NCBI RefSeq assembly: GCF_001423965.1 | Contig: NZ_LMPV01000001.1 | Span: 1 to 64,000 of the forward strand | DNA: 64,000 bases | Direction: 5' to 3' | From: Exiguobacterium sp. Leaf196 | Lineage (GTDB): Bacteria > Bacillota > Bacilli > Exiguobacteriales > Exiguobacteriaceae | Shown here: piece by piece, positions 1 through 64,000 of the stretch | How positions within the stretch are numbered: position 1 is the stretch's first letter | Layout of the letters: each line of letters opens with the position of its first letter | The notes under the pieces: model-generated | The model's database searches: none | Told to the model about the DNA's origin: nothing | The model's input: only the letters and a program-made list of their open reading frames with translations | Position numbers and translations under genes: made by a program

Positions 1-20
1 CAACTTGACGCGAGACAATA

Positions 21-63
21 AAAAAAGAAGGAATTGCACATCCTGAGTGATGGCAATTCCTTC
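21..63 (-). terminator. intrinsic terminator of motAB
   Basis: An 11-bp stem (27-37 pairing with 53-63) is followed on the minus strand by a run of T. It lies just downstream of the motB stop codon and ends the motA-motB transcript. Confidence 0.85.
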
Positions 64-102
64 TTCTCGTTAAATTCAGCTAGTTATGTCCCAGCCTCTT
101 TT

Positions 103-876
103 TTACGTGCCGGACTTAACTTTCGTTTCGTCGAGTACGTTTGCTTTTAAGTCGATCAATGGTCGAATCAATACCTCGACACGTCGATTCTGACTACGAC
201 CGGCTTCTGTTTGATTGGACGCAATCGGTTGGAACTCTCCGTAACCGCTGACAGTAAACCGTTTTGGTTCGAGCTTTGGATTGCGTTGTAAGGCACGCAT
301 GAAACTGATCGCCCGGTCTGCACTGAGTTCCCAGTTTGATGGATACTGTGCCGTATTGATTGGGATATTATCCGTATGACCAGAGACTTGAATCTGACGT
401 TGTCCTGCCTTGACGAGTAGAGCACTCATGCCTTCTGCGATTTGAAGCGAGCGTCCTCTTACTTCTGCTTGAGCTGGCGAGAAGAGGGCTCGGTCACGAA
501 TCGTGAAGACAAGTCCTTCATTTGTAATTTCCACCTTGATGTCTTTTTCGAGCTGTTCATTTTTGATATATTTGTTTGCTTCGTCTTTAATCTTCTCGAG
601 TTCTGCGATTTCATAGCTTTGTGCCTTCGTTCGCGCGTCGAGTTTTTTCGAATCCTCTTCTTCTTGAGTGGAGAGCGAGCTGTTCGTAATCATCCCTGAA
701 CCACCATTGAAGACGGAGCTAAACGACTGGGACATCGCTTTTAGCTTGACGGCATCGACATTACTCGAAGCAAAAAGAACGATGAAGAGTGCTAGAAGTA
801 AGGTCAATAAGTCGGCGTAGGGAATCAACCAGCCTTCGGAGATATGTTCGTCATGCGGCTTCTTTTTCCGCTTCAT
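103..876 (-). CDS. motB: flagellar motor stator protein MotB
   Basis: Stator subunit that anchors the MotA/MotB proton channel to peptidoglycan and couples ion flow to flagellar rotation. The basic N-terminus (MKRKKKPHDEH) is followed by one membrane helix carrying the conserved ion-binding aspartate (PYAD, D22). The C-terminal half is an OmpA-like peptidoglycan-binding domain with SGHTDN near residues 165-170 and NWELSADRA after it. I chose the ATG at 876 over the upstream GTG at 885 because an AAGGAG lies at normal distance from the ATG but abuts the GTG. It overlaps the end of motA by 26 bp, so the pair is translationally coupled. Ion type (H+ or Na+) is not decided by sequence alone. No other flagellar genes lie in the window. 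Confidence 0.95.
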   Translation of the reverse strand: MKRKKKPHDEHISEGWLIPYADLLTLLLALFIVLFASSNVDAVKLKAMSQSFSSVFNGGSGMITNSSLSTQEEEDSKKLDARTKAQSYEIAELEKIKDEANKYIKNEQLEKDIKVEITNEGLVFTIRDRALFSPAQAEVRGRSLQIAEGMSALLVKAGQRQIQVSGHTDNIPINTAQYPSNWELSADRAISFMRALQRNPKLEPKRFTVSGYGEFQPIASNQTEAGRSQNRRVEVLIRPLIDLKANVLDETKVKSGT

Positions 877-1636
877 AGTTCGCACGCTCCTTCGGTGTCA
901 GGTACACGAGTAGCTTATCTTCTAAGTTTTTTGGTGATTCACCGTTTTGGATCGACAGAATGCCTTCGATCATCATCTCGTACAGTTGAATCTCGCTCGC
1001 TGATTTTTGCTTCAGTTTCGTTGCGAACGGGAACCAAAGGACATACCCGGTGAAAATCCCGAACAGCGTCGCGATGAAGGCACCTGAGATCGCATGACCT
1101 AATTTTTCAATATCCGACAGATCGGATAAAGCGGCAACAAGACCGACGACGGCACCGAGAACTCCAAGGGTCGGAGCGTAAGTTCCAGCTTGCGTGAAGA
1201 TGTTTGCATTGGCATGATGCCGTTCCGTCATGTTTTCGAGGTCGCGCGTCATGACGTCCTCGACATATTCAGATGGCTGCCCATCGATGACCATCATGAC
1301 ACCACGCTTCATGAACGCATTGTCGACTTCTTCTAAAGCTGCTTCTAATGACAGCAGTCCTTCTTTCCGTGCTTGCGTCGAAAGTGTCAGAAACTGTCCG
1401 AGTAAGACTTGTTTCGTCATTAATTTTTGTTCGAAAAAGATGACTTTAAGCAGTGCCGGTAGTACCTTTAGGCGTTCCTTCGGGAAGGAAATCATGATGG
1501 CAGCGGCTGTCCCGACGAAGATGATGACGAGGGCTGCAGGGTTAAGTAGGGCGACTGGAGGCGCACCTTTTAAGATCATTCCTCCGATCAATGTGATAAG
1601 ACCTAGTATGATCCCGATTATCGACACGATATCCAT
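851..1636 (-). CDS. motA: flagellar motor stator protein MotA
   Basis: Membrane partner of MotB with about four helices and a large cytoplasmic loop that contacts the rotor protein FliG. The 261-residue protein begins MDIVSIIGIILGLITLIGG and carries the conserved PTLGVLGAVVGL segment in the third helix region. The open frame extends further upstream, but that extension is a poor match to the family and would run through a terminator hairpin. The ATG at 1636 has a GAAAGGTGG ribosome binding site and gives the usual length. It is first in a two-gene operon with motB. Confidence 0.95.
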   Translation of the reverse strand: MDIVSIIGIILGLITLIGGMILKGAPPVALLNPAALVIIFVGTAAAIMISFPKERLKVLPALLKVIFFEQKLMTKQVLLGQFLTLSTQARKEGLLSLEAALEEVDNAFMKRGVMMVIDGQPSEYVEDVMTRDLENMTERHHANANIFTQAGTYAPTLGVLGAVVGLVAALSDLSDIEKLGHAISGAFIATLFGIFTGYVLWFPFATKLKQKSASEIQLYEMMIEGILSIQNGESPKNLEDKLLVYLTPKERANYEAEKEAA

Positions 1637-1680
1637 GATTGATGTGTGCCACCTTTCTGTATGTAATGCGTATAAGAACG

Positions 1681-1714
1681 AAAAATAAAAGAGCAGAAGA
1701 CACTTCTTCTGCTC
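1681..1714 (-). terminator. intrinsic terminator
   Basis: A perfect 10-bp stem (1691-1700 with 1705-1714) has a 4-base loop and a T-rich tail on the minus strand. It ends the small gene at 1735-1974 and separates it from motA. Confidence 0.8.
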
Positions 1715-1734
1715 GGAAATCCAAAAACCGAGAA

Positions 1735-1974
1735 TCAAGCGCCGTTTTCATCGATTAGCATTTGAATGCTTTCGTTTCGTTCGTCACGCTCTATATCGGT
1801 CAGTACGTCGTATTTTTTTAACACTTGATACAATTCATTTAGAATCGGTTGCTCCAAATGTAGTGACAAGAGTTCCTCAAATTGATAATACAATTGCGCA
1901 GGCATCCATTGTGATTGCCGTTCCAGCCTTCGCCAGACATCCTCAATCGAATGATCAGCCGTCTTAGGGTCCAC
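1735..1974 (-). CDS. small conserved-looking protein of unknown function
   Basis: Encodes about 79 residues, acidic and probably all-helical (VWRRLERQSQWMPAQLYYQFEELL), with no signal peptide or membrane segment. I do not recognise a family. The open frame could start at a TTG at 1986, but the AAAGGAGG abuts that codon. The in-frame GTG at 1974 lies 12 bases past the motif and is the better start. It has its own terminator, and its position directly before motA hints at, but does not show, a motility link. Confidence 0.6.
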   Translation of the reverse strand: MDPKTADHSIEDVWRRLERQSQWMPAQLYYQFEELLSLHLEQPILNELYQVLKKYDVLTDIERDERNESIQMLIDENGA

Positions 1975-2134
1975 TGTTTCCCTCAACCTCCTTTAATGAT
2001 TACACGTCCACTTTTATCTAGTTTACCAAAAAAATAAGAAAACGTTTAGTCGATTGCATATTTCGATAGAACTTCTTAATTCGAGGGAGTATGATAAAGA
2101 CAATTCTGTCTGAAAAAAATCTAGGGGGAGTAAG

Positions 2135-3526
2135 ATGTTCTCGCATAAAAGACGTTCACCACTGGCACGTTTTGGTCGTGTGGGTGAATTGATGTACCAT
2201 CAGTTGTTCGATAAACCGGCACGCTTCATCGCGACGGGTTTCACATTGACGATTTTGCTAGGTGGTTTTTTGTTATGGTTGCCTATTTCGCAACAGGAGG
2301 GGCAAGATATCTCCTTCATCGATTGTTTGTTCGTCGCGACTTCTGCCGGAACCGTTACCGGTCTATCGACGATTAATATCGCGGAAGCCTTTAATCTGTT
2401 CGGGCAACTTATCATGATGCTCTTGATTCAGGTCGGAGGGCTCGGCTTCATGACGATTGCGCTCGTCTTGCTGAGCGTGACAGGGCGAAAGATCGGAATT
2501 CGTCAGCGCATCATCATCCAAGAAATGTTCAACCTCGATAGCCCAGGGGGAACGATTCGTCTTGTTCGAAATATCATCGTCACGACAGTCCTTGTCGAAA
2601 TCGTTGGTATGTTCTTGATTGCGCTCGATTTGTTCATTCAATACAAATATAGCTTTGGGAAAGCACTTTACTACGGTTTGTTCCATGCCGTATCTGCCTT
2701 TAACAATGCAGGGTTCGCACTTTGGGGCGATAACTTGATTGGTTTCCAACAAGATACGACGTTCATCCTGACGATCGCGGCGCTCTTGATGATTGGTGGA
2801 TTAGGCTTTACGGTCATTGCTGACATCGCGGGAAAACGAAGCTTCAAAAAAATCTCCCTACACTCGAAATTGATGGTGCTGTCGTTATTCGTCATTAACG
2901 GACTGGGTGTCTTAGCGATGATGCTCTATGAATGGGTGTCTCACTTAGGTTCATTACGCGACGAGTCGTTCTTTCATGCACTTCATATCGTATTCTTCCA
3001 AGTCGTCACGACACGGACGGCTGGTTTCCAGACAATCGACTTAACGACGATGGTGCCGCTCTCGATCGGCTTGATGATGGTCTTAATGTATATTGGAGCA
3101 GGTTCCGCGTCGACAGGCTCCGGGATCAAGGTTACGACGGCGGCGGTCATCTTAAAGAATGTCTGGACGTATCTACGCGGACAGCGTGAGACCGTTCTGA
3201 TGCGACGGACGGTGCAAGCACAGGCAATCCAAAAAGCGTATGCGATTGCTGTCTTCAGTTTATTGTTCATCGCTTTGATTACGACGCTCCTTGCGTTGAG
3301 TCAACCGAATCTATCGTTCATCGGTCTATTCTTTGAGACCGTCTCTGCATTCGGGACGGTCGGTCTATCATTGAATGTGACACCAGAGTTAAATAGCTTT
3401 GGGAAGTTCTTGATCATGTTCATGATGCTGCTCGGGCGTGTGGGATCCTTGACGATCTTGTTCACGTTTGCGGCACAACGAGACCGGACGATTCGTTATC
3501 CAAAAGAAAATATGTTGATCGGGTAA
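2135..3526 (+). CDS. TrkH/KtrB-family potassium uptake channel subunit
   Basis: Membrane subunit of a Trk/Ktr potassium uptake system, expected to pair with a cytoplasmic KtrA/C RCK protein that is not in this window. The 463-residue protein has the fourfold M1-P-M2 layout. Pore loops are visible as ATSAGTVTGLSTIN, FHAVSAFNNAGFAL, VVTTRTAGFQTIDL and ETVSAFGTVGLSLN. The conserved glycines of these loops form the selectivity filter. The length and the C-terminal LGRVGSLTILF motif fit KtrB/KtrD better than the longer proteobacterial TrkH. A GGGGGAG ribosome binding site precedes the ATG. KtrB versus KtrD cannot be told apart here. Confidence 0.92.
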   Translation: MFSHKRRSPLARFGRVGELMYHQLFDKPARFIATGFTLTILLGGFLLWLPISQQEGQDISFIDCLFVATSAGTVTGLSTINIAEAFNLFGQLIMMLLIQVGGLGFMTIALVLLSVTGRKIGIRQRIIIQEMFNLDSPGGTIRLVRNIIVTTVLVEIVGMFLIALDLFIQYKYSFGKALYYGLFHAVSAFNNAGFALWGDNLIGFQQDTTFILTIAALLMIGGLGFTVIADIAGKRSFKKISLHSKLMVLSLFVINGLGVLAMMLYEWVSHLGSLRDESFFHALHIVFFQVVTTRTAGFQTIDLTTMVPLSIGLMMVLMYIGAGSASTGSGIKVTTAAVILKNVWTYLRGQRETVLMRRTVQAQAIQKAYAIAVFSLLFIALITTLLALSQPNLSFIGLFFETVSAFGTVGLSLNVTPELNSFGKFLIMFMMLLGRVGSLTILFTFAAQRDRTIRYPKENMLIG

Positions 3527-3531
3527 CCGAT

Positions 3532-3580
3532 AAAAAAAGTCCAATCGACTTCCCTTAGGGAAGAGCGATTGGACTTTTTT
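3532..3580. terminator. bidirectional terminator
   Basis: An 11-bp stem (3537-3547 with 3566-3576) is flanked by A-runs on the left and T-runs on the right. It serves both the potassium channel gene and the convergent SDR gene. Confidence 0.85.
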
Positions 3581-4643
3581 AGTGTGTCGCGTGTGTTTGG
3601 TAATACTGGACGAGCCGAGGCATCGTTTCTGTTAGGTCCGGACAAATGATTCCAGTATCTCGTAAATCACGTAAGACCTGTGTTGTATCGTATTGAACAG
3701 GATGGATGAAATAATCGAGTGTCTGACGTTGCATCTGGAGTCGTTTTGCGACGGTGGGTGTCAACGCTGTACTGATGAGCCGAAATGGTACGATACCACG
3801 CGGGTAACGTCCATAATAGGCGACATGTAACATCTCGAAAATCGCGCGTGCGCCATGTGGAAATGGATCCGTCAGATGATATGTCTTATTTTTTCCGACG
3901 GGTGCATGACTGAGATAAGCAGTCGCTTCAATGACATAATCATATGGCACGAGATGGACGAGCGCGTTTGCTCGACCAGGATACGGAAGAGGAGCAAAGG
4001 ATTGCAGGAGACGCATCGCGTTCAAAACGAAATAAACACCATCCCATTTCGGTGTTTCACCTGTTTCAGAATGTCCAACGACGATGCCGGGGCGGATGAT
4101 TGTATAAGGAATCGTTCCGAGTTCTTTGCGTAAGCGCACTTCAGCAAGGTATTTTGTTTCTTCGTAAGCATTTTTAAAGCGACTTGCCTGTAATTCCTCT
4201 TCGAGAATCGTTCCGGAGCGCAGACCGGAGACATACGCTGTACTGAAGTAGATATAGCGTTCTAAAGCACGGCACGTGTGGGCAAACTGTGTCACGTTCG
4301 CGGTACCGATGACATTGATCCGAAAGGCAGGTTCATATGCCGTAGCTAAATCGTACAGTGCGGCGAGATGAAAGATATGTGTGACCTCTTGTTGCAGGAT
4401 CATCCGTGTATCAGACGACAAAGCAAGTTGTTCGAGCGTGATATCGCCTTCGTGCAACGCGAGTTGCTCAGGTCGTAAGGATGTGCGTTCTAAAAGATCA
4501 TCGCGTCGCTTAACAGCTGCGTTTCGTTCTGACGATAAATGAAGCACATGAAAACAAGCGATTTGATCTGGAATACGTGCGAGTTGTTCAATTAGTTTGG
4601 TCGCTAAAAAGCCGGGAAAACCCGTCATGAAATAGGTCCGCAT
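3579..4643 (-). CDS. NAD(P)-dependent SDR reductase, epimerase or fatty-acyl reductase-like
   Basis: Extended short-chain dehydrogenase of about 354 residues. The N-terminal Rossmann motif reads TGFPGFLATKL, the pattern found in NAD-binding domain 4 (male-sterility/thioester-reductase) and epimerase families. HLAALYDL, an STAYVSG serine and a YEETKYLAE Tyr-x3-Lys pair supply the catalytic residues. The substrate is unknown. The ATG at 4643 overlaps the stop of the upstream kinase gene (TGATG) and has AAAGGA at good distance, so it is preferred to the ATG at 4652. Co-transcription with a sensor kinase is clear from the overlap, but a functional link is only inferred. Confidence 0.82.
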   Translation of the reverse strand: MRTYFMTGFPGFLATKLIEQLARIPDQIACFHVLHLSSERNAAVKRRDDLLERTSLRPEQLALHEGDITLEQLALSSDTRMILQQEVTHIFHLAALYDLATAYEPAFRINVIGTANVTQFAHTCRALERYIYFSTAYVSGLRSGTILEEELQASRFKNAYEETKYLAEVRLRKELGTIPYTIIRPGIVVGHSETGETPKWDGVYFVLNAMRLLQSFAPLPYPGRANALVHLVPYDYVIEATAYLSHAPVGKNKTYHLTDPFPHGARAIFEMLHVAYYGRYPRGIVPFRLISTALTPTVAKRLQMQRQTLDYFIHPVQYDTTQVLRDLRDTGIICPDLTETMPRLVQYYQTHATH

Positions 4644-6775
4644 CAATTCCATTCCTTTCTTGGATCGCGTTCGAGAACGACGGTGAACGTCGAACCATCA
4701 TTGATTTCTGATTCAACTGAAATCGCTCCTCCGTGTGATTCGATGATTTCCTTACAGATGGCAAGACCGAGTCCGGTACCACCAATTTTTCGGATGTCCG
4801 AGTTATCGACCCGGTAAAATTTCGTAAAGAGTTTGTCGAATGCATTTTGTGGAATACCGAGTCCGTAATCGGTCACGGAGAACGTCGCTTTCTCTTCGTT
4901 TGCCGAGAGACGGACTTGGATGTGATCCGCCTGTGGAGAGTATTTAATAGCATTCGAAAGCAAGTTCAACATGACTTGCTTGATTTTGTGCTCATCCGCA
5001 AAAACGAGTACAGGGTCTTCCGGCAGTTCCAATTCAATCCGGTGTTCGACGGTTTCCCGATAGGCATCGACGGTCGATGTGAGGAGATCGCGTAATGAGA
5101 ACGAGGTAAAGATATACTCCTGTTTTCCACCCTCTAGACGCTGAATATCTAAAAACTCATTTAATAGTGTCGTCAGCCGTTTGGTCTCTTCATGAACGAT
5201 TTCGACATAACGTTTGATTTTATCAGCTGGTTGCTCTCGGTAGCGAAGCAATTCCATATACCCAAGGATCGATGAGAGTGGCGTCCGTAACTCATGCGAT
5301 ACGGTACTGACAAGTTCATCCTTGACTTGATCCATCTTTGCTTCCTCAGTTCGGTCACGGAAAACGAATAAGAAACCATGACGAGAAATACGACTCTTTT
5401 CCTTCTTGATCGCCGTCGCATAAAATTCAAAATAAAGTGGACTTGATTCGTTCGGTCGCTGCAACGTAAAACGAAACGATAGTTCAGAATGTTTTCCGGC
5501 GAGTAGCTCTTCGACTTGTCGTAACATATCGAATCGGGTATTCAAATCAAGATTCGGGATCAAGCTGATCCGTTCTTGGATCTTACTTGGCGCAATCCCT
5601 GGTACATCAAGTAACTTGCGTGCTTTGACGTTCATGAAGATGAAACTTCCATCCTCTTCCGTCAGCAGGAATCCTTCATTAGAGGCTTGAAGAATCGATT
5701 GTGTGATGTCACGTTGACGCATGATGGCATTTTTTTCACGTTCAAGCATTTTCTCGATTTTTTTTCGTTCCGTGATATCACGAACGACGGCGACGCGCAT
5801 GTGAATATTGTTGTAGATGATTTCACGTGGGAAAACTTCGATTTCGACAGAAGTTCCGTCAGCACGTTGACCAAGAACTTCATAGGGCTCTTCTCGATGC
5901 TCTTCGATTCGTTGTAAGACACGCGCATGATGATCCGGATGAATCAACTCAAGTGTCGTTTTTCCTTTCATCTTTTCAAGCTTCGTCCGGAAGATGACCT
6001 CTGCTGCACGGTTGGCATCGATGATGATGCCATGATCATGAAAAATGACGGCTTCGACGACGGACTCCGAGAAGAGTCGGAAGCGGCGTTCACTTTTCGT
6101 CAGGTGCCATTCGATTTGTTTTTGTGTCGTGATGTCCTGAATGAGTAAAAAGTACGTATCATTCGGCAGACGTGTCATATAAAGCCGTCCATGGAACGTC
6201 GAACCATCCAGACGATGATAGGTCCATTCATTTTCCGCTTCCCGACCATGGAGTAAGAAGAGTTGTTCATCTGATAAATCTTTTAAGTTCAGTTGTTCAA
6301 GATGGTGACGGCGGGTAGCGACTTCCTTTGCGTCATGGAGAATCGTCGGTTTTAGACCGATGATGTCTTCAGCAAGATCGAATCGGAATAAGGTACTGGC
6401 TACCTCGTTGTATGCTCGAATCCGAAACTCCGGATCTGTGATGAATAAGGCAGCATCAAGCGTTGAATCGAATAAGTCTTCTATTTTAAGAGAAGCGACA
6501 TGGACAAGAAAATAGTCCGTCTCTTCAATCGCTGTGACTGTTAACTGATGTGTCGTCAAAATGATGGTTTCCTGTTGGATCGGAAACAAATCATCCGTAA
6601 TCGAAAAAAGTTCCTGGATCGTTTCTTTATCCGGAGCGGTCATGAACTGGTGTTGAAACGCGTCATTATGAAAGTGAATCTTTCCATCTGCATCGACAAG
6701 AAGTACGGGTTCTTTCATAGCACGTAACGTCGAATAGATGATCCGTAGCGATGAAGGAGATGAATGTTCTGCCAT
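4643..6775 (-). CDS. multi-PAS sensor histidine kinase (orphan)
   Basis: Soluble sensor kinase of 710 residues with no membrane segment. About four PAS-type regions fill residues 15-470, the third followed by a PAC-like DITERKKIEKML. A HisKA domain carries the phosphorylated histidine in STVSHELRTPL (H494). The HATPase_c domain shows the N box (LLSNAIKYSP), G1 (DYGLGIP) and G2 (GGTGLGLAI). No response regulator is adjacent, and the only partner in the operon is the SDR gene. The start has AGGAGGT 6 bases upstream. The stacked PAS domains suggest sensing of an internal redox, energy or small-molecule signal, which is inference. Confidence 0.93.
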   Translation of the reverse strand: MAEHSSPSSLRIIYSTLRAMKEPVLLVDADGKIHFHNDAFQHQFMTAPDKETIQELFSITDDLFPIQQETIILTTHQLTVTAIEETDYFLVHVASLKIEDLFDSTLDAALFITDPEFRIRAYNEVASTLFRFDLAEDIIGLKPTILHDAKEVATRRHHLEQLNLKDLSDEQLFLLHGREAENEWTYHRLDGSTFHGRLYMTRLPNDTYFLLIQDITTQKQIEWHLTKSERRFRLFSESVVEAVIFHDHGIIIDANRAAEVIFRTKLEKMKGKTTLELIHPDHHARVLQRIEEHREEPYEVLGQRADGTSVEIEVFPREIIYNNIHMRVAVVRDITERKKIEKMLEREKNAIMRQRDITQSILQASNEGFLLTEEDGSFIFMNVKARKLLDVPGIAPSKIQERISLIPNLDLNTRFDMLRQVEELLAGKHSELSFRFTLQRPNESSPLYFEFYATAIKKEKSRISRHGFLFVFRDRTEEAKMDQVKDELVSTVSHELRTPLSSILGYMELLRYREQPADKIKRYVEIVHEETKRLTTLLNEFLDIQRLEGGKQEYIFTSFSLRDLLTSTVDAYRETVEHRIELELPEDPVLVFADEHKIKQVMLNLLSNAIKYSPQADHIQVRLSANEEKATFSVTDYGLGIPQNAFDKLFTKFYRVDNSDIRKIGGTGLGLAICKEIIESHGGAISVESEINDGSTFTVVLERDPRKEWN

Positions 6776-6937
6776 GAGCTACCTCCTGACTGGTCTTCGA
6801 CCGTGGATTTTAAGACAGTCTTTCCTCGTTAGTTTACTTCTGCAAGACGAGCCGCGTTTCCTGTCGAAGGAAGCAACCAACGAAGAATTTTAGTATAGTG
6901 AAAAAAAGGTCACGACGAAGTAGAGGGGAAAAGTAGG

Positions 6938-7465
6938 ATGAAACAATTAAAAAGAAAACGATTGTTACTAGCAGCTTTGTTTGCCATGATAGGAATTTTC
7001 GGAACTTATTTTTTTTCGAGTTCTTGGGAACCTTTAATCTTAATCATCAGTATAGTAGGGTGTATCCTTTTTCTTCTTTTGTCCGTTTTAACGCCGTCGC
7101 TTGAAAAAAGACTCGATCGAATGGAAGGACGAGAATTTGAAGAATGGCTTGCCGATTTATTTGAAACAGCAGGATATCGGGTCGAGTTGACACCTGCCTC
7201 ACGCGACTTCGGAGCAGATTTGTTGATAGAGGATGAACGAGGGTATAAGATTGCCATCCAGGCGAAGCGATACAGTGCGGCTGTAGGGCTCGAAGCGGTT
7301 CAACAGGTCGCTGCCTCGGTTCCATTCTACGAAATGGACGAGGGATGGGTCGTTACGAATTCGACCTTTACAGAAGCCGCGTATCAACTGGCAGAACCGA
7401 ATCAAGTTCGCCTCATTGATCGGGAAGAATTGCTCGCATTTGCAAAGGAGATGAACCTGCATTGA
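6938..7465 (+). CDS. membrane-anchored Mrr-like restriction endonuclease domain protein
   Basis: A 175-residue protein with two N-terminal membrane helices (about 8-26 and 32-50) followed by a restriction-endonuclease-like (Mrr_cat) domain. Candidate catalytic residues of the PD-(D/E)xK fold are E65 or E68 (GREFEEW), D94 (DFGAD) and Q108-x-K110 (IQAKRY). The family signature VVTNSTFTEAA follows. Such proteins are common in Firmicutes and are thought to cut or bind DNA near the membrane, but the role is not established. No methylase or specificity subunit is nearby, so this is not a classical restriction system. GAGGGG precedes the ATG. Confidence 0.85.
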   Translation: MKQLKRKRLLLAALFAMIGIFGTYFFSSSWEPLILIISIVGCILFLLLSVLTPSLEKRLDRMEGREFEEWLADLFETAGYRVELTPASRDFGADLLIEDERGYKIAIQAKRYSAAVGLEAVQQVAASVPFYEMDEGWVVTNSTFTEAAYQLAEPNQVRLIDREELLAFAKEMNLH

Positions 7466-7636
7466 ACTTGTCGAATGATTGTCGACAAAAGGGGGTTGTC
7501 AATTTGAAGAAACGGTGCAATAATCATTTTCGTTAACGAAATATCATACAGATAAAGAAAGTTAAACTATACAGGATGTCTAAATAAACTGGGGACGAAA
7601 AACCAGCACGTTTTAGCAGTGAGAGGAGAATTTCTG

Positions 7637-8113
7637 TTGCGCAAAGTTGTCTATGTGCAGGGTTGCGTTTTTTCGCAAGGTCATGCCGCGATTTATGATG
7701 AAGCGCACCAAATGATCGGTGCGGTTCAACACGACGAAAGCGGTCGTGTTCAAGTAATGAATGGTGAAGGTAGAGGGGTAGCGTTTGGTAAGTTCATTCC
7801 GACATGTAAGAAATGGGTCGTGATGAACCATGATGGACAAGAGGTAGGTCAAATGCGCGAGAAGTTTTCGCTCTTCTCGAAGAAATGTGAGTACAACGTA
7901 TATGAGCGTGGTACGTTCACGATTTCCTTCGACCTGACAAAAGGAAAATTCTCCGTACGGAGTGCAGCCGGAGAAGTCGTTGCGGAATTATTGCAGGACG
8001 GTGATGAATACCGTCTTGTCAAGGATGCTGACAAGCTCTCGATGTACGAACTACTCTCTGTCCTGAAAAGTCTGACGAACAACGTCCACTATAAATCACT
8101 GACAGCTGTTTAA
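7637..8113 (+). CDS. uncharacterised protein, possibly LURP-one/tubby-like fold
   Basis: About 158 residues rich in short beta strands (KVVYVQGCVFSQGHAAIYDE, GTFTISFDLTKGKFSVRS). The pattern of repeated strands ending in a helix resembles the LURP-one/scramblase-like fold, but this is a weak judgement. I set the start at the TTG at 7637, which lies 8 bases after GAGGAG. The GTG at 7619 precedes that motif and lacks one. No signal peptide or membrane helix is present. It is transcribed alone and ends in a strong shared terminator. Confidence 0.6.
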   Translation: MRKVVYVQGCVFSQGHAAIYDEAHQMIGAVQHDESGRVQVMNGEGRGVAFGKFIPTCKKWVVMNHDGQEVGQMREKFSLFSKKCEYNVYERGTFTISFDLTKGKFSVRSAAGEVVAELLQDGDEYRLVKDADKLSMYELLSVLKSLTNNVHYKSLTAV

Positions 8114-8115
8114 AT

Positions 8116-8156
8116 AAAAAAAGATGCCTTCCATGACATGGATGGCATCTTTTTTT
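8116..8156. terminator. bidirectional terminator
   Basis: The AAAGATGCC arm pairs with GGCATCTTT across an inner ATG-rich stem. It has A-rich and T-rich flanks and is shared by the convergent genes at 7637 and 8159. Confidence 0.85.
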
Positions 8157-8158
8157 CA

Positions 8159-8782
8159 TCATGTCGTTTGCAGGACATGATGGAGGCGTTGTTTGGCTTC
8201 GTGTGTCAAATGCGACACACGACGGGCGTAGAGGCAGAGTTGTAAGACATGAACAGTTTCAGGGCGGTAGGCGTTAATCCGCTCGAGCGAGCGTTTGAGA
8301 CGCTTCTCCGTTAATTCGATCGGTCCACTTGTCTCCGCGTGCTGCGTATAGACGAGATAAAAATTAAGAGGGCTGATTAAATCATCCTCATCGATATTTG
8401 GGTTCTGGAAGACGATCGTCAGCAGTTCCCGTGTTTCTTCTAACGAGAAGAGGTGTTTTAAATCATCCAACAGGTAGATGATGGCGGCTTGATTGATCGA
8501 GTATTTTTTCCCACGATGCGGTACGCCGATGATGTCCCGAACTTCACGTTTCGTCCAGTTCTGGATCGTCGTCGCTGACATGTGTTCTCCGATTAGAGCA
8601 TTTGCCAAATGAACGATTTCATTGATCGATAAACCATTTTTTAATGGATCGAATTGTTTCAGGCGATTGATGACCTTTGGCAATTCCGTTCCTTCTATTG
8701 CGACGAGGGGTTCGATTCCTTTCCCCTCGTTCAGGCGTTGCAGACAACTTGATAATGTTTGGACTGCTTGAGCATCATACAT
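8159..8782 (-). CDS. DUF1836 domain-containing protein
   Basis: About 207 residues. The central segment (SATTIQNWTKREVRDIIG...GKKYSINQAAIIYLLDDLK) matches the DUF1836 pattern, which looks like a MerR-type winged-helix DNA-binding region with the TTIQNW recognition helix. The function of the family is unknown, but a regulatory role is plausible. The open frame begins with a TTG at 8788. The ATG at 8782 has GAGGAAG at 8 bases and is preferred. It is divergent from the kinase-like gene at 8894. Confidence 0.8.
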   Translation of the reverse strand: MYDAQAVQTLSSCLQRLNEGKGIEPLVAIEGTELPKVINRLKQFDPLKNGLSINEIVHLANALIGEHMSATTIQNWTKREVRDIIGVPHRGKKYSINQAAIIYLLDDLKHLFSLEETRELLTIVFQNPNIDEDDLISPLNFYLVYTQHAETSGPIELTEKRLKRSLERINAYRPETVHVLQLCLYARRVSHLTHEAKQRLHHVLQTT

Positions 8783-8893
8783 TTCCAAAACTTCCTCTCT
8801 AGGACGTCATTTGACCTTATGTTATCAAATGAAGGTTCAATAGGGCAAATGGCAACTAAAACAACGTACAATAATAGGAAAGGGGGAATCACG

Positions 8894-9541
8894 ATGGAAT
8901 GGTTTGCTGCCATTGGCACGATTGGAATCGTTGGCTTCATTCTCGTCATTCTTGAATTCGTTGGACGCCGTTTCGGTTTTTCTCCCGAGACGGTTCGGAA
9001 ATGGATTCATGTCGCTGTCGGTCACTGGGTATTTCTTGCGCTGCTATGGCTTGATCACTGGTACATCGCGATCGTACCATTACTTTTCTTTGCTCTCGTC
9101 AATCTGTTGACATTACGAAAAGGAATTGGACAGATGCATGGCGTCGACCGTCCTTCTTATGGAACGGTCTATTATCCGCTCGCATTGGCAGGACTCGTCC
9201 TATTCTTCTTCGAACGACAACCGATGGCACTTGTTGCGGGAAGCATGGTGCTCGCTTGGGGAGATGGTCTCGCGGCACTCGTCGGAAAACGCTTCGGGAA
9301 GACGTTTTACGTCCGCGGTGAGACGAAACGTTCCTTTGAAGGAAGTATCGCTTTGTTTTTAGCGTCATTCCTTGTTTTGACTGTAACGTTCTTATTTTAT
9401 GGACAACCGATTTGGCTCGCTGTCAGTTACGGCTTCTTGCTTGCAAACATCGCAGCCTTAATCGAAGCAATCTCATATCGCGATCTCGACAACTTAATCT
9501 TGCCATGGACGATCGCGGCACTCGTTGCGTTTGCTTTTTGA
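8894..9541 (+). CDS. diacylglycerol/polyprenol/phytol kinase-like membrane protein
   Basis: Integral membrane protein of 215 residues with about six helices. It belongs to the CTP-dependent lipid kinase group (SEC59/DGK1/VTE5). Family marks are the early RKWIHVAVGH segment, YGTVYYPLALAG, WGDGLAALVGKRFGK and RSFEGSIALF. These enzymes phosphorylate dolichol, polyprenol or phytol with CTP, and the bacterial substrate is not known here. The ATG at 8894 follows AAAGGGGG. The upstream extension of the frame overlaps the divergent promoter region and is not used. Confidence 0.82.
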   Translation: MEWFAAIGTIGIVGFILVILEFVGRRFGFSPETVRKWIHVAVGHWVFLALLWLDHWYIAIVPLLFFALVNLLTLRKGIGQMHGVDRPSYGTVYYPLALAGLVLFFFERQPMALVAGSMVLAWGDGLAALVGKRFGKTFYVRGETKRSFEGSIALFLASFLVLTVTFLFYGQPIWLAVSYGFLLANIAALIEAISYRDLDNLILPWTIAALVAFAF

Positions 9542-9544
9542 CTT

Positions 9545-10405
9545 TCAGTCGTGTAACAACAATTGTTTGAAATAGAGAAAACGTAGTCGAATATAGTCTG
9601 GGTACGCACGCCATCCTGCATGACGGATGGTCATATCTCGACACATATCACGGAAAACATAGCGATAGATTTTTTCTTCGGAATCGTCATAAACAGCTGC
9701 GTACAAGCCGTGCTCGAGCATATTGGAAATGCGTTCGTCGAGTTTAGCGTAGAGTGTATCGTCGCTGTCTTCACGCAATGTAGCATGTAGCATCTCGTAT
9801 TGAATACCTTGATTAGCAGAAGCAGTCGCATGAAAGACAGCCGTTTTATCGAGATGAGATACCCCGATGATTAACGCATAGAGTGTTTCCAACATATCGA
9901 TCGAATGACCGTCTAGTTGTTGGATGGAATCAATAGCCATCAGCGTATCGATTCCAGATGCGCCAACTTTCTTTAAATATGTAAACGCATGGACGGCTGA
10001 TTCTCCATAAAATTGTCGATGATTGTAATGGACGGCAAGAGAACGATGTCCTGCCGGTTCTTCCGGGAAACGTGTGATGGCTGAAAGGAAAAACTGTTCT
10101 GCTTCGTGCATATATCCTTCCTCTTCACTGATGATACCGAGAAGAATGTATCCTTGCACATGCTCGCCGATTTGCTAGTGCGTCTCTTCAATAAGTCGAC
10201 GCGCTTGAGTGAGTTCGTTCTTAAAATAAAGGGAATGGGCTGTAGCAATGTTGAGCAATGGATGGGATGGAACAAGAACACGTAAGCGCTCGGTTGCGGC
10301 AATACGTACGTTCTCTTCTGTATCAGATGTCAGTGCTTCGAGTAACGCAACTTCAGCGACATGGCTCTGAAGTTCATGAGAATGAGCGGTTACGGTTTGT
10401 GTCAT
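9545..10405 (-). pseudogene. TPR-like protein gene interrupted by an in-frame TAG stop
   Basis: The reading frame starts at the ATG at 10405 (GAGGTGA ribosome binding site) and runs 76 codons to a TAG at 10175-10177. It then continues in the same frame without further stops to 9545, about 285 residues in all. Both halves look like one helical-repeat protein: LLEALTSDTEENVRIAATERLRV before the stop, and GYILLGIISEEEGYMHEAEQFF plus EPAGHRSLAVHYNHRQFYGES after it. The second half has only a GTG at 10159 with no good ribosome binding site. Possible readings are a recent nonsense mutation, a sequencing error, or a true short protein plus a remnant. No function is assigned. Confidence 0.7.
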
Positions 10406-10521
10406 GTAATGAAATCACCTCTATTAGTTCAAAATCATATATTTTCATTTTCATCATATGACAAGCCGAGTGGTGCCTCAAGAAATAATAAAGAGATTCG
10501 TCCGCAATTTCTTCTTTTCAT

Positions 10522-10567
10522 AAAAAATAGCCGATCATTCCTAGAAAAGGAAGCATCGGCTATTTTT
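10522..10567. terminator. bidirectional terminator, mainly for ald
   Basis: AAAATAGCCGAT pairs with ATCGGCTATTTT with an inner ATTCCT/AGGAA stem. Both sides have A/T tails. It lies 11 bp past the ald stop. Confidence 0.85.
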
Positions 10568-10577
10568 ACTTTCGAAA

Positions 10578-11702
10578 TTATGCGTGTAAGTGAAGTACAT
10601 CTTCAACGGATTTGTACGTGTATCCGAGATCGCGTGCGACCGCTTCATACGTGACGAAGCCTTGCGCGACATTCAATCCTTTTTCGAGAGCATCGTTTTC
10701 AGCAAGCGCACGATGTGTGCCTTTATTCGCGAGTTCAAGGACATACGGAAGCGTTGCGTTCGTCAATGCCAGGGTAGACGTACGTGGAACGGCACCCGGC
10801 ATGTTCGCGACCGCGTAATGAACGACACCGAATTTTTCGTACGTTGGATCATCATGCGTCGAGATGCGGTCAACCGTCTCAAAGATTCCACCTTGGTCGA
10901 TGGCAACGTCAACGATGACAGCACCTGGCTTCATCCGTTTGACCATGTCGGCAGTGACGAGCTTCGGTGCTTTTGCACCTGGAATCAAGACAGCACCGAT
11001 GACGAGATCACTTTCAGCGACCGATTCAGCAATCGTGTACGGGTTTGAGATCAATGTATTGATCGAGTTACCAAAGATATCATCTAACTGGCGAAGGCGT
11101 TCTGGACTAACATCAATGATCGTAACATCTGCACCAAGACCGACAGCGAGTTTCGCAGCATTTGTTCCGACGACACCGCCACCGATGACTGTTACTTTTC
11201 CACGACGAACCCCAGGGACACCTGCAAGCAGGATGCCCATACCACCGTGTGGTTTTTCCAAGAACTGTGCACCGATTTGTGATGCCATACGACCGGCGAC
11301 TTCACTCATTGGTGTTAATAATGGAAGTGTGCGGTTCTTCTCGACTGTCTCATAAGCGATTGCTGTGATGTTCGAATCAACGAGTGCACGTGTCAGTTCT
11401 GGCTCAGCAGCTAGATGGAGATACGTGAATAATGTCAGGTCCGGACGGAAATATTGGTACTCTGAAGCGATTGGCTCTTTGACTTTTAAAGCCAGTTCGG
11501 CTGTTGCCCAGACTTCAGCAGCAGTCGCGATGATTTCAGCACCAGCTTTGACGTACTCCTCGTTCGTGAAGCCACTCCCCATGCCTGCCATCGATTCAAT
11601 GATGACACGATGTCCTTGTGCATGTAACGCTGCTACCCCGGCAGGTGTTAATGCAACACGGTTTTCGTTGTTTTTGATTTCCTTTAATACTCCAATGATC
11701 AT
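10578..11702 (-). CDS. ald: alanine dehydrogenase
   Basis: Catalyses reversible NAD-dependent oxidative deamination of L-alanine to pyruvate and ammonia. The 374-residue product has the family start [20 protein letters not shown]. It also has the ALKVKEP lysine, the TYLHLA histidine, the NAD-binding [11 protein letters not shown] glycine motif and the VDVAIDQGG aspartate. The start at 11702 has AAAGGGG upstream and gives normal family length. The longer frame adds 12 unrelated residues. The divergent and upstream context (adeR, alsT) makes this an alanine utilisation unit. A near-cre sequence lies at 11767-11780 and an AdeR-type palindrome at 11814-11829, both upstream of ald. Confidence 0.97.
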
Positions 11703-11753
11703 GTGAACGCGATCCCCTTTCGCAAATAAACAAATCAATTTCTCTTCTTCTTC

Positions 11754-11780
11754 AGTATACGAGAAATGAAAGCGCTCTAC
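11754..11780 (-). promoter_or_regulatory. ald promoter region with cre-like site
   Basis: On the minus strand TATACT (11754-11759) is a good -10, but no -35 is recognisable, which fits an activator-dependent promoter. Just upstream, 11767-11780 matches 11 of 14 positions of the palindromic CcpA cre sequence TGAAAGCGCTTTCA. The cre call is tentative. Confidence 0.4.
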
Positions 11781-11796
11781 TTTATCGGCGTTTTCA

Positions 11797-11840
11797 AAAA
11801 TAACCGATATCCTTTGTGTAAAATCACAAAGGATATCGGT
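11797..11840 (-). terminator. terminator of adeR overlapping an AdeR-like palindrome
   Basis: A perfect 16-bp stem (11803-11818 with 11825-11840) has a 6-base loop and a minus-strand TATTTTTG tail. The adeR stop codon lies in it. The core at 11814-11829 (TTGTGTAAAATCACAA) matches the two palindromes ahead of alsT, so this DNA may act both as terminator and as operator for ald. Confidence 0.75.
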
Positions 11841-13041
11841 CTGCTTTTAGGTACAAATAAAGTAAGGAACGTTCGGGTAATGATTCCATCCGGATACCAG
11901 CTTCCTCCTCGATCCGTCGCATCCGATATAGGATCGTATTCGGATGAACATGGAGATGGGAAGCGACTTGCTTGACGTTCCCATCATAATGAAGAAACCA
12001 TTCTAGCGTCTCACATAAAGAGGAGGCATGTTTCACATCGTAAGCACGCAATCGCTCGATTTCTTCGAGACGAACCGTTCGTCGTCGCAAACGTTCTGAA
12101 AAAATTGGCAAGAGCTGAAACAAGCCGAGACGTTCGTAACGCGTCACGTTCTTCAGTTCGAATGGAAAGGCATCTTTCAAACGTAAGACGATACCCGCCT
12201 CTTCGTAACGCTCCGGAAGCGCATGGACGCCCGTGAAGACTTCACTACTTGCCGCAACGAAATCCGTATAATCAAACCGCTCCGCAAGCAATTGACGGAA
12301 GGACTGAATGAAGGCGTCAAACTGTAGACGCTCTTGTTCTGCGTCGCGGTCGTTTGTGCTGATCCACAAGATAAAATCTGTTTCATCATATGCGTAAAGT
12401 AATGGACGAACCGTCTGTTGGATCGTCAATAAATAGCGCAGACGATCCGCAAGTCGTGGTGTGATTGCTTCTGAAAAACGGATGACCATCAAACGACTAA
12501 TGCCAGGGGGTGCGACATGGAGCTTAGAAAACATTTTCAGGATCTCCGACTCGGATAGTTCTTCATGTAATAACTCAAAGAAGAATTGTTCCGTCTGCTC
12601 TTCCTTCCGTTTTTTCTGCATGTCGATCGCTAGTAATTGACGTTGAGCAAGCAGAGCTCCTTTCTTTAAATCTGCTAGTTCTGATGGAGTGAACGGGGTA
12701 CTGCGAGCAATCGACCAAATGTAGCCGAGAATTTCTGAATCTTGTTTGATGGCAATGGCGACGCGGTCATTCAGTCCAACATCCGTGCGCGCAGAAATGA
12801 TGAGCGGATCGTCTTGAGTAGCGAGACTCTGGATGACTTCGTCTTTCCAGAGTTGGTCGATGACCGATTCCGGTACCCGGCGACCGATGATCGTTGCGAC
12901 ACGAGCAGGGTCCGTGTCAGCAGTATGCGTACTATAGGCAAGGAGACGGTGATTACGATCTTCAATCGTAATCGGCGCATTTAAGGCGATACCGATCGCT
13001 TCCGCTAAATCGTCTAACGAATGGTATGAAGCTTCTAACAT
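11824..13041 (-). CDS. adeR: PucR/CdaR-family transcriptional regulator, AdeR-like
   Basis: A 405-residue regulator with an N-terminal sensory region ([19 protein letters not shown]/PucR-like), a middle GGDEF-like CdaR region and a C-terminal PucR helix-turn-helix ([29 protein letters not shown]). In Bacillus subtilis the PucR-type protein AdeR activates ald. The same neighbour order here makes the same role likely. The symbol rests on context plus family, not on direct similarity. Divergent from alsT and followed by ald. Its coding end runs into the terminator stem. Confidence 0.85.
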
Positions 13042-13091
13042 GGAGGAATCCCTTCTTTCTCTCTCGTTCAGTATCTTTAGTATAGCTTCTG

Positions 13092-13139
13092 TTGTGTGAA
13101 ATCACAAAAAGTATTCTTTCGTATTGTATGAAAACACAA
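13092..13139. promoter_or_regulatory. two AdeR-like operator palindromes
   Basis: TTGTGTGAAATCACAA (13092-13107) and TTGTATGAAAACACAA (13124-13139) lie between the divergent adeR and alsT genes. Their centres are 32 bp apart, about three helical turns. A third copy is at 11814-11829 upstream of ald. Shared consensus TTGTRTRAAAWCACAA. Binding by AdeR is inference. Confidence 0.65.
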
Positions 13140-13186
13140 CTCCATGCTACGGTAAGCCTCGGAAAAAGGAGAGAGGATGAAATGGC

Positions 13187-14563
13187 ATGGATGTGTTACG
13201 TCTGATATCTGCTTGGGTCTGGGGAATTCCAAGCATGGTGTTGTTAGTAGGAACGGGAGTGTACTTTACGATTCGTTTACGTGGTCTTCAGTTTCGTCGC
13301 TTGAAACAAGCGTTTCAATTGTCTGTTCAAAAATCAGGACAGGGTGAAGGGGAAATTAGTAGCTTTCAGATGTTAATGACGTCTCTTGCAGCGACGATCG
13401 GGAACGGAAACATCGCGGGAATCGCGGTCGCCTTGACGATGGGCGGACCGGGTGCAGTCTTTTGGATGTGGATCGTCGGTTTGATCGGAATGGCGACGAA
13501 ATATGCGGAAAGTCTTCTTGCGATTCTTTTTAGAAGTCGAAATGAACGCGGCGAAGCTGTCAGTGGACCGATGTATTATATCGAAAAGGGACTAGGTGCA
13601 AAATTTAAATTCCTCGCCATCTTGTTTGCGGCATTTGGTTTGATTGCATCATTTGGTGTCGGGAACACCGTGCAAGCGAATGCGATGGCAACGGTGCTTG
13701 AGCAATCGTTTCATGTACCGCTTCTACTCTTCGGCATTCTGCTCGCGCTGGCGGTCTATGTATCGATTCGTGGTGGACTTGAACGCGTCAGTGCGATCTC
13801 GACGATCTTTGTTCCGATCATGAGCTTACTTTATATCGGTGCCGCTTGTGTCCTTTTAATATTGAAGGCGGATCAGATTCTACCAGCCTTTGGTTTAATC
13901 TTTGAGTACGCCCTCCAGCCGCTTGCGCCTGCAGGAGCCTTCACCGGTGTATCGATCATGATGGCGATGCAAGTCGGTGTAGCACGTGGTATTTTCACGA
14001 ACGAAGCAGGACTTGGGACAGCAGCATTGATTGCCGGATCTGCGAAAAGTGAGCGTCCGGTCGAACAAGGATTGATTTCGATGACGAGTACCTTCATCGT
14101 GACCTTGATCGTTTGTACGATGACGGCACTCGTCCTTCTGACGACAGGCTTTTGGGATCCGTCAGGCGGACTACATTCAGGTATGACGCATGATGCGAAT
14201 CTTTCCGGGGCAGCACTGACAGCAACCGCCTTTGCGAGCGTCCTTGGATCATTTGGAGAATGGACTGTCGCATTCTCCGTCTTCTTCTTCGGTTATTCGA
14301 CGATCATCGGTTGGTATGTCTATGGAGAGAAGTGCTTGGAGTACTTGAGCGGTACGACACGTTTCAACGAAGGATACCGTGTATTCTTTGCACTCGCAGC
14401 CTGTTATGGTGCCGTCGCGCAATTAGAACCGTTGTGGCTCGTCGCAGATATCGCAAATGGATTGATGATGATTCCGAACTTGATCGGGATGCTGTTCTTG
14501 TCGCACTTGGTCATTGAACAAACGAGGAATTACGAACGGACGGGTCATAAACGAGTCGCTTAA
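13187..14563 (+). CDS. alsT: alanine/glycine:cation symporter (AGCS family, AlsT-like)
   Basis: Sodium- or proton-coupled amino acid importer of 458 residues with about eleven membrane helices. Family marks are SFQMLMTSLAATIGNGNIAGIAVAL, GGPGAVFWMWIVGLIGMATKYAES, GPMYYIEKGLG and FTNEAGLGTAALIAGSAKSE. It sits divergently from adeR and in the same cluster as ald, so L- or D-alanine uptake for catabolism is the likely job. GGAGAGAGGATG lies before the ATG. A paralogue with a different promoter lies at 50351. Confidence 0.92.
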   Translation: MDVLRLISAWVWGIPSMVLLVGTGVYFTIRLRGLQFRRLKQAFQLSVQKSGQGEGEISSFQMLMTSLAATIGNGNIAGIAVALTMGGPGAVFWMWIVGLIGMATKYAESLLAILFRSRNERGEAVSGPMYYIEKGLGAKFKFLAILFAAFGLIASFGVGNTVQANAMATVLEQSFHVPLLLFGILLALAVYVSIRGGLERVSAISTIFVPIMSLLYIGAACVLLILKADQILPAFGLIFEYALQPLAPAGAFTGVSIMMAMQVGVARGIFTNEAGLGTAALIAGSAKSERPVEQGLISMTSTFIVTLIVCTMTALVLLTTGFWDPSGGLHSGMTHDANLSGAALTATAFASVLGSFGEWTVAFSVFFFGYSTIIGWYVYGEKCLEYLSGTTRFNEGYRVFFALAACYGAVAQLEPLWLVADIANGLMMIPNLIGMLFLSHLVIEQTRNYERTGHKRVA

Positions 14564-14569
14564 ACGAAC

Positions 14570-14608
14570 AAAAGCCGTGATGCCTTTAAACAGGCACCAC
14601 GGCTTTTA
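14570..14608. terminator. bidirectional terminator
   Basis: AAAAGCCGTG pairs with CACGGCTTTT, with an inner TGCCT/AGGCA stem. It is shared by alsT and the convergent TauE-like gene. Confidence 0.85.
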
Positions 14609-14620
14609 TGATGAGACGAT

Positions 14621-15478
14621 TCATCCATTCGTCCGACGACGACTGTAGATGAGGAGTGTCAGTAAGAAAATCAAACTCAGCGCAACGAGGACAGAGAGTG
14701 AAGCGACGTTCCAGCCGATGACCTCGAGTAAAACACTGATCGCAACCGTCAAATAGAAGATACCGAGGTACTTTTTGACGAATGGGCTTTCGAAGTGCGT
14801 CAATTGCTTTGCGCCAATCGGTGCTCCGAGCAAGGCACCGACGATCAGCATGATTCCGACCAGGATATCGATGTTCGTACTTGCGACCGTGTAATTGACA
14901 AGTCCCGATAGGACAATCAGCAACGCGGAAGCAATACTCGTTCCGACCGCACGTTTCAACTCATAGCCAACGATCCCGACGAGTAACGGGGTGATGATGA
15001 AGCCACCGCTGACACCAAGTAATGAAGAAATGAATCCGGCGAACAAACCAGTGAAGGCAAGAGCGAGATATCGATTTTTCCACCCCGTCTGTTCACCCGT
15101 CGTTGATTTCGGACGTAAAAATTTATTCGCGAAGTAGAGTAAGAGACCGATATAAACGATTGAGATGACGAGATGAGCACCATTGACTGCCTCTAGACGA
15201 AGAACGAGTGGTGTCGCGATCGTCGAACCGATGATTCCGACGCCACCGACGACGAGACTATCGCGCCAGACGACATTTTTAAGACGTAAGTGAGAGATCG
15301 TTCCTGAAACGGTAGATCCAAGTGTCAGCATAAGACTCGTCGCGATCGCGACACTTGGAGCATATCCTAAAATGAGTAACAGGGGCGTCAAGATGATACC
15401 GCCACCGATTCCGAAAAATCCGGAAATGATTCCAATGAAAAATCCGAGGATTAAGAAATAATAAAAAGCGAGATCCAT
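14621..15478 (-). CDS. TSUP-family (TauE/SafE) sulfite/anion exporter
   Basis: A 285-residue membrane protein with about eight helices in two related halves. Each half shows the TSUP glycine motif: GFFGIGGGIILTPLLLILGY early, and SSLLGVSGGFIITPLLVGIVGY in the second half. Members move sulfite, sulfoacetate or other organosulfonates and organic anions. The substrate here is unknown. It stands alone between the alsT terminator and the acetate symporter unit. Confidence 0.88.
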   Translation of the reverse strand: MDLAFYYFLILGFFIGIISGFFGIGGGIILTPLLLILGYAPSVAIATSLMLTLGSTVSGTISHLRLKNVVWRDSLVVGGVGIIGSTIATPLVLRLEAVNGAHLVISIVYIGLLLYFANKFLRPKSTTGEQTGWKNRYLALAFTGLFAGFISSLLGVSGGFIITPLLVGIVGYELKRAVGTSIASALLIVLSGLVNYTVASTNIDILVGIMLIVGALLGAPIGAKQLTHFESPFVKKYLGIFYLTVAISVLLEVIGWNVASLSVLVALSLIFLLTLLIYSRRRTNG

Positions 15479-15542
15479 GTACAGTCTTCCTTTCCTTTTC
15501 TTCTCTATTATTCACTTAGTATGGCAATGAATGAGAAGAATG

Positions 15543-15583
15543 TAAAAGGGGACGGCTCCTTCAAGGGGGTTGAAGGAGCCGTT
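15543..15583 (-). terminator. terminator of the symporter operon
   Basis: A 13-bp perfect stem (ACGGCTCCTTCAA with its complement) has a GGGG loop and a minus-strand CCCCTTTT tail, directly past the symporter stop. Confidence 0.75.
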
Positions 15584-15592
15584 AAGGGGAAC

Positions 15593-17149
15593 TTATTCTT
15601 TTGACGCGGCGACTTCCGTTGCTGCATCGATACCGGTATTGGCCTTGACTAAGATACGTTCGAAGTTACCGGCAACCTCGTTCGATTTCGTCAACAATGT
15701 CCCGACGATAGCTCCGAGGAAACCAAGCGGGATGGAGACGATTCCTGGATTCGTCAGCGGGAAGAGGGCTTCCCCGACGAACAAGGCTGAACCGTCGACT
15801 GCCCAAAGGTTTGGACTGAGTGCGACGAGAATCAGTGAAGAGAATAACCCAACGACCATACCTGTGACAGCTCCGCCAGTATTGAAACGGCGCCAGAAGA
15901 TCGTCAAGAGAATGACTGGCAAGTTGGCACTTGCCGCGACAGCGAAGGCAAGCGATACGAGGAACGCGACGTTCATCGATTGTGCGAACAATGCCAGTAC
16001 CATCGAAATCAAGGCGACAGCGATGGAAGCAAGTCGCGCTGCCGTCATCTGTTCTTTTTCCGTTGCTTGCCCTTTGCGTAGAATATGACTATAAAAATCA
16101 TGAGCAAAGGCAGACGCAGCGGATAAGACAAGTCCTGCAACAACGGCGAGGATTGTCGCAAAAGCGACCGCAGCGACGAATGCAAAGAGTAAATCGCCAC
16201 CAAGTGCTTTAGCGAGAAGTGGCGCAGCCATGTTACCAGCAGCATTAGCAGCGATGATATCTTCAGAACCAACGAAAGCAGCAGCACCAAAGCCGAGGAA
16301 AATCGTCAAGATATAAAAGACACCAATGATCCATGTCGCGTACACGACGGATTTACGAGCTGTCGGAGCATCCTTAACAGTAAAGAAACGAATTAAGATA
16401 TGTGGTAATCCAGCTGTTCCAAGAACGAGCGCGAGATTGAGCGAAATCGTATCGAGTGGTAACTTAAATTTGTTTCCAGGATTCAAGAATGAATCCCCGA
16501 GCGGCGTGGCTTGTTTCACTTCTGAAAACATCTTGAAGATCGAGAAATCGAACTTCGCGAAGACCATGAACGAGATGACGGCTGTTCCTGCCATCAAGAG
16601 AATTGCTTTGATGATTTGAACCCACGAAGTCGCAGTCATACCACCGAAGACGACGTAGACCGTCATTAAGATACCGACGATGATGACACTCGTCGTATAA
16701 GGAATTCCTAACAACAATTCAATCAAGGCACCTGCACCGACGAGTTGCGCGATCATGTAAAAAATCGAGATCGCGATCGAGTTCATGGCAGCGACTCCAC
16801 GAACTTTTGAGGCGTTAAAACGAGCGGCAATCATATCAGCCATCGTGTATTTTCCGAGGTTCCGAAGTGGTTCGGCAACGAGGTACAAGACAACAAGATA
16901 AGCAACGAGGAAGCCGATCGAGTAAAAGAATCCGTCGAATCCGGCTAAAGCGATCATCCCGGCAATTCCGAGGAACGAGGCGGCTGACATGTAGTCGCCG
17001 GCAATCGCCATCCCGTTTTGTGCACCAGTGAGTCCGCCGTCCGCTGTATAAAAGTCGTTAGCTGTTTTTGTTTTACGGGCAGCAAAGTATGTAATGACGA
17101 GCGTCAAACCGACGATTGCTGCGAATAGGGCAACGGCAGTATAATTCAT
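15593..17149 (-). CDS. sodium/solute symporter, cation:acetate type (ActP/YwcA-like)
   Basis: Member of the sodium:solute symporter family, 518 residues and about 13 helices. It resembles the monocarboxylate importers ActP (Escherichia coli) and YwcA (Bacillus). Marks include ANDFYTADGGLTGAQNGMAIAGDYMSAASFLG-type N-terminal sequence, YTMADMIAARF and GGMTATSWVQI. Its start codon overlaps the stop of the upstream DUF485 gene (ATGA). DUF485 proteins pair with this transporter branch (yjcH-actP, ywcB-ywcA). Uptake of acetate or a similar short acid is likely. A perfect cre box upstream of the operon predicts repression by CcpA when preferred sugars are present. Confidence 0.9.
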   Translation of the reverse strand: MNYTAVALFAAIVGLTLVITYFAARKTKTANDFYTADGGLTGAQNGMAIAGDYMSAASFLGIAGMIALAGFDGFFYSIGFLVAYLVVLYLVAEPLRNLGKYTMADMIAARFNASKVRGVAAMNSIAISIFYMIAQLVGAGALIELLLGIPYTTSVIIVGILMTVYVVFGGMTATSWVQIIKAILLMAGTAVISFMVFAKFDFSIFKMFSEVKQATPLGDSFLNPGNKFKLPLDTISLNLALVLGTAGLPHILIRFFTVKDAPTARKSVVYATWIIGVFYILTIFLGFGAAAFVGSEDIIAANAAGNMAAPLLAKALGGDLLFAFVAAVAFATILAVVAGLVLSAASAFAHDFYSHILRKGQATEKEQMTAARLASIAVALISMVLALFAQSMNVAFLVSLAFAVAASANLPVILLTIFWRRFNTGGAVTGMVVGLFSSLILVALSPNLWAVDGSALFVGEALFPLTNPGIVSIPLGFLGAIVGTLLTKSNEVAGNFERILVKANTGIDAATEVAASKE

Positions 17150-17472
17150 TTCGACTCCTCCTTGATCTGTTCGACGAGTCGATCAAAGGCACGTGCTTTT
17201 TTGCTATACATCATGCAGAACGTCCACGTCATGATGAACTGGGCAAATGCGAATACCCAAGCTCCTGTAATATCACCGAATACTGGCTCATTCAAAATCG
17301 TGAAGTAACTTGTCAAAATCGGAAGCGCAAAATAAAAAATAAGGCAAAAACTAATAGCTGGAAGAATGAAGCCGTTCTTTTGGCGCATCAATTGTTGAAA
17401 GGTAGCACTCTCGACGATTGCTGGAGCAGATTGAGTCGCTTCATTTTTTTGAACTTCGGACACTTGATGCAT
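17146..17472 (-). CDS. DUF485 membrane protein (symporter partner)
   Basis: A 108-residue protein with two membrane helices (FILPAISFCLIFYFALPILT and GAWVFAFAQFIMTWTFCMMY), the typical layout of DUF485. The N-terminal ~40 residues are polar, and the short basic-acidic C-terminal tail is cytoplasmic. I chose the ATG at 17472 because AAAGGAGG lies 7 bases upstream. The longer frame adds 12 residues that include this motif. It is first in a two-gene operon with the acetate-type symporter, overlapping by four bases. Confidence 0.88.
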   Translation of the reverse strand: MHQVSEVQKNEATQSAPAIVESATFQQLMRQKNGFILPAISFCLIFYFALPILTSYFTILNEPVFGDITGAWVFAFAQFIMTWTFCMMYSKKARAFDRLVEQIKEESK

Positions 17473-17508
17473 GAGGACGCCTCCTTTAAGGAATGAATGT
17501 AAATTCAT

Positions 17509-17700
17509 TATAAGGATGTCGTTTCTGGAAAAGCTATCCTAATTTTTAATAAGAAAAGATCATTATTATATTAATATTGGTCATACCAATTTAATGTAAG
17601 CGTTTTCAATATTGAACATTGTTTGAACGTTATTTTTATATATTAATCACTTTATAAAATGATTCAAAAGACCTAGTCCCTAGAAAAATGAGAACAGCTT
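17509..17700. other. AT-rich promoter region of the symporter operon
   Basis: About 190 bp of AT-rich DNA without a convincing ORF. It holds the cre box at 17595-17608 and probably the DUF485-symporter promoter. Nothing else was recognised. Confidence 0.6.
17595..17608 (-). promoter_or_regulatory. cre box (CcpA site)
   Basis: TGTAAGCGTTTTCA is a perfect match to the Bacillus catabolite-responsive element TGWAAGCGNTNNCA. It lies about 125 bp ahead of the DUF485-symporter operon. Confidence 0.75.
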
Positions 17701-17733
17701 AAAAAGCCTGTCTATGGAATCATAGACAGGCTT
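17701..17733 (-). terminator. terminator of the VTT-domain gene
   Basis: A 13-bp perfect stem (AAGCCTGTCTATG with its complement) with a 4-base loop and TTTTT on the minus strand, just downstream of the stop at 17737. Confidence 0.85.
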
Positions 17734-17736
17734 GAG

Positions 17737-18384
17737 TCATTTTTCAGATGGACGTTCGATCTTATCTTCGATTTCTCGTAAATGATCCGCACGTTTTGAA
17801 AGGGCACGACGCTTCAACCATTCTTCCGTCCCGCGACTAACTCCCCAGATGGCGAGTAAAATCAAAAATAGAAGGACAAGACGCATCGGACGTTCGAGGA
17901 ACGTGGACCATTCCTTTCCGATTAGCGAGAAGATGATGACGACGATCAGACGCCCGGCACCAGCAGCGATCAAATACGTCCGCAGCGATAGTTGAATCAT
18001 GGCAGAAATGGACGTGATGATGAACGCAGGCATGAATGGAAGCGAAAAAAAGAATCCGAGTGAGATGGGACTCATGTGACGAACACGTTCAATCCACTGT
18101 TGCGCGGCATGGTGTTTTTCAAGCCAACGCGTGACCGGACGACGAAATAGATATCGAATACAAGCGAAGACGACGAGTGATCCAAGCATGCTCCCGACCC
18201 ATGATACGAGAACACCCATACCAAAACCATAAGTTGCCGCATTCGCGGAAATGATCAGGACGAGTGGTAGGAAAGGAAATAGAGACTCAAGAAACGGGGC
18301 AATCAAACCGGTGGCAGCTCCTCCAGGTAAGTCTTGGAGAAAGAAAATCATCTGCTCGATCCAGTCACGAAGTGTATGGAGCAT
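17737..18384 (-). CDS. TVP38/TMEM64-family (VTT domain) membrane protein
   Basis: A 215-residue membrane protein. The VTT/SNARE-associated domain core is FLPLVLIISANAATYGFGMGVLVSW followed by SMLGSLVVFACIRYLFRRPV. PISLGFFFSLPFMPAFIITSISAM then forms the reentrant-loop region of the family. A charged C-terminal tail (KRADHLREIEDKIERPSEK) is cytoplasmic. Relatives include DedA proteins, some of which flip lipids such as undecaprenyl phosphate. The exact cargo is unknown. Stand-alone unit with its own terminator. Confidence 0.82.
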   Translation of the reverse strand: MLHTLRDWIEQMIFFLQDLPGGAATGLIAPFLESLFPFLPLVLIISANAATYGFGMGVLVSWVGSMLGSLVVFACIRYLFRRPVTRWLEKHHAAQQWIERVRHMSPISLGFFFSLPFMPAFIITSISAMIQLSLRTYLIAAGAGRLIVVIIFSLIGKEWSTFLERPMRLVLLFLILLAIWGVSRGTEEWLKRRALSKRADHLREIEDKIERPSEK

Positions 18385-18484
18385 TCGGAATCCTCCTTGC
18401 GAGATGTACTACTGTGTTTTATTTTACCTCTTTCTGATTCAGAAAGGGAATGAAATTCCTTGAAAGGGATTCAGGAATTGTAGA

Positions 18485-18513
18485 TTGTACATTCGAAAGG
18501 GAGTTGGTATTAT
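18485..18513 (+). promoter_or_regulatory. promoter of trhO
   Basis: TTGTAC (18485-18490), a 17-bp spacer and TATTAT (18508-18513). The predicted start near 18520 gives a leader of about 94 nt. Confidence 0.6.
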
Positions 18514-18527
18514 ACTTAAATGGGTGC

Positions 18528-18601
18528 GTTTTGCAGGCGTTCCCAGCTAGTCAATAGCTAGACGCTTCGTTTGCCAACGTTCGTTTTACTGCAAAAAACT
18601 G
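18528..18601 (+). ncRNA. structured 5' leader of trhO, three-way-junction-like
   Basis: TTTTGCAG (18529-18536) pairs with CTGCAAAA (18589-18596). Between them lie a hairpin built on GGCGT/ACGCT plus AGCTA/TAGCT and a small CGTT/AACG hairpin. The closing arm ends 9 nt before the GGGGG of the ribosome binding site. I do not recognise it as a known riboswitch class. The fold is drawn by eye. Confidence 0.4.
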
Positions 18602-18613
18602 ACATGGGGGCTA

Positions 18614-19537
18614 ATGAGGAATATGAAACCTTATCGCGTACTATTATTTTATAAGTATGTTCCAATTGAAAATGCGGAACAGCTAACGAAAGAGCATCTT
18701 GCTTACTGTAAAGAGCTCGGTATCAAAGGTCGGATTTTGATTGCACCAGAAGGAATCAACGGCACACTCTCTGGAACGGTCGAACAAACGGAACAATACA
18801 TGAAGGACTTGACGGCGGATCCACGATTCGCTGACATCGAATTCAAAATTGATGAAGTTGAAGAGCATGCCTTCAAAAAGACGTTCGTCCGTTACAAAAA
18901 AGAACTCGTCACATGGCGTTTTGAGGACGAATTCAACGTACCAGAAGAACACGCTGCGTATCTTGAACCAGCAGAGTGGAAAGAAATGATGAAACAAGAT
19001 GACGTCGTCATTCTCGATGTACGCAACAACTACGAATACGACCTCGGACACTTCAAGAATGCCGTAAAAGTCGATGTCGATGCTTCACGGGAATTCCCTG
19101 AATGGCTAGACGAGAACGAGCATTTGTTTGAAGGAAAAAAGGTTCTCACATACTGTACGGGTGGCGTTCGTTGTGAGAAATTCACGGCGTACTTCCGTAA
19201 ACGGCAACAGAGTGATGATATCTTCCACCTGAAAGGCGGAGTCGTCATGTATGGAAAAGATGAACAGACACAAGGAGAAGACTGGGAAGGTGAACTATAC
19301 GTCTTTGATGAGCGTGTACAAGTTCCTGTCAATGCCGTCAATCCGTCTGTCGTCTCAGAATGTTACTACTGCGGAAAACCGGAGACGCGCTATGTTAATT
19401 GTGCAAACCCGGAATGTAATCGACAGCACTTCTGCTGTGAAGAATGCGAACCAAAAGTCATGCGTTCGTGTTCCGATGAATGCCGGGAGCATCCGCGCAA
19501 CCGTTATGAAAAAGAGCAACAAGAAGAATTAGTATAA
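18614..19537 (+). CDS. trhO: tRNA uridine 5-oxyacetic acid pathway hydroxylase TrhO (rhodanese family)
   Basis: Oxygen-dependent enzyme that hydroxylates U34 of certain tRNAs (YceA/YbfQ family). The 307-residue protein has an acylphosphatase-like N-terminal domain (IKGRILIAPEGINGT). A rhodanese domain carries the catalytic cysteine in TYCTGGVRCEK (C181). The Gram-positive C-terminal cysteine cluster (CYYCGK, CANPEC, CCEEC, CSDEC) probably binds zinc. The ATG at 18614 has GGGGG only 3 nt upstream. The ATG at 18623 is an alternative with a 12-nt spacer, so the start is uncertain by three codons. A strong terminator follows. Confidence 0.93.
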   Translation: MRNMKPYRVLLFYKYVPIENAEQLTKEHLAYCKELGIKGRILIAPEGINGTLSGTVEQTEQYMKDLTADPRFADIEFKIDEVEEHAFKKTFVRYKKELVTWRFEDEFNVPEEHAAYLEPAEWKEMMKQDDVVILDVRNNYEYDLGHFKNAVKVDVDASREFPEWLDENEHLFEGKKVLTYCTGGVRCEKFTAYFRKRQQSDDIFHLKGGVVMYGKDEQTQGEDWEGELYVFDERVQVPVNAVNPSVVSECYYCGKPETRYVNCANPECNRQHFCCEECEPKVMRSCSDECREHPRNRYEKEQQEELV

Positions 19538-19546
19538 GGCACGCGT

Positions 19547-19591
19547 AAAAAGCCGGATGATTTCTTTAATAGAAACCGTCCGGCTTTTTTT
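19547..19591. terminator. bidirectional terminator
   Basis: AAAAGCCGGA pairs with TCCGGCTTTT, with an inner GGTTTC-type stem. It is shared by trhO and the convergent esterase gene. Confidence 0.85.
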
Positions 19592-19597
19592 GTGTAT

Positions 19598-20389
19598 TCA
19601 AGAGGACGGGAACAAGTAACGTAAAATATCTGGCAAACGTTTGGCCCAGGCCGTTTCATGATGGATTGCTTCCGGAATGATCGTATAGCGACTTTGAGTG
19701 AGTTTCTGTTCAACCGCTCGCGCTAAGACATCATTCGTGTGTAAATAATCCGTCTCGGTCATCGGACCACTCACTTCTTTTGTGCCGACGTCCATATAAC
19801 AGCGATGCGTTGCAGACAGAGACGGGCTTCGCTCTATGAATTCAAGGAGTGAGGAGAAGTTTGCCCATCCGGCAGTCGATAAGGCAGCGACGCGCGTGAT
19901 GACTTCCGGATACGCGAATAATCCATATAGCGAGATGACGCCACCCATCGAACTGCCGATCATTGTCGTATCATCAGGGCGTGTCGCATAGTTGGCATCA
20001 ATGTATGGTTTTAACTCGCGGATGATCCAGTCCATATAGACCTTACCGTTGCCACCAATTGACGTCCGATGCGAAGGATAGGCGCTCCGCATCAATAAGG
20101 CTTCGTCACTCCAAGGAGCATAGTCATCGTACCGATCCATTCCATCTTCTGGACTGTCAATCGCGACGACCATTGCCGGAATCTGTGTCTGTTGTAGTGC
20201 AAGATGAATCTCCCAGCCTTTTCCGAACGAGGCGGTTTCTCCACTAAAGACGTTTTGTCCATCATGCATATAAATTACTGGTAATGCTTCAGAAGGATCC
20301 AAATGGGGCGGACGATGAATTCGAATCGTCCGGTGGGCTTGTGATGTCGGTAGCGTCATTTCAATTTCCGTAATCGACAATAGAGTCAC
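19598..20389 (-). CDS. alpha/beta hydrolase, putative esterase family (esterase D-like)
   Basis: A 263-residue cytoplasmic hydrolase of the putative-esterase type (Fes/BesA/esterase D fold). It has LPVIYMHDGQNVF in the oxyanion region, the nucleophile elbow GSSMGG, and a late IHHETAWAKR histidine. Substrates of this family range from siderophore lactones to S-formylglutathione. None is indicated here. The gene starts about 6 bp after the diguanylate cyclase stop. The GTG at 20389 is almost touching an AAAGG, and a TTG nine bases later is better spaced, so the first three residues are uncertain. Confidence 0.83.
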   Translation of the reverse strand: MTLLSITEIEMTLPTSQAHRTIRIHRPPHLDPSEALPVIYMHDGQNVFSGETASFGKGWEIHLALQQTQIPAMVVAIDSPEDGMDRYDDYAPWSDEALLMRSAYPSHRTSIGGNGKVYMDWIIRELKPYIDANYATRPDDTTMIGSSMGGVISLYGLFAYPEVITRVAALSTAGWANFSSLLEFIERSPSLSATHRCYMDVGTKEVSGPMTETDYLHTNDVLARAVEQKLTQSRYTIIPEAIHHETAWAKRLPDILRYLFPSS

Positions 20390-20395
20390 GACCTT

Positions 20396-22072
20396 TCAAA
20401 GGTTTGCATAATGCGCGGTACAATTGCGTCCGTTGTGTTTTCCGCCGACATAGAGTGCATGGTCGGCTTGACGTAACGATTCTTCGAACGTCCGTTGATA
20501 TCTTTCATCCACTGTATCAATTCCGAGGCTGACGGTTAAGGACAGTCGGTGACCATCGACGAGGAAGGGACGATCCATGACCGCATGGCGGACCGTCTCG
20601 GCAATCTGAATAGCAGCCTCTTGACTACCATTTCGCAACAGAAGCACGAATTCCTCCCCACCATAACGAGCAGCAAAGACATCATCATGTTGCAATTGGA
20701 TCGCCTGGATACGTCGGCCGAGTTCACGAAGGACGAGATCACCTACTTTATGACCGTACGTATCATTGACACGTTTGAAATGATCGATATCGAACAGAAT
20801 TACGGAGAGCGGGTAGGAGTCAGCGGCAAATTCCTGCCGACCGTGTTCATAAAAAGCACGGCTATTCGGTAATTCGGTCAAAGCATCGGTCCGACTTTCC
20901 GTATAGAGTTGGACCGTTTCACGCGAGCGTTCTAAGACGCGACAAAAGGTACGAAGCAAACGAGATAATTCGTCAGCATTTGTCACATCATAGGCGTCAG
21001 CGACTTGATGGAACAGGATGATCGAAACATCGACCTCTCCGCTCGTAATCGAAGGAATCGCTAGCATCGAGTGACGATCGACAGGCAATCCGATTTGAAT
21101 ATCGTTTCCCCAGTCGCAACGCAGACCATAGATGATTGGGGTATGCAAATCGTCAGCTGACAAGGAATGAAACAGTGGTAACACGTCGATTGGTTGTTTC
21201 GTCCGAATGTTATAGATGACTTGTTTCCGCTGTTGTTGAATTGAGATCCAACCTTCAGAAAACGGCAACAGATGTGGTAAATCGAGGAGTAACGAATCGA
21301 TCGTCTCGCGCTCGAAGCGGGAAATCAACAAGTGTTCCTTCGCATCATCAAATCGTTTGGCATTATCGTTTGCTTCAAGGGAGTCACCACGTTCTTGCAA
21401 CAGACGTTTGAACAAGAAGAGAATCAAGGCGGATACTGTAGCCGCGACGAGCGGACTTTCATCGTAGAACCAGATTCCAAGTAGAGCACTTAACATGCTG
21501 ATTCCATAAACGAGGGACTGCAACTTCACGAGACGTCGCCAATCGTATTTCAAGTAGAGGAAGCGATTGACGAACAGACATTGGAAGTAAGAGACAAGGA
21601 AGACAGTGATCAAAAAGCCGATGAAGGGAAGCAGGGCTTTCGTATACGTAAAGTTTGAGCCGATCGGTCCACCGAGCGCTTCATACGCAAATACCGGAAG
21701 CGAGATGTAGACTAAATCAAACAAGGCGTTGATCGGGTAGAGATAGGCGAAACGTTTCCAGCGAATCGCTTTTCGGTGAGACATGAATTGAAAGACGAGA
21801 ATACCGACTTGGCTTAAAATCAAAGCGTACGTCAAACCGTAATTGAGGAATAAAAATAAGATGATGCCTTCTTGGAATGTATAATAAATGCCGCCACGAC
21901 GGACATTATCGAACTGAAACAGGAGAACGAGCCCAAACAAATAAAGGGTATTGACGATGGAGATGGAAGGATGGAAGGTAGGTGGATGAACGATGCCAAT
22001 CAATAATAACGTCAAGGCGACGAGACTGAAAACGATCCAGCTCGTCCGGGCTACCTGTTGGTAGTAGCGCAT
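20396..22072 (-). CDS. membrane-bound diguanylate cyclase (GGDEF domain)
   Basis: Makes cyclic di-GMP from two GTP. The 558-residue protein has about six N-terminal membrane helices, a GAF-like central region and a C-terminal GGDEF domain with intact RYGGEEFVLLL and the upstream ILFDIDHFKRVNDTYGH. The RxxD inhibitory site is absent: the residues at those places are H and V, so feedback inhibition is unlikely. I chose the ATG at 22072 because GGGGGAGGG lies close before it. It is transcribed with the esterase. A YajQ-type protein is encoded 3 kb away but in a separate unit. Confidence 0.93.
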   Translation of the reverse strand: MRYYQQVARTSWIVFSLVALTLLLIGIVHPPTFHPSISIVNTLYLFGLVLLFQFDNVRRGGIYYTFQEGIILFLFLNYGLTYALILSQVGILVFQFMSHRKAIRWKRFAYLYPINALFDLVYISLPVFAYEALGGPIGSNFTYTKALLPFIGFLITVFLVSYFQCLFVNRFLYLKYDWRRLVKLQSLVYGISMLSALLGIWFYDESPLVAATVSALILFLFKRLLQERGDSLEANDNAKRFDDAKEHLLISRFERETIDSLLLDLPHLLPFSEGWISIQQQRKQVIYNIRTKQPIDVLPLFHSLSADDLHTPIIYGLRCDWGNDIQIGLPVDRHSMLAIPSITSGEVDVSIILFHQVADAYDVTNADELSRLLRTFCRVLERSRETVQLYTESRTDALTELPNSRAFYEHGRQEFAADSYPLSVILFDIDHFKRVNDTYGHKVGDLVLRELGRRIQAIQLQHDDVFAARYGGEEFVLLLRNGSQEAAIQIAETVRHAVMDRPFLVDGHRLSLTVSLGIDTVDERYQRTFEESLRQADHALYVGGKHNGRNCTAHYANL

Positions 22073-22199
22073 GAAACATCCCTCCCCCTGAGAAGTATCT
22101 TTTATTCCTATACCCGAATTGTGGAAATTTTGATAAGCCATTTACCAAAAAAATAAGGTTGAGAGAAAAGAAAGAATTGCGTATAATGTGAAAGATATC

Positions 22200-22457
22200 G
22201 AATACAGTCGATGATGAAGAGAGTAACGGTTGATTTTCGTCAACTAGCGAATCAGGGAATGGTGGAAGCCTGAGGACGAACCGGTCGTGAAGCGCACTTC
22301 TGAGACGCTACCCGATTCCTGAAGGAAAAGGCGTAGCCGGGGGAACCCCGTTATCCCCGAACAAGGTGGGTGTCAAAAATGACACCAAGAAGAGTGGTAC
22401 CGCGGTCATTCCGTCTCTTTGCGCGTGGCGCAAGGGGCGTTTTTTATTGCCAAAAAT
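22200..22457 (+). promoter_or_regulatory. T-box leader (tRNA-Arg specific) of argS
   Basis: A stem I region with the AGTA loop-E half (about 22219-22222) is followed by GAA-G-CGC-A near 22289-22296, giving CGC (Arg) as the specifier at 22293-22295. The conserved T-box core GTGGTACCGCG lies at about 22394-22404. A terminator (CTTTGCGC/GCGCAAGG followed by TTTTTT) ends near 22447. Uncharged tRNA-Arg should stabilise the antiterminator and turn on argS. Confidence 0.92.
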
Positions 22458-22480
22458 CAGTGAAGCAGGAGGAAATAAAG

Positions 22481-24163
22481 ATGAGTTATAAAACGCAATA
22501 CGCAGAAGTATTACATCAAGTCATGGAAGGTGCCTTATCGGTTGAACAAATCGAACAACTGATCGAGCAACCGAAACATGAAGATCATGGAGATCTGGCA
22601 TTCCCATGTTTCATGCTCGCGAAAGCATTCCGTAAAGCACCGAACATGATTGCTTCGGAGCTCGCAGAAAAAATTGATGCGCCGTTGTTCTCAAACGTTC
22701 AAGCTGTTGGTCCTTACATTAACGTCTTCTTGAACCGGGAAGTCGTCTCGCAAGAAATCGTCAACCAAGTCCTGACGGAGCAAGAGGCGTTCGGATCAAG
22801 TGAAGCGAATGGAAAAACGATCGTCACTGATTTTTCATCACCAAACATCGCGAAACCTTTCTCGATGGGTCACTTACGTTCAACAGTAATCGGAAATGCG
22901 CTCAACCAAATCTCACGTAAAAAAGGGTACGACGTCGTCGGTGTCAACCACTTAGGGGACTGGGGAACACAGTTCGGGAAATTGATGGTGGCGTACACGA
23001 TGTGGGGTGAGGAAGAAGCGGTCCGTGCAGAACCAATCAAGGAATTGTTGAAATTATACGTCCGGTTCCACGAAGAAGCGGAAACAAATCCGACGCTTGA
23101 GGACGAAGGACGTCTCTGGTTCAAAAAACTCGAACAAGGTGATGAGCAGGCAACGACGCTTTGGACGTGGTTCCGTGAAGTCTCACTCGTCGAGTTCAAC
23201 CGTGTTTATGAGATGCTCGGAGTTAAATTCGATAGCTTGAACGGAGAAGCTTTCTACAACGATAAGATGCAACACGTCATCGATTTGCTTGAAGAAAAAG
23301 ATTTACTCGTCGAATCAGAAGGGGCAATGGTCGTCGACCTCGAAGCAGAAGGTATGCCGCCTGCTTTAATTAAAAAGAAGGATGGCGCAACGCTTTATGC
23401 GACACGTGACTTAGCAGCTGCTGTCTATCGTCTCGAAACGTACCGCTTTGAGCAAGCGTTCTACGTCGTCGGTGGGGAACAAGCGCTTCACTTCAAGCAA
23501 TTGTTCGCAGTCCTGAAGAAACTTGGATTTGAGAACGTCGACGGAATGCACCATGTACCGTTCGGTTTGATCATGAAGGACGGAAAGAAAATGTCGACGC
23601 GTAAAGGTCGGATCGTCTTGCTTGAAGAAGTACTACAAGAAGCAATCGACGTCGCGAAGCAAAACATCGCGGAAAAAAATCCGAACTTAGCGAATGCCGA
23701 AGCCACAGCTCGTCAAGTAGGTGTCGGCGCCGTCATCTTCCATGATTTGAAAAATGAACGGATGAATAATATCGAGTTCGATCTTGAGCAGATGTTGAAA
23801 TTCGAAGGTGAAACAGGACCGTATGTCCAGTATACGAATGCTCGTGCGCACTCGTTGCTCCGTAAAGGTAGCTATGATGGCACACCATTCGCTGGTAGTG
23901 CCGATGATCATGCATGGGGTGTCGTCTCGATGCTGAACCAATTCTCGACGGTCATCGATCGCGCGTTTACACGTCGCGAGCCGTCAATCATCAGCCGTTA
24001 CGTCTTAGATCTTGCACAAAGCTTTAATAAATACTACGGACACGTCCGTGTTCTCGAAGATGACGCAGCAAAACAATCGCGTCTTGCACTCGTCAAGTCT
24101 GTCACGATCGTCTTGACAGAAGGTCTTCGTTTACTTGGTGTCGGCGCTCCGGAAGAAATGTAA
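22481..24163 (+). CDS. argS: arginyl-tRNA synthetase
   Basis: Class I aminoacyl-tRNA synthetase charging tRNA-Arg, 560 residues. Visible domains are the N-terminal Add1 region, the HIGH-type motif SMGHLRST preceded by DFSSPNIAKP, and the KMSTRKGR form of the KMSKS loop. The C-terminal DALR anticodon-binding domain ends in EGLRLLGVGAPEEM. The ATG at 22481 has AGGAGG 8 bases upstream. The frame extends back into the T-box leader, but that part is RNA structure, not protein. Regulated by the T-box just upstream. Confidence 0.97.
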   Translation: MSYKTQYAEVLHQVMEGALSVEQIEQLIEQPKHEDHGDLAFPCFMLAKAFRKAPNMIASELAEKIDAPLFSNVQAVGPYINVFLNREVVSQEIVNQVLTEQEAFGSSEANGKTIVTDFSSPNIAKPFSMGHLRSTVIGNALNQISRKKGYDVVGVNHLGDWGTQFGKLMVAYTMWGEEEAVRAEPIKELLKLYVRFHEEAETNPTLEDEGRLWFKKLEQGDEQATTLWTWFREVSLVEFNRVYEMLGVKFDSLNGEAFYNDKMQHVIDLLEEKDLLVESEGAMVVDLEAEGMPPALIKKKDGATLYATRDLAAAVYRLETYRFEQAFYVVGGEQALHFKQLFAVLKKLGFENVDGMHHVPFGLIMKDGKKMSTRKGRIVLLEEVLQEAIDVAKQNIAEKNPNLANAEATARQVGVGAVIFHDLKNERMNNIEFDLEQMLKFEGETGPYVQYTNARAHSLLRKGSYDGTPFAGSADDHAWGVVSMLNQFSTVIDRAFTRREPSIISRYVLDLAQSFNKYYGHVRVLEDDAAKQSRLALVKSVTIVLTEGLRLLGVGAPEEM

Positions 24164-24193
24164 GACCAATCCACGAATAAGAAGAGGTAGATT

Positions 24194-24799
24194 ATGAAGA
24201 CTGAGACGAAAGACCGATTACAGCAAGCTGCTTCACAGATGAAGCAGGAGCCTTTGGCAGAAACCGTCGCCTTCATGGCTGATTTTCACGGGAAAGTCGC
24301 TGCTTGGTTACCGGGAGAGTCTGTCGATTTCGTTCACGATTTCGTGACAGCGCCGGAAGCTGATTTGATTGCTCCGATTGAAGGAGACGCGTTGCGCACG
24401 AAAGACAATTTTGAATTCTTCATGCGTAAGAAACAGACACGAAAAAAACTCGGCGAACTGTTGACGCTTTGGAAGTCGGCACGCACGACAGAGACGTTGA
24501 GTCAAATCGATGCGATCGGATTAAAAAAATGGCTCGCTCGTAATGAATTCCGTTCGGAAGATAAACCATGGGATTATTTGAACCGTCTGCATGTTCTTCT
24601 GTTCCTTGATTTGATGACGACGATCATCGATGATCATCGATTGACGAGTTTGCATGAGCAACTTGTCGGTACAACACCAGTTCCGACGAGCTTCGTTCGT
24701 CGTCAAGGGGATGTCCGTCAAGTCATCGAAGCATTCGCGGAAGAGACGAACTTCACACAAGTGGATATCGTCAAGGCATCGCTTGTCCGTTATCTCTGA
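24194..24799 (+). CDS. uncharacterised helical protein downstream of argS
   Basis: A 201-residue soluble protein that is mainly helical and acidic. I see no catalytic motif, signal peptide or membrane helix. It contains GDALRTKDNFEFFMRKKQTR and a C-terminal QVIEAFAEETNFTQVDIVKASL segment. It begins 30 bp after argS with GAAGAGG at good distance, and no terminator lies between, so it is probably carried on the T-box-controlled transcript. I do not recognise the family. Confidence 0.65.
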   Translation: MKTETKDRLQQAASQMKQEPLAETVAFMADFHGKVAAWLPGESVDFVHDFVTAPEADLIAPIEGDALRTKDNFEFFMRKKQTRKKLGELLTLWKSARTTETLSQIDAIGLKKWLARNEFRSEDKPWDYLNRLHVLLFLDLMTTIIDDHRLTSLHEQLVGTTPVPTSFVRRQGDVRQVIEAFAEETNFTQVDIVKASLVRYL

Positions 24800-24816
24800 T
24801 CAATAAGATGCATGAA

Positions 24817-24850
24817 CAAAAGCCGTCGCGCCCTGTGCCCGACGGCTTTT
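24817..24850. terminator. bidirectional terminator
   Basis: AAAAGCCGTCG pairs with CGACGGCTTTT. It is shared by the argS unit and the convergent phosphoesterase gene. Confidence 0.85.
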
Positions 24851-24861
24851 GTCGTATCCTC

Positions 24862-25455
24862 TTACTTCGCCTGATAGAATACGATCGATTGTTGCACTGA
24901 ATCGTAAAGACACCATTCTCGTTCGAACACGACAGGACCTAGATTGATGGCATATCGTCCTCCATTAATGGATAAAGATTGATACAATGGGCTCGACAGA
25001 GCAATACCATTTCGAAACAAACCTCTGATATGACTATGACCAAAAAAGAGTACTGGTTCACGTTGCTGTGACAGATCAGGCAAAAAATCACGGGACCAAT
25101 TCAATTGATCTCCATGAATCAACAATGCACCCTCGATGTGTTGTTTTCGAGGGCAGTCGCGTAACGCATCGATGACAGGAGATAGTTGCGGTGGAACGAG
25201 CGACAGGATGCGCTCTTCTTGATTACCCAGTAATGTCTTAAAATCAATTAGGTTTAAAAAATCATCATCAAGCGTCACGACGAGGGAGAGCAATTCGAAA
25301 GAATAGCGCTTCGCTCGCTTTTTACCGACATGGCATTCATGAACATCACCGAGACAAAACAAATGCGCATCGGGAGCGAGCTGTCGTATGTCAGCTAGGA
25401 CAGCCGCTGTGTCGGCTACTGAACTGTGAAGATCCGCAAAAAGGGCATAACGCAT
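24862..25455 (-). CDS. calcineurin-like metallophosphoesterase
   Basis: A 197-residue protein of the metallophosphoesterase superfamily. The metal-binding motifs appear in order: ADLH (D8, H10), CLGDVHE (G36-D37), LGNQEE, LIHGD and FGHSHIRG. This is a compact single-domain enzyme resembling YfcE-type and diadenosine-tetraphosphatase-type proteins. The substrate (phosphodiester, phosphoprotein or nucleotide) cannot be told from sequence. Single-gene unit, divergent from nothing obvious. Confidence 0.87.
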   Translation of the reverse strand: MRYALFADLHSSVADTAAVLADIRQLAPDAHLFCLGDVHECHVGKKRAKRYSFELLSLVVTLDDDFLNLIDFKTLLGNQEERILSLVPPQLSPVIDALRDCPRKQHIEGALLIHGDQLNWSRDFLPDLSQQREPVLFFGHSHIRGLFRNGIALSSPLYQSLSINGGRYAINLGPVVFEREWCLYDSVQQSIVFYQAK

Positions 25456-25535
25456 GATCGACCACTCCTTTGTTAAGGAGATACCCGAAAATGCGTTATG
25501 CCTATCTTTTGAATATGAGCGTTCAGATCAATCGA

Positions 25536-26030
25536 TTAACGGAAGTTAATGAATTGAACATCGACTGATAATGGAAGCTCACGAACGATCTGCATGACTT
25601 GTTGTAAGTCGTCACGTGATTTACCTGTGACGCGGATTTGGTCATCTTGGATCTGTGTCTTCACTTTTAATTTCGATTCCTTGACGGCATTGTTGATCTT
25701 TTTCGCGTCGTCACGGTCGATTCCACTTTTCAGGATGACACGTTGTCGGACCGTATTCCCGGCAGCCTGCTCGACTTTTTCATACTGCAGGTTTTTGGTT
25801 GGGACTTCGCGCTTGATCAATTTTGCTGTTAAGACATCTTTGACTTGATCGAGTTTGAAATCGTCATCTGAGATTAGAATCAAATCCTCTTTTTCGAGCT
25901 TCATGTCGCTCTTTGAACCTTTGAAGTCGAAGCGGTTCGTGATTTCCTTCAGTGCGATTTGGACCGCGTTCTTGACTTCCTCGATGTTGATTTGTGACAC
26001 GATATCAAATGAATTATCTTTTGCTGCCAT
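25536..26030 (-). CDS. YajQ-family nucleotide-binding protein
   Basis: A 164-residue YajQ-type protein with two ferredoxin-like halves. It begins [23 protein letters not shown] and includes [14 protein letters not shown] and the C-terminal [17 protein letters not shown]. Some relatives bind cyclic di-GMP and others GTP/ATP or RNA. A diguanylate cyclase lies nearby, so the first is possible but unproven. The ATG at 26030 follows AAAGGGGAG. The longer frame adds 50 unrelated residues across the promoter of the divergent pullulanase gene and is rejected. Confidence 0.92.
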
Positions 26031-26101
26031 TTCAATCTCCCCTTTCATTCCACTCTCTATTTTAGAGAGGAATACCGGAAGCGTCCACTGCTTTGAAATT
26101 T

Positions 26102-26110
26102 TGTTATAAT
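26102..26110 (+). promoter_or_regulatory. extended -10 promoter of the pullulanase gene
   Basis: TGTTATAAT matches the extended -10 form TGnTATAAT. No good -35 was found. It lies 32 bp ahead of the start codon. Confidence 0.5.
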
Positions 26111-26141
26111 AAAAACCATGAAATGAAAGGGGTGCTTGGCT

Positions 26142-28148
26142 TTGAAACAAACAGCAGACATGTTGACGCTCACACCGCAAGAACTGGATGAGCGATTTGC
26201 CTATAGTGGAAATGATTTAGGAGCGACCTTCTCAGAGACAGCGATTCACGTGCGCTTGTGGGCGCCGACAGCAGAACGTGTCGTGATTCGTCTCTACAAG
26301 ACACTACGCGCACGAAAAGTCGAAGAGGTCGAGATGGTGGCAGACGAACGAGGAACGTACGTCGTTGAACTCGATCGAGCGACATATGAAGGTTATTTCT
26401 ATACGTTTCAAGCGAGCATCAACGGACAAAAGGTCGAGGCGGTCGATCCGTATGCGAAAGCCGTCGGAACGAACGGAAAGCGCGGCGCATTAATTGACCC
26501 GACCAGTGTGACACCAGAACGATGGATTGAAGAACGTCCATTGTTCCATTCTTCGCAAGACGCAGTTGTCTATGAATTACACGTACGCGATGCAACGAGT
26601 CATCCGGCCAGTGGTGTCGTTGCACGTGGTACGTTCGCTGGACTGACGGAAGCAGGGACACGGACACCAAATGGTGGATTGACAGGGCTTGATTATTTGG
26701 CAGACCTCGGTGTGACACATGTCCAGTTACTACCGATCTATGATTTTGGCTCGGTCAATGAGACAGCGCCGAACGACCCGGATAACTATAACTGGGGTTA
26801 TGATCCGGTGAACTACTTTGCGCCGGAAGGTTCGTACTCCTCGAATCCGGATGATCCACGAACGCGGATCCTTGAATTAAAACAATTGGTGCAGGCGTTA
26901 CATGATCGCGGGATCCGTGTCATCATGGACGTCGTCTTCAATCATACGTATGATGCGGCGACGGTTCCGCTTGGTCAGTTCGTTCCTGGATACTTTTATC
27001 GTCAAGAGGCGGATGGGAGTCTCTCAAACGGTAGTTTCTGTGGAAATGATACTGCATCTGAACGTCTGATGATGCGAAAGTTCATTCTTGATTGTGTGAC
27101 GTACTGGGCGAAAGAATACCATCTCGATGGGTTCCGCTTCGACTTAATGGGACTTCATGATGTTGAGACGATGAATCAAGTGCGCCATGCACTTGACCGG
27201 ATTGATCCATCGATTCTGATCATCGGTGAAGGCTGGGATCTCGATACGCCACTTGATCCGGAAGAAAAAGCGAACTATTTCAACGCACCGAAGATGCCAG
27301 GAATCGCTCATTTCAACAACGGTTTACGGGACGGGGTCAAAGGCGACGTCCAAACGCCAGAAGACCGTGGTTTCATCAGTGGTGCATTTGACCGGACGAG
27401 TGAAGTCAAACGGGGAATCGCTGGTAACGTCTCTTCGCAAGGGTTTGCCGATGAGCCGAATCAAGTCGTCTCGTACGTCGAGGCTCATGATGATTTGACG
27501 ATTTGGGATAAATTGACGGTGTCTCGTCCAGAAGACACGGAAGAGATTCGTCGGAAACGGCAAATGCTTGCAAATGCGATCATTTTGACGGGACAAGGGA
27601 TTCCTTTCCTCCATGCCGGACAAGAGTTCTTCCGGACGAAAGACGGTATTCGTGACAGCTTCAATGCCGGAGAGGTCGTGAATCGTCTCGACTATGAACG
27701 GGCAGAAACAGAGCGTCCAGCAGTCGAGTACGTCAAAGGATTGATTGCCCTTCGTCGTCAGTATCCGATGTTCCGTCTCGCAAACGCGGCGATGATCAAA
27801 AAACATCTTCGTTTCCTTGAAGAAGAGGAAGGTGTCATTGCCTTTGAACTGAAGCGAACATATGAAGGATACGTCGAACGGCAGCGTGTCTATCACAATG
27901 CGACGGAAAAAGATATCACGATTGAATTGCCAAATGGTGAATTCGAGGTGTTGGTTGAGTCGGGTGCCGTTAAATTACACGCACCACGGTTGCACGAAGA
28001 AAAACAGTTAGTCGTTCCAGCATTGACGACTACGGTCATTGCGGAACGAAAAGCAGATTACAAGAAATACGCGGTAGCAGGTGGTGCAGCACTGACGATC
28101 ATCGGATTGTTGTACGCAGCGAACAAGCGTCGAAAGAAAACCGATTAA
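26142..28148 (+). CDS. pulA: type I pullulanase with C-terminal membrane anchor
   Basis: Glycoside hydrolase family 13 debranching enzyme that cuts alpha-1,6 bonds of pullulan, glycogen and limit dextrins. About 668 residues: a CBM48-like N-terminal domain (to ~110), the type I signature YNWGYDP (about 216-222), then [14 protein letters not shown] (nucleophile Asp), IIGEGWD (acid Glu) and YVEAHDD. There is no signal peptide. The last 30 residues form one hydrophobic helix ([17 protein letters not shown]) followed by NKRRKKTD, so the enzyme looks tail-anchored with its catalytic part in the cytoplasm. I prefer the TTG at 26142, 9 bases after AAAGGGG, to the TTG at 26136. Confidence 0.92.
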
Positions 28149-28332
28149 ATGGAGAAGGATGAAGCACTAAATGGCTTCGTCCTTCTTTTGTGTGCGGATG
28201 ACAGTCCGATGTCAGCCTGTCATACAATTGACTTACGAAAATCATTGAAAGATTGTTTGAACATACATCTTTCGGGAACAATTCATATGTAGTATTTTAA
28301 ATGTTGTTTTGATGTGAAAGGATGTACGTTGT

Positions 28333-28815
28333 ATGTTCGGTTTCGGTGATTTATGGAAATTCTTTTTGTCGTTCTTTTTACTATTGCCTATCGTGACATT
28401 GATTCATGAGATGGGACATTACTTTTTTGCCCGATTATTCGGCGGAAACATGGAGATCAATATCGGTTCAGGAAAGTCGTTGCTTCGTGTTGGTCCGATT
28501 CGTTTGAATCGCGTCTATTTTTGGGATGGCTGGTGTCAATATGAGGCACTACGTAAAGAGACGAAATTCGCCAACATTCTGGTTTATGCCGGTGGATCGA
28601 TTGCAAACGTGGCGAGTATCTTAGCCATCAATGGTCTGATTTACGCCGGTGTGTTCGAGGCGTCGATCTTTACCTATCAATTCGCGTATTTTTCGTTTTA
28701 TTTCGTCTTTTTCTCCCTCTTCCCGATCGATCATCCGAACGGTTATCCGAGTGATGGGAAAGCGATCATTAATGTCTTCCGGTACGGTAAATCAGAATAC
28801 CATCCGCAATCCTAA
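28333..28815 (+). CDS. small M50-like zinc metalloprotease-fold membrane protein
   Basis: A 160-residue membrane protein with the zinc motif HEMGH (H25, E26, H29) in the first helix region and three or more hydrophobic segments. A PSDGK near residue 143 could supply the second-site aspartate, which in site-2 proteases is usually an LDGG/DG pattern. It is short for a full M50 protease, so protease activity is possible but not assured. The ATG follows a GAAAGGATG. Stand-alone gene. Confidence 0.7.
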   Translation: MFGFGDLWKFFLSFFLLLPIVTLIHEMGHYFFARLFGGNMEINIGSGKSLLRVGPIRLNRVYFWDGWCQYEALRKETKFANILVYAGGSIANVASILAINGLIYAGVFEASIFTYQFAYFSFYFVFFSLFPIDHPNGYPSDGKAIINVFRYGKSEYHPQS

Positions 28816-28816
28816 G

Positions 28817-28857
28817 ATAAAAAATAAAGCCTCCTTCCACCGTTGGAAAAGAGGCTA
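28817..28857 (-). terminator. terminator of the YycC-like gene
   Basis: GCCTC..TTCCA pairs with GGAA..GAGGC, and the minus strand then reads TTTATTTTTTA. It lies just past the stop at 28863. Confidence 0.75.
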
Positions 28858-28862
28858 CTTAC

Positions 28863-29036
28863 TCAAGATTCCGATTCGCTAGACGAATCAGGTTCCGTGT
28901 TCGCTTGTTCCTGCTCGAGTTCGACGAGCTTTTGAATCAAGATATGGCGTGGCATATGCATTAGTTGTTCAAGTGGTACGTTCAGACGTTTCGCAAGTTC
29001 GACAGCTGTCTCTGCGGATAATTGTAAAGGTTTCAT
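28863..29036 (-). CDS. YycC-family small protein
   Basis: A 57-residue protein read directly from the sequence, starting MKPLQLSAETAVELAKRLNV with PLEQLMHMPRHILIQKLVEL after it. The rest is an acidic Ser/Glu-rich tail. The core matches the Firmicutes YycC family, whose function is unknown. AAAGGAGG lies 9 bases before the ATG and a terminator follows, so it is a real gene despite its size. Confidence 0.8.
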   Translation of the reverse strand: MKPLQLSAETAVELAKRLNVPLEQLMHMPRHILIQKLVELEQEQANTEPDSSSESES

Positions 29037-29151
29037 CGTGTTCGTCCTCCTTTTTCCATGAAGTTAGTATAACAGGAGGTGCAAGCCGAGCGCATCAATA
29101 GTAGCGAGAAACTGAGAAGGTTGATACCGTATGAAGTAGGAAGTGATGCAT

Positions 29152-29946
29152 ATGTATAAACCTGCTGCAGAGCTGTTACTCCATGAATCCGTCTCACTGT
29201 TTGATCGCATCGGGAAGGATTTGCTTCTTTTTCGAGATCGCCACGGATTTATGAAATGTGATGCGGATTTAAGACCACTGTGGGAAACAGCATGTGCGTA
29301 TGTTCCATTCTCCTGGTACATTGAGCCAGGCGGTGGACGATTGTTCATCGTATTTGAAGAGTCAGCTTATTTTGGTTTATTGGATTTAGAGCAAGGGCAT
29401 TTAAATTACATTAAGCGACCCGCTGCTTTCTCCGAAGCATGGTTCAGTAATTTATTCTTGTGGCAAGATGATGAAATCTTCCTATACACGGCAGAAACGG
29501 ACGTCGTCTGTGTGAACATTCAAACAGGGGACTGGCGGTACTCAAACTATGAAGAGGCGCCGCTGTTCGGACGCTTAGTTGAGCGAGGATATGATACACG
29601 TTTGACGTTCGAGCGATTCATCGCACCTACGACGATCATCTCCTATGATGATCTACAAGAACGGTATGTGATTTGGGATGCCGCGACGAATCAGGAATCG
29701 ATCATTCCTTTTTCGGATTACGCGGAGTATTCACTCGTTGACCACCGGCACCAATTGTTTTCGATCACCGATTCCTCTCGGTTTTACTTGTATGAGAAGA
29801 GTCAGCTGAAATATAAGTTCGAGGGATGCTACTCCTCCGTTTTACTCAAAAGTGTGTTACTCGATGAAGAGGCGCGGCGTCTTGCGATCGTGTCGACATC
29901 GACTACATTCGGCAACACATGGGTTCAAATTTTTCAAAAGACGTAA
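29152..29946 (+). CDS. uncharacterised protein, possibly beta-propeller-like
   Basis: About 264 residues with many aromatic strand segments (GGGRLFIVFEESAYFGLLDL, DEIFLYTAETDVVCVNIQTG, ERYVIWDAATNQESIIPFSD). These look like repeated four-stranded blades, but I cannot assign a family. There is no signal peptide or membrane helix, so it is probably cytoplasmic. Starts are possible at 29143 (GTG), 29146 and 29152. The last has AGGAAG at the best spacing. It ends in a good terminator. Confidence 0.62.
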   Translation: MYKPAAELLLHESVSLFDRIGKDLLLFRDRHGFMKCDADLRPLWETACAYVPFSWYIEPGGGRLFIVFEESAYFGLLDLEQGHLNYIKRPAAFSEAWFSNLFLWQDDEIFLYTAETDVVCVNIQTGDWRYSNYEEAPLFGRLVERGYDTRLTFERFIAPTTIISYDDLQERYVIWDAATNQESIIPFSDYAEYSLVDHRHQLFSITDSSRFYLYEKSQLKYKFEGCYSSVLLKSVLLDEEARRLAIVSTSTTFGNTWVQIFQKT

Positions 29947-29948
29947 TG

Positions 29949-29988
29949 AAACATCCTTTTCGCTTTTCAGCAAGAAGGATGTTTTTTG
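29949..29988 (+). terminator. terminator
   Basis: AAACATCCTT pairs with AAGGATGTTT followed by TTTT. It lies between the unknown gene and the MMPL gene. Confidence 0.75.
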
Positions 29989-30015
29989 TACGTTTATACA
30001 GGAAGGAGACGCATC

Positions 30016-32106
30016 ATGGAACGGCTTGGTCATCTGATTAGTGCGTATTTTCGAGGAGTGTTGGTCGTTTGGGGGCTTCTACTCGTCGTGCTTGGTTATT
30101 TTGCATATCAATTACCCGATCGTCTAGAAGGAAATGGATTTACACGTGACGGTGATTTTCAACGTGTCGAAACGGTGCTCGCTCAAGATTTTGGGCAGGA
30201 TCCACATACGATCATCGTCCTATTTGAGAATCAAGAGAATCTACGACAAACGATGGTACAACATGTCGAGCGCTTCCGTGACATCAAAGGAGTCGGGAAC
30301 GTCATTGGTCCCGTCGAAAATCCGCGAGCGATGCGGGACGATAAGGGATACGTGACAGTCGGTGTACCAACACTTGATGCGAAATGGGCAACAGCGGTCA
30401 CACGTCAACTGGATGGTACCGGGACGATTCGGCTAACGGGTGAACCGGTCGTCGTTGATGATTTGAATACAGCGTCCAAAAATGACCTCATCCGAGCTGA
30501 GTTAATCGGAATTCCAGCAGCATTGATCGTCTTACTACTCGTTTTCGGTACACCCGTTGCCGCCATCTTACCCTTGATCATGGGACTCGTCACTTTTGTT
30601 TTTGGTGCCGGTGTTCTTTATTTCGTTGCCGGACAACAAGAGTTATCGATCTTCGTCTTGAATGCGGTCGCAATGATTTCGCTGGCGCTCGGCATTGATT
30701 TTTCGCTGTTATACGTTAATCGGTTCCGTGAAGAACGGCAGGACGGACAAGGGATTCGGTCGGCAGCGATTCGTTCGGTCGAGACGGCAGGACGCTCGAT
30801 TTTATTTTCCGGAATCTGTGTATTCGTCGGACTTGCCGGATTGTTGTTGATTGATGTTGATGTCTTCCGCGCTGTCGCAATCGGAACACTCGTTTCGGTA
30901 CTCGGGGCGGTTGTCAGTGCGTTGACATTATTACCGGCACTATTAATCGTTTTCGGGAAGGTACTAGAAAAAGGACGACTTTTCCGGCAACAAGCAGGTC
31001 GTGGAGAAGATCGTTGGCGCCGCCTCGCACGTTTCGTCATGAAGCGCCCTGTCACAGTGACGATTCTATCTTTATTACTTCTTTTACCTTGTTTATTTCC
31101 GTTACGTGACTTGACGTTGAACATTCCGCAAGCAACTGCCCTGCCGGAATCCTATCCGTCGCGTCTGGCCTTTGAGTCGTGGGAAAAAACATTCGGGAAC
31201 GATGGAACGGACGCCGTTCTCATCTTGTCTGCGGATGCTTCCTCAGAGGTGGGACGAGAAAAAATCGAAGATGTGACGATTCGACTCGAATCAGATTCAG
31301 AAGTGCGTTCCGTCGTGTCCGCCGCAACGATCGCGGAACAGCAACAGGTTCCGCTCGAGCAGTTACTCGCTGTTTCGGCTGGGCGCGATGCACTGAAGCC
31401 GTTTCTATCAGAGAACGATCAAGCACGGATCAACGTCAATTTAAAAGGAAATCCCGGCGATGCTACTTCGCAAGACTGGGTACGGAAGGTGCAGGCGGAC
31501 GGTTACCTTGTCGGGGGACCAGCAGCCTTTAATCAGGAAATTTATGATGCCATTGAATCGAAACTCCCACTGGCTATCGGTGTCGTCGTCTTGGCGACAT
31601 TCATCATTCTGCTAATCGCGTTCCGATCCATCTTGATTCCAATCAAAGCGATTCTGATGAATTTGCTCAGTTTAGGAGCAACGTTTGGATTACTCGTCGT
31701 CTTGTTCGAGTCCGGCGCAGTTCTTCCGCAGGAGACGATCGGCATTCTAACACCGGTCTTCATCTTCTCACTCGTCTTCGGCTTATCGATGGATTATGAA
31801 GTGTTCCTCGTCTCGCGAATGGAAGAATATTATGACGAGACGGGCGATAACGATCATGCGACCGAGATGGGACTGGCGAAGACGAGTAAAATCATTACGT
31901 CCGCTGCCTTGATCATGATTGTCGTCACTGGTGCGTTTGCCTTTACAGGTGTTAGTCCGATCAAACAACTTGGCGTCGGTATCGCGCTTGCAATTTTTAT
32001 TGATGCTACGATTGTCCGGATGCTCCTTGTCCCCGCACTGATGAAGCTATTTGGTCACTGGAACTGGTGGTGGCCGGGAGGGCGTCGTAAAGCGATCCGC
32101 AAGTGA
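30016..32106 (+). CDS. MMPL/RND-family transporter
   Basis: Export protein of the MMPL branch of the RND superfamily, 696 residues. Two homologous halves each hold a first helix, a large outer domain and five more helices. Marks are LGIDFSLLYVNRFREER in the first half and FGLSMDYEVFLVSRMEEYYDETG in the second. Relatives (YdfJ, YdgH, MmpL) export lipids or lipophilic compounds using the proton gradient. No partner protein or regulator is adjacent. The ATG at 30016 has AAGGAG at 8 bases. Confidence 0.92.
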   Translation: MERLGHLISAYFRGVLVVWGLLLVVLGYFAYQLPDRLEGNGFTRDGDFQRVETVLAQDFGQDPHTIIVLFENQENLRQTMVQHVERFRDIKGVGNVIGPVENPRAMRDDKGYVTVGVPTLDAKWATAVTRQLDGTGTIRLTGEPVVVDDLNTASKNDLIRAELIGIPAALIVLLLVFGTPVAAILPLIMGLVTFVFGAGVLYFVAGQQELSIFVLNAVAMISLALGIDFSLLYVNRFREERQDGQGIRSAAIRSVETAGRSILFSGICVFVGLAGLLLIDVDVFRAVAIGTLVSVLGAVVSALTLLPALLIVFGKVLEKGRLFRQQAGRGEDRWRRLARFVMKRPVTVTILSLLLLLPCLFPLRDLTLNIPQATALPESYPSRLAFESWEKTFGNDGTDAVLILSADASSEVGREKIEDVTIRLESDSEVRSVVSAATIAEQQQVPLEQLLAVSAGRDALKPFLSENDQARINVNLKGNPGDATSQDWVRKVQADGYLVGGPAAFNQEIYDAIESKLPLAIGVVVLATFIILLIAFRSILIPIKAILMNLLSLGATFGLLVVLFESGAVLPQETIGILTPVFIFSLVFGLSMDYEVFLVSRMEEYYDETGDNDHATEMGLAKTSKIITSAALIMIVVTGAFAFTGVSPIKQLGVGIALAIFIDATIVRMLLVPALMKLFGHWNWWWPGGRRKAIRK

Positions 32107-32198
32107 CACATCGCGTAAGCACATCAGTAGCTATTCAGAGGAAGACGAGCGTATACTGTCGATATTCAATTCAAGAAATTAGAGGAGGCACTTCACTC

Positions 32199-33314
32199 AT
32201 GGCAACTCAAGCAATGTTTGAACCATTTACACTACCAAACGGTGTGACGCTGAAAAACCGCGTCTTGATGGCACCGATGACGAACTATGCGGCACAAGAG
32301 AACGGCGAAGTATCGGATGCGGAACTCGCGTACTACGCAGAACGTTCAGGTGGCGTCAGCGCTGTCATTACAGCATGTGCGAACGTCACAGCAGACGGTC
32401 AAGGATTCCCGAATGAGTTTGGTGCGCATCGTGACGATCTCGTGCCGAGTCTGAAGCGACTCGCGAAAACGATTCAAGATAAAGGCGCAAAAGCGATCTT
32501 ACAAATCTTCCACGCTGGTCGTATGGCACCACCAGAACTCGTCGGTGGGCAAACGGTCAGTGCAAGTGCTATTGCACCCGTGCGTGAAGGTGCGATGACA
32601 CCACGTGCGTTAGAGGCAGAAGAAGTCGAAGCAATCATCGAAGCATTCGGTCAAGCGACACGCCGTGCGATGGAAGCTGGATTTGATGGTGTTGAGATTC
32701 ACGGTGCAAACACGTACTTGATCCAACAGTTCTTCTCACCACACTCAAATCGTCGTGAAGATAAATGGGGCGGTAGCTTAGAAAAACGTCTCGCCTTCCC
32801 ATTAGCAGTCGTAGATGCAGTCGAAGCTGTCGCGAAACAAGATCCTTCGTTCATCGTCGGATACCGTTTCTCTCCAGAAGAAATTGAAAATCCAGGAATC
32901 ACACTCGATGATACGATGCGCCTCGTCGATGAGCTGGCGAAAAAAGACCTCGATTACTTGCACGTTTCCGTGATGGACTTCTTCGCAGGTTCAATTCGTG
33001 ATGAAAATGAAACGACATCACCTATTACACTCGTTCAAGAACGTGTTGGTGAACAAGTACCTATCATCGGTGTCGGATCGCTTCACACAGCGGACGAAGT
33101 CGAACAAGGTTTGGCTGTCGTTCCAATGATCGCTCTTGGTCGTGAACTGATCATGGAACCGAAATGGGTTGAGAAAGTCGAAGCGGGTGACCTTGCGTCA
33201 ATCCGGACAGAACTTGATCCAGAAGCACAAGCAGAACTCGTCGTTCCAGATGCATTATGGGCAGGTATCACAAGCCGTCCAGGCTGGTTCCCGATCAAAC
33301 AAGCAAGCAAATAA
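32199..33314 (+). CDS. NADH:flavin oxidoreductase (Old Yellow Enzyme family)
   Basis: FMN-dependent TIM-barrel reductase of 371 residues. It begins MFEPFTLPNGVTLKNRVLMA-like sequence, with the substrate-binding pair H168/N171 in EIHGAN and the following QQFFSPHSNRREDKWGGSLE block. LHVSVMDFFAG and GVGSLHTADEVE lie in the flavin site. Such enzymes reduce activated C=C bonds of enones or nitro compounds, and the physiological substrate is unknown. AGAGGAGG precedes the ATG at 32199. The frame continues upstream without a start of comparable quality. Confidence 0.93.
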   Translation: MATQAMFEPFTLPNGVTLKNRVLMAPMTNYAAQENGEVSDAELAYYAERSGGVSAVITACANVTADGQGFPNEFGAHRDDLVPSLKRLAKTIQDKGAKAILQIFHAGRMAPPELVGGQTVSASAIAPVREGAMTPRALEAEEVEAIIEAFGQATRRAMEAGFDGVEIHGANTYLIQQFFSPHSNRREDKWGGSLEKRLAFPLAVVDAVEAVAKQDPSFIVGYRFSPEEIENPGITLDDTMRLVDELAKKDLDYLHVSVMDFFAGSIRDENETTSPITLVQERVGEQVPIIGVGSLHTADEVEQGLAVVPMIALGRELIMEPKWVEKVEAGDLASIRTELDPEAQAELVVPDALWAGITSRPGWFPIKQASK

Positions 33315-33335
33315 TAGAACAGCATCAAAAAGCAC

Positions 33336-33362
33336 TCTAGATTTCGTGTCTAGAGTGCTTTG
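33336..33362 (+). terminator. hairpin after the flavin oxidoreductase gene
   Basis: AGCACTCTAGA pairs with TCTAGAGTGCT around TTTCGTG. Nearly the same hairpin recurs at 33752-33787. Confidence 0.6.
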
Positions 33363-33520
33363 AGACTGAAGGTAAAGTGCAATTTTTCTCTAACGAGAAG
33401 GATTGCGCTTTTTTGTTCGTCTCGCATCGTTTTCCTGGGACAAGCATCGCGCCGCTTCGCTTCGTTGCAGGGTCGCTCTTGCTTGTTTTTCCCTAGGAAG
33501 CGATGTCGAGTGAACAAAAC

Positions 33521-33588
33521 GCTTCTCGAATCCTTCTTCTAGAAAAAATAACGCGCTTCTCGAATCCTTCTTCTAGAAAAAATAACGC
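33521..33588. repeat. 34-bp direct tandem repeat, two copies
   Basis: Two exact adjacent 34-bp copies, each starting GCTTCTCGAATCCTTC and ending AAAATAACGC, followed by a 5-base start of a third. Confidence 0.9.
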
Positions 33589-33751
33589 GCTTCACGCCAC
33601 TCCTACAGGAAAAAGCGCATTATGCGCTGTCAGAGACAAACGAGACCCGTTTTCCTGCTCGAAGCGGGAAAACTGGCTTGTGTCTCGCCTGAGGAAAGGG
33701 CGTGAAAAGACGCGTCATTTTTTGGAGTCATCCCTGTTGTCTACAAACCTG

Positions 33752-33787
33752 AAACACTCTAGATTTTGTGTCTAGAGTGTTTTTTTG
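33752..33787. terminator. terminator-like hairpin near the exonuclease gene
   Basis: AACACTCTAGA pairs with TCTAGAGTGTT, followed on the plus strand by TTTTTT. The minus-strand tail is poor, so it may serve the plus strand mainly. Confidence 0.65.
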
Positions 33788-33788
33788 T

Positions 33789-34355
33789 TTAATATGCAAC
33801 CTGTCCCATCCGAACGCCGCAAAACGTATGCAAGGTGACCGGATCCTGTAGATTCGTCCGTTCCAACATATCGTTTAAGAGTAACGCACAGACGTAGGCA
33901 TCTTCTTTCGCATCATGGTGCTGGAAAGAGACGTTGAGAAACTCTGCCATCGTATTCAATCGATGGTTCGGCAACCAAGGATACAATTTGCGGGATAATT
34001 TGACCGTGCAGCCGTAGGTGAAAACGGGCATCTGGTACATATCGTATTTTTGAATCGCTTTTTGGAGTGCCCCCATATCAAATGATGCATTGTGAGCAAC
34101 GATCAGTTGAGCACCGGCAATCAAATCGTATAAGCCATGGGCTTCCATTGCTTCAGGTAACGTCGGCGCATCAAAGACATCGCTCGGACGAATTCCGTGG
34201 ACCCGAATGTTTCCAGCATCGAAATTTTCTTCTGGATTGATTAAGACCTGTTTACTCTCCGTGACACGACCGTTCGAGAGAACGGACCAACCAAACGCAC
34301 AAATGCTTCGGCTATTTCGGTTTGCCGTTTCAAAGTCAATTGCTAATGTATACAT
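33789..34355 (-). CDS. DnaQ-like 3'-5' exonuclease (DEDDh)
   Basis: A 188-residue stand-alone exonuclease of the DnaQ superfamily. The catalytic residues are D7 and E9 (AIDFETA), D93 (HNASFD) and H147/D152 (HDAKEDA), which is the DEDDh set. It resembles the epsilon-like single-domain exonucleases found in Firmicutes, not PolC. It could act in proofreading, DNA repair or RNA turnover. The ATG at 34355 follows an AAAGGAG. Confidence 0.9.
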   Translation of the reverse strand: MYTLAIDFETANRNSRSICAFGWSVLSNGRVTESKQVLINPEENFDAGNIRVHGIRPSDVFDAPTLPEAMEAHGLYDLIAGAQLIVAHNASFDMGALQKAIQKYDMYQMPVFTYGCTVKLSRKLYPWLPNHRLNTMAEFLNVSFQHHDAKEDAYVCALLLNDMLERTNLQDPVTLHTFCGVRMGQVAY

Positions 34356-34419
34356 CCAGCAGGCTCCTTTCTGTCATTCACTAGTAACAGAATACATGTT
34401 CGTATTCTGGAAGTCCATC

Positions 34420-34450
34420 AAAAAAGACCATCTGCAAAGCAGACGATCTT
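34420..34450 (-). terminator. terminator of the MATE gene
   Basis: AAGAyCrTCTGC-type stem around AAA, with TTTTTTGATGG on the minus strand. Confidence 0.75.
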
Positions 34451-34463
34451 AGATCCATTCCAT

Positions 34464-35852
34464 TCACTTCGCGGTAGCGACTTTTTGTTCCTCTGCGACG
34501 TACTCTTCCGGTTTAAATAACAGAACGCGATCTTTATAGGCGAAAACAAGGGCCGTCAAAACAGCCATTGCATCAGCGATCGGAAAAGCGAACCAGACAC
34601 CATTGACACCGAAGAACACTGGCAATATCAAGACGAGTGGAATCGTGTATAACGTTTGGCGTGACAAGGACAAGAATAAAGCGACTTTTGCTTTTGCAAG
34701 CGATTGGTACATTCCGTTGACAATCATTTGAATTCCGTAGACGAACGATAAGGCGAATAAGATACGCATCGCACTCGAGCCTTCCTGTAGAAGTGTCGCC
34801 TCTTCTGTGAACAAGCCGACCCAAAAACGAGGGAACAGTTGAATGAGTAACCACAAGCTGATCGATAACGATAAGCCGTAGCGGATTGCCAACTTGATGG
34901 CAAGCGACATCCGACTAAACTGCCGGGATCCGAAATTATACCCGACGATCGGTTGCATCCCTTGCACGATCCCCATGATCGGCATACCGACGAGCGCCAT
35001 GAACTTATTGATGACCGCAAACGTTGCTAGTTCTGTCGTACCCCCGTACCGGACGAGCATATGATTGACGGTGATGAATAGAACGGATTGAGAGACTTGC
35101 ATGATGAACGACGATGATCCAATTTGCATCATCCGGAACGTTAATCGGAAATCAGGTTTAAAAGCACTCCGATTGAGCGTCAAGCCAGTTTGTCGGCGTT
35201 TCGTAAAGAAGAATCGAAAAACGAGTAACGCACCGACGATTTGCGCAACGACTGTCCCGAGTGCAGCACCTTGGATGCCCCAATCAAGACCAAAGATGAA
35301 CAGCGGTGTCAGGACGATATTGATCGCAACCGTCGTCAACATGACGCGCATCTGATAGTTCGCGCGTCCTTCTGCGCGGAGCATCGCACTCGACGCCATC
35401 GTCAACATGAAGAAAGGAGATCCGATCAAGAGGACGCGTAAGAAAGCGATACTGTACGGCATGATCTCATCCGTCGCTCCAAAGAGACGTAGCAACGGTT
35501 CGACGAAGATGAAAGCACTGATGATAGCGAGCATACTGATGAAGAAAACAGCCATCAAGACGTTGGCATAAGCACGACTGGCACTATCTGTTTGTTTTTG
35601 ACCGAGTCGTTGTGACGCAATTGCAGCACCACCGATCCCGATCGAGTTGGCGATTGCCATTAATACGAGCTGGACGGGGAAAGCGATTCCGACGGCGGCC
35701 ACGGCAGCCGTACCGATTCCTTGAGCGACGAAAATCGTATCGACGATATTGTAGAGTGCCGTGACGAGCATCCCGACCATCGCTGGTAAAGAGAGACTAA
35801 GTAAAAGCTGATTGACAGGTGCTTCACCCAAACGGGCAGTGTTTTTATTCAT
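34464..35852 (-). CDS. MATE-family efflux transporter
   Basis: Drug or metabolite exporter of 462 residues with 12 predicted helices in two halves. The first half has PAMVGMLVTALYNIVDTIFVAQGIG, the second VNHMLVRYGGTTELATFAV with PIMGIVQGMQPIVGYNFGSR, typical of the NorM/DinF-like MATE proteins. Transport is usually coupled to Na+ or H+, and the substrate is unknown. I start it at the ATG at 35852, which has AGGAGG 10 bases upstream. The frame's earlier start would include that motif. Single-gene unit. Confidence 0.92.
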   Translation of the reverse strand: MNKNTARLGEAPVNQLLLSLSLPAMVGMLVTALYNIVDTIFVAQGIGTAAVAAVGIAFPVQLVLMAIANSIGIGGAAIASQRLGQKQTDSASRAYANVLMAVFFISMLAIISAFIFVEPLLRLFGATDEIMPYSIAFLRVLLIGSPFFMLTMASSAMLRAEGRANYQMRVMLTTVAINIVLTPLFIFGLDWGIQGAALGTVVAQIVGALLVFRFFFTKRRQTGLTLNRSAFKPDFRLTFRMMQIGSSSFIMQVSQSVLFITVNHMLVRYGGTTELATFAVINKFMALVGMPIMGIVQGMQPIVGYNFGSRQFSRMSLAIKLAIRYGLSLSISLWLLIQLFPRFWVGLFTEEATLLQEGSSAMRILFALSFVYGIQMIVNGMYQSLAKAKVALFLSLSRQTLYTIPLVLILPVFFGVNGVWFAFPIADAMAVLTALVFAYKDRVLLFKPEEYVAEEQKVATAK

Positions 35853-35961
35853 GGAAGGAGGACCTCCTATTTTAGACAAGTGGTAAGTAGGGTTTTACTC
35901 AGAGTAGTCGCTTCTTTAACGAGATGCAAGAAATCACTCTAGTCAATGTGTTCGTTCTATG

Positions 35962-35989
35962 AAAAAAGGATGCGCCATGAAGCGCATCC
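35962..35989 (-). terminator. terminator of the site-2 protease gene
   Basis: GGATGCGC pairs with GCGCATCC around CATGAA, followed by TTTTTTC on the minus strand. Confidence 0.85.
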
Positions 35990-36002
35990 GATGGATCTCG
36001 AT

Positions 36003-37082
36003 TTAAGATGGTGTAGGCAGGTAACCTTTCGAATATTCGAAAGCAATGAATAAAATAGCACCGAGCGCCAAATAAGCGAGGAGCGTGATCGTTTGTTGTT
36101 TTTTCGGCATCTGATGATACTGAACAGACTCTTCAGCAAGACGAAGTGGTTCAATCCGCTGATCGATCCGTCGCAATAAGGCATCGTAATCGTTGGCGGC
36201 ATCATATTGATACCGTAACAGATCGTCTGCTTCCTGGTGTGCATCTTCCGGACTCGCTTGTCGCAAGTCTTGTAAATCGAGACGAAGCGACCAAGCGATC
36301 GGATCGTAGGTACTCTCGATTGTTTGTTCTTCCTCACCTTCTAGTTCTGGAGCAAGTGCGACTTCAGCGTCTGCACGTTCTTGCTCTGCCTTTGCCCGTA
36401 AAACGCGTTCACGTGCGGCACGGTACAACATTAAGGTCGACCGGTTCGCCTCATATTGTTTCGCGAACTTATACCTTTTCCAAACGGCACTGCCGCCTAA
36501 AAAGGCAATCAAGAGCAAAATCAGACTAAAGTGGGTAATACCGTAGGCAATCAAGGCAGCAAGTCCCGCGACCCAGACGATGATCGGAAGTCCCGCAAGA
36601 ATCCGTCCGCCGTCAAGCGGACTGACGGGAAGTAGGTTGAAGAGATTCAATAGAGCCCCGAGGTGGAAGATGACGAGCCAGAAGTCATTTCCCGTCACAG
36701 CATATCCGATCGCAAGCGGAATCAGGGATACGAGACCAGCGAGTGGTCCACCATACGCGAGAATCGCTTCTTGTTTTGGCGTTCGAAATGTATCCTTGAT
36801 GCCGATGACGGCTCCCATGAACGGAACGAAAATTGCAGGACCGGTCTTAAAACCGAGTCGTTTAGCGGCGAGTAGATGTCCCATCTCATGAATGAATAGG
36901 AGATAGAGCAATCCGACCCCGAACCAAACACCGAATATTTGAGCGTAAAAGAGAAGAGAGATTCCGAACGAAATCAAAGTGCCTCCGAACTTTGAAAATT
37001 TCAATAAGGCAAGGATGACCTTTCCTTTCGTCAAGAGAAAGGCGCCGGCAACAGCAAGTCCACCCCAACGTTTTTTAGCCAT
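36003..37082 (-). CDS. site-2 protease family protein (M50)
   Basis: Intramembrane zinc metalloprotease-like protein of 359 residues. The HEMGH zinc motif (H65, E66, H69) lies in one helix, and the third metal ligand D157 in NLLPVSPLDGGRI lies in another. Other helices surround them and the last ~150 residues are cytoplasmic and charged, with one late helix (TLLAYLALGAILFIAFEY). It could cleave membrane-bound regulators, but the target is unknown. There is no PDZ domain. It stands alone, downstream of the two-component operon but separated from it. Confidence 0.88.
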   Translation of the reverse strand: MAKKRWGGLAVAGAFLLTKGKVILALLKFSKFGGTLISFGISLLFYAQIFGVWFGVGLLYLLFIHEMGHLLAAKRLGFKTGPAIFVPFMGAVIGIKDTFRTPKQEAILAYGGPLAGLVSLIPLAIGYAVTGNDFWLVIFHLGALLNLFNLLPVSPLDGGRILAGLPIIVWVAGLAALIAYGITHFSLILLLIAFLGGSAVWKRYKFAKQYEANRSTLMLYRAARERVLRAKAEQERADAEVALAPELEGEEEQTIESTYDPIAWSLRLDLQDLRQASPEDAHQEADDLLRYQYDAANDYDALLRRIDQRIEPLRLAEESVQYHQMPKKQQTITLLAYLALGAILFIAFEYSKGYLPTPS

Positions 37083-37149
37083 CGTGAAATTCCTTCTTTC
37101 ATCATGTGACGTTCTTCCTTAAGTGTACGACACAAATGTAGAAAAAGTT

Positions 37150-38421
37150 TCATTCAGACTGCTCGGGAATCAGATAGAAACAACTGCCATCTGGTTGACG
37201 GGCTTCACTACCGACCTTAAAATGATGCGTCGTCGCTAGAGCTGCAGCAATCGACAATCCGAGTCCACTTCCTGAACGATCGCGTGCTGCATCGAGTCGG
37301 TAAAACCGGTCGAATAACCGAGCGCGTTCTTCGTCCGTTAGAGACGTTCCCCGATCAAGGACAGCCAGACGTTCTTTGCGCAGGTGCAATTCTGGTGAAG
37401 TAGCATACTTCAGGACATTATCGATATAGATCGTCAAGATACGTAACACCGCTTCGCGATTTGCCCGAATCGTTCCGGAGGCATCAACAGGTATGATCGT
37501 CCCTGTTGCGTGATACATCCGATCAGCGAGTTCGCTTCCAAGCTCTGCTAAGTCAATCACTTCGACAGATGTTTCCTCGTAACCGAGACGAGACAATTCG
37601 AGCATAGGCTCAATCAAGGTCGTCCGCATCGCATGTGTCTCCTGCAAGATATGTTCGATCGATTCATCGAGTACGTCGGGCTTCGTTTTGCCCCAGCGTT
37701 TCAATAATTGAGTGTATCCCTCGATGACGGTCAAGGGTGTCTTCATTTCATGCGAGACATCCGCGACGAACTGCCGTTGTTGTTCCATCGTCTGATCGAC
37801 ACGACCAATCATCTGATTGAAGACGCGACCGAGGCGACCGATCTCATCATCACGTTTGGTCTGCACGGTCTCAAGCGTTCCAGAAGAGGAGATTCGTTGC
37901 ATCGTATCATTTAGTTGCCTGAGCGGGCGGAGCGTCTGATAAGCAATCCAGAAGCTACTGATGAACGCTATTATGATTCCAACGACCAACACGATGGTGA
38001 AGGTCAAAACGAGTGTCGAGACTGTATCATCGACGCTCTCATCTTCGAACAGATAGGCTTGATCCTGATAGACGATGCCGAACCAATCGCCAGACTTAAA
38101 AGGTTCATTCGAGCGCGGGATACCGGGGAGGTCATTTGCTTGTACGTCTCCGTTAACAGTAGACGAGTCGTCGCCATCTTCATCGTTTGAGATGACCCAG
38201 CGTCCATTTTCGTTCGATAAGACGACAGCATCCTCATGAAGCGTCAGCAATGTCCGGACCGATGAATCATCTTCCATCAATTCCTCTGCCTGTTCCAGTT
38301 GGGTATAACGCGATTCAATTAAATGATTTTGGACGACGAGTGTCACGACGATGAATGAAAGGAATAACAAGAGTGTCGTAAAGGCGGTGACGGATAAAGC
38401 AAGCTTCGTTCGAAGCTTCAT
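37150..38421 (-). CDS. membrane sensor histidine kinase (ArlS-like)
   Basis: Kinase of 423 residues with two membrane helices (about 10-30 and 135-157) enclosing a ~100-residue outer sensor loop. A HAMP linker follows, then a HisKA domain with H224 in DVSHEMKTPL. The HATPase_c domain has IYIDNVLKYA, LAVLDRGTSL and SGSGLGLSIA. It overlaps the upstream response regulator gene by four bases (ATGA), so they form a pair. The layout resembles ArlS/CssS-type kinases. The signal is not known. Confidence 0.93.
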   Translation of the reverse strand: MKLRTKLALSVTAFTTLLLFLSFIVVTLVVQNHLIESRYTQLEQAEELMEDDSSVRTLLTLHEDAVVLSNENGRWVISNDEDGDDSSTVNGDVQANDLPGIPRSNEPFKSGDWFGIVYQDQAYLFEDESVDDTVSTLVLTFTIVLVVGIIIAFISSFWIAYQTLRPLRQLNDTMQRISSSGTLETVQTKRDDEIGRLGRVFNQMIGRVDQTMEQQRQFVADVSHEMKTPLTVIEGYTQLLKRWGKTKPDVLDESIEHILQETHAMRTTLIEPMLELSRLGYEETSVEVIDLAELGSELADRMYHATGTIIPVDASGTIRANREAVLRILTIYIDNVLKYATSPELHLRKERLAVLDRGTSLTDEERARLFDRFYRLDAARDRSGSGLGLSIAAALATTHHFKVGSEARQPDGSCFYLIPEQSE

Positions 38422-39101
38422 GGGATTGCCTCCCGTAGCACATAACCAACCCCACGAACGGTCTGAATCAAAGCTGGAGGGTGGGCATCGACTTTTTTGC
38501 GAAGATAACGGATGTAGACGTCGACGATGTTCGTCTCGCCGAAGTAATCGTACCCCCAGACGTGATTTAGGATTTGTTCGCGTGTCAGGACATGTTCCTT
38601 GTTTTCTAGTAAATATGTCAGAAGTTCGAACTCACGTGGTGTCAAATCGAGTCGCCCTTCATTGCGAAATGCTTCATGTCGATCAAGATTGAGTACAAGA
38701 TCAGCGAACTGTAACGTGCGCGGTGCGTTACTAGTTGAAGTCGGAGTGCGTAATAACGCTCGGATCCGAGCAAGGAGTTCCTCCATCTCGAACGGTTTCG
38801 TCACATAATCATTCGCACCAAGATCGAGTCCCGCGACTTTATCGTACACTTCTCCACGTGCTGTTAGCATAATGACGGGGACGTGCATGCCTTTTCCACG
38901 GAGCCTGCGCAACACCTCGGAGCCGCTCAGCTCCGGCATCATCACGTCGAGTAAGACGAGATCAACCGAATGCTCAGCGGCAGCGAGACCATCTTTTCCG
39001 TTGGGGGCGACACGTGTCGCGTACCCGGCATATTGGAGTTCGAGTTCAAGGAGGCGTGCGATTTTCGCGTCGTCCTCAACGATTAAGATGGTGGTTGACA
39101 T
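38418..39101 (-). CDS. OmpR/PhoB-family response regulator
   Basis: A 227-residue regulator with an N-terminal receiver (phosphoacceptor D52 in LVLLDVMMPE, switch lysine in DYVTKPFE). Its C-terminal winged helix ends in QTVRGVGYVLRE. The ATG at 39101 lies 6 bases after GGAGG. The earlier ATG abuts that motif. It is the partner of the overlapping kinase gene and follows the triple-repeat protein gene by 19 bp, which suggests one three-gene operon. Confidence 0.95.
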   Translation of the reverse strand: MSTTILIVEDDAKIARLLELELQYAGYATRVAPNGKDGLAAAEHSVDLVLLDVMMPELSGSEVLRRLRGKGMHVPVIMLTARGEVYDKVAGLDLGANDYVTKPFEMEELLARIRALLRTPTSTSNAPRTLQFADLVLNLDRHEAFRNEGRLDLTPREFELLTYLLENKEHVLTREQILNHVWGYDYFGETNIVDVYIRYLRKKVDAHPPALIQTVRGVGYVLREAIP

Positions 39102-39120
39102 AAACATCCTCCTTTAATGA

Positions 39121-40005
39121 TCATTCATCGATTTCTGTCACTTCGTCTGATGCGTTCAACTCAAGTTTGACGGAACCACCAACTCGGATGTCATCATCTT
39201 GTTCCATGTTTGATGTACGAGAGTACGATTTTTGCGCACCATTCTGTTCAATGATGATCTCTTGATTCGTTATTTTAGAGAGTGTACCGCGGACTTCTTG
39301 CTCCCGTGCATCGTCACGGTCTTCATCGCGTACATCATTACGATTTTCGTCATCCTCTTCCCGATCAAGCTCACGGACTTGACCATCTGCATTCAATTCG
39401 ATTTTTACGATATCCCCAGATTTCGCAACGTCACGTTCCGCACGATCCGCCATTGCGTAAATCGTCTCTTGTCCATCTTGTTCGAGTGTCAATTCACTTT
39501 GTGATAGGGCACGAAGGATACCGTACCGTTCATTCGCATCGTCCGATGAATCATTTGAGCGATTGCCATCGTCCTCTCGGTCATTGCGATCATCTGGATC
39601 TTCTCGCTCAAGTTCCGTGATTTGCTGATTCGCATTCAGATCGATTTTGACCCAATCCTCTTTTTGCACGGCTTCACGTTCTACTGACGAAGCAAAGTCA
39701 TACGTCTGAGCGTCACCGTTAACGTCGATCGTCATCGAACGATCTGATAGTTTCTGCAATGTGCCTTCGATTTCTTGATCGTCACGCATTGAAGCAGGAA
39801 GCTTTTGTTTGACTTGGCGCGAAGCAGCTTCGACTTTTTGCTCTGCCTGCTGTGAAGTGGTGACCGTCGAGTTGACGAGAGAGTGTCCTGGGCCTGTGAA
39901 GAGTAGGAACGCACCAGCTCCTGTTAAGACTGTACCCGTTACGGCAAGTGTAGCGATTCCTTTTTTGAAACGTTTATTTCCTTTATCTGTTCGTTTTTCA
40001 GTCAT
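39121..40005 (-). CDS. membrane-anchored acidic protein with three internal repeats
   Basis: A 294-residue protein with one N-terminal membrane helix (GIATLAVTGTVLTGAGAFLLF). The outer part holds three copies of a ~58-residue unit: EIEGTLQKLSDRSMTIDV..., YGILRALSQSELTLEQDG... and EVRGTLSKITNQEIIIEQNG.... Each ends in (V)KIxLNAxxQVxELxRE-type sequence and they are separated by Asp/Arg/Glu-rich linkers. The unit looks like a small beta barrel, but no family is recognised. It is first in the operon with a two-component system and may be its input or output at the cell surface. AAAGGAGG precedes the ATG at 40005. Confidence 0.75.
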   Translation of the reverse strand: MTEKRTDKGNKRFKKGIATLAVTGTVLTGAGAFLLFTGPGHSLVNSTVTTSQQAEQKVEAASRQVKQKLPASMRDDQEIEGTLQKLSDRSMTIDVNGDAQTYDFASSVEREAVQKEDWVKIDLNANQQITELEREDPDDRNDREDDGNRSNDSSDDANERYGILRALSQSELTLEQDGQETIYAMADRAERDVAKSGDIVKIELNADGQVRELDREEDDENRNDVRDEDRDDAREQEVRGTLSKITNQEIIIEQNGAQKSYSRTSNMEQDDDIRVGGSVKLELNASDEVTEIDE

Positions 40006-40103
40006 GATGATGTCCTCCTTTGAGTAGTGGCTGTTGTTCTTATACATAGAATAACCAGACCACGTGAAAGGAAACTGAGGAACAGATTAGAATTTGATGA
40101 GAA

Positions 40104-40655
40104 TTAGATCGTCTTGATGATCCGAGCTGGATTTCCACCAACGACGCTGTTTGCCGGTACATCCTTGACGACGACACTACCTGAGGCAATAACTGCATTA
40201 TCTCCGATCGTCACACCGGGATTGATGACCGCGCGTCCACCGATCCAGACATTGTTCCCGATGACGACCGGTTTTCCTAATTCATAACCGCTATTGCGCT
40301 CGACAGGATCGAGTGGGTGGGTCGCGGTATAGATATGTACTCCTGGAGCAAGCATGCAGTTGTCGCCGATCGTAATCGGACAAATATCGAGCAAGACACA
40401 GTCATAGTTGGCATAAAAACGAGCCCCTAACGTAATGTTGTAGCCATAATCACATTTAAAGGTCGGTTCGATGTAAAAGTCGGCTTGCTCCGTCTGAAAT
40501 AATTGTTGCAAAAGCATCTTTCGCTTGGCACGATCATGGACACTCAATTGATTAAACTCATAACAGAGCGATTGTGCCCGGATGCGGTCGGCCACAAGTT
40601 CTGGATCTTGTGCTAAATAGAGTTCCCCTTTAATCATCTTTTCTTTTTCAGTCAT
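40104..40655 (-). CDS. maltose/galactoside O-acetyltransferase (hexapeptide repeat)
   Basis: A 183-residue CoA-dependent sugar acetyltransferase of the left-handed beta-helix type. The N-terminal Mac region ([19 protein letters not shown]) is followed by hexapeptide repeats ([17 protein letters not shown], catalytic His in TATHPLD). The C-terminal GNPARIIK acetyl-CoA loop closes it. The start at 40655 lies 6 bases past AAGGAGTG. The earlier GTG lies inside that motif. Probably maa-like detoxification of sugars. Single gene. Confidence 0.9.
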
Positions 40656-40737
40656 CTGATTCACTCCTTCATCGTTATTACTTTCATTAGACTAAATGGC
40701 ACCGGGTGATGCAACTGATATCCCGTTAAGACACGCG

Positions 40738-40764
40738 AAAACAGGATAGCCGAAGCTACCCTGT
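40738..40764 (-). terminator. terminator of the SDR gene
   Basis: ACAGGnTAGC pairs with GCTAnCCTGT around CGAA, followed by TTTTCG on the minus strand. Confidence 0.7.
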
Positions 40765-40777
40765 CGAGATTCGATCC

Positions 40778-41662
40778 TTATGCTAACTCGATTCCACCTG
40801 TGACACCATAGATTTGCGCTGTGACATAGCTTGCAGCGTCTGAAGCAAGGAAGACATAGACATCAGACAGTTCGACCGGTTGACCACTTCGTTTCAGTGG
40901 TGTTTCCTGCCCGAACTCTGGAATGTTCTCGCTTGGCTGACCACCCGAGATTTGAAGCGGTGTCCAAATCGGACCAGGTGCGACGGAGTTGACACGGATT
41001 CCTTTTGGCGCGACTTGTTTAGCGAGTCCACGCGTGAAACCGTTGATGGCAAACTTCGTCGAAGCGTAATCCAAGAGATTCGCGCTTGGATTATATCCTT
41101 GGACAGATGTCGTCGTGATAATCGAAGCGCCTTCCTTTAAGAGTGGCAAGGCTGCCTTGACGACCCAGAAGAGGGAGAAGACGTTGATTTCGTATGTCTT
41201 GCGTAATTGCTCCGTCGAAAGGTCGAGAATGTTTTCGACAGCTTGTTGTTTACCCGCGACAAGTGCCAAAATGTCGAGTCCACCGAGTGATTCATGTGCT
41301 TCTTTGACGAGTTGTCCACAGAACGCTTCATCACTTAAATCACCAGGTAAGAGATATGCTTTTTGTCCCGCTGCTTCAACGAGTGCTTTGACCTCTTCAG
41401 CATCCTGTTGTTCTTCCGGTAAGTAGTTAAGGACGATATCAGCCCCTTCACGAGCGTAGGCGATTGCTGCTGCTCGGCCGATGCCGGAGTCGCCACCCGT
41501 AATCAGTGCTTTTTTGCCGATCAATTTGCCAGAACCTTTATAACTTTCTTCTCCACAATCGGGAACAGGTTCCATTTTTGCTTGAACCGCTGGGGCGTCC
41601 TGATATTGTTTTGGGAAATCGTCATTGAAGTATTTTGTTAACGGATTTTTCGATGCAGCCAT
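40778..41662 (-). CDS. SDR-family oxidoreductase (YhdF/YhxC-like)
   Basis: Classical short-chain dehydrogenase of 294 residues with the ~45-residue N-terminal extension typical of the YhdF/GsiB-like group. The cofactor motif TGGDSGIG lies at 55-62, the catalytic tyrosine and lysine in YASTKFAI, and the C-terminal VTGGIELA end is normal. Relatives in Bacillus are general-stress or spore-associated reductases of unknown substrate. Single-gene unit. Confidence 0.9.
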
Positions 41663-41793
41663 GTAAACATTCCTCCTGAAAGTTGGTTTTGGTATAGGTT
41701 GTATGTTCCCTCAACAAGTCGGATTAAACGTTTTTGATGGTAGTAAATTTGGAAATTGATGGCTTACACTAGAAAAAGAGGAGTGTGAAGAAG

Positions 41794-42267
41794 ATGATTG
41801 CTGGACTGTATGAAGCCCATTTACCGGTCAAAGAGCTCGAACGATCGATTGTCTTTTACGAAGAGTTAGGTCTTGAATGTGCGTTCCGAAATGAACGCGT
41901 CGCTTTCTTTTGGATCGAGCACGGTAAGAGTTGGTTGGGGCTATGGAAAGCAGGTCAAGCTGAGTTACCGTATCATCCGTCGATTCGCCATGTTGCGTTT
42001 CGGATGGAGCATGAAAATATCGACAAAGCACAGGACTGGTTAAAGGAGAGAGGGATTGAAGTTCGATCAGCCTTCGGTGTAGCAGGAGCAAATCAACCGC
42101 TCATTCTCGATAATCATCCACATGCGCACGCAGCAATCTACTTCGAGGATCCAGATGGTAATTCACTCGAATTGATCGCACCGTTACGCTTTGATATGGA
42201 GACGATGAACGGAACGATGTCGTATCAGGACTGGCAGCATCTTTATCAGATTGAAACGGAAAAATGA
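41794..42267 (+). CDS. VOC-family (glyoxalase/bleomycin resistance) protein
   Basis: A 157-residue vicinal-oxygen-chelate fold protein with two beta-alpha-beta-beta-beta modules. EAHLPVKELERSIVFYEELGL opens the first and IYFEDPDGNSLELIAPL closes the second. Likely metal ligands are H9, the histidine in IRHVAFRM and the glutamate in LELI. The enzyme role (fosfomycin or bleomycin resistance, dioxygenase or other) is unknown. I start at the ATG at 41794, 10 bases after GAGGAG. The GTG at 41785 lies against it. Confidence 0.82.
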   Translation: MIAGLYEAHLPVKELERSIVFYEELGLECAFRNERVAFFWIEHGKSWLGLWKAGQAELPYHPSIRHVAFRMEHENIDKAQDWLKERGIEVRSAFGVAGANQPLILDNHPHAHAAIYFEDPDGNSLELIAPLRFDMETMNGTMSYQDWQHLYQIETEK

Positions 42268-42356
42268 AGAGGTGACTGTAACGTTCAGTCATTGATTACG
42301 CATTCAAATCGCAAACTGCATGACGTGTTCTTTTATAGAAAACGGTTCGAAATGAA

Positions 42357-42401
42357 CAAAAAGTGCAATCTTTCTCCTCATAATAGAGAAAAATTGCACT
42401 T
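42357..42401 (-). terminator. terminator of nox
   Basis: AAGTGCAAT pairs with ATTGCACTT around a TCTC-rich middle, with TTTTTG on the minus strand. The hairpin resembles that near 33376-33416. Confidence 0.75.
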
Positions 42402-42420
42402 AATCTATCTTGCAATAAGT

Positions 42421-43770
42421 TTAGACACGAGCTGATTGGCGCTCGCTCATTGCTTGTAGAGCTGCTTGGTTTAGTAAGTTCCACGGTTTGTTGTAGTGCG
42501 GTTGGAAGAAGAAATCGACGAAAGCGAGCTCTTCAAGTGTCATGTCATTTTGAATCGCGACAGAAAGTGTGTTCATTGCCTGTGTCAAATCAACTTTTGA
42601 GATGATTTGTGCACCGACGACACGATGTGTTGCCGTCTCGAAGACGAGCTTCAATTGGACGTCTTCTGCTGTTGGCATGAACTCTGGACGATACGCATCT
42701 GTAACTGTCGTGCTGCTCACTTCAAGTCCGAACAAGGGTGCCGCTTCTTCTGTCAAACCAGTCGACGCGATGTTCAAATCATATAAGCGAAGACCAGATG
42801 TGCCTTGTGTTCCTTGGTAACGAATCTTTGGCGCGAGTAAGTTTTTTCCGATGAGCGTACCCATCCGGACAGCATTCGTTGCGAGTGGAATATAGGCATG
42901 TGTCCGAGCTGGGTTGTAATAGACGGCACAGCTGTCACCAGCAGCAAAAATGTTCGGGTTGCTCGTCCGCATATAATCGTCAACGATGATGGCACCGTTC
43001 GGTAACATATCGACTTGTCCTTTTAAGAGTTCTGTGCTTGGGCGGAAACCGACACAGAGAATGACGAGATCCGTTTCAAATGTGCCTTTATCTGTAACGA
43101 CGTGTGTGACAGCACCGTTTTCTCCTTTGAAGCTTTGGACGGTTTGTCCAAGTTCAAGACGAATGCCGCGATCTGTTAATTCGCGTTCAATGACGTCAGT
43201 GAACGAGCGGTCGAGGTATTTGTTGAGAATGCGATCTGCACTGTCGATGAACGTAACATCTTTTCCGTAGGCTTCAAACGCTTCGACGAGTTCAGCACCG
43301 ATATAGCCTGCACCAACGACCGTGATCCGCTCTGCATCTGATGCTTTTTCGATGATTGTTTGAGCGTGGTGATAGTTTTTACAGAGCTCGATTTGATTCA
43401 ACTCAATACCAGGAAGCATTGGAATGATTGGCCAAGATCCAGTCGTCATGATGAGTTTATCGTACGTATCGTGAACGACTTCACCAGTCATGAGGTTTTT
43501 CGCAATGATCGTTTGACGTTCACTATCGATTTCAAGTACATCATGTTTCAGACGCATCTCGGCTCCGAGCTCAGCAAGTTCACTTGGTGACGAGTAAAAT
43601 AGCGATTCCGCGTGCTTGACGACACCACCGACGTGAAGTGCGATCCCACAAGAGAGAAACGATACATTGTCATTCCGCTCATAAACGGTGATCTTGACAT
43701 CTTGTTGTGAAGCGAGTTCTTTGACTGCTGCTGTTCCTGCGTGTGTACATCCGATGACTGCTACTTTCAT
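42421..43770 (-). CDS. nox: water-forming NADH oxidase (FAD-dependent)
   Basis: A 449-residue flavoprotein that reduces O2 to water with NADH. The N-terminal FAD motif (MKVAVIGCTHAGTAAVKEL), the redox-active cysteine in NVSFLSCGIALHVGG (C41) and the NAD motif VVGAGYIGAELVEAF follow each other as in streptococcal and lactobacillal Nox. The C-terminal dimerisation domain ends in FFFQPHYNKPWN. A CoA-disulfide reductase could look alike, but the cysteine region and length fit Nox better. AAAGGAG precedes the ATG. The palindromes upstream point to redox or oxygen control. Confidence 0.9.
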   Translation of the reverse strand: MKVAVIGCTHAGTAAVKELASQQDVKITVYERNDNVSFLSCGIALHVGGVVKHAESLFYSSPSELAELGAEMRLKHDVLEIDSERQTIIAKNLMTGEVVHDTYDKLIMTTGSWPIIPMLPGIELNQIELCKNYHHAQTIIEKASDAERITVVGAGYIGAELVEAFEAYGKDVTFIDSADRILNKYLDRSFTDVIERELTDRGIRLELGQTVQSFKGENGAVTHVVTDKGTFETDLVILCVGFRPSTELLKGQVDMLPNGAIIVDDYMRTSNPNIFAAGDSCAVYYNPARTHAYIPLATNAVRMGTLIGKNLLAPKIRYQGTQGTSGLRLYDLNIASTGLTEEAAPLFGLEVSSTTVTDAYRPEFMPTAEDVQLKLVFETATHRVVGAQIISKVDLTQAMNTLSVAIQNDMTLEELAFVDFFFQPHYNKPWNLLNQAALQAMSERQSARV

Positions 43771-43796
43771 GGGTAAAGTCTCCTTTGTGTTTTGTT

Positions 43797-43857
43797 TGTG
43801 ATGTAAATCACATTCATTTGATATACTTAGTGTAATCCTTCACAAGTTCACTTTCAA
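43797..43857 (-). promoter_or_regulatory. nox promoter with CRP/FNR- or Rex-like palindromes
   Basis: On the minus strand TTGAAA and TACACT are 17 bp apart (43829-43857). TTGTGAAGGATTACACTA (43828-43845) overlaps the -10 and resembles a Rex box (TTGTGAAN4TTCACAA, two mismatches). Downstream of the start, 43797-43812 is TGTGA-N6-TCACA, a perfect CRP/FNR-type palindrome. Which protein binds is not decided. Confidence 0.6.
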
Positions 43858-43968
43858 GTAGTTTGTTCAACATTGAGCATAATCTTGTCTAAATTGTGAA
43901 TGAGTGAGCAAAAGTGTTTGGATTATGTGAAGAATGCGTAAAACTGTTTTAGTTACTGAAATTCGGGT

Positions 43969-44181
43969 TATAATGAAAATAGATTTTTAATGAAGGGGTG
44001 GAAACCGATGGATACCGAGAGGACCAATCATCTATTCAGCTTACCTGATTTTTAGCAGTACCGGTCAAGACGAACAAGACGGTAATGGCTTATAAAAATC
44101 AGGGAGAGCGAAAATAGATGAATACCCAAACGGGACGTATAAAACCTCTCCCACGATGTAAATGGGAGAGGACAATAAAAC
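43969..44181 (+). promoter_or_regulatory. attenuator-like leader of the YitT-family gene
   Basis: TATAAT at 43969-43974 suggests transcription from about 43981. The RNA can form nested pairings: 44028-44036 with 44113-44121 (9 bp), 44044-44054 with 44093-44103 (11 bp) and 44059-44066 with 44078-44084. A separate 8-bp hairpin (44145-44152 with 44164-44171) hides the ribosome binding site GGGAGAGG of yitT. The upstream GGGAGAG (44102-44108) can compete for the same CTCTCCC. Two small ORFs with their own ribosome binding sites lie in it. It matches no riboswitch class that I recognise. Confidence 0.6.
44008..44055 (+). CDS. predicted 15-residue leader peptide (uORF1)
   Basis: Read directly: MDTERTNHLFSLPDF, with AAGGGGTGG 6 bases before the ATG. 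Its last codons and stop (44044-44055) form one arm of the 11-bp leader stem, the usual layout of a translation attenuator in which a stalled or terminating ribosome opens a downstream start. The peptide is too short to judge by homology here. Confidence 0.5.
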   Translation: MDTERTNHLFSLPDF

Positions 44182-44249
44182 ATGAAACGAATCGCAACCA
44201 TCTTAACCGGAACGCTGATCATGGCGTTCGGTTACTACACATTGAATGA
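44118..44249 (+). CDS. predicted 43-residue uORF2 overlapping yitT
   Basis: Starts at ATG 44118 with GGGAGAG 9 bases upstream and begins MNTQTGRIKPLPRCKWERT. It runs through the hairpin that hides the yitT ribosome binding site and past the yitT start in another frame. Its ATG lies in the 9-bp stem. Translation would melt the hairpin. It may be a coupling device, not a useful peptide. Confidence 0.35.
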   Translation: MNTQTGRIKPLPRCKWERTIKHETNRNHLNRNADHGVRLLHIE

Positions 44250-44799
44250 ACAGTTCGGATTAGCAGAAGGCGGCTTTATTGGGTTATCGTTGCTCGGTCG
44301 ATACTTTTTTGATATCAATCCTTCGATCTCGATGATCGTGTTCGATATTCCATTTTTCATTGGCGCTTTGTACTTCAAAGGAAAACGTTTCGTCAGCGAA
44401 GCGTTACTTTCAGCAGGTGCGTTATCACTCTTTTACGAGATGTGGCACCGACTTGATTTGTTCCACTTTCCAGAACAGGCTTGGCCAGCGACACTTATCG
44501 CAGCGATCGCTAGCGGAATCGTGACCGGATATGGTCTCGGACTTGTTTTGAAAAGTGGAGCAGCGACAGGTGGAGACGATCTACTGTCGATGGGACTCAG
44601 TAAACTGACAGGTCTATCGATCGGAACGATTTTGTTCGGACTCGACGCCATCGTGTTAGTGATTTCACTTGTTTATCTGCCACTTAGCTTGACGTTATAC
44701 ACATTACTGGCCGTAGCGATCGCCGGTCGTGTTGTTGCTGTCATGACACGGGAGCCTATCATCGTACCGGCACCTGTCGTACAAAAAGTCACGCAGTGA
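44182..44799 (+). CDS. YitT-family membrane protein (DUF161, short form)
   Basis: A 205-residue membrane protein with about five helices. It shows the family glycine motifs AEGGFIGLSLLG and SGAATGGDDLLSMGLSKLTG, and ends without the C-terminal DUF2179 domain seen in full-length YitT (about 280 residues). That makes it a short YczE/YitT-like form. The function of the family is unknown. GGGAGAGG at 44164-44171 is the ribosome binding site and lies in a hairpin. The long structured leader implies tight translational control. Confidence 0.82.
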   Translation: MKRIATILTGTLIMAFGYYTLNEQFGLAEGGFIGLSLLGRYFFDINPSISMIVFDIPFFIGALYFKGKRFVSEALLSAGALSLFYEMWHRLDLFHFPEQAWPATLIAAIASGIVTGYGLGLVLKSGAATGGDDLLSMGLSKLTGLSIGTILFGLDAIVLVISLVYLPLSLTLYTLLAVAIAGRVVAVMTREPIIVPAPVVQKVTQ

Positions 44800-44826
44800 A
44801 ATGGATGAAGATCTAAAAAAATTATG

Positions 44827-44859
44827 TATCGGATTCGACATCGTCGAGTCCGATTTTTC
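44827..44859 (+). terminator. terminator of the YitT-family gene
   Basis: ATCGGATTCGAC pairs with GTCGAGTCCGAT around ATC, followed by TTTT. Confidence 0.8.
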
Positions 44860-44901
44860 AGGTTCATTAATTAGAAAATAAGTTCAAAGGAGAACGATTA
44901 G

Positions 44902-45468
44902 ATGATTCGACAAGCACATGCTTCTGAAGCACAACAGATTGCCCCGTTGATTGAGCAAGCGATTCATGAGATTGCTGAGACATTGACGGGAACGACAGAA
45001 AAAGAAGAGGTTCTAGAAAGGCTCGCTTATTTCGTTTCCCAAACCGGAAACCGGCTCAGTCATGAGAACATCCTCGTGAAAATCATCAAGGACGAAGTAG
45101 CGGGCATCGTGATCGCTTATGCCGGAACAGAGGCGAAACAACTCGACGAACCAATTAAAGAACAATTGAAACAGTGGACAGGTCAAGACGTCCAGATCGA
45201 CGTCGAGACGGAAGGACCGGTCTATTACCTGGATACCTTATCAGTGGATGCGCGTCATGGTGGAAAAGGAATTGGTACGGAACTGTTGCAGGCAGCAGCG
45301 GAAGTAGGCGAGAAACAGGGACTACAAGCGTTTACGTTAAACGCTGATCAAACGAACGTTGGAGCGCAACGACTGTATCGCCGTCTTGGCTTTAAACCGG
45401 TCCGGACGATTGAAATTAGTGGCGGTACCTTTGATTATATGGAACGTCGTTACGATATACAGCAATGA
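44902..45468 (+). CDS. GNAT-family N-acetyltransferase
   Basis: A 188-residue acetyl-CoA-dependent transferase of the GNAT fold. The acetyl-CoA loop is DARHGGKGIGTELLQAA, and the C-terminal half has LNADQTNVGAQRLYRRLGF, the usual V motif. The N-terminal half is longer than in minimal GNATs and resembles the YhfO/ribosomal-acetyltransferase-like groups. The substrate is unknown. Single gene between two terminators. Confidence 0.88.
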   Translation: MIRQAHASEAQQIAPLIEQAIHEIAETLTGTTEKEEVLERLAYFVSQTGNRLSHENILVKIIKDEVAGIVIAYAGTEAKQLDEPIKEQLKQWTGQDVQIDVETEGPVYYLDTLSVDARHGGKGIGTELLQAAAEVGEKQGLQAFTLNADQTNVGAQRLYRRLGFKPVRTIEISGGTFDYMERRYDIQQ

Positions 45469-45518
45469 AAAAACCATGTCGATCTCCACAGTGTCATTCG
45501 GGAATCGACATGGTTTTT
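45468..45518 (+). terminator. terminator of the GNAT gene
   Basis: AAAACCATGTCGAT pairs with ATCGACATGGTTTT around a 25-base loop. The plus-strand tail is T-rich. Confidence 0.8.
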
Positions 45519-45661
45519 ATAGTCATGCCATCATGGCATCGTTAGTTGATACAAATCGCTTGCGCGTCTTCTGATTCGTATCGGGCATCACTCGTAAAGC
45601 GGAAGCTTGGTGTAGACATGAAGAGGTTCACCTTAGCACTCCGTTTTCATAACATTTTTGC

Positions 45662-46837
45662 TTAGTTAAATGGTTTGAGTGCGTCCGTAATCCGTTCACC
45701 TATCATTTTGGCCTTGACGTCACCTTTTTCAACGAGCGCGAACCATTCGTTCGCATCTTTAGTGATTTGCGCTACTTTTTCTTTACCGAGACGGTTTTCA
45801 AGCGTGGGTTTCATCGCAACGATGAACAGGTTAGCTTCCATTGCTTTTGCCCGTGCTGTATCGATGTCTTTCTTCTCGATTGCTTCTTGTGTTTCTTCAT
45901 GAGATTCGTCGACTTTTTCCGTCAACGCTTGTGCGAATAATCCTTCGATTTCTTTGTAAGAAACGTCAGCTGGCTTTGTCTTCGAGAAGTCATAACGTTC
46001 TTTTAGTATTTTGACAGCCTCTTCCTCGCCATCCGCTAAAGATTTTTCAACTGCAAGGAGGGAAGCATATCCTTCTGCTTGCCCTACCTGTAATTCTTTT
46101 TCGTCCGTCCCGCTTTTGACACCATCCTCGATTTTTTGAGCATAATCGAGTGCAGCCAAGTAGAACGAACGATAAATCGATTTATCCGTTACTTGTTTCG
46201 CGACATTGAAGTCACCGATTTTTTTAGTATCAATGGCTTCTTGCTGAGCAGATAGACCAGAAGTAATTGCTTGAGCAATCGCGTCTTCATTTTTGAAATC
46301 GTAGCTTACGTCGCACTTTTTCGCTGTCGGGATGAAAACGGTCTTTGCCATTGCTTCGACATCTTTGAGTGCTTCTGTTGCAGCTTCCGGTTTACCCGCA
46401 ACGAGTGCTTCTTCAGCTTTTGCTTGAGTTGCCTTTTGTAATTGATAGAAATAGGATTGTAGACCTTTATCGACGAGTTGACGTGCGATGTTCTGATCGA
46501 GATTCTTCGCTTCAACATCTATTAAAGCGGATTGAATGACTTGGTCGATTTCTGGTGCTACCGTTTTGACACCACCTTTTAGTTTTGCTTCATAACTCGT
46601 CTTGACCATCTTCCAATCCATTGCTTGTCCGTCTTTCGCTTTGTCGAGTTCTGCTTTGATCGAGCTGTAGATCGTCAATTCATCTATCAATGTCGTTGCA
46701 GCGATTCCAGCATCCGCTGATTTCGTTTCTGTCGACTGCTCTTTTTTCGGTACAGTCGTATCGGTTTCGTTCGAACCGCAGGCAGCTAAGATGCCAGCTA
46801 ACATAAAGATCGAAGCTAGTTTTATGCGCTTTTTCAT
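45662..46837 (-). CDS. lipoprotein with internally repeated helical domain
   Basis: A 391-residue predicted lipoprotein: signal peptide MKKRIKLASIFMLAGILAAC with lipidated C20, then a short polar linker. The mature part is all-helical and appears built from at least two related units. DQNIARQLVDKGLQSYFYQL in the first half parallels NVAKQVTDKSIYRSFYLAAL in the second, each followed by a long Lys/Glu/Ala-rich helix. It should sit on the outer face of the membrane. No family is recognised. Confidence 0.78.
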   Translation of the reverse strand: MKKRIKLASIFMLAGILAACGSNETDTTVPKKEQSTETKSADAGIAATTLIDELTIYSSIKAELDKAKDGQAMDWKMVKTSYEAKLKGGVKTVAPEIDQVIQSALIDVEAKNLDQNIARQLVDKGLQSYFYQLQKATQAKAEEALVAGKPEAATEALKDVEAMAKTVFIPTAKKCDVSYDFKNEDAIAQAITSGLSAQQEAIDTKKIGDFNVAKQVTDKSIYRSFYLAALDYAQKIEDGVKSGTDEKELQVGQAEGYASLLAVEKSLADGEEEAVKILKERYDFSKTKPADVSYKEIEGLFAQALTEKVDESHEETQEAIEKKDIDTARAKAMEANLFIVAMKPTLENRLGKEKVAQITKDANEWFALVEKGDVKAKMIGERITDALKPFN

Positions 46838-46941
46838 AATCGTGACCTCCTACAAAAGTGATAAGAAGTTTCTATCATGTAGTTGTTTTCAGAAATCTGA
46901 ACGTAAGGAGAATAATTCATATTTTTAATTGAACTTTAAAT

Positions 46942-46976
46942 AAAAAACGGCTTTGGAATAAGAATCCAAAGCCGTC
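46942..46976 (-). terminator. terminator of the YbjN-like gene
   Basis: ACGGCTTTGGA pairs with TCCAAAGCCGT, with TTTTTTA on the minus strand. Confidence 0.85.
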
Positions 46977-46988
46977 CAAAATCAAAAA

Positions 46989-47516
46989 TCAGAACTGTTC
47001 ATACAGTTTTGTCAAATACGTATAGACTTCATCCGATGCTTGGAACATCATGACAGAATGTCCGAAGATCGCTGCTGGATTGAAGCCGTGATCCAGATCA
47101 ATTGTCGATGCGATCGTGACATCACGGTCGCTATCGAGAACGACGCGGAAGTATTTGAACTCTTGGTTGAAATCGTTAATGGCATTAAGAATCGGAAGAT
47201 CCTCGACACCATCTGGTACGTGTGTCACCGTACGAGCGAACAATTCGACATCTGTCGTCGTCTTACTGAAGACGATCATCATCATCGGTTCTGCTCCTGC
47301 AGGTGTTTTTTCTTGTGTCATGAAGAAGACGTGTGTCTCATTCTCACGTGCTTCCATTGGAATGCCTTTTTCAACGAGGAAAGCTTGGAAAGCTTCTAAG
47401 TGTTGTTGCTGTTGTGGCGCGATTCCTTGTTCGTTTGTTTCGGGTTGACGATCTTGGTGAATCGGTGTCACTTTATTGTTCTCGTTTGATTCGTTCGAGT
47501 TACGTTCCTGGTCCAT
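46989..47516 (-). CDS. YbjN-domain-like protein
   Basis: A 175-residue soluble protein. The first ~40 residues are low-complexity and rich in Asn, Gln and Glu (NSNESNENNK, PQQQQH). The rest has the alternating helix-strand pattern of the YbjN/type III secretion chaperone-like fold (FQAFLVEKGIPMEARENETH, ILNAINDFNQEFKYFRVVLD). The family role is unknown. Divergent from the large fusion gene at 47718, sharing the ~200-bp intergenic region. Confidence 0.7.
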   Translation of the reverse strand: MDQERNSNESNENNKVTPIHQDRQPETNEQGIAPQQQQHLEAFQAFLVEKGIPMEARENETHVFFMTQEKTPAGAEPMMMIVFSKTTTDVELFARTVTHVPDGVEDLPILNAINDFNQEFKYFRVVLDSDRDVTIASTIDLDHGFNPAAIFGHSVMMFQASDEVYTYLTKLYEQF

Positions 47517-47652
47517 TGCAAAATCCCCCTTTATATACTATAGATTTAGTTTCAAGCATTTCAGAAGGAAATGCAACTAATGTCCGTTCAGATAGGAAGA
47601 AAATACAAAACGAATGGGATATGTCATATCTGTGAAGCCGCAAGCAACTGAC

Positions 47653-47681
47653 TTGAAAATACATACCTAACAGGGTATATT
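47653..47681 (+). promoter_or_regulatory. promoter with embedded CsoR/CstR-like operator
   Basis: TTGAAA (47653-47658), a 17-bp spacer and TATATT (47676-47681). The spacer region holds ATACCTAACAGGGTAT (47663-47678), an ATACC-N6-GGTAT palindrome of the type bound by CsoR/CstR repressors. Persulfide control by CstR is inferred from the gene it drives. Confidence 0.6.
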
Positions 47682-47717
47682 GAGTGGCAGATAGTACTTC
47701 AAGGAGGAATCATTTAG

Positions 47718-50171
47718 ATGAAAACGATCATCGTAGGTGGCGTCGCAGGTGGCGCAACGGCAGCGGCACGACTACGCCGGATTGACGAAACGGCAGAAAT
47801 CATTTTGCTCGAGCGCGGAAAAGAGATCTCGTTCGCGAACTGCGGACTGCCTTACTATATTGGAGATGTCATTAAAGATCGCAATAAATTACTTGTCCAA
47901 ACGCCAGAGGGGATGCATGCACGATTTAATTTAGACGTCCGTAACTTGTCGGAAGCGATTCGGATCAACCGTGAAGCGAAGACTGTCACGATCCGTAACG
48001 TTGACACAGGTGAAGAATACGATGAATCGTACGATCATCTAATTCTTTCTCCAGGTGCAAAACCAATTCGTCCGAACATTAAAGGACTGAGTGATGCAAC
48101 AAATGTCTTTACGTTACGGAACATTCCGGATACGGACCGGATGCGAGAATACGTCGATACGACACGTCCGGAACGGGCAGTCGTCATCGGTGGAGGATTC
48201 ATCGGTCTCGAGATGGCAGAAAATCTTGTCGAACGTGGGGCACACGTCACCCTCGTTGAAATGGCAAACCAAGTCATGGCTCCGATCGACCCGGAAATGG
48301 CAGCGATCGTTCATGAACATCTTCGGGCAAAAGGCGTCGAGCTGATTCTAGAAGATGGCGTCGCTCGTTTTGAAGAAGCAGGTCGTCGTGTCGTCTTGAC
48401 AAGTGGACGCGTGATTGAGACAGAGATGAACATCTTATCAATCGGTGTCGCACCGGAGAGCACGCTCGCAGCAGATGCTGGTTTAACGCTTGGAATTAAA
48501 CAGACGATTCAAGTCGACAATCAACTGCGGACATCCGATCCGTCGATCTTTGCGATTGGTGACGCGATCGAAGTTAAAGATTTTATCACGAAGGAAGCGA
48601 CACATGTGCCGCTCGCATGGCCGGCGAACCGTCAAGGGCGCCTCGTCGCCGACATCATTGCCGGGCGCGATGTCCGGTACAGTGGAACGCTCGGTACAGC
48701 AGTAGCGAAAGTCTTCGATTTGACAGTCGCTTCTACCGGTAACAACGAAAAACGATTGCGTCAACTCGGTATGCGTTATGAAGCGATTCACCTCCATCCG
48801 GGATCCCATGCGGGTTACTATCCAGGGGCAAGTCCCATTTCGATGAAGCTGTTATTTGATCCAATTGAAGGAACGATTTATGGTGCACAGGCAATCGGTA
48901 TGACAGGTGTCGAGAAACGAATTGATGTCCTCGCGACAGCGATTAAAGGCGACTTGACAGTGCTTGATTTACCAGATCTTGAACTATCATATGCACCACC
49001 GTATAGTTCAGCAAAAGATCCGGTTAACATGGCAGGATATATCGCGTCGAATATCGTCTTAGGTGACAGTACGAACGTTCATTGGCACGAAATCGATGCA
49101 ATCGTCGCAAACGGTGGTTTGTTACTCGATGTTCGTGAACCATCGGAAAACGAGTTAGGTGCGATTCCGGGATCGGTCAACATCTCGTTACCGACGTTAC
49201 GTGAGAAGTTAGATGATCTGCCGAAAGATCAAACGATCTATGTAACATGCCAAGTCGGATTACGTGGATATGTCGCGAGTCAATTGTTGCAACAACATGG
49301 TTATGATGTGAAAAACTTAAGCGGCGGCTACAAAACATGGTCGGTCGTGCATCGTGATCAGGAAGCGCGAAGCCAAGCGAAGGAGGAGACAGCTGTAACG
49401 TTAACGAAACGTGAACCAACAACGAAGACTGCACCAGAACAAGTGACGCTGCTCGATACGTGCGGCTTACAGTGCCCAGGCCCAATCTTAGAGCTGAAAA
49501 CAAAAATCGATCAGATGACGGATGGCGAGCAGATTTTCGTCAAAGCGTCGGATCCAGGATTCTTGCCGGATGTTCAAGCATGGGCGAAAAAACTAGGTCA
49601 CACAGTCCATTCAGCGGAGATGAATCAAGGGGTCGTCGAGGTCTTGCTTGAAAAAGGGCAAGGAGAGATACCTGCTGCAGCACCGGTTCAAGTCAATCCG
49701 GCAGACGATGCGACGATGGTCGTCTTCAGTGGTGATCTTGATAAAGCACTTGCCTCTTTCGTCATCGCACAAGGTGCACAAGCGATGGGGAAACAAGTGA
49801 CGATGTTCTTTACGTTCTGGGGCTTGAACATCATTCGAAAACCAGACGCACCGGTAGTCGAGAAAGCAGGCATTGAACGGATGATGGGCATGATGATGCC
49901 AAAACATGCCGGAGAATTACCGCTCTCGAACATGAACATGGCAGGAGCCGGTCAAAAGATGATGAAAAAAGTCATGAAGGACAAACAAGTAGATGCGCTC
50001 GAGACGATGATGGCAAAAGCGCAAGCGGCCGGTGTCCGAATGATCGCCTGCACGATGTCGATGGATATCATGGGCATTAAGAAAGAAGAACTCCTCGACG
50101 GCATTGATTACGGTGGTGTTGCCAGTTACCTTGGTGCAACGGATGGTGCTAATTTGAATCTGTTCATCTAA
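47718..50171 (+). CDS. CoA-disulfide reductase-rhodanese-TusA-DsrE fusion
   Basis: An 817-residue four-domain protein for persulfide and low-molecular-weight thiol chemistry. Residues 1-445 are a CoA-disulfide reductase (FAD motif, redox cysteine C42 in SFANCGLPYYIGD, NAD motif VVIGGGFIGLEMAENL). About 455-550 is a rhodanese domain with the cysteine in CQVGLRGY. About 580-650 is a TusA/SirA domain with CGLQCPGP. The C-terminal ~160 residues form a DsrE/DsrE2-like domain (CTMSMDIMG). The chain suggests sulfane sulfur passed from thiol persulfide to carrier cysteines within one protein. AGGAGG precedes the ATG. A CstR-like operator lies in its promoter. Confidence 0.93.
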   Translation: MKTIIVGGVAGGATAAARLRRIDETAEIILLERGKEISFANCGLPYYIGDVIKDRNKLLVQTPEGMHARFNLDVRNLSEAIRINREAKTVTIRNVDTGEEYDESYDHLILSPGAKPIRPNIKGLSDATNVFTLRNIPDTDRMREYVDTTRPERAVVIGGGFIGLEMAENLVERGAHVTLVEMANQVMAPIDPEMAAIVHEHLRAKGVELILEDGVARFEEAGRRVVLTSGRVIETEMNILSIGVAPESTLAADAGLTLGIKQTIQVDNQLRTSDPSIFAIGDAIEVKDFITKEATHVPLAWPANRQGRLVADIIAGRDVRYSGTLGTAVAKVFDLTVASTGNNEKRLRQLGMRYEAIHLHPGSHAGYYPGASPISMKLLFDPIEGTIYGAQAIGMTGVEKRIDVLATAIKGDLTVLDLPDLELSYAPPYSSAKDPVNMAGYIASNIVLGDSTNVHWHEIDAIVANGGLLLDVREPSENELGAIPGSVNISLPTLREKLDDLPKDQTIYVTCQVGLRGYVASQLLQQHGYDVKNLSGGYKTWSVVHRDQEARSQAKEETAVTLTKREPTTKTAPEQVTLLDTCGLQCPGPILELKTKIDQMTDGEQIFVKASDPGFLPDVQAWAKKLGHTVHSAEMNQGVVEVLLEKGQGEIPAAAPVQVNPADDATMVVFSGDLDKALASFVIAQGAQAMGKQVTMFFTFWGLNIIRKPDAPVVEKAGIERMMGMMMPKHAGELPLSNMNMAGAGQKMMKKVMKDKQVDALETMMAKAQAAGVRMIACTMSMDIMGIKKEELLDGIDYGGVASYLGATDGANLNLFI

Positions 50172-50190
50172 TCTAAAAAACTGTTTATGT

Positions 50191-50237
50191 GAACGTGTCA
50201 AACCTGACATCTGATGTGAGGTTTGACACGTTTTTTG
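50191..50237 (+). terminator. strong terminator of the fusion gene
   Basis: AACGTGTCAAACCT pairs with AGGTTTGACACGTT, followed by TTTT. Confidence 0.9.
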
Positions 50238-50258
50238 TGTTCTAAGGTATAGATGAGT

Positions 50259-50301
50259 TTGATTTTTCAAAAAAAATTGCGTATGATAATTCACATGTGA
50301 A
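50259..50301 (+). promoter_or_regulatory. promoter and palindrome of the second alanine symporter gene
   Basis: TTGATT (50259-50264), 17-bp spacer, TATGAT (50282-50287). A perfect 12-bp palindrome TTCACATGTGAA (50290-50301) covers the expected start site and may be a repressor operator. It does not match the AdeR-type palindromes. Confidence 0.6.
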
Positions 50302-50353
50302 AAAAACTTACATACAAATAGAGAGAAAAGACGGATGGAAGTGAGGAGATATG

Positions 50354-51799
50354 ATGGAAAAGGAATTAATGACGTTAGTGAATAGAGCCAGTGATTTGTT
50401 ATGGACAAATGTACTGATCACGTTACTCGTCGTGTTAGGCATTTATTTTACATTCCGGATGCGGTTCGTTCAATTCCGGATGATTCCGGAGATGGTTCGC
50501 TTATTGTTCCAAGGAACAGATGATGGAAAAGATGGTGTCTCCCCGTTTCAAGCATTCGCAATCAGTACGGCAGCTCGTGTCGGTACCGGAAACATCGCGG
50601 GTGTAGCGGCTGCAATCGCACTCGGCGGTCCGGGAGCAGTCTTTTGGATGTGGTTGATTGCCTTAATTGGATCGGCATCAGCATTCGTCGAAAGTACGCT
50701 TGCTCAGATTTACAAGGTACGTGACGGAAAAGAATGGCGTGGTGGTCCAGCCTATTACATGGAAAAAGCGCTTGGACAACGGTGGTTAGGAATTGTCTTT
50801 AGTGTTCTGATCACGATCTCATTTGGTTTTGTCTTCAACTCTGTCCAATCGAATACGATCTCGCTTTCTCTACAAAGTCAATATGGCGTGGATAAGATGT
50901 GGATTACGGTCGGATTGGTCGTCTTGACGGCACTGATCATTTTTGGCGGTGTCCGCAGTATTGCGACAGTCGCTTCGTTCATGGTTCCGATCATGGCAGG
51001 TGGTTATATCTTAATCGCTCTCTATATCATGGTGACGAATCTTGAAGTATTACCAAGTGTCTTTAAATTGATTTTCCAAGAAGGGTTATTCGAGTTTAAG
51101 ACGTTAGCAGGGGGAGCAATCGGGGCGGCCGTTCTGAATGGTATTCGTCGCGGTTTGTTCTCGAACGAAGCCGGTATGGGTTCAGCACCGAACGCAGCGG
51201 CAACAGCGGAAGTCTCTCACCCGGTCAAACAAGGCTTGATTCAATCATTCGCGGTCTTCGTCGATACATTGATGGTCTGTTCGGCGACTGCGATGATCGT
51301 TCTCGTCAGTGGGGTTCCGACAAAAGATGCGAATGGAGATGCCTTAGCTGGTATTGATTTAGCACAGGGAGCACTTGCGTCACAAGTTGGATCATTTGCG
51401 ACAGGATTCATGGCACTCGCCATCTTCCTATTTGCGTTTAGTTCCGTCGTCGGAAACTACTACTACGGTGAATCGAACATCAACTTCATCCGTGAAAATA
51501 AACAAGTCATGATGGCATACCGCGTACTCGTCCTCGTCATGATCGTCTTCGGTTCACTTGTCGAGTCAGCTAGTCTCGTGTGGGCGTTAGCGGACATCTT
51601 CATGGGACTAATGGCGATCGTCAATCTGTATGCGATTTTCCGTCTCGCAAAGATTGCGAAGCTTGCCCTCGATGATTACATGGCACAACGAAAAGCAGGG
51701 AAAGAGCCACGGTTTTATGCGGACTCGATTCCGAACTTGCCAGGGAAAGATACGCTTGAAGCATGGCAGGAATCAAAAGAAGACGAAAAAGCAATCTAA
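50354..51799 (+). CDS. alanine/glycine:cation symporter (AGCS family), second copy
   Basis: Paralogue of the symporter at 13187 with 481 residues and about eleven helices. Family marks: SPFQAFAISTAARVGTGNIAGVAAAIALG, GGPGAVFWMWLIALIGSASAFVES, GGPAYYMEKALGQRW and FSNEAGMGSAPNAAATAEVSHP. The ATG at 50354 is preferred to that at 50351 because GAGGAG lies 5 bases before it. Its regulatory region lacks the AdeR-type palindromes, so it is probably controlled separately and may prefer glycine or another small amino acid. Confidence 0.9.
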   Translation: MEKELMTLVNRASDLLWTNVLITLLVVLGIYFTFRMRFVQFRMIPEMVRLLFQGTDDGKDGVSPFQAFAISTAARVGTGNIAGVAAAIALGGPGAVFWMWLIALIGSASAFVESTLAQIYKVRDGKEWRGGPAYYMEKALGQRWLGIVFSVLITISFGFVFNSVQSNTISLSLQSQYGVDKMWITVGLVVLTALIIFGGVRSIATVASFMVPIMAGGYILIALYIMVTNLEVLPSVFKLIFQEGLFEFKTLAGGAIGAAVLNGIRRGLFSNEAGMGSAPNAAATAEVSHPVKQGLIQSFAVFVDTLMVCSATAMIVLVSGVPTKDANGDALAGIDLAQGALASQVGSFATGFMALAIFLFAFSSVVGNYYYGESNINFIRENKQVMMAYRVLVLVMIVFGSLVESASLVWALADIFMGLMAIVNLYAIFRLAKIAKLALDDYMAQRKAGKEPRFYADSIPNLPGKDTLEAWQESKEDEKAI

Positions 51800-51800
51800 G

Positions 51801-51835
51801 GAAAAGGGAGTCAGAGAAATCTGGCTCTTTTTTTG
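51801..51835 (+). terminator. terminator of the second symporter gene
   Basis: AAGGGAGTCAGA pairs with TCTGGCTCTTTT-type arm around GAAA, followed by TTTT. Confidence 0.75.
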
Positions 51836-51885
51836 TATAGAACGAATTTAAAAAGGGAATACAGAGTACAGAAGGGAGGGGGAGA

Positions 51886-52347
51886 ATGGAAAACGTACAT
51901 TTCGTCCGCGTCACGGATGCGGTCTGGGAGTCGTTCGGAAACGATCCCCACATCATCATGGACTGGATTTTATTCATTCATGAGACACAACCCGATCATG
52001 AACAATTATTCGCTCTCGAACAGACGAACGCCATCTATCATTTGATGAATCAAATCGATATCTATATTGATCAAGACACACATTACAACCTGGGACGAGC
52101 GATCGTTGGCGAAGAGTTAATCGTTAATGAAGAGAAAGCGGCGATCGTCGGGATTCTTCCTTTACCGCTTCTGATCATTTCCGCTGAAGTGATGCGGAAC
52201 TTTGATCAGCGGGCACTCGCTTCGATTCATGATGAAGCTGGAACGCCAGGCGAATTCGAGGATGTTTGGGAACAGTTCGCCGATTTACGCGCCTATTTTC
52301 AAAAAGCAGAAGAAGCGGAAGATACGATTTTAATTTATTATGTCTGA
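51886..52347 (+). CDS. small uncharacterised protein, possibly DUF1877-like
   Basis: A 153-residue acidic soluble protein. The middle (LGRAIVGEELIVNEEKAAIVGILPLPLLIISAEVMRNF-type sequence) is faintly like DUF1877 proteins. The likeness is too weak to name with confidence. No signal peptide or membrane helix. GGGAGGGGG precedes the ATG, and the gene ends before a strong bidirectional terminator. Confidence 0.6.
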   Translation: MENVHFVRVTDAVWESFGNDPHIIMDWILFIHETQPDHEQLFALEQTNAIYHLMNQIDIYIDQDTHYNLGRAIVGEELIVNEEKAAIVGILPLPLLIISAEVMRNFDQRALASIHDEAGTPGEFEDVWEQFADLRAYFQKAEEAEDTILIYYV

Positions 52348-52361
52348 TCAGCTTAAATCAT

Positions 52362-52410
52362 AAAAAAAAAGAGACCCGCTTCCAAGTCGTAGACTGGAAA
52401 CGGGTCTCTC
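52362..52410. terminator. terminator, mainly for the aldo/keto reductase gene
   Basis: AGAGACCCG pairs with CGGGTCTCT, with an inner TTCCA/TGGAA stem. A run of A on the plus strand gives the minus strand its T tail. Confidence 0.8.
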
Positions 52411-52473
52411 GTCGTTCAGATGAAGCAAGACGTCTTCACATGGAAGCCGTTCTTTTTTACGATAACCTTTAGA

Positions 52474-53286
52474 TTAAAAATCGATTTCGTCTGGATCCGG
52501 TCCGAGGCGGACATCCGTTGCCAGACGATCAATTCTCTCAAGATCATCGGCATCGAGTTGGAAATCAAAGACGTCGAAGTTTTCCGCAATGCGTGCTGGA
52601 GTAACAGATTTTGGAAGAGCGACGATGCCGTTGTCGAGGTGCCAACGTAAGACGACTTGTGAAGGTGTCTTGCCGTGTTTCTCTGCGATTTCCTTGAAAT
52701 CATTGATTTCGAGGAATTTCCCTTGCATGAGTGGACTCCATGCTTCGACTTGGATGTTGTGATCTTGCAAGTATTCGTGCAGTTCGTGTTGCGGCAATTG
52801 TGGATGCAATTCGACTTGGTTGATCATTGGTGCCATCAAGCCCTCTTCTGCCAATGTATCGAGGTGATGTTCCTTGAAGTTCGAGACACCGATCGCTTTG
52901 ATCTTGCCTGCTTCATAAAGTTCAACCATTGCTTTCCACGCTTCGATATAGCCTTCGACTGGCCAGTGGATCAGGTAGAGGTCAAGGTAGTCTGTTTCGA
53001 GACGTTCGAGCGATTCTGCGAATGCTTCCTTCGTCCGACCGGCACGAATATCATCGTTCCAGACTTTCGACGTTAAGAAGAGATCCTCACGTTTCACGCC
53101 GCTTTCTTTGATTCCTTTTGCGACACCGCGCTCGTTTTTATAGACAGCAGCTGTATCGATATGACGATAGCCGACACGTAGTGCTTCAGCAACAGCAGCG
53201 GGTGCTTCTGTTTCTTCGTCTACTTGCCAGACACCGAATCCGATTTGGGGAATCGTAATACCGTTTGAAAGTTTTGCGTATTGCAT
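52474..53286 (-). CDS. aldo/keto reductase
   Basis: NADPH-dependent TIM-barrel reductase of 270 residues. The catalytic tetrad is visible: D and Y in DTAAVYKNE, K in LTSKVWND and H in LIHWPVEGY. The cofactor region VALPKSVTPARIAENFDVFDFQL closes the protein. It resembles YvgN/2,5-diketogluconate reductase-like enzymes acting on methylglyoxal or other aldehydes. The ATG follows GAGGAG. Single-gene unit. Confidence 0.93.
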   Translation of the reverse strand: MQYAKLSNGITIPQIGFGVWQVDEETEAPAAVAEALRVGYRHIDTAAVYKNERGVAKGIKESGVKREDLFLTSKVWNDDIRAGRTKEAFAESLERLETDYLDLYLIHWPVEGYIEAWKAMVELYEAGKIKAIGVSNFKEHHLDTLAEEGLMAPMINQVELHPQLPQHELHEYLQDHNIQVEAWSPLMQGKFLEINDFKEIAEKHGKTPSQVVLRWHLDNGIVALPKSVTPARIAENFDVFDFQLDADDLERIDRLATDVRLGPDPDEIDF

Positions 53287-53446
53287 GTGTTACTCCTCCT
53301 CATAAAACGTAGTTTAGATTTGCTCGTTTAGTTTAGCACGAACGAACGAAACCGTCCGTTTCCATGCTCATGGAGGAATAGAATGGGTTAAAATAAAAGA
53401 GAATTCATCACATCTGACCGTATGTCAGAAAGAGGGGGGAGAAAGG

Positions 53447-53650
53447 ATGGCTCAAAAGAATAAAAAGCTATCAAAGGGAGCTTGGCTTAGTATTAGTGCC
53501 TTGTTGGTCACGCAAGCAGTTAGCTTATTTTTCAGTGCACGAAAATCAGGACGTAACCCGTGGGTATGGGGAGGTGCGGGACTCCTTCAGTTTCCACTTC
53601 CAGCAATCGCGTATTTGATTTTAGAACGACAAGCGAAGCAGAAAAAATAA
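53447..53650 (+). CDS. small two-helix membrane protein of unknown function
   Basis: A 67-residue protein with a basic start (MAQKNKKLSKG), helix ISALLVTQAVSLFF, a short basic loop (SARKSGRNPW) and helix VWGGAGLLQFPLPAIAYLIL, ending in a basic tail. GGGGGGAG lies just before the ATG. It is followed by a hairpin. I do not recognise the family, but the layout and ribosome binding site make it a likely gene. Confidence 0.65.
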   Translation: MAQKNKKLSKGAWLSISALLVTQAVSLFFSARKSGRNPWVWGGAGLLQFPLPAIAYLILERQAKQKK

Positions 53651-53653
53651 TGA

Positions 53654-53683
53654 AACAGGTCCGATCACCATGATCGGACCTGT
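53654..53683. terminator. terminator-like hairpin
   Basis: ACAGGTCCGATCA pairs with TGATCGGACCTGT around CCA. Short weak T tails on either side. It lies between convergent genes. Confidence 0.7.
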
Positions 53684-53689
53684 CGTTGG

Positions 53690-55000
53690 TTAAGAAGAGA
53701 TTTTTTCCTGTTGAGCAACTGATTTTTTCGGACGTGGGAAACCAAAGATGATGGCAATCGATCCACAGACGAAGAGCAGGAACGGATAGAACAGATACGG
53801 AATCAGTTCTGGTGAAGCTGTCTTCGTCAACTCTGCTGCGATCAGCAGTTGTGCCCCATACGGAATGATGCCTTGAATACCACAAGAGAAGATATCAAGA
53901 ATACTCGCTGATTTCTTGCGGTCGATTTCATACGTATCAGCGATTTCAGCCGCGAGTGGTCCAGCGACGAGAATCGAGATCGTATTGTTCGCCGTTGCGA
54001 GGTTCGTCGCACTGACGAGTGCTGCCATACTGAATTCAGCACCGCGACGCTGTGAAATCTTGCGCGTCAACGTCTCTTTCAAGTAGGCGATTCCGCCATT
54101 GAACGTGATCAAACTGACGAGACCACCCATGAGGAGTGTCAAGATTGAAATCTCTGCCATGCCCATCATTCCTTCAGACATCGAAAGGACGAACCCACTT
54201 AAGCCAAAGCTACCGTCGATCATACCGATGATTCCAGTGAGCAATGTGCCACCGACGAGAACAAGAATGACATTGACACCAAATAGTGCAAGGACGATGA
54301 CGGCGAGATACGGAATTAATTTGTAGAACTCGAATGCTTTAGCTGCTGCCGCATCGCCAGAACCAGAAACGAACGCGAGTAAGATGACCGTTAAGACGGC
54401 AGCCGGGAGAACGATCATGAAGTTCGTCCGGAATTTATCGCGCATGTTCGTTTTTTGTGTCCGAACGGCAGCGATTGTCGTATCCGAGATGAACGACAAG
54501 TTATCACCGAACATCGAACCACCAACGACTGACGCTGCTGCGATCGCAACGTTGATACCTGTTGCTTCATGAATACCAAAGGCGATTGGAGCAAGTGCAG
54601 CAATCGTTCCAGTCGAAGTTCCCATTGCCATCGAGATGAAGGCAGCGATGACGAACAGACCGCTCATCAGGAGTGACGGAGGTAGGAACGTTAAGGCAGC
54701 ATTGACGGTCGCATCAATGGCGCCGATTGCTTCTGCCGTTCCAGAGAACGTACCGGCTAATAAGAAGATGAAGACCATAATCATGATATCGGGATTTCCG
54801 GCACCGGTTGCGATTCGTTCAACCGTTTGATTAATCGATCCTTTCGTCGTGATTGCAGCAAAGATCAGCGCGATCAAAGCAGCGATCAGAATCGGGAATT
54901 TGTAAAAGTCGTCATAGAAGATACCGGCTCCGATGAAGAGGACCAGAAATACGACGAGGGGAAGCAGTGCCCATTTGTTAGGCGTGATCATTTCATTCAT
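53690..55000 (-). CDS. NhaC-family antiporter, probable S-box-regulated methionine transporter (MetT-like)
   Basis: Membrane protein of 436 residues with about 12 helices of the NhaC Na+/H+ antiporter superfamily (LLAGTFSGTAEAIGAIDATV, SMAMGTSTGTIAALAPIAFG, VVGGSMFGDNLSFISDTTIA). The SAM riboswitch directly upstream shows that it responds to S-adenosylmethionine level. NhaC-like genes under S-box control have been proposed to import methionine (MetT). On that basis the real cargo is probably methionine and not sodium. GAGGTG precedes the ATG at 55000. Confidence 0.88.
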   Translation of the reverse strand: MNEMITPNKWALLPLVVFLVLFIGAGIFYDDFYKFPILIAALIALIFAAITTKGSINQTVERIATGAGNPDIMIMVFIFLLAGTFSGTAEAIGAIDATVNAALTFLPPSLLMSGLFVIAAFISMAMGTSTGTIAALAPIAFGIHEATGINVAIAAASVVGGSMFGDNLSFISDTTIAAVRTQKTNMRDKFRTNFMIVLPAAVLTVILLAFVSGSGDAAAAKAFEFYKLIPYLAVIVLALFGVNVILVLVGGTLLTGIIGMIDGSFGLSGFVLSMSEGMMGMAEISILTLLMGGLVSLITFNGGIAYLKETLTRKISQRRGAEFSMAALVSATNLATANNTISILVAGPLAAEIADTYEIDRKKSASILDIFSCGIQGIIPYGAQLLIAAELTKTASPELIPYLFYPFLLFVCGSIAIIFGFPRPKKSVAQQEKISS

Positions 55001-55028
55001 TGTTGACACCTCGTTTCTCAAAGATACA

Positions 55029-55190
55029 AAAAAAGACCCCTTCGCAAGAAAGAAGGAGGTCTTTATGAAATAAAGACGCTCTTCTTATCTCTCAAGCTTT
55101 CGCTTGCTGGATTTGGCACAGTACGAATCAAATCGTCCGCTGCCGAAACATCATTGGGCCAGTCCCTCCGTTTCTCGCGATAAAAAGAAG
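55029..55190 (-). promoter_or_regulatory. SAM-I (S-box) riboswitch
   Basis: The minus strand carries the S-box consensus: GGAGGGACTGGCCCAATGA, then CGGCAGC, CTGTGCCAAATCCAGCAAGC and GAGAGATAAGAAG. P1 is formed by 55179-55190 with 55081-55089. A terminator (AAAGACC...GGTCTTT followed by TTTTT) lies at 55029-55065. High SAM should stop transcription before the NhaC-family gene. Confidence 0.95.
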
Positions 55191-55255
55191 TCATTCAATT
55201 GTTGTAAAACACGTTTCTTACCGTACCGCATTGAGTAACGCGTGTCAACTGTACT

Positions 55256-56269
55256 TTACTGAAGTGCCTGTTCTAACGTCTGGACGTTTTCTTCCATCAA
55301 CTTAAAATACGAGCTGTTTTGCTGCGATTTCGTCACCGACTCGAGGTTATGGATCGTCACGGATTTAGCTCCGATTTCTTTTTGGATGACACGCGCAACC
55401 TTTGGTGAAACCGTTTCTTCGAACGCGACGTGTTTCAAATCATGCATCCGCGCTTCTTTCACTAAAGCAGCCAGTTGTTTTTGTGAGGGTTCATCGGAAG
55501 GGGAAATTCCGGCGATTGGAAGCTGCGTGAAACCATATCGTTCGGCGAGGTAACCGTAAGCTGCATGTGTGACGAGAAGTTCTTTTTTTGATCCGTCAGC
55601 GACGGCTTGCTTGAACTCTTTATCGAGTGCGTCAGCTTGCTGATCGAACGCTTTCAAGTTTTTTTCGAATGTTGCTTTGTCTTTTGGTACTTCTTTTGAT
55701 AAGGCGACTGTGATAGAACGTGCCATTGCTTTGGCGTTGACAGGATCAAGCCAGACGTGTGGATCGTATTTTCCATGATCGTGTTCTTCCTCTTCGTGCG
55801 CATGTTCATCAGTTGCGTGATCATCGTGCCCTGCATCTTCGTGCGCATGCTCTTCTTCTGTATGTCCCTCTTCTTCATGTGCGTGAAGCGTAGCATCCGA
55901 TTCCAGCAAAGTGACATCCTTACTCGTCTCGACGAACCGGACGTCCGTGCCTTTTAGACTCTCTTGGATTTTTTTTGAATAGGGTTCAAGTGTCGTACCC
56001 GTCAAAAGGAAAAGGTCACCTTTGGCAATCTCAGTGAGTTGCTTTGACGTCGGTTCATAGGAGTGCGGATCTGCTCCAGGTGGGACGATCATCTTGACGT
56101 TGACTTGATTACCACCGATTTCACGGGCAATGGCAGCTGTTGCGAACGTCGATGTATAGATTTCCGTCTTTTTATCATCTGAAGTCGATGAATCGGTGTT
56201 TGATCCACAAGCTGCGAGGATACTTGCGCTCGCGAATGCGACCGTTAAAGCAGGAATGATTTTTTTCAT
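55256..56269 (-). CDS. zinc ABC transporter substrate-binding lipoprotein (ZnuA/AdcA-like)
   Basis: Surface lipoprotein that captures zinc for an ABC importer, 337 residues. It has a signal peptide with lipid site C21 (LAACGSN), the first metal ligand H69 (GADPHSYEP) and a His/Glu/Asp-rich loop at about 129-171. DPHVWLDP (H171) and the late histidines follow (VTHAAYGYLAERYG, EETVSP). The His-rich loop and the Zur box point to zinc and not manganese. No permease or ATPase gene is adjacent. AGGAGG-like GGAGGT precedes the ATG. Confidence 0.93.
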   Translation of the reverse strand: MKKIIPALTVAFASASILAACGSNTDSSTSDDKKTEIYTSTFATAAIAREIGGNQVNVKMIVPPGADPHSYEPTSKQLTEIAKGDLFLLTGTTLEPYSKKIQESLKGTDVRFVETSKDVTLLESDATLHAHEEEGHTEEEHAHEDAGHDDHATDEHAHEEEEHDHGKYDPHVWLDPVNAKAMARSITVALSKEVPKDKATFEKNLKAFDQQADALDKEFKQAVADGSKKELLVTHAAYGYLAERYGFTQLPIAGISPSDEPSQKQLAALVKEARMHDLKHVAFEETVSPKVARVIQKEIGAKSVTIHNLESVTKSQQNSSYFKLMEENVQTLEQALQ

Positions 56270-56289
56270 TATATGTTACCTCCGTTATT

Positions 56290-56310
56290 AAAACGTAATT
56301 ATTCCGATTT
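56290..56310. promoter_or_regulatory. Zur box
   Basis: AAAACGTAATTATTCCGATTT differs from the Bacillus Zur consensus AAATCGTAATNATTACGATTT at only two positions. It lies 20 bp ahead of the zinc-binding lipoprotein gene, so zinc starvation should derepress it. Confidence 0.85.
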
Positions 56311-56438
56311 GGACTTTTTCACTATAGCGGAACGTTTGAGAAGCGTCAAGTACGAATACCGAGACGTTCGACTTCTTTTAAAACGGGGTAAAAGGATAAT
56401 AAAATGAAGGAATTGATACGTCTTTTGGAGGTGATCAA

Positions 56439-57428
56439 GTGAAACGTGAAACTGCATGGCTAATGGGGGGAGCTGCACTACTAACGACAGCAGCTGCGGG
56501 AGCAAGTATCTGGAACAATTACGGTGCATTACTTCGGTGGACTGAACCCGCCTTGCCAATCACAGAAAAACAACTCGCACCGCGGACAATCACTTACAAA
56601 CAAGTGGGAGACCGTACCTTACAACTCGATCTCTATTATCCGCCGGGGGAAGGACCGTTTCCGGTCGCGATCTACGCGCACGGTGGCGCATTCGTTCGTG
56701 GAGAGCGCGAGGATCTGTTCTGTTTTAGCCCGATCGTTGATCGCCTGCTTGAACTTGGGGTTGCTGTTTGTAGTATCGATTATCGTCTGTTTGAAGAAGG
56801 GAGTTATTTTCCGGATAATCTCGAAGATGTACGGGATGCCTTATGCTTTTTGAACAAAGAAGCAGAAGATCTTCGCATTTTAAGAGGACGGATGATAGTA
56901 TGGGGAGACTCAGCCGGAGCTGCACTCATGCTGACGACGGCACTTGCCCCATCTGCTTTCGTTGGTGAGCGCGATGAACGACACATGCCATTGATCAGTG
57001 GTGTCATTGCCTTATATCCACCGACGAATTTTTTATTGTTTACTTTCATTCAGACCTGGATCGCTCACATTAAGTTTTATAAAGGTGGACGGGAAGAATG
57101 GCGCAAGCTCATGACCCACGTTTCACCTGTGACGCATCTCTCGTCAGACGCCCCACCGATCATGCTCCTGCATGGCAAAAAAGATCCAATCGTTCCGTTT
57201 TCCCAAGCTCTTCACTTCGTTGAAAAAGGAGCCGATGTCGGAGCTGATGTCCGTTTGTTTTCTTTTCCGAACGGTACCCACTCACTTGCTAGTTTTGCAC
57301 AGACAGAAAATCCATTGAAAATTGAACGACTGCTCGAACGAATTGAACGCTTCACTTGTCAGGTGTTGTTATTGCCACCGCGACAACTTCCCGATGAAAA
57401 ACATGATACAATCAGTCATATTTCTTGA
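56439..57428 (+). CDS. alpha/beta hydrolase, lipase/esterase-like, with N-terminal anchor
   Basis: A 329-residue hydrolase. An N-terminal hydrophobic segment (LMGGAALLTTAAAGASI) probably anchors it in the membrane or acts as a signal. The oxyanion motif HGGAF lies at 81-85 and the nucleophile S158 in GDSAG. The aspartate is in KDPIVPF and the histidine in NGTHSLASF. This is the hormone-sensitive-lipase/BD-FAE-like pattern. GGAGG precedes the GTG start at 56439. The histidine phosphatase gene follows within 20 bp, so the two form an operon. Confidence 0.88.
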   Translation: MKRETAWLMGGAALLTTAAAGASIWNNYGALLRWTEPALPITEKQLAPRTITYKQVGDRTLQLDLYYPPGEGPFPVAIYAHGGAFVRGEREDLFCFSPIVDRLLELGVAVCSIDYRLFEEGSYFPDNLEDVRDALCFLNKEAEDLRILRGRMIVWGDSAGAALMLTTALAPSAFVGERDERHMPLISGVIALYPPTNFLLFTFIQTWIAHIKFYKGGREEWRKLMTHVSPVTHLSSDAPPIMLLHGKKDPIVPFSQALHFVEKGADVGADVRLFSFPNGTHSLASFAQTENPLKIERLLERIERFTCQVLLLPPRQLPDEKHDTISHIS

Positions 57429-57445
57429 ATGAAGGAGACAGAGGC

Positions 57446-58036
57446 ATGACTGAAATTTGTTTAGTGCGACATGGTCAAACGGATTGGAACTTAAATGAAC
57501 GAATCCAAGGAAGAGAAGACATCCCGTTGAATGCAACAGGAAAAAGACAAGCGGAACTCAGCGCCGCTTATCTAGCCAATGAAAAGTGGGATGTCTTGCT
57601 AGCAAGCCCGTTGTCTCGCGCTGTTGAGACAGCAGAAATCATCGGACGTGCTGTCGGATTGACGATCACAGCGACCGATGACCGACTCGTCGAGCGTGAA
57701 TTTGGTGCTGCTTCCGGTGAACCGGTTGCGTCGATTTATGAAGCTGTTCAAGCGAACGATACGAAACGTGTTCCGGGTCTTGAAACGGAACAAGCGATTC
57801 AGGATCGCGTATTCGAAGCATTACAGGAAGTGACACGAACGTATGAGGGGAAACGAATCTTAATCGTCTGTCACTCGCATACGATCAAAGCAGCCTTATC
57901 GTCGATTGATGAGACATTCAGTTACCGGACACCTTTGAAAAATGCATGTGCGAATTATATCCAATATACGGACCACTATACGATTGATCGAATCAATGTA
58001 GCGGATCACATCACGGACGAAGTCGAAAAACCTTAA
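57446..58036 (+). CDS. histidine phosphatase (phosphoglycerate mutase-like)
   Basis: A 196-residue enzyme of the histidine phosphatase superfamily with the catalytic histidine in CLVRHGQTDWN, the glutamate in VEREFGAASGE and the second histidine in VCHSHTIKAAL. It resembles GpmB/PhoE-type broad-specificity phosphatases more than glycolytic mutase. I start it at the ATG at 57446, 6 bases after GGAGACAG. Its end overlaps the convergent YwpF-like gene by four bases. Confidence 0.88.
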   Translation: MTEICLVRHGQTDWNLNERIQGREDIPLNATGKRQAELSAAYLANEKWDVLLASPLSRAVETAEIIGRAVGLTITATDDRLVEREFGAASGEPVASIYEAVQANDTKRVPGLETEQAIQDRVFEALQEVTRTYEGKRILIVCHSHTIKAALSSIDETFSYRTPLKNACANYIQYTDHYTIDRINVADHITDEVEKP

Positions 58037-58524
58037 GAAATCGGTGTTTCTGGATGTTCTGCTAGATACTGTTTAAATGTTTCTTTAGCGATACTCGTGA
58101 TATGTGCACCGCGTTTTGAACGACGATCCTTGTATTCTTGGACGAGTTCCTCACCAGCGAATCCATCCTCGACGACTTCACGTAAGATCGATTCGGATAA
58201 ATCATTCTTCATCATGACCATCTTACCAGTGAAGACATAGGAGACGTGTTCGCTTAAGGCAGTCCGTTCAAGAGGCGTGACGATCATCGCGGCAGGGTCA
58301 TTATCGGGTCGTGAGATCGTGATTTCAATCAAAGCACGTAAATGTTTTGTGAACAATTCATCGACGATCGGCTGATCGCTCGAAGGAACGACGATTTCTG
58401 CGACCCATTGTGCCGTTTGTTCGGTACTGACCGTTAGTCCGTCTTGAATGGCGACGGGAATCGTCGTATCCCGTCCTGACTCGTCCATTAAAATGCGCAA
58501 TGTGCATAATTTAAAGGTTTTCAT
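58033..58524 (-). CDS. YwpF-like protein
   Basis: A 163-residue protein starting MKTFKLCTLRILMDESG, similar in layout to Bacillus YwpF (about 136 residues, MKTFKL... start). The first ~115 residues match that domain, and the C-terminal ~45 residues are charged (QEYKDRRSKRGAHITSIAKE). The function is unknown. It is convergent with the histidine phosphatase gene, overlapping by four bases, with no obvious terminator between them. Confidence 0.75.
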   Translation of the reverse strand: MKTFKLCTLRILMDESGRDTTIPVAIQDGLTVSTEQTAQWVAEIVVPSSDQPIVDELFTKHLRALIEITISRPDNDPAAMIVTPLERTALSEHVSYVFTGKMVMMKNDLSESILREVVEDGFAGEELVQEYKDRRSKRGAHITSIAKETFKQYLAEHPETPIS

Positions 58525-58665
58525 GAAAAAATGCCCTCCCTTGATCGCTTACGATTTTTCTACAGTATACCGTGAGGAATGTGGGACGGGAAACTTTTCC
58601 TGACGAAATTCGTATGAACTATGTTTAAATAAGACTAGATATTACTAACAGGAGGATCGTTCATT

Positions 58666-58992
58666 ATGCCGCAAGTACTCATTGGAATATTAGGAATCCT
58701 GGGTATTGTCTTACTTGCCCACCATATCATCATGTATTGGCATGCTGAACCGACAGACCGCCCGACGCTTGCATATCGCATTGCGCTCCTGATTGCCTGT
58801 TTGCTACTCATTAGTGGAAGTGATCATTTAATCAGTATTTTTTACGCGGATTCCTTAGCAGAATTCGGTCAACGCATAACGTATATCGTCTTCATCGGAG
58901 GTGCGCTTGGTTTCGCGTGGTACTTTCGTAAGAAGATGGAACAAGCGCCAACAGAAATGACACCTGTCGGAAACGAAGCAGGATTAACATGA
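58666..58992 (+). CDS. small integral membrane protein of unknown function
   Basis: A 108-residue protein with three hydrophobic helices (LIGILGILGIVLLAHHIIMY, AYRIALLIACLLLISGS, ITYIVFIGGALGFAWYF). It has a cytoplasmic-looking tail ending NEAGLT. AGGAGG lies upstream of the ATG. No family recognised. Single-gene unit ending in a bidirectional terminator. Confidence 0.65.
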   Translation: MPQVLIGILGILGIVLLAHHIIMYWHAEPTDRPTLAYRIALLIACLLLISGSDHLISIFYADSLAEFGQRITYIVFIGGALGFAWYFRKKMEQAPTEMTPVGNEAGLT

Positions 58993-58993
58993 G

Positions 58994-59032
58994 AAAAGCG
59001 CCGTTCATCCTGAGGGAGGAAGAACGGCGCTT
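58994..59032. terminator. bidirectional terminator
   Basis: AAGCGCCGTTC pairs with GAACGGCGCTT. It is shared by the small membrane protein gene and pncB. Confidence 0.85.
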
Positions 59033-59043
59033 GTTTGTGCGTC

Positions 59044-60495
59044 TTATTTTAAACCACTCGCGAGTCGTGTCTCCCGAATCATGTCGAGTTTGAGTTTCCA
59101 GAGACGGTCACTGAATGTGACGGCATAAATCTCTGGCAAACGGAGACGTTTGTACTCCTCCCAAAGACGACCAATCTGCGTTTCATGGAAGTGACGGATC
59201 TCTTCGATCGTTGGAACTGTATAGATTAGCTCTCCATCTTTGAAGATCGGTTCAAGCAAGCGTTCGACCTTGAACTGCTCCACACGGTTACGGAACGATG
59301 GGTCCCGGACGTCGATGAGATCGACGGCTTCAAGTGTCGATGGATCCTCATCCATCAACGTCACGTAATCCCCTTTAAACTTATCCGTCACCGGATCGAT
59401 GATGCGATAGACTTCCTTGATGTGTGGTGTCGTCGTCTTGGCTTTTGACGAGGACACTTTGATGACAGGCGTGAGTTCGCCGTCTACTTCACGTGCGACC
59501 AGTTTATAGACCATTCCGAGAGCGGGTTGCTCGTAAGCTGTAATACCACGTGTTCCGACGAGGAACGTATTCGCTTGGGCGCCTTGGATGCGCAAATCTT
59601 GGATGACGTACTCATCGAGATCCCCTGACAAGACGATGTCGACTTCTGGGAAGCCGGCTTCGTCAAGCATGTTACGAGCACGTTTTGACAAATAAGATAA
59701 GTCACCAGAATCGATTCGGATTCCGCGCAGTTTATGTCCTTTGGCTTGGAGTTCCTTTGCGACCGTAATGGCATTCGGCAGACCACTCTTGAGTGTGTCA
59801 TACGTATCGACGAGTAACGTCGATTGATCCGGATAGTGAGAAGCAAATGTCCGGAATGCTGTTAGTTCATCATCATGGAATTGAATGTCGGCATGTTCCA
59901 TCGTTCCGCCACATGGGATTCCGAAATCGCGTCCTGCTGAAGCAAGACTTGTGACGTCAAAACCAGCGAGGTACGAAGCACGCGTTCCGAAGTAAGCAGC
60001 ATCGATGCCTTGCGCACGTCGGGCACCGGCTTCAAGAAACTTCGCACGGGGTGCCGATTGACGAATGCGTGCGTACTTCGTCGCGATGAGTGATTCATGG
60101 TTCGCGATGTTCAAAATCGCGGTCTGTAAGAGTTTCGCTTCAAAAATTCGTGCCTCGATCCGAATCAATGGTTCGTTCGGGAAGACGATCTCACCTTCTT
60201 TGACACTGGAAATCGAACCGTTGAACTTGAATTGACGCAGTTCATCCTTGAATTCATCTGGGAAGCCGATCATCTCTTGCAAGTACGTGATGTCTTCTTC
60301 CGTGAAACGGAGTGTTTGAATGTACTCGATGATGTTCTCAAGACCCGCAAAGACGACATACCCTCCTGCAAACGGATTCGAACGGTAGTAGACATCGAAG
60401 ACGGCACGTTCATTGTGACGTCCTTCTTTCCAGTAGATATACATCCACCGTGGTAAGTATAGATCGGTATGGAGTGCAAGATTACGTTGTAACAT
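59044..60495 (-). CDS. pncB: nicotinate phosphoribosyltransferase
   Basis: Joins nicotinate and phosphoribosyl pyrophosphate to give nicotinate mononucleotide in NAD salvage. 483 residues. Marks include [54 protein letters not shown] (catalytic histidine region) and [16 protein letters not shown]. The ATG at 60495 follows AAGGGA at 10 bases. The upstream pncA ends only 17 bp before it. The pncA-pncB pair takes nicotinamide to NaMN in two steps. Confidence 0.95.
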
Positions 60496-60512
60496 AACGG
60501 ACAAATCCCTTC

Positions 60513-61046
60513 TTATTCGCCGACGACTTCTGCGCCGATCGATTGTTTAAAGTGTGTAAGCGCCCAGTCGTGACCCGTCGCGTTAAAGCTTGCGACCGCA
60601 TCGGCATGGACGACGATATGATATCCGAGATTGTAGGCATCAACAGCTGTATGAAGGACACAGATGTCCGTACAGACGCCAACGAGGTGGACTTCGCGGA
60701 TACCACGTTCACGCAAGCGTAAATCAAGGTCCGTCCCGGCGAACGCACTGTAACGCGTCTTATCAATGACGTGATCAGCGACACGTGCCATGGCTGCGAC
60801 TTTCCCAAACAAATCACGTCCATGTGTTCCGCGAATATTATGCGGCGGGAAAAGGACAGTTTCCGGATGGAACGTATCACCTTCCTCATGAATATCGTTG
60901 GCAATGACGACGTAATCCTCTGTTGAAAATTCCTCCATCAATGTAGCGATCCGGTCTTCAATCGCCTGTCCTGGTTTTCCACAAGTCAGCTTCCCTTCGT
61001 CAGCAACGAAGTCGATCGTGTAATCAATGACAATCAGAGCGCGCAT
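60513..61046 (-). CDS. pncA: nicotinamidase (isochorismatase family)
   Basis: Hydrolyses nicotinamide to nicotinate. The 177-residue enzyme shows the cysteine-hydrolase triad D8 (VIDYTIDF), K96 (IDKTRYSAF) and C125 (VCTDICV), and metal ligands D51/H53 in ANDIHEEGD. The run GTHGRDLFG follows. AAAGGGG precedes the ATG. It is first in an operon with pncB. Confidence 0.94.
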   Translation of the reverse strand: MRALIVIDYTIDFVADEGKLTCGKPGQAIEDRIATLMEEFSTEDYVVIANDIHEEGDTFHPETVLFPPHNIRGTHGRDLFGKVAAMARVADHVIDKTRYSAFAGTDLDLRLRERGIREVHLVGVCTDICVLHTAVDAYNLGYHIVVHADAVASFNATGHDWALTHFKQSIGAEVVGE

Positions 61047-61208
61047 GTGCGTGAGCCCCTTTCGGTTTTGAATTAGTGTTCTCTTTCACATTGTACTCTA
61101 TCTCACATAGAAGGCGAAAGGAAGAAATCGGATACAAACAGGTATAGAGAAGTAATAGAATGGGGTATAAAGTATAGGACGAAAATGATAGTAGAGGAGG
61201 AGAAAGGG

Positions 61209-61484
61209 ATGGCTAGGTTGAATGAGTATGAAGTGGAAGAGCGTCTTGAACGATTGCAGGATTGGAGTATCGTCGATGATGAAATCGTCCGAACGTATAC
61301 ACTTCCATCGTTTCCTGCTGCACTGGATTTCGTACAGGAAGTTGGGAGTATCGCCGAAAACTTGAATCATCATCCACGGATCGTGATTGACTATAAAAAC
61401 GTCACACTTGCGGCGACGACTCATGATGAAAACGGATTGACGGAAAAAGACTTTCAACTTGCGGAGGCCTGTGATGCCATCTAA
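61209..61484 (+). CDS. 4a-hydroxytetrahydrobiopterin dehydratase (pterin-4a-carbinolamine dehydratase)
   Basis: Small pterin enzyme of 91 residues with the family signature NHHPRI-V-x-Y and TTHDENGLTEKDFQLA. It dehydrates 4a-hydroxy-tetrahydropterin for recycling. No aromatic amino acid hydroxylase is in the window, so the pterin partner is unknown here. GAGGAGGAGAAAGGG lies before the ATG at 61209. The longer frame would include that motif. Its end overlaps the next gene by 11 bp. Confidence 0.9.
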   Translation: MARLNEYEVEERLERLQDWSIVDDEIVRTYTLPSFPAALDFVQEVGSIAENLNHHPRIVIDYKNVTLAATTHDENGLTEKDFQLAEACDAI

Positions 61485-61974
61485 ACTTTCGATCACATTC
61501 GGTAGCGGTTCGTTTGTTGAACAAATTCGTTCTCGGGACGCTCACATTCGTGTTGCTAGCGGAAGCGGTGACGCTATCCTCTGGATAGAGACGGACTCGA
61601 AATCACCTTTTCAAAGTGGCAATACCTACACGTTGCTCGAATCACGTGGAAATTTTTCGGATGAAGGCAGTCTCTTCTACTGGTCGATTCCGGCAGATCA
61701 AAATAGCGGAGATTTATTCGTACATCAAGTGATGTCGAATCCAAAAGTCATTGGAGCAGAATATGGTGGCTTCCAGGCTTTTCGAATTGGACGTGTCGAG
61801 AAGGGGACGGATCTCGTCTTATTGATTCAGTTCCATGAGACAAGCGACGGGGCTCGTTATGCAAAATCAGTTGAACGTCTCACGGTAGACCAGTATGCTG
61901 AAGAGGCAGGGAAGTCGTTCGCGCCTTCTCCCGTCATGAAACGGTATCAAATCGTACCACCAACAAATGAGTGA
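61474..61974 (+). CDS. uncharacterised protein downstream of the pterin dehydratase
   Basis: A 166-residue protein rich in beta strands (KLSITFGSGSFVEQI, GNTYTLLESRGNFSDEGSLFYWSIP, DLVLLIQFHETSDGARY) that I cannot place in a family. There is no signal peptide or membrane helix. The ATG at 61474 has GGAGG 6 bases upstream and starts inside the end of the pterin dehydratase gene, so the two are translationally coupled. Confidence 0.65.
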   Translation: MPSKLSITFGSGSFVEQIRSRDAHIRVASGSGDAILWIETDSKSPFQSGNTYTLLESRGNFSDEGSLFYWSIPADQNSGDLFVHQVMSNPKVIGAEYGGFQAFRIGRVEKGTDLVLLIQFHETSDGARYAKSVERLTVDQYAEEAGKSFAPSPVMKRYQIVPPTNE

Positions 61975-61993
61975 GATGCAGGGGGACTAACAG

Positions 61994-62257
61994 ATGAAGA
62001 AGAACTATTTTGTCGTAGCAACACTTGGTGGCGCACTTGTCGGCGCTACTTTATCACTACTGCATAAAAATACGCGTCAAGCGCAGTTCACGGCAGTGAA
62101 ACGAACATTCAGTGGCGCAGGAACACAATTGTCTGCTGTCAAACAAGATCCGAAAGGACGCTTTGAGGAATTAAAAGCACTTTATACGGATAATCAGGAG
62201 ACGATCCATAACTTGATTGATGATGTGAAGGACTTGGCAGAAGTTCTACGCAAATAA
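61994..62257 (+). CDS. YtxH-like small membrane protein
   Basis: An 87-residue protein with an N-terminal glycine-rich helix (FVVATLGGALVGATLSLL) and a helical, charged remainder (NNLIDDVKDLAEVLRK-like tail). This fits YtxH-type proteins. The role is unknown, and relatives are stress-associated. It follows the previous gene by about 20 bp with AGGGGG before the ATG, so the three genes from 61209 form one unit. Confidence 0.72.
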   Translation: MKKNYFVVATLGGALVGATLSLLHKNTRQAQFTAVKRTFSGAGTQLSAVKQDPKGRFEELKALYTDNQETIHNLIDDVKDLAEVLRK

Positions 62258-62259
62258 TC

Positions 62260-62298
62260 AAAAAAAGGACTTACGCATGTAGCGTAGTCCTTTTTTTG
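62260..62298. terminator. bidirectional terminator
   Basis: AAAGGACTTACGC pairs with GCGTAGTCCTTT around ATGTA. T-runs on both strands. It is shared with the convergent rhomboid gene. Confidence 0.88.
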
Positions 62299-62307
62299 TA
62301 TGCTGGT

Positions 62308-63048
62308 TTACAGGTAACGGAAGAATAATCCGAGTACAGCAAAGGCGATGATGACATAGAAGAAGATACGACCCAACTGCCCAGAACCGCTTACGAAGAC
62401 AGGACCACCACTTGTCCGACGACCCGTTTGGAACGGACGTGTGAATGGCACGGCGCGGTTGCCGAAGACGAATCCGAAAAGGAATCCGAGGACGAAACCG
62501 TACAAGTGACCGAAGACAGCGACGTTCGATCCAAGTAACGTAAAGACTGCCGTGACTGCAGTGAAGATATACACAAGCCGTGTATCGTCTGCCATGATGA
62601 CCGTTCGTTTGAAACGACTCAAGTAGACATAAAAACCAAGCAGACCAAGAATGGCACCGGATGCTCCGGCTTGTCCATAGAACGGTTCATTGATTTTCGT
62701 GAAGTACGTCAAGACGTTCGCAAGCGTACCGACGAGCAAGTAAAAAGTAGCGAATCGAGTATGCCCGATCATCCGCTCGAGAGGCGGTGCGAAAATGACG
62801 AGAGCAAACGTATTGAACGCAATATGCCAAAAATCATAATGCAAGAACGTTGCCGTGACGACACGCCACCATTCACCTTGCCCGATTAAGAGATTGATTG
62901 CTGCGCCTGCACTTAAGGGAGAGAACGTCAGATTAAGGAGTCCACCTAACTGTTCGATGACAAACAGGGCGACTTGGATTAAAATGAACAACGAAACGAC
63001 CGGATAAGAACGTGTGAACGTTTGTAGATTTTCCGTTCGACTAAACAT
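62308..63048 (-). CDS. rhomboid-family intramembrane serine protease
   Basis: Membrane serine protease of 246 residues with about six or seven helices. The nucleophile serine is in GASGAILG and the catalytic histidine in FGHLYGFVLGF, and the first loop has WWRVVTATFLHYDFWHIAFN. The GxSG/H dyad indicates activity. The substrate is unknown. I chose the ATG at 63048, with GAGGTG 6 bases upstream. The longer frame overlaps the acpS promoter and start. Confidence 0.93.
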   Translation of the reverse strand: MFSRTENLQTFTRSYPVVSLFILIQVALFVIEQLGGLLNLTFSPLSAGAAINLLIGQGEWWRVVTATFLHYDFWHIAFNTFALVIFAPPLERMIGHTRFATFYLLVGTLANVLTYFTKINEPFYGQAGASGAILGLLGFYVYLSRFKRTVIMADDTRLVYIFTAVTAVFTLLGSNVAVFGHLYGFVLGFLFGFVFGNRAVPFTRPFQTGRRTSGGPVFVSGSGQLGRIFFYVIIAFAVLGLFFRYL

Positions 63049-63116
63049 GACAACACCTCGCTTCATCTTCATTCTATATGAAGATGGCGAAGAATAGAAC
63101 TGTGGAGGCGTCTCGG

Positions 63117-63473
63117 ATGATTTATGGAATTGGGATCGATTTAGTCGAACTAAATCGAATCGAGCAAACGCTCGAGCGACAGCCACGTTTTGCAGGAAGA
63201 ATTTTGACGCAGGCAGAACAGGAACGATTTCAATCGCTTTCAGGACACCGGCAAATTGAGTACCTGGCAGGTCGCTTCGCCGCAAAGGAAGCGTTCGTTA
63301 AAGCATTTGGAACCGGTGTCGGAAAAGAGGTTTCCTGGCAGGACGTCGAAGTTTTAAACGATGAGACCGGACGACCGATCATGAGCGGACCATTCAATGG
63401 CGTCATCCATGTCTCGATTACACATTCAGAGCACTACGCGTCTGCGCAAGTCTTATTAGAGAAGAGGGATTAG
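63117..63473 (+). CDS. acpS: holo-[acyl-carrier-protein] synthase
   Basis: Transfers 4'-phosphopantetheine from CoA to acyl carrier protein. 118 residues. The Mg-binding D8 is in GIGIDLVEL and the second motif is GRFAAKEAFVKAFGTG. The ATG at 63117 follows GTGGAGG. Upstream codons in the same frame give an unlikely extension. It is followed after 1 bp by alr, the conserved acpS-alr order in Bacillales. Confidence 0.95.
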   Translation: MIYGIGIDLVELNRIEQTLERQPRFAGRILTQAEQERFQSLSGHRQIEYLAGRFAAKEAFVKAFGTGVGKEVSWQDVEVLNDETGRPIMSGPFNGVIHVSITHSEHYASAQVLLEKRD

Positions 63474-63474
63474 G

Positions 63475-64000
63475 ATGTATCGACCAACTTGGATTGAAAT
63501 CGATCGGGAAGCGATCGCACACAATATACGCGAAATTAAAACACGAATGGGCGAGCAACAGGTGATGGCAGTCGTCAAGGCAGACGGCTATGGTCACGGT
63601 GCAGTGACAGTCGCTGAGATTGCCCTTGAAAATGGAGCTGACTTACTCGCTGTTGCGCTCCTTGAAGAAGCGATTGAGTTGCGAGAAGCGGGTATCCGAG
63701 CGCCAATCTTGATGCTTGAAGCTTTACTGCCGGAGCATGCGCCAGTCGCTTCGAATTACGATGTCGCCGTTCCTGTCTTTTCAGCCGATTGGCTCCAAGA
63801 AGCGAAACGGCATCTGACGGAAATCGATCATCTCCGTTTGCATATCAAGGTCGATACCGGGATGGGGCGACTCGGACTGCAGCATGTCGATGAGTTGAAG
63901 CATATTTTGGTTGAGTGTAATGATGATCTTGTCGAACTCGAAGGCATCTATACGCATTTCGCAACCGCTGACGAGCTGAACAGTCGATTGTTCGAACGTC
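63475..64000 (+). CDS. alr: alanine racemase (3' end outside the window)
   Basis: PLP enzyme interconverting L- and D-alanine for peptidoglycan synthesis. The first 175 residues are present: MYRPTWIEIDREAIAHNIRE, the PLP lysine K35 in VVKADGYGHGA, and KVDTGMGRLG. The frame is open at the window end, so the gene is cut here by the window and not in nature. Its ATG is 1 bp after the acpS stop, in an AGGATG-type coupled start. Confidence 0.95.
   Translation, partial: MYRPTWIEIDREAIAHNIREIKTRMGEQQVMAVVKADGYGHGAVTVAEIALENGADLLAVALLEEAIELREAGIRAPILMLEALLPEHAPVASNYDVAVPVFSADWLQEAKRHLTEIDHLRLHIKVDTGMGRLGLQHVDELKHILVECNDDLVELEGIYTHFATADELNSRLFER

Follow-up and report, generated by a model that had tools for sequence, protein, structure and literature searches.

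A two-ORF leader with an amber stop upstream of yitT: a candidate translational attenuator in Exiguobacterium and other Bacilli

The yitT gene of Exiguobacterium sp. Leaf196 is preceded by a leader that contains two short open reading frames (uORF1 and uORF2) and nested hairpins, and we consider it probable that this leader acts as a translational attenuator: uORF1 would be its sensor and yitT its output. uORF1 has a conserved peptide end and closes with UAG followed by C, a stop that is invariant in six families. An attenuator of this kind had been proposed from the sequence of the Leaf196 leader (the original prediction), and computation supports it; the arrangement is wider than proposed, as it is present in five further families of Bacilli, and neither these families nor the invariant UAG-C stop formed part of that prediction.

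Results

The window is the whole stretch of DNA that was analysed, 64,000 nucleotides from the start of contig NZ_LMPV01000001.1 (assembly GCF_001423965.1). The leader and its gene have the following features in it:

43969..43974, + strand: TATAAT, -10-like, candidate promoter of the leader (direct reading)
43993..44001, + strand: uORF1 Shine-Dalgarno sequence (SD) AAGGGGTGG, ending 6 bases 5' of the uORF1 ATG
44008..44055, + strand: uORF1, leader peptide MDTERTNHLFSLPDF followed by the stop, proposed sensor (direct reading)
44053..44056, + strand: UAG stop of uORF1 and the C after it, proposed stall site (sequence comparison)
44028..44036, + strand: segment 1, outer 5' arm (uORF1 codons 7-10), 9 bp with 44113-44121
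44044..44054, + strand: segment 1, inner 5' arm, 11 bp with 44093-44103
44093..44103, + strand: segment 2, inner 3' arm, partner of 44044-44054
44102..44108, + strand: uORF2 SD GGGAGAG, overlapping segment 2 (direct reading)
44113..44121, + strand: segment 2, outer 3' arm, covering the uORF2 ATG, partner of 44028-44036
44118..44249, + strand: uORF2 (43 aa), proposed hairpin opener, overlapping the yitT start out of frame
44145..44152, + strand: segment 3, anti-SD CCTCTCCC, pairs with segment 4
44164..44171, + strand: segment 4, yitT SD GGGAGAGG, pairs with segment 3
44182..44799, + strand: yitT, 205-aa protein, Pfam PF02588 (YitT_membrane), 120.7 bits
44828..44859, + strand: terminator-like stem and T run 3' of yitT (by eye; not listed by the terminator scan)

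A direct sequence check found every element of the original prediction to be correct base for base, and reading confirmed the SDs of both uORFs. The inner 5' arm of segment 1 runs through uORF1 codons 13-15 into the stop, of which it includes two bases, the first and second, and SD-like purine runs precede uORF1 in the leaders printed. The TATAAT is present in 17 of the 18 same-genus leaders (it is absent from L018), and a sigma-70 scan of the window listed no promoter at 43969-43974. Because the terminator scan of the window gave no + strand terminator between the promoter and yitT, the attenuation would be translational, and transcription attenuation was rejected for this leader. The yitT unit looks monocistronic because of the terminator-like stem and T run at 44828-44859. 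The scan also listed a terminator-like element on the - strand, namely the complement of the yitT SD hairpin (44145-44171) with TTTT after it. A gene for a pyridine nucleotide-disulphide oxidoreductase (by Pfam; 42421-43770, - strand) lies divergent from the leader and is not common to the 12 other yitT regions compared. The window also contains a T-box leader (22202-22421, +) and a SAM riboswitch (55082-55186, -), both at the Rfam gathering score.

By blastn, the leader DNA was found in 18/18 same-genus genomes (its own included), and in the second Exiguobacterium genus the match was limited to the yitT start (19/19 genomes). The leaders of 13 of these 19 genomes were read, and they have the same anatomy in different DNA: uORF1 encodes MDTER(T/A)WPLFQLPDF before the stop, a uORF2 is present, and the SD is covered by a CCTCTCCG...CGGGGAGG hairpin. 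Both uORFs are present in all 31 Exiguobacterium leaders read (L001-L030 and L115, from two GTDB genera), which excludes the absence in close relatives that would have spoken against the prediction. L031-L040 are repeat records of Exiguobacterium loci and were excluded from the codon, fold, helix, accessibility and best-register counts.

The uORF1 peptide has the form MDTER-xxx-LF-x-LPDF in L001-L030 and L115, and LFxLPDF stands directly before the stop in 17/17 unique Exiguobacterium DNAs, so that the peptide end is conserved. Pairwise codon differences over the 31 loci (17 unique DNAs) were 562 synonymous versus 292 non-synonymous. Within the first genus alone there is no synonymous excess (38 versus 39) because the changes lie mostly in codons 6-8 and 11, and codons 9, 10 and 12-15 keep their amino acid. 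The codons ACC GAG AGG (44014-44022) show no synonymous change in the 17 unique DNAs while other codons vary, and an extra RNA-level constraint on them is possible; judged by eye, their GAGAGG could pair with CCTCTC of segment 3.

The uORF1 stop is TAG followed by C in 17/17 unique Exiguobacterium DNAs and in 28/28 unique DNAs from other families (45/45). Among sampled ORFs of at least 200 aa, TAG closes 4/145 in the genome of the window (TAGC, 0/145), 12/73 in genome G039 of family f4 (TAGC, 1/73) and 16/66 in genome G217 of f22, the family of Brevibacillus (TAGC, 8/66). Given this usage, the constant UAG-C is remarkable for Exiguobacterium and f4 but far less remarkable for f22. In the window alone, TAG closes 0/55 ORFs of at least 150 aa. 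In some of the families, base pairing in the RNA may be what keeps the C after the stop constant. Computation shows uORF1 and its UAG-C stop to be conserved.

In order to survey other families, a profile of the short YitT was searched in 398 sampled Bacilli genomes with an ortholog cut-off of >200 bits, which gave 69 orthologs outside Exiguobacterium (36 in f4, 28 in f22, 3 in f17, 1 in f28 and 1 in f12). In 69/69 of them a uORF1-like stretch with the same orientation precedes the profile match, at a distance of 152-270 nt. Where it was read out in these families, uORF1 ends in (I/V)WK(R/Q)(Y/F/C/H/Q)DLS(Y/D)(T/I) before the stop, with one exception, L042 (DSSYI), whose uORF1 reads MRPHRTIWKQYDSSYI with TAGC. 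The pattern WK(R/Q)xDLSx(T/I) precedes the stop in 28/28 unique other-family DNAs, a count that is partly circular because the expression used to select these DNAs itself included W(K/R/Q)..D(L/F)S. A BLAST search with a 21-aa peptide from f4 (IWKRYDLSYT type) is independent of that expression; it does not recover the Exiguobacterium peptide, and its matches in the 398 genomes with E up to 0.043 number 68, all of them before a YitT ortholog. This survey covers rows to E 0.12, where G264, G085 and G253 have matches (E 0.07-0.12) in genomes without a listed ortholog, plus two rows of G375 that are weak (E 0.40 and 0.42) yet readable as uORFs. The codon, fold, helix and accessibility counts do not include L042, which the picking expression missed; L055-L074 and L083 were read and stand outside the counts, as do L117-L146, which were left unread.

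Over the last 11 uORF1 codons outside Exiguobacterium there are 1339 synonymous versus 720 non-synonymous pairwise differences. The uORF1 stop lies 118-172 nt from the yitT ATG in the leaders tabulated, and in most other-family leaders segment 1 starts directly 3' of the stop; therefore a terminating ribosome would cover it. In L110 (f17; 386-540 of the reverse-complemented locus) one yitT is preceded by two tandem uORF1 copies, MFPQSIWKRQDLSYT and MFPHFIWKRHDLSYT; each copy has its own SD-like run and closes with TAGC. According to the folds, uORF1 of other families (L110 and L111, for instance) has a further internal hairpin between upstream codons and the UGGAAAC of the Trp-Lys codons. The leader sequences outside uORF1 differ between families, and the two peptide types resemble each other weakly (L four positions before the stop and a mostly aromatic residue six before it); a common origin is possible, and convergence may also explain the likeness. 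In a tree of 17 YitT proteins, Exiguobacterium is far from the rest (100/100), f12 stands beside f28 (96/93), and two f17 rows have long branches. Our script printed no uORF upstream of the long YitT paralogs L113 (from the genome of the window) and L114, and neither type of uORF1 peptide was found upstream of the homologue L054 of a Clostridia MAG; a leader common to all YitT genes was rejected for this reason. Plasmids, phages and viral contigs gave no match to the peptide.

The uORF2 frame is open in L001-L030, at 61, 64 or 70 nt from the yitT ATG and always in the same frame relative to it. Codons 1-19 of uORF2 (14 loci) show 7 synonymous versus 151 non-synonymous differences, and uORF1 in the same loci 9 versus 18. 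This codon pattern suggests that uORF2 would have to be translated while its peptide would itself be unimportant, and as the peptide is unconserved, a second sensing stall on uORF2 is not indicated. Outside Exiguobacterium a candidate uORF2 was picked by script in 40/40 leaders. The uORF2 of the second genus (L019-L030) begins MEQMEP(R/Q)LRLR, with an R-x-R motif of the kind that resembles macrolide arrest motifs; the motif is not kept in the first genus.

The MFE fold of the window's leader contains all three helices and consists of a nested stem between the uORF1 end and the uORF2 start plus a separate hairpin over the yitT SD. The nested pairings of the original prediction (11 bp, 44044-44054 with 44093-44103; 9 bp, 44028-44036 with 44113-44121) are perfect and both belong to this fold, in which the proposed pairing of the yitT SD GGGAGAGG with CCTCTCCC is also present. 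For positions 43975 to 44260 the folding energy of the RNA is -84 kcal/mol, compared with a shuffle mean of -56.7 (z = -6.28; 0/200 dinucleotide shuffles as good). The divergent leaders L018 and L029 each fold independently into the same arrangement (z -5.21 and -4.40), and this agreement between predicted folds is stronger support for the stems than covariation.

When each of the 31 loci was taken in its best register, 252/279 cells of the 9-bp helix, 305/341 of the 11-bp helix and 248/248 of the SD hairpin were paired, and segment 3 pairs with segment 4 in 31/31 loci, each in its own register; this test leans towards pairing, as the arms were located with expressions composed after inspection of the alignment and the 11-bp partner was the best ungapped window. 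Uncompensated breaks, which would count against the stems, are present but in the minority: two pairs per nested helix in the second genus and one per nested helix in L018. One of the two 9-bp pairs lost in the second genus is also lost in L018; in 22/31 loci the 11-bp helix lacks its last pair. The original prediction had called for a look at compensatory changes in the three stems, and in the best register both partners of five pairs have changed. The 9-bp helix has one such pair (A-U to G-C), the SD hairpin has another (C-G to G-C), and the remaining three belong to the 11-bp helix. Those of the 1:2 stem, four in all, fall on third bases of uORF1 codons 9, 13, 14 and 15 and leave the amino acid unchanged.

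A plain MAFFT alignment of 28 distinct sequences, used as a check without located arms, gave a weaker result. There 84.9% of the cells were paired versus 83.0% in shuffles, and sliding the partner by 1-3 columns lowered pairing to 46-57%. Four pairs showed a two-sided change (one of them in the 11-bp helix), a number reached by 81/500 shuffles, with 26 two-sided cells versus 10.6 in shuffles (0/500 as high). The covariation score was 0.169 versus 0.141 in shuffles (0/500), and a slide of +3 gives 0.163. Three changes do not depend on the register: the A-U to G-C of the 9-bp helix and two in L018, of which one (U-A to C-G) affects the 11-bp helix and the other (C-G to G-C) the hairpin. A small number of events, on two branches, accounts for the compensatory changes. 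Covariation moderately supports the Exiguobacterium stems, to a degree that depends on the alignment register.

Fold z-scores of 23 representatives ranged from -8.47 (L110) to -1.48 (L097); most folds are strong, and those of L097, L085 (-1.80) and L091 (-1.91) are not unusual. The helices 1:2, 2:3 and 3:4 were measured in 21 representatives versus 200 shuffles each, and outside Exiguobacterium they recur with unrelated sequences in most representatives. The 2:3 helix has 12-16 bp in L085, L088, L095, L101, L108, L109, L110 and L111, these long helices having different sequences in different families; elsewhere it can be short, with 5 bp in L104 and 6 bp in L091. Among the helices that did not beat their shuffles were 1:2 in L088 (36/200), 2:3 in L091 (29/200) and 3:4 in L092 (26/200) and L029 (47/200). 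The computation thus shows that the fold recurs and that the pairings are mutually exclusive in most representatives outside Exiguobacterium. In Exiguobacterium, the pairing of the uORF2 SD with CTCTCCC that had been proposed does exist but is short and not significant: the 2:3 helices of L001, L018 and L029 have 7, 9 and 6 bp, and 14/200, 11/200 and 71/200 shuffles do as well. This match may reflect only that segments 2 and 4 are both SDs.

We also modelled accessibility, by equilibrium folding with an assumed ribosome footprint, script-picked uORF2 candidates in other families and no shuffled control. A footprint on the uORF1 stop opened the uORF2 start window by at least 0.1 in 31/31 Exiguobacterium leaders and in 44/71 overall; in other families the modelled stall opened uORF2 in 13/40 and closed it in 3. 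The stall opened the yitT SD directly in 0/31 Exiguobacterium leaders and 12/71 overall. A ribosome on uORF2, at its best codon, opened the yitT SD by at least 0.2 in 31/31 Exiguobacterium leaders and 64/71 overall, although at such a codon it would open the hairpin of any RNA whose arm it covers. Outside Exiguobacterium the modelled yitT SD is only partly closed in several leaders, and the modelled switch is small in many. Of the two routes that the original prediction had left side by side, the modelling favours a relay in Exiguobacterium, in which uORF2 translation frees yitT, and does not favour a direct 2:3 switch; the competing pairing is nevertheless strong in several leaders of other families.

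To our knowledge, YitT proteins are widespread and uncharacterised. The yitT product of the window has no DUF2179 match, its NCBIfam matches are far below the cut-off, no sequence relative was found in the PDB, and PADLOC, which covers phage defence and leaves drug resistance outside its scope, gave no match. When the window was compared with 12 other yitT regions, no gene except yitT was common to more than 3/13, and five neighbour groups were common to 2 or 3 of the 13. Among the matches listed, the ortholog is patchy in f12 (1/11 genomes) and f17 (3/19) and is kept in all 36 f4 genomes. YczE-type relatives have been suggested as metabolite transporters (PMC4944035). Furthermore, missense changes in MPN657, a YitT-family protein, have been reported in three macrolide-selected Mycoplasma pneumoniae mutants (PMC10240068); MPN657 is a longer protein of the family, and this is a lead and not evidence.

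Discussion

If the leader is an attenuator, as we think probable, it could work as follows. By default, ribosomes would finish uORF1 fast, segments 1 and 2 (the uORF1 end and the uORF2 start region) would pair, and segment 3 would pair with segment 4, the yitT SD, so that yitT would be silent. A ribosome that lingers where uORF1 ends, UAG most likely occupying its A site, would cover segment 1. In Exiguobacterium this would free the uORF2 start, and a ribosome on uORF2 would then melt the 3:4 hairpin and allow yitT to be translated, as in a relay. In other families segment 2 may pair with segment 3 instead, in a helix of up to 16 bp, and so leave segment 4 free, following the logic of ermC. 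The inducer could be a compound that targets the ribosome or a metabolite. The stall, its site, the inducer and the output of the attenuator are inferred.

As to what uORF1 would sense, it is quite possible that it stalls only with an antibiotic in the exit tunnel or the peptidyl transferase centre and that YitT is a resistance or efflux factor comparable to those encoded by erm, msr and vmlR genes. The architecture matches that of ermA and ermC (PMC8274638), and the MsrDL leader is described as stalling at its stop codon with erythromycin (PMC10314930). The lack of any gene but yitT common to more than 3/13 regions, the patchy ortholog in f12 and f17 and the MPN657 missense changes under macrolide selection (PMC10240068), even if in a longer family protein, point in the same direction. 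However, all 69 genes behind the peptide in the sample are yitT orthologs, no plasmid or phage record matches the peptide, YitT has no match in the PDB or in PADLOC (phage defence), and the retention of yitT in all 36 listed f4 genomes is more like that of a housekeeping gene. It is also possible, more tentatively, that a natural ligand or limiting RF1 slows release at UAG, and that YitT moves or handles a related compound; such a reading follows the logic of TnaC or SpeFL. UAG-C is invariant in six families, although UAG closes 4/145 long ORFs sampled from the genome of the window; this invariance, the position of segment 1 directly after the stop in most other families, where a terminating ribosome would cover it, and the suggestion of YczE-type relatives as metabolite transporters (PMC4944035) agree with this reading. 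We infer the arrest at the stop, though, and in G217 TAG is common (16/66) and TAGC not rare (8/66), and the C after the stop may owe its constancy to RNA pairing in part of the families.

That uORF1 senses nothing, and merely ties yitT to translation in general or has a constitutive dampening effect on it, seems unlikely to us; the small modelled switch of many leaders would suit it, but a uORF that only has to be translated requires neither conservation of its peptide end nor an invariant stop, and the synonymous excess of the last 11 codons outside Exiguobacterium (1339 versus 720) speaks against it. A riboswitch binding a ligand, or an RNA binding a protein, with the ORFs as incidental passengers, is very improbable: the strong folds of most of the 23 representatives and the invariant ACC GAG AGG codons in 17 unique DNAs would fit, and they are outweighed by synonymous variation under a conserved peptide end, by sequences that differ between families outside uORF1 and by the lack of an Rfam match. 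Short ORFs and hairpins are common, and even so chance was rejected as the origin of these ORFs and stems, having next to no probability given their retention in every examined relative with an ortholog and the fold z-scores.

If the attenuator reading of the leader is right, several consequences follow. As the leader accompanies every ortholog examined, the function of YitT would become a reporter screen, in which the compound would be recognised as the agent that stalls uORF1. IWKRYDLSYT and LFxLPDF, the two peptide ends, look like new natural arrest sequences, and the amber stop, otherwise rare in Exiguobacterium, would be a test case for arrest at termination. A more far-reaching proposal, which we hold to be doubtful, is that these peptides form an arrest-peptide class, both new and old, that reads RF1 termination at UAG-C through a ligand or through RF1 activity, with a two-ORF relay that switches on YitT, a small membrane protein acting on the ligand. 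Were that true, sensing would be a joint task of the peptide and its stop codon, and uORF2 would serve as a purely mechanical hairpin opener. Moreover, a relay through a translated, unconserved uORF2 would bear on the roles of ermAL2 and ermBL2.

The original prediction had named the leader a candidate undescribed attenuator, and it still looks undescribed as far as Rfam and open-licence papers show: Rfam gave no match at the gathering score in the window's leader or in 20 leader loci, on which ground a described RNA family was rejected, and among the papers listed from the open-licence PMC literature, none describes the peptides or the leader by title or abstract start, YitT plus uORF included. 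Attenuators of the ermC type have four segments that pair as 1:2 and 3:4 or as 2:3, with the SD of the target in segment 4, and the yitT leader has candidate pairings of this scheme, with its SD in the same position. In the Exiguobacterium modelling, however, 2:3 does not free segment 4, so a ribosome on uORF2 would be needed there. The leader is similar to TnaC and SpeFL in a possible arrest at termination that is read out on the mRNA, but the control visible here acts on translation, and we know of no sequence relation between uORF1 and either of them.

In the case of ermA, the likeness is that two short ORFs stand in series before the target; in one of the two models reported for it, stalling at the first ORF activates the second, whose own stall frees the target start (PMC8274638). 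The target of ermA is an rRNA methylase, whereas here it is a YitT-family membrane protein, uORF1 is another peptide that ends in UAG-C, and the uORF2 peptide is unconserved. MsrDL is a precedent for arrest at a stop whose identity matters, and like uORF1 it is a short leader peptide with the stop as the probable A-site codon and a prevalent stop identity, but it mostly has UAA and a transcription terminator, in contrast to UAG-C and the lack of a terminator in the window's leader (PMC10314930 for MsrDL). For toiL, the uORF of E. coli topAI, a stalled ribosome has likewise been proposed to expose a sequestered ribosome-binding site; bacterium, peptide and target are different, and toiL is proposed to stall at different positions depending on the drug, whereas the invariant end of uORF1 suggests one (PMC12121999 for toiL). 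All in all, the kind of attenuator is already known, and the peptides, the target, the amber-stop signature and the division of labour between two ORFs appear to be new.
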